Shown here: positions 1-10,096 of the stretch, piece after piece | Numbering within the stretch: position 1 is the first letter of the stretch | Layout of the letters: each line of letters begins with the position of its first letter | NCBI GenBank assembly: GCA_007119005.1 | Contig: SKQM01000239.1 | Span: 1 to 10,096 of the forward strand | DNA from: Thioalkalivibrio sp. | GTDB taxonomy: Bacteria > Pseudomonadota > Gammaproteobacteria > Ectothiorhodospirales > Ectothiorhodospiraceae | Direction of reading: 5' to 3' | Length of the DNA stretch: 10,096 bases | Position numbers and translations under genes: made by a program | Notes under the pieces: generated by a model | Seen by the model: the letters and a program-made list of their open reading frames with translations, nothing else | Database searches by the model: none | Told to the model about the DNA's origin: nothing

Positions 1-341
1 AACTGGGCGAGAGTCCGGAGGCGGGTGCGCTCCGGGAGGCCTGGGAGGAGGCGCGGGCGGAGCTGGAGATCGATCAGTTGCTGGCCATCTATTCGATCAC
101 CCGGATCAGCCAGGTCCAGCTGATCTACCGCGCCCGCCTGAAGCACCCACGGGTGGAGGCCGGACCCGAGTCGCTGGAGGTCGGCCTGTTCCGCTTCGAC
201 GAGATCCCCTACGACGACATCGCCTTCCCCTCGGTGCACTGGGCCCTGAAGGATTACCGCGAGACGCTCGATCAGACGGCTTTCGCCCCCCGGATTGAGC
301 CGCCGCACCAATCCGCCCCCCCGACCGTTGAAGGAGCGTAG
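1..341 (+). CDS. NUDIX hydrolase, C-terminal part (5' end outside window)
   Basis: The reading frame is open from the window edge (first full codon at base 3) and gives 112 residues before a TAG stop at 339-341. The first residues carry the second half of the NUDIX box: an E, seven residues, then REAWEEA, corresponding to E-x7-REUxEE. This helix binds the Mg2+/Mn2+ that cleaves nucleoside diphosphate-X substrates. The glycine that normally follows EEx is replaced by arginine (EEARAEL). Downstream, GLFRFDEIPYDDIAFPSV followed by HWALKDY resembles the C-terminal segment of the COG1051-type ADP-ribose or NADH pyrophosphatase-like group; that subgroup is inferred. The last 20 or so residues are proline-rich and low in complexity. 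The substrate cannot be given. The stop codon is embedded in a REP-like palindrome. Confidence 0.85.
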   Translation, partial: LGESPEAGALREAWEEARAELEIDQLLAIYSITRISQVQLIYRARLKHPRVEAGPESLEVGLFRFDEIPYDDIAFPSVHWALKDYRETLDQTAFAPRIEPPHQSAPPTVEGA

Positions 342-371
342 GGCGGAAGAGGGCGAAGCCCGTCATCCGCC
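338..371 (+). repeat. REP-like palindromic element overlapping the NUDIX stop codon
   Basis: A GTAG tetranucleotide (338-341) is followed by an imperfect palindrome. The outer arms are GGCGGA (342-347) and TCCGCC (366-371), and the inner arms are GGGC (351-354) and GCCC (358-361) around a GAA loop. A GTAG head plus a hairpin with internal mismatches is the layout of bacterial REP sequences mobilised by RAYT (TnpA-REP) transposases, which often sit just behind stop codons. Here the TAG of GTAG is itself the stop codon of the NUDIX gene. The hairpin could also stabilise or end the NUDIX transcript. Only one copy is visible in the window, so the repeat status rests on the layout. A perfect 12-bp palindrome, CCCGGCGCCGGG, follows at 373-384. 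Confidence 0.5.
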
Positions 372-425
372 ACCCGGCGCCGGGGTCCGCGCGTGCCTCC
401 GCCGCATGTGCGCCCATGGGTATTT

Positions 426-452
426 TTACCTAGGTGGTTGCCTGTCTTACCT
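426..452 (+). promoter_or_regulatory. Candidate operator/promoter region upstream of the PilZ-like gene
   Basis: This is the most AT-rich stretch of the 342-554 intergenic region. It holds two direct copies of TTACCT, at 426-431 and 447-452, exactly 21 bases apart, which is two helical turns. The first overlaps the palindrome ACCTAGGT (428-435). The layout could suit a dimeric regulator or a promoter, but no convincing -35/-10 pair can be read here, so the function is a guess. Confidence 0.25.
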
Positions 453-500
453 CTGTCATGCGCGAGCCGTACGCTTCTGAACCAGGGAGTCGAAGATGCG

Positions 501-530
501 CCGGAAAGAGCGCACGGGTTTGTGTTCCGG
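501..530 (+). promoter_or_regulatory. Leader hairpin before the PilZ-like gene
   Basis: CCGGAA (501-506) and TTCCGG (525-530) are perfectly complementary arms. CAC and GTG next to the loop extend the stem, leaving a one-sided bulge AGAGCG and a loop GGGTTT. The structure ends about 10 bases before the Shine-Dalgarno sequence of the PilZ-like gene, so it may affect its translation or transcript stability. It matches no riboswitch class that I know. Confidence 0.25.
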
Positions 531-554
531 CAGGACTGCGGAGGAGGAAGAACG

Positions 555-902
555 ATGAACCACCATGATGACGAATGCATCTGGCTGCGCACGGATGTCC
601 TCCTCGATACCGGGGATGGGCCGCCGGCGCGGGTGCAGACCCGCAAGCTCTGCCGCAGCGGGGTCTTTCTGGAGTACAGCGGTCCGGTTACACGCCAGTC
701 GGTGGAGATCATCTTCCCCGAGCCCTACGCTCCCGAGGGTGGCCGCCGCCTGTTCGGGATGGTTACGCGGCGCTGGGCGGACGGGGTCTGGATCCGTTTC
801 AGCAGCGATCTGCGGTCGTCTGCCGAGATGATGATGCGCCACGGTCCGCCACGCGTCTCCCGCGCTCCACGCACGCCGCAGCGTCCCGCGCATCGTGCTT
901 GA
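555..902 (+). CDS. Small PilZ-like domain protein
   Basis: The product is 115 residues long. The ATG at 555 is chosen because a strong GGAGGAGG (540-547) precedes it with a 7-base gap; the frame stays open upstream to 393, but that part lacks a ribosome site. The core reads as a PilZ-like beta barrel: ARVQTRKLCRSGVFLEYSG, then VEIIFPEP, then RLFGMVTRRWADGVWIRFS. PilZ domains bind cyclic di-GMP through an N-terminal RxxxR and a D/N-x-S-x-x-G motif. Here the second motif is K-L-C-R-S-G and no RxxxR is visible before it, so if it is a PilZ protein it is probably a degenerate one that may not bind the nucleotide. The tail after about residue 95 is Arg/Pro-rich and probably disordered. It stands alone, converging on the minus-strand TldE-like gene. 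The family assignment is moderate; a different small beta-barrel protein is possible. Confidence 0.55.
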   Translation: MNHHDDECIWLRTDVLLDTGDGPPARVQTRKLCRSGVFLEYSGPVTRQSVEIIFPEPYAPEGGRRLFGMVTRRWADGVWIRFSSDLRSSAEMMMRHGPPRVSRAPRTPQRPAHRA

Positions 903-925
903 GGTGAAAATCGCGCGTTCTCCTT

Positions 926-944
926 CTCCGCGCCACCCGCGGAG
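926..944. terminator. Hairpin between convergent genes, possible terminator
   Basis: CTCCGCG (926-932) and CGCGGAG (938-944) form a perfect 7-bp GC-rich stem with a 5-base loop. It lies in the 44-base gap between the PilZ-like gene and the convergent TldE-like gene. On the minus strand the next T-run (ATTTTC) comes only about 14 bases later, and on the plus strand there is none, so this is at best an atypical bidirectional terminator. Confidence 0.35.
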
Positions 945-946
945 GA

Positions 947-2263
947 TCACAGGGTGAGCGGAAAGTCCCGGACCAGCGCACCGGGGAGCAGGGCGCTCGC
1001 GGTGGAGCGCTGTCCGTAGGTTCCCGTATCGACGATTCGTTCGCGTTCCCGGGTCAGGCCGAGAAGGTTTTCACCGAGCAACTCATACAGACTGACATCG
1101 AAGCGCATCGGATCCACGGGTGCGACGGGGATGCCGTCGACCACCCGCAGGCAGGCGAAACGGGTCATGCCCGTCACCGCGCAGCGGGTGCGGTCCGAGA
1201 GGTTGCCATACCAGAGGTCGGAGACCAGCAGGCCGTCGCCCACGGCCCGGGCAGCCTCTTCAGTGGCGAGCGTCCCCGGTGCCATTTCCAGGCTCTCGGG
1301 TCTCTCCGCCGCCGCGTTCACCGCCACGCCGTACTCGCGGCTGGAACGGAGGTCGGCGAGACAACCGGCGTGTTGGCCGCCGGCGATCAGTGGCGTCCGG
1401 TCAGGCAGCGGGAAGCCCTCAGGGCTGAAACGCGGCGCCTGTCCGCCAGCGCAGTGCTCGTCCAGGTTCACCTCTGGGTGCAGCGCGATCTTGCCATCCG
1501 CGAGCTGGAGCAGGGGTGTCTGCCGCGTGCGGTGGGCGCGCAGACCGAAACCCTGCCAGGCGATCACCGAAAGGATCTCCATGAGTGCGGCCGGAGCCAG
1601 AAAGACCCGGTAGTTTCCGGGTTCCAGAGACATGGGTGCGCAGGCCATGATCTCCAGCTGATCCCGCGTCCCGTGGACCCTGGACGCGAGCGCCTCGGAG
1701 TCCCAATGCCGCCCCGCATAGCGTCCCTTCACCGCCTTGTCCGCACGGTGGTAGAGACTCCAGTCCAGGCTGAAGCTCTCGGTCTCGAACCAGTGCCATT
1801 GCCCGGCAGAGCCCGCGAAGCCGCGGCAAAGGCGTCCGGACGCGCAATGGCCGACCAGGTCCAGGCCGTCTGCGCTGCCGGTCAGTACCTCCAGGAGTTC
1901 GGCCGCGCCGGGCAGGCGGCCGCCGCGCAGGTCTTCGCTGTTCGAATCCGGTCCGGCGCAGGCGTGGTAGGGGTCCGGGGGTACCTGCGGCAACAGCGTG
2001 CGCAGTTGCGTCGTCGCGGCGCGCAGCTGTGCGGTGTCCGCGTCGGCGTCGCCGCTGAGGGGCAGCGTCGTGCGGACATGCCGCTGATCGCGTATCAGGT
2101 CCAGCGTGAGGCGTTGCTGCTGCACATGCCCCGCCTGACGGATGCGGTTGCCGTTCAGCCGCACGAAATCCGAGTCCTCGCCCTCGAACCAGGCGGTGAA
2201 GGCCTCGCCGGGTTGCAGCAGTCCCCGCAGTGCGACGGCCGCGCGCTCGAGACTCGCACGCAT
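947..2263 (-). CDS. TldE/PmbA-like partner subunit of a TldD-type protease
   Basis: The product is 438 residues long. The start is the ATG at 2263-2261, which overlaps the TGA of the upstream TldD-like gene by one base (TGATG), an arrangement for translational coupling. The frame runs on upstream to 2761, but only inside the TldD-like gene. The N-terminal part (SDFVRLNGNRIRQAG, then QRLTLDLI) matches TldD/PmbA-family N domains. The C-terminal half has the family's beta-rich shape but no HExxxH, as expected of the TldE/PmbA subunit, which lacks zinc ligands and forms a heterodimer with TldD. In Escherichia coli TldD/TldE remove leader peptides (microcin B17) and degrade unfolded peptides (CcdA). 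The length is close to E. coli PmbA (about 450). The substrate here is unknown and no RiPP precursor is seen nearby. Confidence 0.85.
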   Translation of the reverse strand: MRASLERAAVALRGLLQPGEAFTAWFEGEDSDFVRLNGNRIRQAGHVQQQRLTLDLIRDQRHVRTTLPLSGDADADTAQLRAATTQLRTLLPQVPPDPYHACAGPDSNSEDLRGGRLPGAAELLEVLTGSADGLDLVGHCASGRLCRGFAGSAGQWHWFETESFSLDWSLYHRADKAVKGRYAGRHWDSEALASRVHGTRDQLEIMACAPMSLEPGNYRVFLAPAALMEILSVIAWQGFGLRAHRTRQTPLLQLADGKIALHPEVNLDEHCAGGQAPRFSPEGFPLPDRTPLIAGGQHAGCLADLRSSREYGVAVNAAAERPESLEMAPGTLATEEAARAVGDGLLVSDLWYGNLSDRTRCAVTGMTRFACLRVVDGIPVAPVDPMRFDVSLYELLGENLLGLTRERERIVDTGTYGQRSTASALLPGALVRDFPLTL

Positions 2264-3720
2264 CAGGAACCGGCTCCGCCGAAGACCGCCACACCGCGGA
2301 AGAGACAGGGCGGCGAGGCGTGTCCAACTGCAATCATCTGGTTCGGCTCGCCCTTGCCGCAGGTTCCGACACCCATCACGCGGAAGCTGTCGCGGTGACC
2401 GACCCCGGCGAGGCTGCGCCAGAAGGCGGAGGAGATGCCGCGATAGCCGGGATTGCGGACCCGTTCCCGCAGTTCTCCATCTTCGATGCGCCAGCCCAGC
2501 TCGCAGCCGAACTGGAACTTGTTCCTCGAGTCGTCGATGGACCAGGAGCGGTTGGTCTCCATCAGCACTCCGTGCTCGACCGAGCGGACCAGGTCGTCCA
2601 GGCTGCTCTCGCCCGGTTCGAGGTTCAGGTTGGCCATGCGGTCGATAGGGGGCCGGTTCCAGGAACTGGCCCGGGCGCAGGCGACCCCTGGCAGGCCCGA
2701 CCGCGCCTGCGAGGTGGCTCCGCCCAGACCGCGCAGGAGCAGGCCTTCCCGGATCAGCCATTGCCGCTCGGCCCGCGTACCCTCATCGTCGTACCCGAAG
2801 GACGCGAGTTCACCGGGTACGGCGGGGTCGGAGGTGACGTTCAGCAGCTCCGAGCCATAGCGGAAGGTCCCGAACATCTCCGGGGTCACGAAGCTCGTTC
2901 CCGCGTAATTGCGTTCGTCGCCGAGGATGCGGTCCAGTTCCAGCGGGTGGCCGATGCTCTCGTGGATCTGCAGCGTCATCTGGCCGGGCATCAGCACGAG
3001 ATCCATCGTGCCGACAGGGCACTCGGGCGCATCGAGCAGGGACAGTGCATCACCGGCCACACGTTCCGGCTGGGCCTCAAATTCCAGCAGATCCAGCCGC
3101 TCCAGCCCACCCTGTCCCGCGAGATCCGGTCCGAAGCTGCGGACCTGGGTTTCTCCGCCCCGGTTCGCGACTGCACGCAGCCAGGGAACCAGCATGTGCT
3201 GGGTCTGATGGATTTCGCCGCCGTGCGCGTTCACCAGCAGGGACTCGCGCCGCTGGTAGCCCAGACCGGCCGACCAGTCGACAATCGCCTCGTGGATCTT
3301 CATCCGCCCGGCCAGGTCGCGCAGCCACTGCAGCTTGGCGGCCGTTCCCAGTTCCGACCAGTGCCGCTGAACCGGCGCCTCCCAGGCGTCGCGGATCCCG
3401 ATGGGTCCAAGCGGCTGGGGGGCGAATAGGCGCAGCGGTGCGGCCAGTTGCGCCCAGCCCCGGGCGCGTTCCACGGCGGCCGCCAGTCCTGCACGCGAGA
3501 GGTCGCTGGTCGCCGCATAGCCCACACCACCCGCCTCCGACAGCGTGACCATCACGCCGGTATCCCGCGCGAGCTGAACGGGCTCGACCACGTCCCGGCG
3601 CACCGAGAGGGTTTCGGAGGCTACATCGATGATTCTCAGCGACCAGTCGTCAACCGCCGGGACGATTTCGCGGAATCGCCCTGCGAGCTCGTGAAGGTCC
3701 TGTGTGGTTTGGTCGTTCAT
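2263..3720 (-). CDS. TldD-like zinc metalloprotease
   Basis: The product is 485 residues long, close to E. coli TldD (about 481). The zinc motif HESIGH (HExxxH) is at residues 253-258. Near the C terminus the family motif GTCGKGEPNQMIAVGH (about 452-467) supplies Cys454, the likely third zinc ligand, so all catalytic features are present. The N-terminal domain (1-230) is the family's substrate-channel part. TldD works with TldE in a closed heterodimer that admits only unfolded peptides and is cytoplasmic. The ATG at 3720 overlaps the TGA of the upstream membrane-protein gene by four bases (ATGA), and the stop overlaps the start of the TldE-like gene, so the three genes form one operon. In enterobacteria tldD and pmbA are unlinked; this linked pair is therefore probably a second, specialised copy. 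An AGAGGA sequence lies 9 bases before the start. Confidence 0.92.
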   Translation of the reverse strand: MNDQTTQDLHELAGRFREIVPAVDDWSLRIIDVASETLSVRRDVVEPVQLARDTGVMVTLSEAGGVGYAATSDLSRAGLAAAVERARGWAQLAAPLRLFAPQPLGPIGIRDAWEAPVQRHWSELGTAAKLQWLRDLAGRMKIHEAIVDWSAGLGYQRRESLLVNAHGGEIHQTQHMLVPWLRAVANRGGETQVRSFGPDLAGQGGLERLDLLEFEAQPERVAGDALSLLDAPECPVGTMDLVLMPGQMTLQIHESIGHPLELDRILGDERNYAGTSFVTPEMFGTFRYGSELLNVTSDPAVPGELASFGYDDEGTRAERQWLIREGLLLRGLGGATSQARSGLPGVACARASSWNRPPIDRMANLNLEPGESSLDDLVRSVEHGVLMETNRSWSIDDSRNKFQFGCELGWRIEDGELRERVRNPGYRGISSAFWRSLAGVGHRDSFRVMGVGTCGKGEPNQMIAVGHASPPCLFRGVAVFGGAGS

Positions 3721-4337
3721 GATCGGCGGTCCTCTTCGCTGGCCGGCTCCGTTGCCGTGTGACGATCAGAGGGTCCTTCCAGCACCCGGGTTCCCGGGAG
3801 CAGGCGGGGTGTGTCTTCGCGCTCGATCTGGCTCTGCCGCCGCGATTCCTGGCGGAGCCTGAGCAGATAACCGGCGACAGCGCCACCGGAGGAGCTGATC
3901 AGCAGCACGCCCAGCGACAGGAACTGGGTCAGCAGAAGCAGTGTGCCGAGACCCGCGACTCCGGCGAAGGCGCCGTAAAGCTTGACGTTGGAGCGGCTCC
4001 TGACCCGCTGCGTCTCCCGCTCGACCTGCCGTCGCGCGCGGTCAACGGCCTTGGCGCGCTCTTCGGCCGTCAGGCGCTTGTGCCGCTCGCGCTCGCGCGC
4101 GAGATGCCCCTCGGCACGGAGCACGGTCTCCGCGCTGTGGCTGCGGGCGAGCGAGGCCAGCCAGAGGGCGGCGAACAGCGCCGACGCGACGGCCAGTGCC
4201 CCGAACGTCAGCGCGGCGTCGGTGGATCCGGTCCGCCACCATGCGTACAGCAACAGTGCGGTGACGACCTGAATCAGCACGAGGCCGAGAAACAGCTTGG
4301 CCGTCAGCGGTACACGAAACCAGCTTCGCAATCCCAT
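3717..4337 (-). CDS. Membrane protein with central coiled coil, unknown function
   Basis: The product is 206 residues long and I do not recognise the family. Two hydrophobic segments (about 12-33 and 41-63) are followed by a very charged Arg/Glu/Ala-rich helix (about 66-116) that should form a coiled coil. A second hydrophobic block (about 119-159) is long enough for two more membrane helices, and a hydrophilic tail ends the protein. The stop overlaps the TldD-like start (ATGA), so it is the first gene of that operon. It could anchor or regulate the protease pair, but this is inference from position only. The start is uncertain: AGGAG directly abuts the ATG at 4337, which is too close, while a TTG two codons later sits six bases from the same AGGAG. 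There is no signal-peptide cleavage site and no lipobox. Confidence 0.8.
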   Translation of the reverse strand: MGLRSWFRVPLTAKLFLGLVLIQVVTALLLYAWWRTGSTDAALTFGALAVASALFAALWLASLARSHSAETVLRAEGHLARERERHKRLTAEERAKAVDRARRQVERETQRVRSRSNVKLYGAFAGVAGLGTLLLLTQFLSLGVLLISSSGGAVAGYLLRLRQESRRQSQIEREDTPRLLPGTRVLEGPSDRHTATEPASEEDRRS

Positions 4338-4390
4338 CTCCTGTCTCGCGCGCCCGTCTCACTGCCGGGCCGATGTCCGTTGCTGCCACC

Positions 4391-4399
4391 AGTCTAGCA
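4391..4399 (-). promoter_or_regulatory. Candidate extended -10 for the membrane protein/TldD-like operon
   Basis: On the minus strand the bases read TGC-TAGACT, an extended -10 with four of six consensus bases, about 55 bases before the operon start. No good -35 is visible. It lies in the 163-base divergent gap (4338-4500), which holds nothing else I can name besides the plus-strand candidate. Confidence 0.25.
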
Positions 4400-4450
4400 G
4401 TCCGGGCAGGCGGGGCCAGTCATGGCTCCGGCGGCAGCGCGTCAGGTTTG

Positions 4451-4459
4451 TGCGAAAAT
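4451..4459 (+). promoter_or_regulatory. Candidate extended -10 for the cysteine-rich protein gene
   Basis: TGC-GAAAAT is an extended -10-like element (four of six bases) about 40 bases before the ATG at 4501. It sits in an AT-richer patch (GTTTGTGCGAAAATG) of an otherwise GC-rich gap. No matching -35 is seen, so the call is weak. Confidence 0.27.
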
Positions 4460-4500
4460 GCCTCGGACTTGCGCCATCGGGGTGGAGTGCGAAGGCCGGA

Positions 4501-4950
4501 ATGGACGAGAAGGAGTTCAAGGAAATCTATGGCGGCTACGATCCCCAGCGCTGCCATTTCAACAAGGCGATCCTGCTGGGTTGCGCGGGTTGCCATTGCT
4601 CGCAACGCGTGCTGATCGCCGAACGCGAGGCGATCAGCTGCCTGTCCCGGGCAGGCCACGAGCGTTGCGGCGCAGTGCTGTCGAACCTCAGGGAGAAGGC
4701 GGTGTTCGCGCTGGGAATGACCCATGCGGCGCAGGGTCTTCCGCATGGCAAGCAGGTCAAGGTCGAGTGCGGCGGGCTGGCGGCTCTGGCGCGGGTGGCA
4801 GGCGCTGCGCTGGCCGATGACATCGACAGAAGCCTGCAGCAGCTGGAGCGGGCGCCGGGCGGTCTGGAGGCCATCCCGTACGGCGAGGTCGTGCGTTCCA
4901 TCAGCCAGTATTCGCTACGCAAACGTGGCCGAGGCCCACGTTCGGATTAA
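4501..4950 (+). CDS. Cysteine-rich conserved protein, unknown function
   Basis: The product is 149 residues long. The N-terminal two thirds hold seven cysteines: C18, C28, C31, C33, C47, C56 and C90. The spacing C-x9-C-x2-C-x-C-x13-C-x8-C suggests a metal or iron-sulfur site, or a zinc-stabilised fold. Recognisable blocks are FKEIYGGYDP (6-15), FNKAILLGCAGCHC (20-33) and IAEREAISC (39-47). I recall similar unnamed proteobacterial proteins but no Pfam name and no experimental role. There is no signal peptide or membrane segment, so it is probably cytoplasmic. The C-terminal part is helical and ends in a basic tail (LRKRGRGPRSD). The frame is open upstream to 4297, but ATG 4501 precedes the conserved block directly, with AAGG about 6 bases before it. 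The TAA lies in the loop of an inverted repeat, and the PA2779-like gene follows after 59 bases in the same direction. Confidence 0.83.
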   Translation: MDEKEFKEIYGGYDPQRCHFNKAILLGCAGCHCSQRVLIAEREAISCLSRAGHERCGAVLSNLREKAVFALGMTHAAQGLPHGKQVKVECGGLAALARVAGAALADDIDRSLQQLERAPGGLEAIPYGEVVRSISQYSLRKRGRGPRSD

Positions 4951-4960
4951 TGTCCGAACG
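4939..4960. promoter_or_regulatory. Perfect 8-bp inverted repeat at the 3' end of the cysteine-rich gene
   Basis: CGTTCGGA (4939-4946) and TCCGAACG (4953-4960) are exact reverse complements around TTAATG, which contains the stop codon TAA. No T-run follows on either strand close enough for a standard intrinsic terminator. It could be an operator for the PA2779-like gene, which starts 50 bases downstream, or an mRNA 3'-end hairpin. Confidence 0.4.
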
Positions 4961-5009
4961 GGGCGCTTGGGATATCCTTGCCCTTCCATCCGTAACTGGA
5001 GGTACACCG

Positions 5010-5402
5010 ATGGCAGGCCACTCCTTGCTCACGCGCGTCGTCGCGCTGCTCTGTGCGCTCGCTCTCTTCGGGGCGGCCACGAGTCCGCTCCATGCATCGA
5101 TGCTGGGGACCGGCTCCCTGATCGAGGCGGAACAGTCCGTGGTGGATCGCGAACGGCTGCTGGTCCAGCTGGAACGCGAAGAGGTACGCACGCAATTGCA
5201 GGCGATGGGCGTCTCCGCGCAGGCCGCGGCCGAGCGCGTGGCCCGGATGACGGATGCCGAGATCGGGATGCTCAACGAACGCCTCGAGGAGATGCCCGCC
5301 GGGGCCGGGGCGCTGGGCGTGGTCCTGTTCATCGTGCTGCTGCTGGTGATCACCGACGCCCTCGGCATCACTGACATCTTCCCGTTCGTGCATTCGCAGT
5401 AG
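5010..5402 (+). CDS. PA2779-family membrane-anchored protein
   Basis: The product is 130 residues long. The ATG at 5010 follows GGAGG (4998-5002) with a 7-base gap and opens directly onto a signal peptide: TRVVALLCALALFGAA, with likely cleavage after LHA (residue 29). An in-frame ATG at 4950 would bury that signal. The mature part begins SMLGTGSLI, continues with a charged helical segment (RERLLVQLEREEVRTQLQ, then a GV..AAAERVARMTDAEI pattern), and ends with a membrane helix at about 101-117 followed by ITDALGITDIFPFV. That ending is characteristic of the PA2779 family. The function is unknown; the protein should sit in the inner membrane facing the periplasm. In Pseudomonas the gene neighbours PA2778, a predicted C39-like peptidase with TPR repeats; no such gene is next to this copy. 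It converges on lpxB across 47 bases. Confidence 0.85.
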   Translation: MAGHSLLTRVVALLCALALFGAATSPLHASMLGTGSLIEAEQSVVDRERLLVQLEREEVRTQLQAMGVSAQAAAERVARMTDAEIGMLNERLEEMPAGAGALGVVLFIVLLLVITDALGITDIFPFVHSQ

Positions 5403-5449
5403 CGGGGGTCGGAGTCCTGGCAGCGCCGCGGACCCATGAAGCGGTGACC

Positions 5450-6613
5450 TCAGTCCGGCTCCTGGCGGAGCCGGCCCGTTTCCAGCAACTCCAGCGCCAC
5501 GTCGGCCGCTCGCCGGTCGGCGCCGCCGGGTCCGAGGCGGCTGCGTACCGCTTCGAGGGCGTCACGCATCGCCGCGAGCTGGGTCGGATTCCGTAGCAGA
5601 TCCAAAGCCTCGCGACAGAGCGAAGCCGGCTCCGCGGCCCGCTGCAGCCGTTCGGGGACGAGGCGCCCCCCTCCGACGATGTTCGCGAGCGCCACGTGGG
5701 GCACGCGAACCAGTCGCGAGAACAGCGCATGGCTGATGGGCGACATGCGGTAGATCACGATCATCGGTGTCCGCAGCAGGGCCGCCTCCAGGGTGGCGGT
5801 GCCGGAACTGATCAGTAGCAGCTCGCTCGCGGCCATGACCTCCCGGGCACGGCCCGGTCCGGTGAGCAGGGTGATGGGCAGGCTTTCGGTGGGCGCCAGA
5901 GCCTCCAGATATTCGCCGCGGATGCCGGGTGCGAGCGGTACCAGGAAGTGCAGGTTTTCGCATTCGCGCTGCAGGCACCGGGCGGTGGCCAACAGCACCG
6001 GCCAGTGACGCTGGATCTCGCCCCGCCGCGAGCCTGGCAATAGGCCCAGCAGGCGCGTTCCCTCCGGTATACCCAATTCCCGGCGCAGGTCCCGAAGCGG
6101 GGCGTCCATCTGGTCCACCAGCGGATTGCCCACGTAGCGCACCGGGACTCCGTGTTCTTTGTAGACGCGGGTTTCGAACGGGAACAGGACCGCCATCGCG
6201 TCCACGCTGCGCTTGATCCGGTGGATGCGCTTCTGGCGCCAGGCCCAGATCTGCGGGCTCACGTAGAACAGCACGGGAATTCCAAGGCGCCGGGCATGGG
6301 CCCCGAGACGCAGATTGAATTCCACGTAATCGACCAGCACAAGCAGCGCAGGCCGGGTCTCCTCGAGGTGCCGCTGCATGCGGTGCAGCAGACCCCGGAG
6401 CCGGCGATACTGCGTGATCACCTCCCAGAGGCCCATCACCGCGAGTTCGGAGACGTCGATCAGCGTCTCGGCTCCGGCGTCCCGCATGGCCTCACCCCCC
6501 ATGCCCGTGAAGACGAGGTCCGGTCGGCGCTCGCGCAGCGAGCGCATCATGCCCGCCGCCAGGTTGTCGCCGGAGGTTTCGCCGGCACAGACGACGATGT
6601 GCGGGCCGCTCAT
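5450..6613 (-). CDS. lpxB: Lipid-A-disaccharide synthase
   Basis: The product is 387 residues long, the usual LpxB length (about 380). LpxB (GT19) joins UDP-2,3-diacylglucosamine to lipid X, forming the beta-1,6 disaccharide of lipid A at the inner face of the inner membrane. Visible motifs are AGETSGD (10-16), LAVMGLWEV (57-65), FYVSPQIWAWR (116-126), LFPFE (143-147), LLPGSR (191-196) and SSGTATLEAAL (269-279). Asp95 and Arg196 align with E. coli Asp98 and Arg201, which matter for catalysis. Two motifs differ from the common form: DxPDFN reads DYVEFN (95-100) and VGHPL reads VGNPL (161-165). It is the last gene of the gnnA-gnnB-lpxB unit, 53 bases after gnnB. The acceptor and donor may therefore carry N-linked 3-acyl chains. 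No strong ribosome site is seen before the ATG at 6613. Confidence 0.95.
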   Translation of the reverse strand: MSGPHIVVCAGETSGDNLAAGMMRSLRERRPDLVFTGMGGEAMRDAGAETLIDVSELAVMGLWEVITQYRRLRGLLHRMQRHLEETRPALLVLVDYVEFNLRLGAHARRLGIPVLFYVSPQIWAWRQKRIHRIKRSVDAMAVLFPFETRVYKEHGVPVRYVGNPLVDQMDAPLRDLRRELGIPEGTRLLGLLPGSRRGEIQRHWPVLLATARCLQRECENLHFLVPLAPGIRGEYLEALAPTESLPITLLTGPGRAREVMAASELLLISSGTATLEAALLRTPMIVIYRMSPISHALFSRLVRVPHVALANIVGGGRLVPERLQRAAEPASLCREALDLLRNPTQLAAMRDALEAVRSRLGPGGADRRAADVALELLETGRLRQEPD

Positions 6614-6666
6614 TTCAGGGCACCCGGAGGTCGGATGTCAGGCCGGCGGTCGGGATCACGCGCGGG

Positions 6667-7764
6667 TCAGGCAAGGGCGGCCCGGATACGCTCGCCGATG
6701 AAGTCGATCTGCGCATCCTCGAGCTCCGGGAAGATGGGCAGCGACAGGCAGCGGGCAGCGACAGCCTCCGCCACCGGCAGGCTCGGGGGCGCCTTCTCGC
6801 GGTTGTCGAAAGCGGCCTGACGATGCAGAGGGATCGGGTAGTAGATCGCATGCCCGATGTCGGCCTCCTGCAGTGCCGCCATCACGGCCTCGCGGTGATC
6901 GGTGAGCAGAGTGTACTGGTGATACACATGTTGCCCGATGCCGTCCTCGTACGGGATCTCTACGTCGAGGTCGGCCAGAACCTCGGCATAGCGCGCTGCG
7001 ACACGGCGCCGCGCCTGGTTGAACCCGTCGATGCGCTTGAGCTTCACGCGCAGGATCGCGGCCTGTATCTCGTCCAGCCGCGAGTTATAGCCGATCTCGT
7101 CGTGATGGTAGCGAACCTTGGAGCCGTGGTTGCGCAGCTTCAGGAGCCGTTCCGCAGCGGGGGTGCAGTTGGTGGTGACCAGGCCGCCGTCGCCGTAGCA
7201 GCCCAGATTCTTGCTGGGGAAGAAGCTGAAACAGCCGAACGCGGTTGCGCTGCCGGTCTGCACGCCGTCGATGTGCGCGCCGAAGGACTGGGCACAGTCT
7301 TCGATCAGGAGCAGCAGGTGGTCCTCCGCCAGTCGGGTCAGGGCAGGCATGTTCGCCGGTTGCCCGAAAAGGTGCACCGGAAGGATGGCCCGCGTCCGCG
7401 GCGTGATCGCTTCGGCCACGGCGTCCGGATCGATGTTGAACGTGCGCGGATCGATATCGACGAAGACCGGTTCCGCCCCGACGTACCGGATCGCCTCCGC
7501 GGTGGCGATGAAGGTGAACGGGCTGGTGATCACCTCGTCGCCCGGTCCGAGATCGGCCGCCCGCAGCGCGAGGTGCAGCGCATCGGTGCCGGAGGCGCAG
7601 GTGATCGCATGGGTGACGCCCAGGTATTCCGCGAGTTCGGACTCCAGCGCCTGGACGTTGGGGCCGAGGATGAAGCGCGTGCTCTCGAGGACCTCGGCGA
7701 TGGCCGCATCGATTTCGCTGCGCAGGTCGTGGTACTGACGATGCAGGTCGACCATCGGAATCAT
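6667..7764 (-). CDS. gnnB: UDP-3-keto-GlcNAc aminotransferase, GnnB-like (DegT/DnrJ/EryC1 family)
   Basis: The product is 365 residues long, a full-length fold-type I sugar aminotransferase. MIPMVDLHRQY opens the protein as in the WlbE/GnnB branch. ASGTDALHLAL (57-67) binds the PLP phosphate, IEDCAQ (154-159) holds the Asp that pairs with the ring nitrogen, and SFFPSKNLGCYGDGG (180-194) holds the PLP lysine, K185. GYNSRLDEIQAA (225-236) and YYPIPLHRQ (308-316) are further family blocks. The predicted reaction is transfer of the amino group from glutamate to UDP-3-keto-GlcNAc, giving UDP-GlcNAc3N for lipid A. The symbol rests on position between the oxidoreductase gene and lpxB; the close relatives WbpE/WlbE make UDP-2,3-diacetamido uronic acids for O-antigen and cannot be excluded by sequence alone. 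GGGGGGAG, within the last codons of the upstream gene, is a strong ribosome site, and only three bases separate the two genes. Confidence 0.83.
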   Translation of the reverse strand: MIPMVDLHRQYHDLRSEIDAAIAEVLESTRFILGPNVQALESELAEYLGVTHAITCASGTDALHLALRAADLGPGDEVITSPFTFIATAEAIRYVGAEPVFVDIDPRTFNIDPDAVAEAITPRTRAILPVHLFGQPANMPALTRLAEDHLLLLIEDCAQSFGAHIDGVQTGSATAFGCFSFFPSKNLGCYGDGGLVTTNCTPAAERLLKLRNHGSKVRYHHDEIGYNSRLDEIQAAILRVKLKRIDGFNQARRRVAARYAEVLADLDVEIPYEDGIGQHVYHQYTLLTDHREAVMAALQEADIGHAIYYPIPLHRQAAFDNREKAPPSLPVAEAVAARCLSLPIFPELEDAQIDFIGERIRAALA

Positions 7765-7767
7765 GGT

Positions 7768-8760
7768 TCAGCTCCCCCCGGCTGCGTGCGGTTCCGCAGC
7801 TCTGGTCATGATGTTCAGGTTGGTGTGGACGAGGTCCGTGATCCGTGTGGCGGTTTCGAGTGCCCGCTGCGCGGCGTGTCCATCGACGATCACCGGCTGC
7901 TCCCCACGGACCGCGGCCACGAACGCCTGGATCTCGGTGAGCAGCGCGTCGGAGTCGCCGAACATGAGTTCCTCGCTGTGTATCTCGGGGACGCCGGTCT
8001 CCGGGTCATCGTCCCCCATGTGGTACAGCGCGAGGATCCGGTTCTGGAAGTCCACGACGGCATATCCGTGTGACTGAAAGATGCGCATGCGCCGCTCCGA
8101 CTTGGTGCTGACGCGGCTGGAGGTGACGTTGGCCACGCAGCCGTCGGCGAATTCCAGGCGGGCGTTCACGATGTCGATGTCGCCGGTGAGAATCCGGGCG
8201 CCCGAGGCGCGGATTTCGGTCAACGGCGCCTTCACGAGGTCGAGGATGATATCGATGTCGTGGATCATCAGGTCGAGCACCACGGAGACGTCGGTGGCCC
8301 GGGGCTTGAACGGTGCGAGCCGGTGCGACTCGATGAACCGCGGCTGCAGGGGTTCTTCCAGCAGCCGTCGCAGCGCGACGTTGAAGCGTTCCAGATGCCC
8401 CACCTGCAGGACCACACCGCGCTCCTCGGCGAGCTGGTTCAGAGCCTCCGCTTCCTCGATCGTGGTCGTGATCGGTTTTTCGACCAGCACGTGGCAGCCC
8501 ACGTCGAGGAAGTCCCGCGCGATCGCGTAGTGCAGCGTGGTGGGTGCGGCGATGCTCACGGCGTCGACGCGCCCGAGCAGGGCCCGGTGATCCAGCACCG
8601 GCTCGCAGTCGTACTTCGCGGCGATCTCGCGGGCGGTGGCGGCATTGCTGTCCACCACCGCCACCAGCTCCGTATCCGGGAGTTGCGCGTACTTGGCAGC
8701 GTGCCACTTTCCGAGGTGGCCGACGCCGACCACGGCACAACGGAGTGGGGGGGTGGACAT
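7768..8760 (-). CDS. gnnA: UDP-GlcNAc 3-dehydrogenase, GnnA-like (Gfo/Idh/MocA family)
   Basis: The product is 330 residues long. The N-terminal Rossmann fold shows VVGVGHLGKWHA (10-21) with GxGxxG, an Asp at the end of the second strand (VVDSN, 35-39) suited to NAD, and HVLVEKPI (90-97), the family's catalytic-lysine motif. LQVGHLERFN and DLMIHDIDIILDL follow; the His in the second is a typical Gfo/Idh/MocA active-site position. The predicted reaction is oxidation of the 3-OH of UDP-GlcNAc to the 3-keto sugar, which GnnB then aminates. The combination with gnnB and lpxB, as in Acidithiobacillus ferrooxidans, is the main support; a WbpB-type role in O-antigen sugar synthesis is the alternative, but that enzyme works on the uronic acid and its genes usually lie with glycosyltransferases, which are absent here. 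It is the first gene of the unit, divergent from rnhB, with only a weak GGGA ribosome site. Confidence 0.83.
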   Translation of the reverse strand: MSTPPLRCAVVGVGHLGKWHAAKYAQLPDTELVAVVDSNAATAREIAAKYDCEPVLDHRALLGRVDAVSIAAPTTLHYAIARDFLDVGCHVLVEKPITTTIEEAEALNQLAEERGVVLQVGHLERFNVALRRLLEEPLQPRFIESHRLAPFKPRATDVSVVLDLMIHDIDIILDLVKAPLTEIRASGARILTGDIDIVNARLEFADGCVANVTSSRVSTKSERRMRIFQSHGYAVVDFQNRILALYHMGDDDPETGVPEIHSEELMFGDSDALLTEIQAFVAAVRGEQPVIVDGHAAQRALETATRITDLVHTNLNIMTRAAEPHAAGGS

Positions 8761-8810
8761 GGCAATTCCCGGCAGGTTGTGATCGGATGCTGTGGTAGTG
8801 TAGCGCGCCG

Positions 8811-8843
8811 GACCGGTGGGCTGAGGGCGCGGCCCCGCCGGTC
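8811..8843. other. GC-rich hairpin in the gnnA/rnhB divergent intergenic region
   Basis: GACCGGTGGG (8811-8820) pairs with CCCGCCGGTC (8834-8843) over ten positions, one of them a G-U pair in RNA, with a loop of 13 bases. It lies near the middle of the 157-base gap (8761-8917) between two divergent genes, so it could form in the leader of either transcript. No T-run follows closely, so it does not look like a terminator. Clear -35/-10 boxes were not found in the gap. Confidence 0.3.
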
Positions 8844-8917
8844 GGCAACAGCTCTTTTCGCGCTAGTGTAACCAATCCGCCCGGTGTTGGGTCCGGACGT
8901 GGGGGGGAAGACGTCAG

Positions 8918-9541
8918 ATGGGGAATGAGGGCGCGTTCGGGCCCCGGACGGTGCAGGGTGTCGCCGGGGTGGATGAGGTCGGCCGAGGGCCTCTGGCGGG
9001 TCCCGTCGTGGCCGCAGCCGTGATCCTTCCCGAGTCCTATGCCCTTGCCGGTCTTGCCGACTCCAAGCGCCTGAGCGCACGCCGCCGAGAGGTCCTCGCC
9101 GGTATCCTGCGCTCCGAGGCCGCGGCCTGGGCGCTGGGCAGCGCGAGCGCGGCGGAGATCGACCAGCTGAACATCCATCACGCGACGCTGCTGGCGATGC
9201 GCCGGGCGGTTCTGGCGCTGCCATGGGTTCCGGCGGATCTTCTGGTGGATGGCCGGTTCACCCCGGAGGGGCCCTGGCGTGCCACCGCCGTGGTCGGCGG
9301 AGATGCCACGGTCCCAGCGATCAGCGCCGCTTCGATTATCGCCAAGGTGGCCCGGGATGCGTTGCTGGCCGAGTTGCACCTGAGGTATCCCGTGTACGGG
9401 TTCGATCGCCACGCGGGTTATCCGACCGTCGCGCACCTGTGCGCGCTGGAGCGCCACGGGCCCTGTCCGGAACACCGCCGCAGCTTCGGGCCCGTGGCCC
9501 GGAGCCTCGAAGCGAACCGGGTCCTGGAGCCCCTGCGATGA
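8918..9541 (+). CDS. rnhB: Ribonuclease HII
   Basis: The product is 207 residues long, normal for bacterial RNase HII (about 200). The enzyme nicks DNA 5' of misincorporated ribonucleotides and starts ribonucleotide excision repair. [20 protein letters not shown] (15-34) gives the catalytic Asp19 and Glu20 and the GRG loop that senses the RNA-DNA junction. LADSKRLS (46-53), LLVDG with Asp111, and [10 protein letters not shown] with Asp147 complete the DEDD set; these assignments are by motif. The C-terminal block [11 protein letters not shown] and HRRSFGPV is typical. The ATG at 8918 has GGGGGGGAAG (8901-8910) 7 bases upstream. The stop overlaps the dnaE start (ATGA), the usual gammaproteobacterial arrangement. 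Confidence 0.96.
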
Positions 9542-10096
9542 CCGGCTTCGTGCATCTCAGAATCCACTCCGAGTACTCCCTGGTGGATGGCCTGGTGAGG
9601 CTCAAGCCACTGGTGGCCCGCGTTGCCGAGGCAGGGATGCCAGCGGTAGCGGTGACCGACCACTGCAACCTCTTCGGCCTCGTGAAATTCTACAAGGCGG
9701 CGCTGAGCGCGGGCGTGCAGCCGATCGTTGGCGCCGATGTACTGTTGCGCGGCCCCCGTGCGGACGGATCCCTCGCGCGGCTGACGCTGCTCGCGCAGAA
9801 CAGTGAAGGCTACCGGTATCTGACGCGGCTGATCAGCCGGGCCTGGCAGGAGGGGCAGGACAAGGGGGTGCCGAGGCTGGATCTCGGGTGGCTCGAGGGC
9901 TGTACCGACGGGTTGATCGCCCTGTCTGGCACGACCGACGGCATCTTTGCGCAGGGATCCGGGAGTCCCGTGACGCTGACCGAGGAGCTTCTGGCTCCCT
10001 GGCTGGCGCTGTTTCCCGAACGTTTCTACCTCGAACTCACGCGTACCGGACGTCCGGGAGAGGAAGCCTGGATCACCACCGCGCTGGCAGGTGCCG
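9538..10096 (+). CDS. dnaE: DNA polymerase III alpha subunit, N-terminal part (runs off the window)
   Basis: The ATG at 9538 overlaps the rnhB stop by four bases, and the frame stays open for 186 codons to the window edge. The full protein is normally about 1150 residues and is the replicative polymerase. The visible part is the PHP domain: [17 protein letters not shown] (4-20), [17 protein letters not shown] (39-55), VQPIVGADV, then ALSGTTDG and [14 protein letters not shown]. The PHP domain binds the epsilon proofreading subunit in gammaproteobacteria. One usual metal ligand of the HxH motif is Arg8 (HLR), while the His of TDH (His42) is kept. Translational coupling to rnhB is likely. Confidence 0.97.

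Follow-up and report, generated by a model that had tools for sequence, protein, structure and literature searches.

The window analysed here, a stretch of 10,096 nucleotides from a Thioalkalivibrio sp. (contig SKQM01000239.1), carries a gnnA-gnnB-lpxB unit on the minus strand and, on the plus strand, an rnhB-dnaE pair that is transcribed away from gnnA. The features are as follows.

5450..6613, minus strand: lpxB, 387 aa, lipid-A-disaccharide synthase of the gnn-linked LpxB lineage (TIGR00215 equivalog above cut-off; LpxB trees)
6667..7764, minus strand: gnnB, 365 aa, PLP aminotransferase, probably converting UDP-3-keto-GlcNAc to UDP-GlcNAc3N (PF01041, PDB relatives, motif check)
7768..8760, minus strand: gnnA, 330 aa, probable NAD-dependent UDP-GlcNAc 3-dehydrogenase (PF01408, PDB 7bvj, NF040723, motif check)
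8761..8917, no strand: divergent gnnA/rnhB intergenic region, 157 bases (ORF coordinates)
8918..9541, plus strand: rnhB, ribonuclease HII, a native lpx-operon neighbour divergent from the cassette (NF000596 and NF000595, both over cut-off)
9538..10096, plus strand: 5' end of dnaE, overlapping rnhB by 4 bases and running to the contig end (ORF and tblastn)

The arrangement given in a preliminary description of this DNA, with three genes in one orientation, is reproduced exactly by the open reading frames, which leave 3 bases between gnnA and gnnB and 53 between gnnB and lpxB. The locus around gnnA ends at base 10096, lpxA does not adjoin lpxB in the window, and a putative promoter of the cassette is expected in the 157-base intergenic region. 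Neither the separation of lpxA from lpxB nor the divergent rnhB and dnaE had been noted in the preliminary description. The LpxB assignment is firm, scoring 300 bits for TIGR00215 (cut-off 190.25) and 314 bits for PF02684.

The identical gene order on one strand recurs in 67 of the 80 relatives fetched and is thus not due to chance; among the other 13, 11 end at a contig or locus edge and two (L075 and L079) do not. An independent MAG record (L002), whose GnnA is 97% identical to that of the window, matches the whole order of dnaE, rnhB, gnnA, gnnB, lpxB, a PA2779-family gene and tldD, and the same cassette is carried by T. versutus AL 2 (locus L009). A Thioalkalivibrio MAG is the closest genome, and the nearest relatives come from soda lakes. 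GnnA is present in 29 of the 30 genomes of the genus, the window's own included, and in all 23 of those that are at least 90% complete.

GnnA belongs to the GFO_IDH_MocA family (PF01408, 114 bits), and its nearest solved structure among the best 60 of 84 PDB matches is 7bvj (E = 8.9e-71), followed at a distance by the next at 3.5e-19. The 7bvj entry, titled only 'Oxidoreductase, NAD-binding', is presumably the GnnA of Acidithiobacillus ferrooxidans. The top NCBIfam model for GnnA, NF040723 (UDP-N-acetylglucosamine 3-dehydrogenase), scores 189 bits, under its cut-off of 450, and the NCBIfam profile search returned no model over cut-off for either GnnA or GnnB. The motifs E94-K95-P96 (EKP) and H167-D168 (HD) are intact in all 106 GnnA rows that are 280 aa or longer. 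GnnB is a DegT/DnrJ/EryC1/StrS protein (PF01041, 419 bits), and its PLP lysine, Lys185 within SFFPSKN, is kept in 89 of the 90 GnnB rows that are 330 aa or longer, the window's GnnB among them. Its closest PDB relatives, 7b0d (1.2e-103) and, nearly as near, WbpE 3nu7 (4.8e-96), lend some substance to the idea that the pair is of the WbpB/WbpE type and makes a diacetamido-uronic acid for O-antigen, its place beside lpxB being incidental. That pathway was tried as a candidate and is highly improbable: the top match of GnnA is 7bvj and none of the best 60 of its 84 PDB matches is named WbpB, no WbpA-type UDP-sugar 6-dehydrogenase scores over cut-off in the window's genome (58.55% complete), and gnnA-gnnB is tied to a single LpxB lineage by LpxB trees and by the gene-order count. 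The WbpB/WbpE alternative, which the preliminary description had named as refuting its reading, therefore finds little support.

The gnnA-gnnB-lpxB trio is a cassette that is inverted within the lpx-rnhB-dnaE block and has its own LpxB lineage. In an LpxB tree of 62 rows, the gnn-linked LpxB proteins form one clade with support 100, whereas an rpoB tree rejects the gnn carriers as a single clade (lnL lower by 399.7, p-AU 5.7e-6); the LpxB lineage of the cassette thus does not follow the species. The first LpxB tree took in 15 named loci and left out rows shorter than 330 aa; the 62-row tree uses 36 of 61 rows on the non-gnn side and leaves out the gnn-type rows of G038, G050, G051, G064 and G070, the second LpxB of G044 and most named loci. 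The rpoB tree covers 77 of 91 genomes, leaving out nine without a match, the partial G051, G037 and G061, and the long-branched G058 and G121, and the clade test further drops G071, G072 and G074. The conflict between rpoB and LpxB does not by itself choose between transfer and repeated loss. It is conceivable, if rather doubtful, that the gnn-linked lineage is an ancient duplicate, differentially kept and lost in vertical descent with no movement between lineages, given that the two LpxB kinds are deeply diverged and that the cassette lies at the native lpx locus, between rnhB and lpxA, in 29 of the 80 relatives fetched; against it stands the single LpxB clade of carriers that are not one clade by rpoB.

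Both lpxA and lpxD, which the preliminary description had proposed to look for, were found elsewhere in the window's genome. The sole LpxA found there has Ser76 and Val200 (E. coli numbering), so it is devoid of Lys76 and Glu200, and in an alignment both residues are likewise absent from the Leptospira enzyme; the comparison with Leptospira, also proposed in that description, thus comes out in favour of its prediction. The protein belongs with the canonical LpxA of the class, its top PDB match being 7oj6 (3.2e-82), with the Leptospira structure 3hsq at 3.2e-50. In the tree, in which few branches are well supported, it appears to have lost Lys76 separately from Leptospira. All 25 congener LpxA proteins fetched have a residue other than Lys at 76 and Val or Ile at 200, and LpxA occurs as a single copy in each of the 26 of 30 genomes of the genus with a match, although a second LpxA could be missing from the window's genome because it is 58.55% complete. 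Position 99, which is His in E. coli and Ser here, was discarded as a marker: congeners have His, and His, Asn and Ser all occur in genomes with and without gnnA.

The trio is very probably a cassette for lipid A built on GlcN3N. Given the loss of Lys76 and Glu200 from the only LpxA found, this enzyme is predicted to favour UDP-GlcNAc3N, and most or all of the primary chains would then be amide-linked. In the proposed route, GnnA would oxidize the 3-OH of UDP-GlcNAc with NAD, and GnnB would transaminate the resulting 3-ketone to UDP-GlcNAc3N. LpxA, whose gene lies elsewhere in the genome, would next attach the first acyl chain to the 3-amine through an amide bond, after which the LpxB of the cassette lineage would join two such 3-amino-sugar units. 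Lys76 lines the GlcNAc pocket, where its positive charge may disfavour a 3-ammonium substrate, and its loss would admit the amino sugar. The 3-amino sugar and amide-linked 3-acyl chains claimed in the preliminary description are thus upheld as a prediction from sequence, by the kinship to 7bvj, the motifs, the presence of lpxA and lpxD and the Leptospira-like LpxA pocket. In the searched literature, with most subscription journals outside the search, no paper on Thioalkalivibrio lipid A appears by title. E. coli LpxA takes both sugars in vitro, and A. ferrooxidans itself has mixed or hybrid GlcN/GlcN3N lipid A. An LpxA that uses both sugars would likewise give such a mixture here. This outcome has precedents in the hybrid backbones described for C. 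jejuni (PMC7956469) and C. canimorsus (PMC3342949), the latter with two lpxA genes, and in the retention of Lys76 in 12 of 29 gnnA-positive genomes with one LpxA, but it is unlikely in this genus, in which neither the window's LpxA nor any of the 25 congener proteins has Lys76 and each genome with an LpxA match has just one.

The value of position 76 as an indicator of sugar choice was assessed in a class sample of 114 genomes across families, of which 46, including the window's own, are gnnA-positive (a match to the window's GnnA at E 1e-25 or better) and 68 have no match, 65 of these having lpxA or lpxB. In some gnnA-positive genomes, gnnA is distant from the lpx genes and possibly has another use. 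The residue test used all 45 other gnnA-positive genomes and 46 of the 65 gnnA-negative ones, leaving out LpxA shorter than 200 aa; the 19 genomes outside it are 15 in which lpxA and lpxB lie apart, together with G130, G132, G140 and G141. Among 262 LpxA positions, absence of Lys76 is the best separator of gnnA-positive from gnnA-negative genomes (33/45 vs 2/46, Fisher 1.7e-12) and that of Glu200 the second best (38/45 vs 10/46, Fisher 1.4e-9). The two gnnA-negative exceptions at position 76 have Thr (G074) and Gln (G118). The Lys76 result was repeated in a phylum-wide sample (7/8 vs 0/16 new gnnA-negative genomes, Fisher 2.3e-5), comprising LpxA from 18 of the 22 genomes that have LpxA and lack a GnnA match and from 8 of 9 genomes with a GnnA of at least 40% identity, G177 and the second LpxA of G143 being left out. 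Glu200 was set aside as a general marker, since genomes outside the class without a GnnA match also carry Val or Ile there.

Given that 12 of the 29 single-LpxA carriers keep Lys76, gnnA without a change in LpxA is common. The carriers with two LpxA proteins have one of each kind in 15 of 16 cases (both lack Lys in G104), and it is for this reason that mixed or switchable lipid A is proposed for such species. When relatedness was controlled on the rpoB tree, the link between Lys76 and gnnA was not significant (median p 0.0625), with on average 4.8 of 7 supported pairs changing the same way, 0.0 the opposite way and 2.2 showing no difference; rpoB was used because the LpxA tree, which yielded two pairs, had too few supported branches. 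Table 1 of PMC7072397 places Lys76 of E. coli LpxA in the GlcNAc pocket and lists Lys at the same place in P. aeruginosa, A. baumannii, H. pylori and B. fragilis and Gly71 in L. interrogans; our alignments bear out these letters for Leptospira, P. aeruginosa and 4e6u. A passage in the text of that paper equates Lys72 of P. aeruginosa with Met72 in B. thailandensis and Phe72 in L. interrogans, contradicting its own table for Leptospira. Met72 of B. thailandensis may be a counter-example to the marker, or this Met could lie at the neighbouring Leu75 place instead. No Lys76 rule for the lipid A sugar is stated in those parts of the literature covered by the search, which left most subscription journals outside. 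The chances seem evenly balanced that position 76 is a general gate, with Lys for GlcNAc and other residues for GlcNAc3N, the Lys having disappeared repeatedly in carriers of gnnA-gnnB; that two-LpxA species are mixed or switchable; that the three genes of the cassette, together with their particular LpxB lineage, are transferred or repeatedly lost as one block; and that traces of the cassette can be recognised in apparent GlcNAc revertants, in which lpxB is still inverted, gnnA is gone and LpxA has Lys76.

The fit to an extreme-pH or saline habitat suggested earlier survives only in part: the nearest relatives do come from soda lakes, but in the class sample gnnA turns up in 46 of 114 genomes from across the families, a spread that does not support habitat as the driver and shows no adaptation to pH or salt. 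A counter-case is Spiribacter salinus, a halophile assigned to Ectothiorhodospiraceae; its lipid A is based on glucosamine and loses the 3- and 3'-linked chains, 10:0(3-OH), in ammonium hydroxide (PMC5923411).

Other bacteria are already known to possess the UDP-GlcNAc3N route, and the window adds a member of a known pathway; what the many-genome comparison may add is that position 76 of LpxA possibly tells which lipid A sugar a species uses. Lipid A chemistry is usually learnt from lipopolysaccharide that has been isolated and degraded. If gnnA and LpxA residue 76 predict ester- or amide-linked 3-chains, uncultured genomes could be read for lipid A type, and the marker would also name genomes with mixed backbones (two LpxA types) and those that have lost the pathway. 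The prediction applies to culturable Thioalkalivibrio and Methylococcus strains, and for the present organism it implies that the primary acyl chains of the outer membrane should withstand mild base.

Among known systems, the closest precedent is the GnnA/GnnB pair of A. ferrooxidans, reportedly described by Sweet and co-workers in 2004, which likewise consists of a dehydrogenase and an aminotransferase gene associated with lpx genes. That pair reportedly lies between lpxA and lpxB, whereas the window's trio is divergent from rnhB-dnaE and apart from lpxA. The LpxA of Leptospira interrogans (3hsq), said by the same authors to require UDP-GlcNAc3N, has Gly and Val where Lys76 and Glu200 would be, resembling the Ser76 and Val200 seen here, but the window's LpxA, unlike 3hsq, sits with the canonical proteins of the class. 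The Methylococcus-like lpxA-gnnA-gnnB-lpxB cluster, found in 13 of the 80 loci, shares the gnnA-gnnB-lpxB order and the LpxB clade with the window and is colinear with a distant LpxA of its own, 34–38% identical to that of the window.

The window is one entire contig of a 1.56 Mb MAG (completeness 58.55%). Among named genomes, a Thioalkalivibrio sp. MAG (locus L002) comes closest, with a GnnA identity of 97%. Its gnnA-gnnB-lpxB cassette lies against rnhB and dnaE as follows:

7768-8760, minus strand: gnnA, best solved relative 7bvj
6667-7764, minus strand: gnnB, DegT/DnrJ/EryC1/StrS enzyme
5450-6613, minus strand: lpxB, above the NCBIfam equivalog cut-off
8918-9541, plus strand: rnhB, opposite direction to gnnA-gnnB-lpxB
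from 9538, plus strand: dnaE, opposite direction to gnnA-gnnB-lpxB

The ORF coordinates confirm the gaps of 3 and 53 bases read in the preliminary description. Among the matches listed, the solved structure 7bvj stands out for GnnA (E 8.9e-71, next 3.5e-19), and the nearest solved relatives of GnnB are 7b0d, then WbpE. Neither protein reaches the curated NCBIfam cut-offs, the top model for GnnA being the archaeal UDP-N-acetylglucosamine 3-dehydrogenase (189 bits vs a cut-off of 450). The catalytic motifs EKP and HD are intact in 106/106 aligned GnnA rows, that of the window included, and the PLP lysine is intact in the window's GnnB and in 89 of 90 aligned rows. Known GnnA and GnnB make UDP-GlcNAc3N, whose 3-amine is acylated by LpxA before condensation by LpxB; the window's GnnA and GnnB would likewise produce UDP-GlcNAc3N, with LpxA predicted to acylate the 3-amine and LpxB to condense. 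The window also encodes, on the minus strand, a TldD homologue far under the NCBIfam TldD cut-offs (2263-3720), followed by a second PmbA/TldD-domain protein (about 947-2200), and, on the plus strand, a small PA2779-family (DUF6627) protein (4950-5402) convergent with lpxB, which has an equivalently placed counterpart in L002, L003, L004, and L006.

The LpxA of Leptospira reportedly requires UDP-GlcNAc3N, that of A. ferrooxidans is said to prefer the amino sugar, and that of E. coli reportedly accepts both. The preliminary description had predicted lipid A built on the diamino sugar, and comparison with GlcNAc3N-selective LpxA speaks for it: the genome's own enzyme lacks Lys76 and Glu200 (E. 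coli numbering) and carries Ser76 and Val200, the latter as in Leptospira LpxA, which aligns with Gly and Val at these places. Table 1 of PMC7072397 gives the same Leptospira residues and assigns Lys76 of E. coli to the GlcNAc pocket. The body of that paper, at odds with the table for Leptospira, has Lys72 replaced by Met72 (B. thailandensis) or Phe72 (L. interrogans). We propose that loss of the pocket lysine would favor the amine-bearing sugar.

This residue also separates genomes with and without gnnA in LpxA taken from a class-wide sample of 114 genomes, with roughly one genome for each family; a genome was scored gnnA+ if it matched the GnnA of the window at E 1e-25 or better. When LpxA from 45 gnnA+ genomes and 46 of the 65 gnnA- genomes were compared, Lys76 ranked first among 262 positions in separating them, with at least one copy lacking it in 33/45 vs 2/46 genomes (Fisher 1.7e-12), and Glu200 second (38/45 vs 10/46). 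Among single-LpxA gnnA+ genomes, Lys76 is gone in 17/29 and retained in 12/29, and the position is still top-ranked; all 25 congeners fetched lack it. In a phylum-wide sample, Lys76 is present in 18/18 LpxA read where the genome gave no GnnA match (16 new) and replaced in 7/8 with GnnA identity of at least 40%; the exception, G143, has Lys76 in the one copy read of its two LpxA. Three genomes with weaker matches have His, His, and Lys; with kinship ignored, Fisher values are 2.3e-5 excluding them, 1.2e-5 counting them as gnnA+, and 3.0e-4 as gnnA-. Outside the class, Glu200 fails as a marker.

On an LpxA tree of 122 rows with few supported branches, position 76 changes 11 times, and Lys76-less enzymes form one separate family, restricted to gnnA+ genomes (Methylococcus among them), plus several scattered groups within canonical LpxA. 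A pair test on rpoB (tree with 77 genomes) gave 7 supported independent pairs, of which a mean of 4.8 went the expected way, 0.0 went the opposite way, and 2.2 showed no difference; over these 7 pairs the link is consistent in direction and not significant (median p 0.0625).

Two LpxA copies occur in 16/45 gnnA+ genomes, 15 of which pair one with Lys76 and one without; in the other, G104, both lack it, the first being poorly aligned there. Only 1/65 gnnA- genomes has two, G132 (6% contamination). In G055, a single-strand cluster, lpxA-gnnA-lpxA2-lpxB (L105), includes both Lys76/Glu200 and Ser76/Val200 types.

The cassette has its own LpxB lineage. The LpxB tree splits in two with a support of 98 (100 with 62 selected rows): the cassette side (44 rows) holds 37 gnn-linked copies, 4 unlinked from gnnA+ genomes, and 3 from gnnA- genomes, and the other (61 rows) holds 43 gnnA-, 16 gnnA+ unlinked, and 2 linked (G055, G138). 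The rpoB data reject cassette carriers as one clade (lnL 399.7 lower if held together, p-AU 5.7e-6). The gnnA- genomes in the cassette clade (G073, G076, and G106) coincide with the three gnnA- genomes whose lpxB runs opposite to lpxA; in all of them LpxA has Lys76, and, judged by sequence, they look like lineages reverted to GlcNAc. Match searches found neither gnnA nor gnnB in 10 kb of G073, where lpxB directly adjoins rnhB, or in 12 kb of G076. G106 has lost gnnA and keeps gnnB at 42% identity with the PLP-lysine motif replaced, proposed to be a decaying or repurposed aminotransferase; this homologue (L232, 9066-10133) adjoins a cassette-type lpxB.

Named genomes yielded 215 GnnA relatives; of the best 80, 67 have gnnA-gnnB-lpxB on a single strand, 59 diverge from rnhB or dnaE, 29 (all among the divergent) have lpxA convergent behind lpxB, 13 have it colinear in front, and 8 have lpxA and rnhB/dnaE both out of reach. 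In gnnA- genomes of the class, lpxA and lpxB are same-strand neighbors in 47/65, apart in 15/65, and convergent in 3/65. From these neighbor orders, the cassette is therefore inverted in a skp-lpxD-fabZ-lpxA-[lpxB]-rnhB-dnaE block, and relatives suggest that lpxA was relocated in the window's branch. The search for lpxA and lpxD elsewhere in the genome returned one of each: lpxA in skp-fabZ-lpxA, without lpxD between skp and fabZ (L082), and lpxD beside ispH (L083, 544-1566, minus). This lpxD shares 40-46% identity with the skp/fabZ-adjacent lpxD of nine Thioalkalivibrio relatives (L007-L012, L015-L017), whose lpxA are 74-78% identical to that of this genome, and the native lpxD may have been swapped for a distant one. 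Downstream of lpxA, an open frame (L082, 2546-3754) presumably resembles, by eye, the photolyase-related (cryptochrome-like) family.

The suggested extreme-pH or saline habitat is right by kinship because the nearest relatives are Thioalkalivibrio, introduced in PMC8092127 as soda-lake organisms. Adaptation was not borne out and is not claimed here: gnnA occurs in 46/114 genomes of the class, and the halophile Spiribacter salinus, placed in Ectothiorhodospiraceae, has lipid A on glucosamine, from which ammonium hydroxide removes the 3 and 3' chains (PMC5923411).

Among the literature matches listed, none concerns Thioalkalivibrio lipid A by title. The pathway is already known, and its presence in this genus is well supported at the sequence level. 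Three points are new: the proposed rule for LpxA position 76, the genomes with two LpxA, and a cassette that carries its own LpxB; all can be tested in isolates or purified enzymes. For the two-LpxA genomes, Capnocytophaga canimorsus, with a hybrid backbone and two LpxA genes, offers a precedent (PMC3342949).
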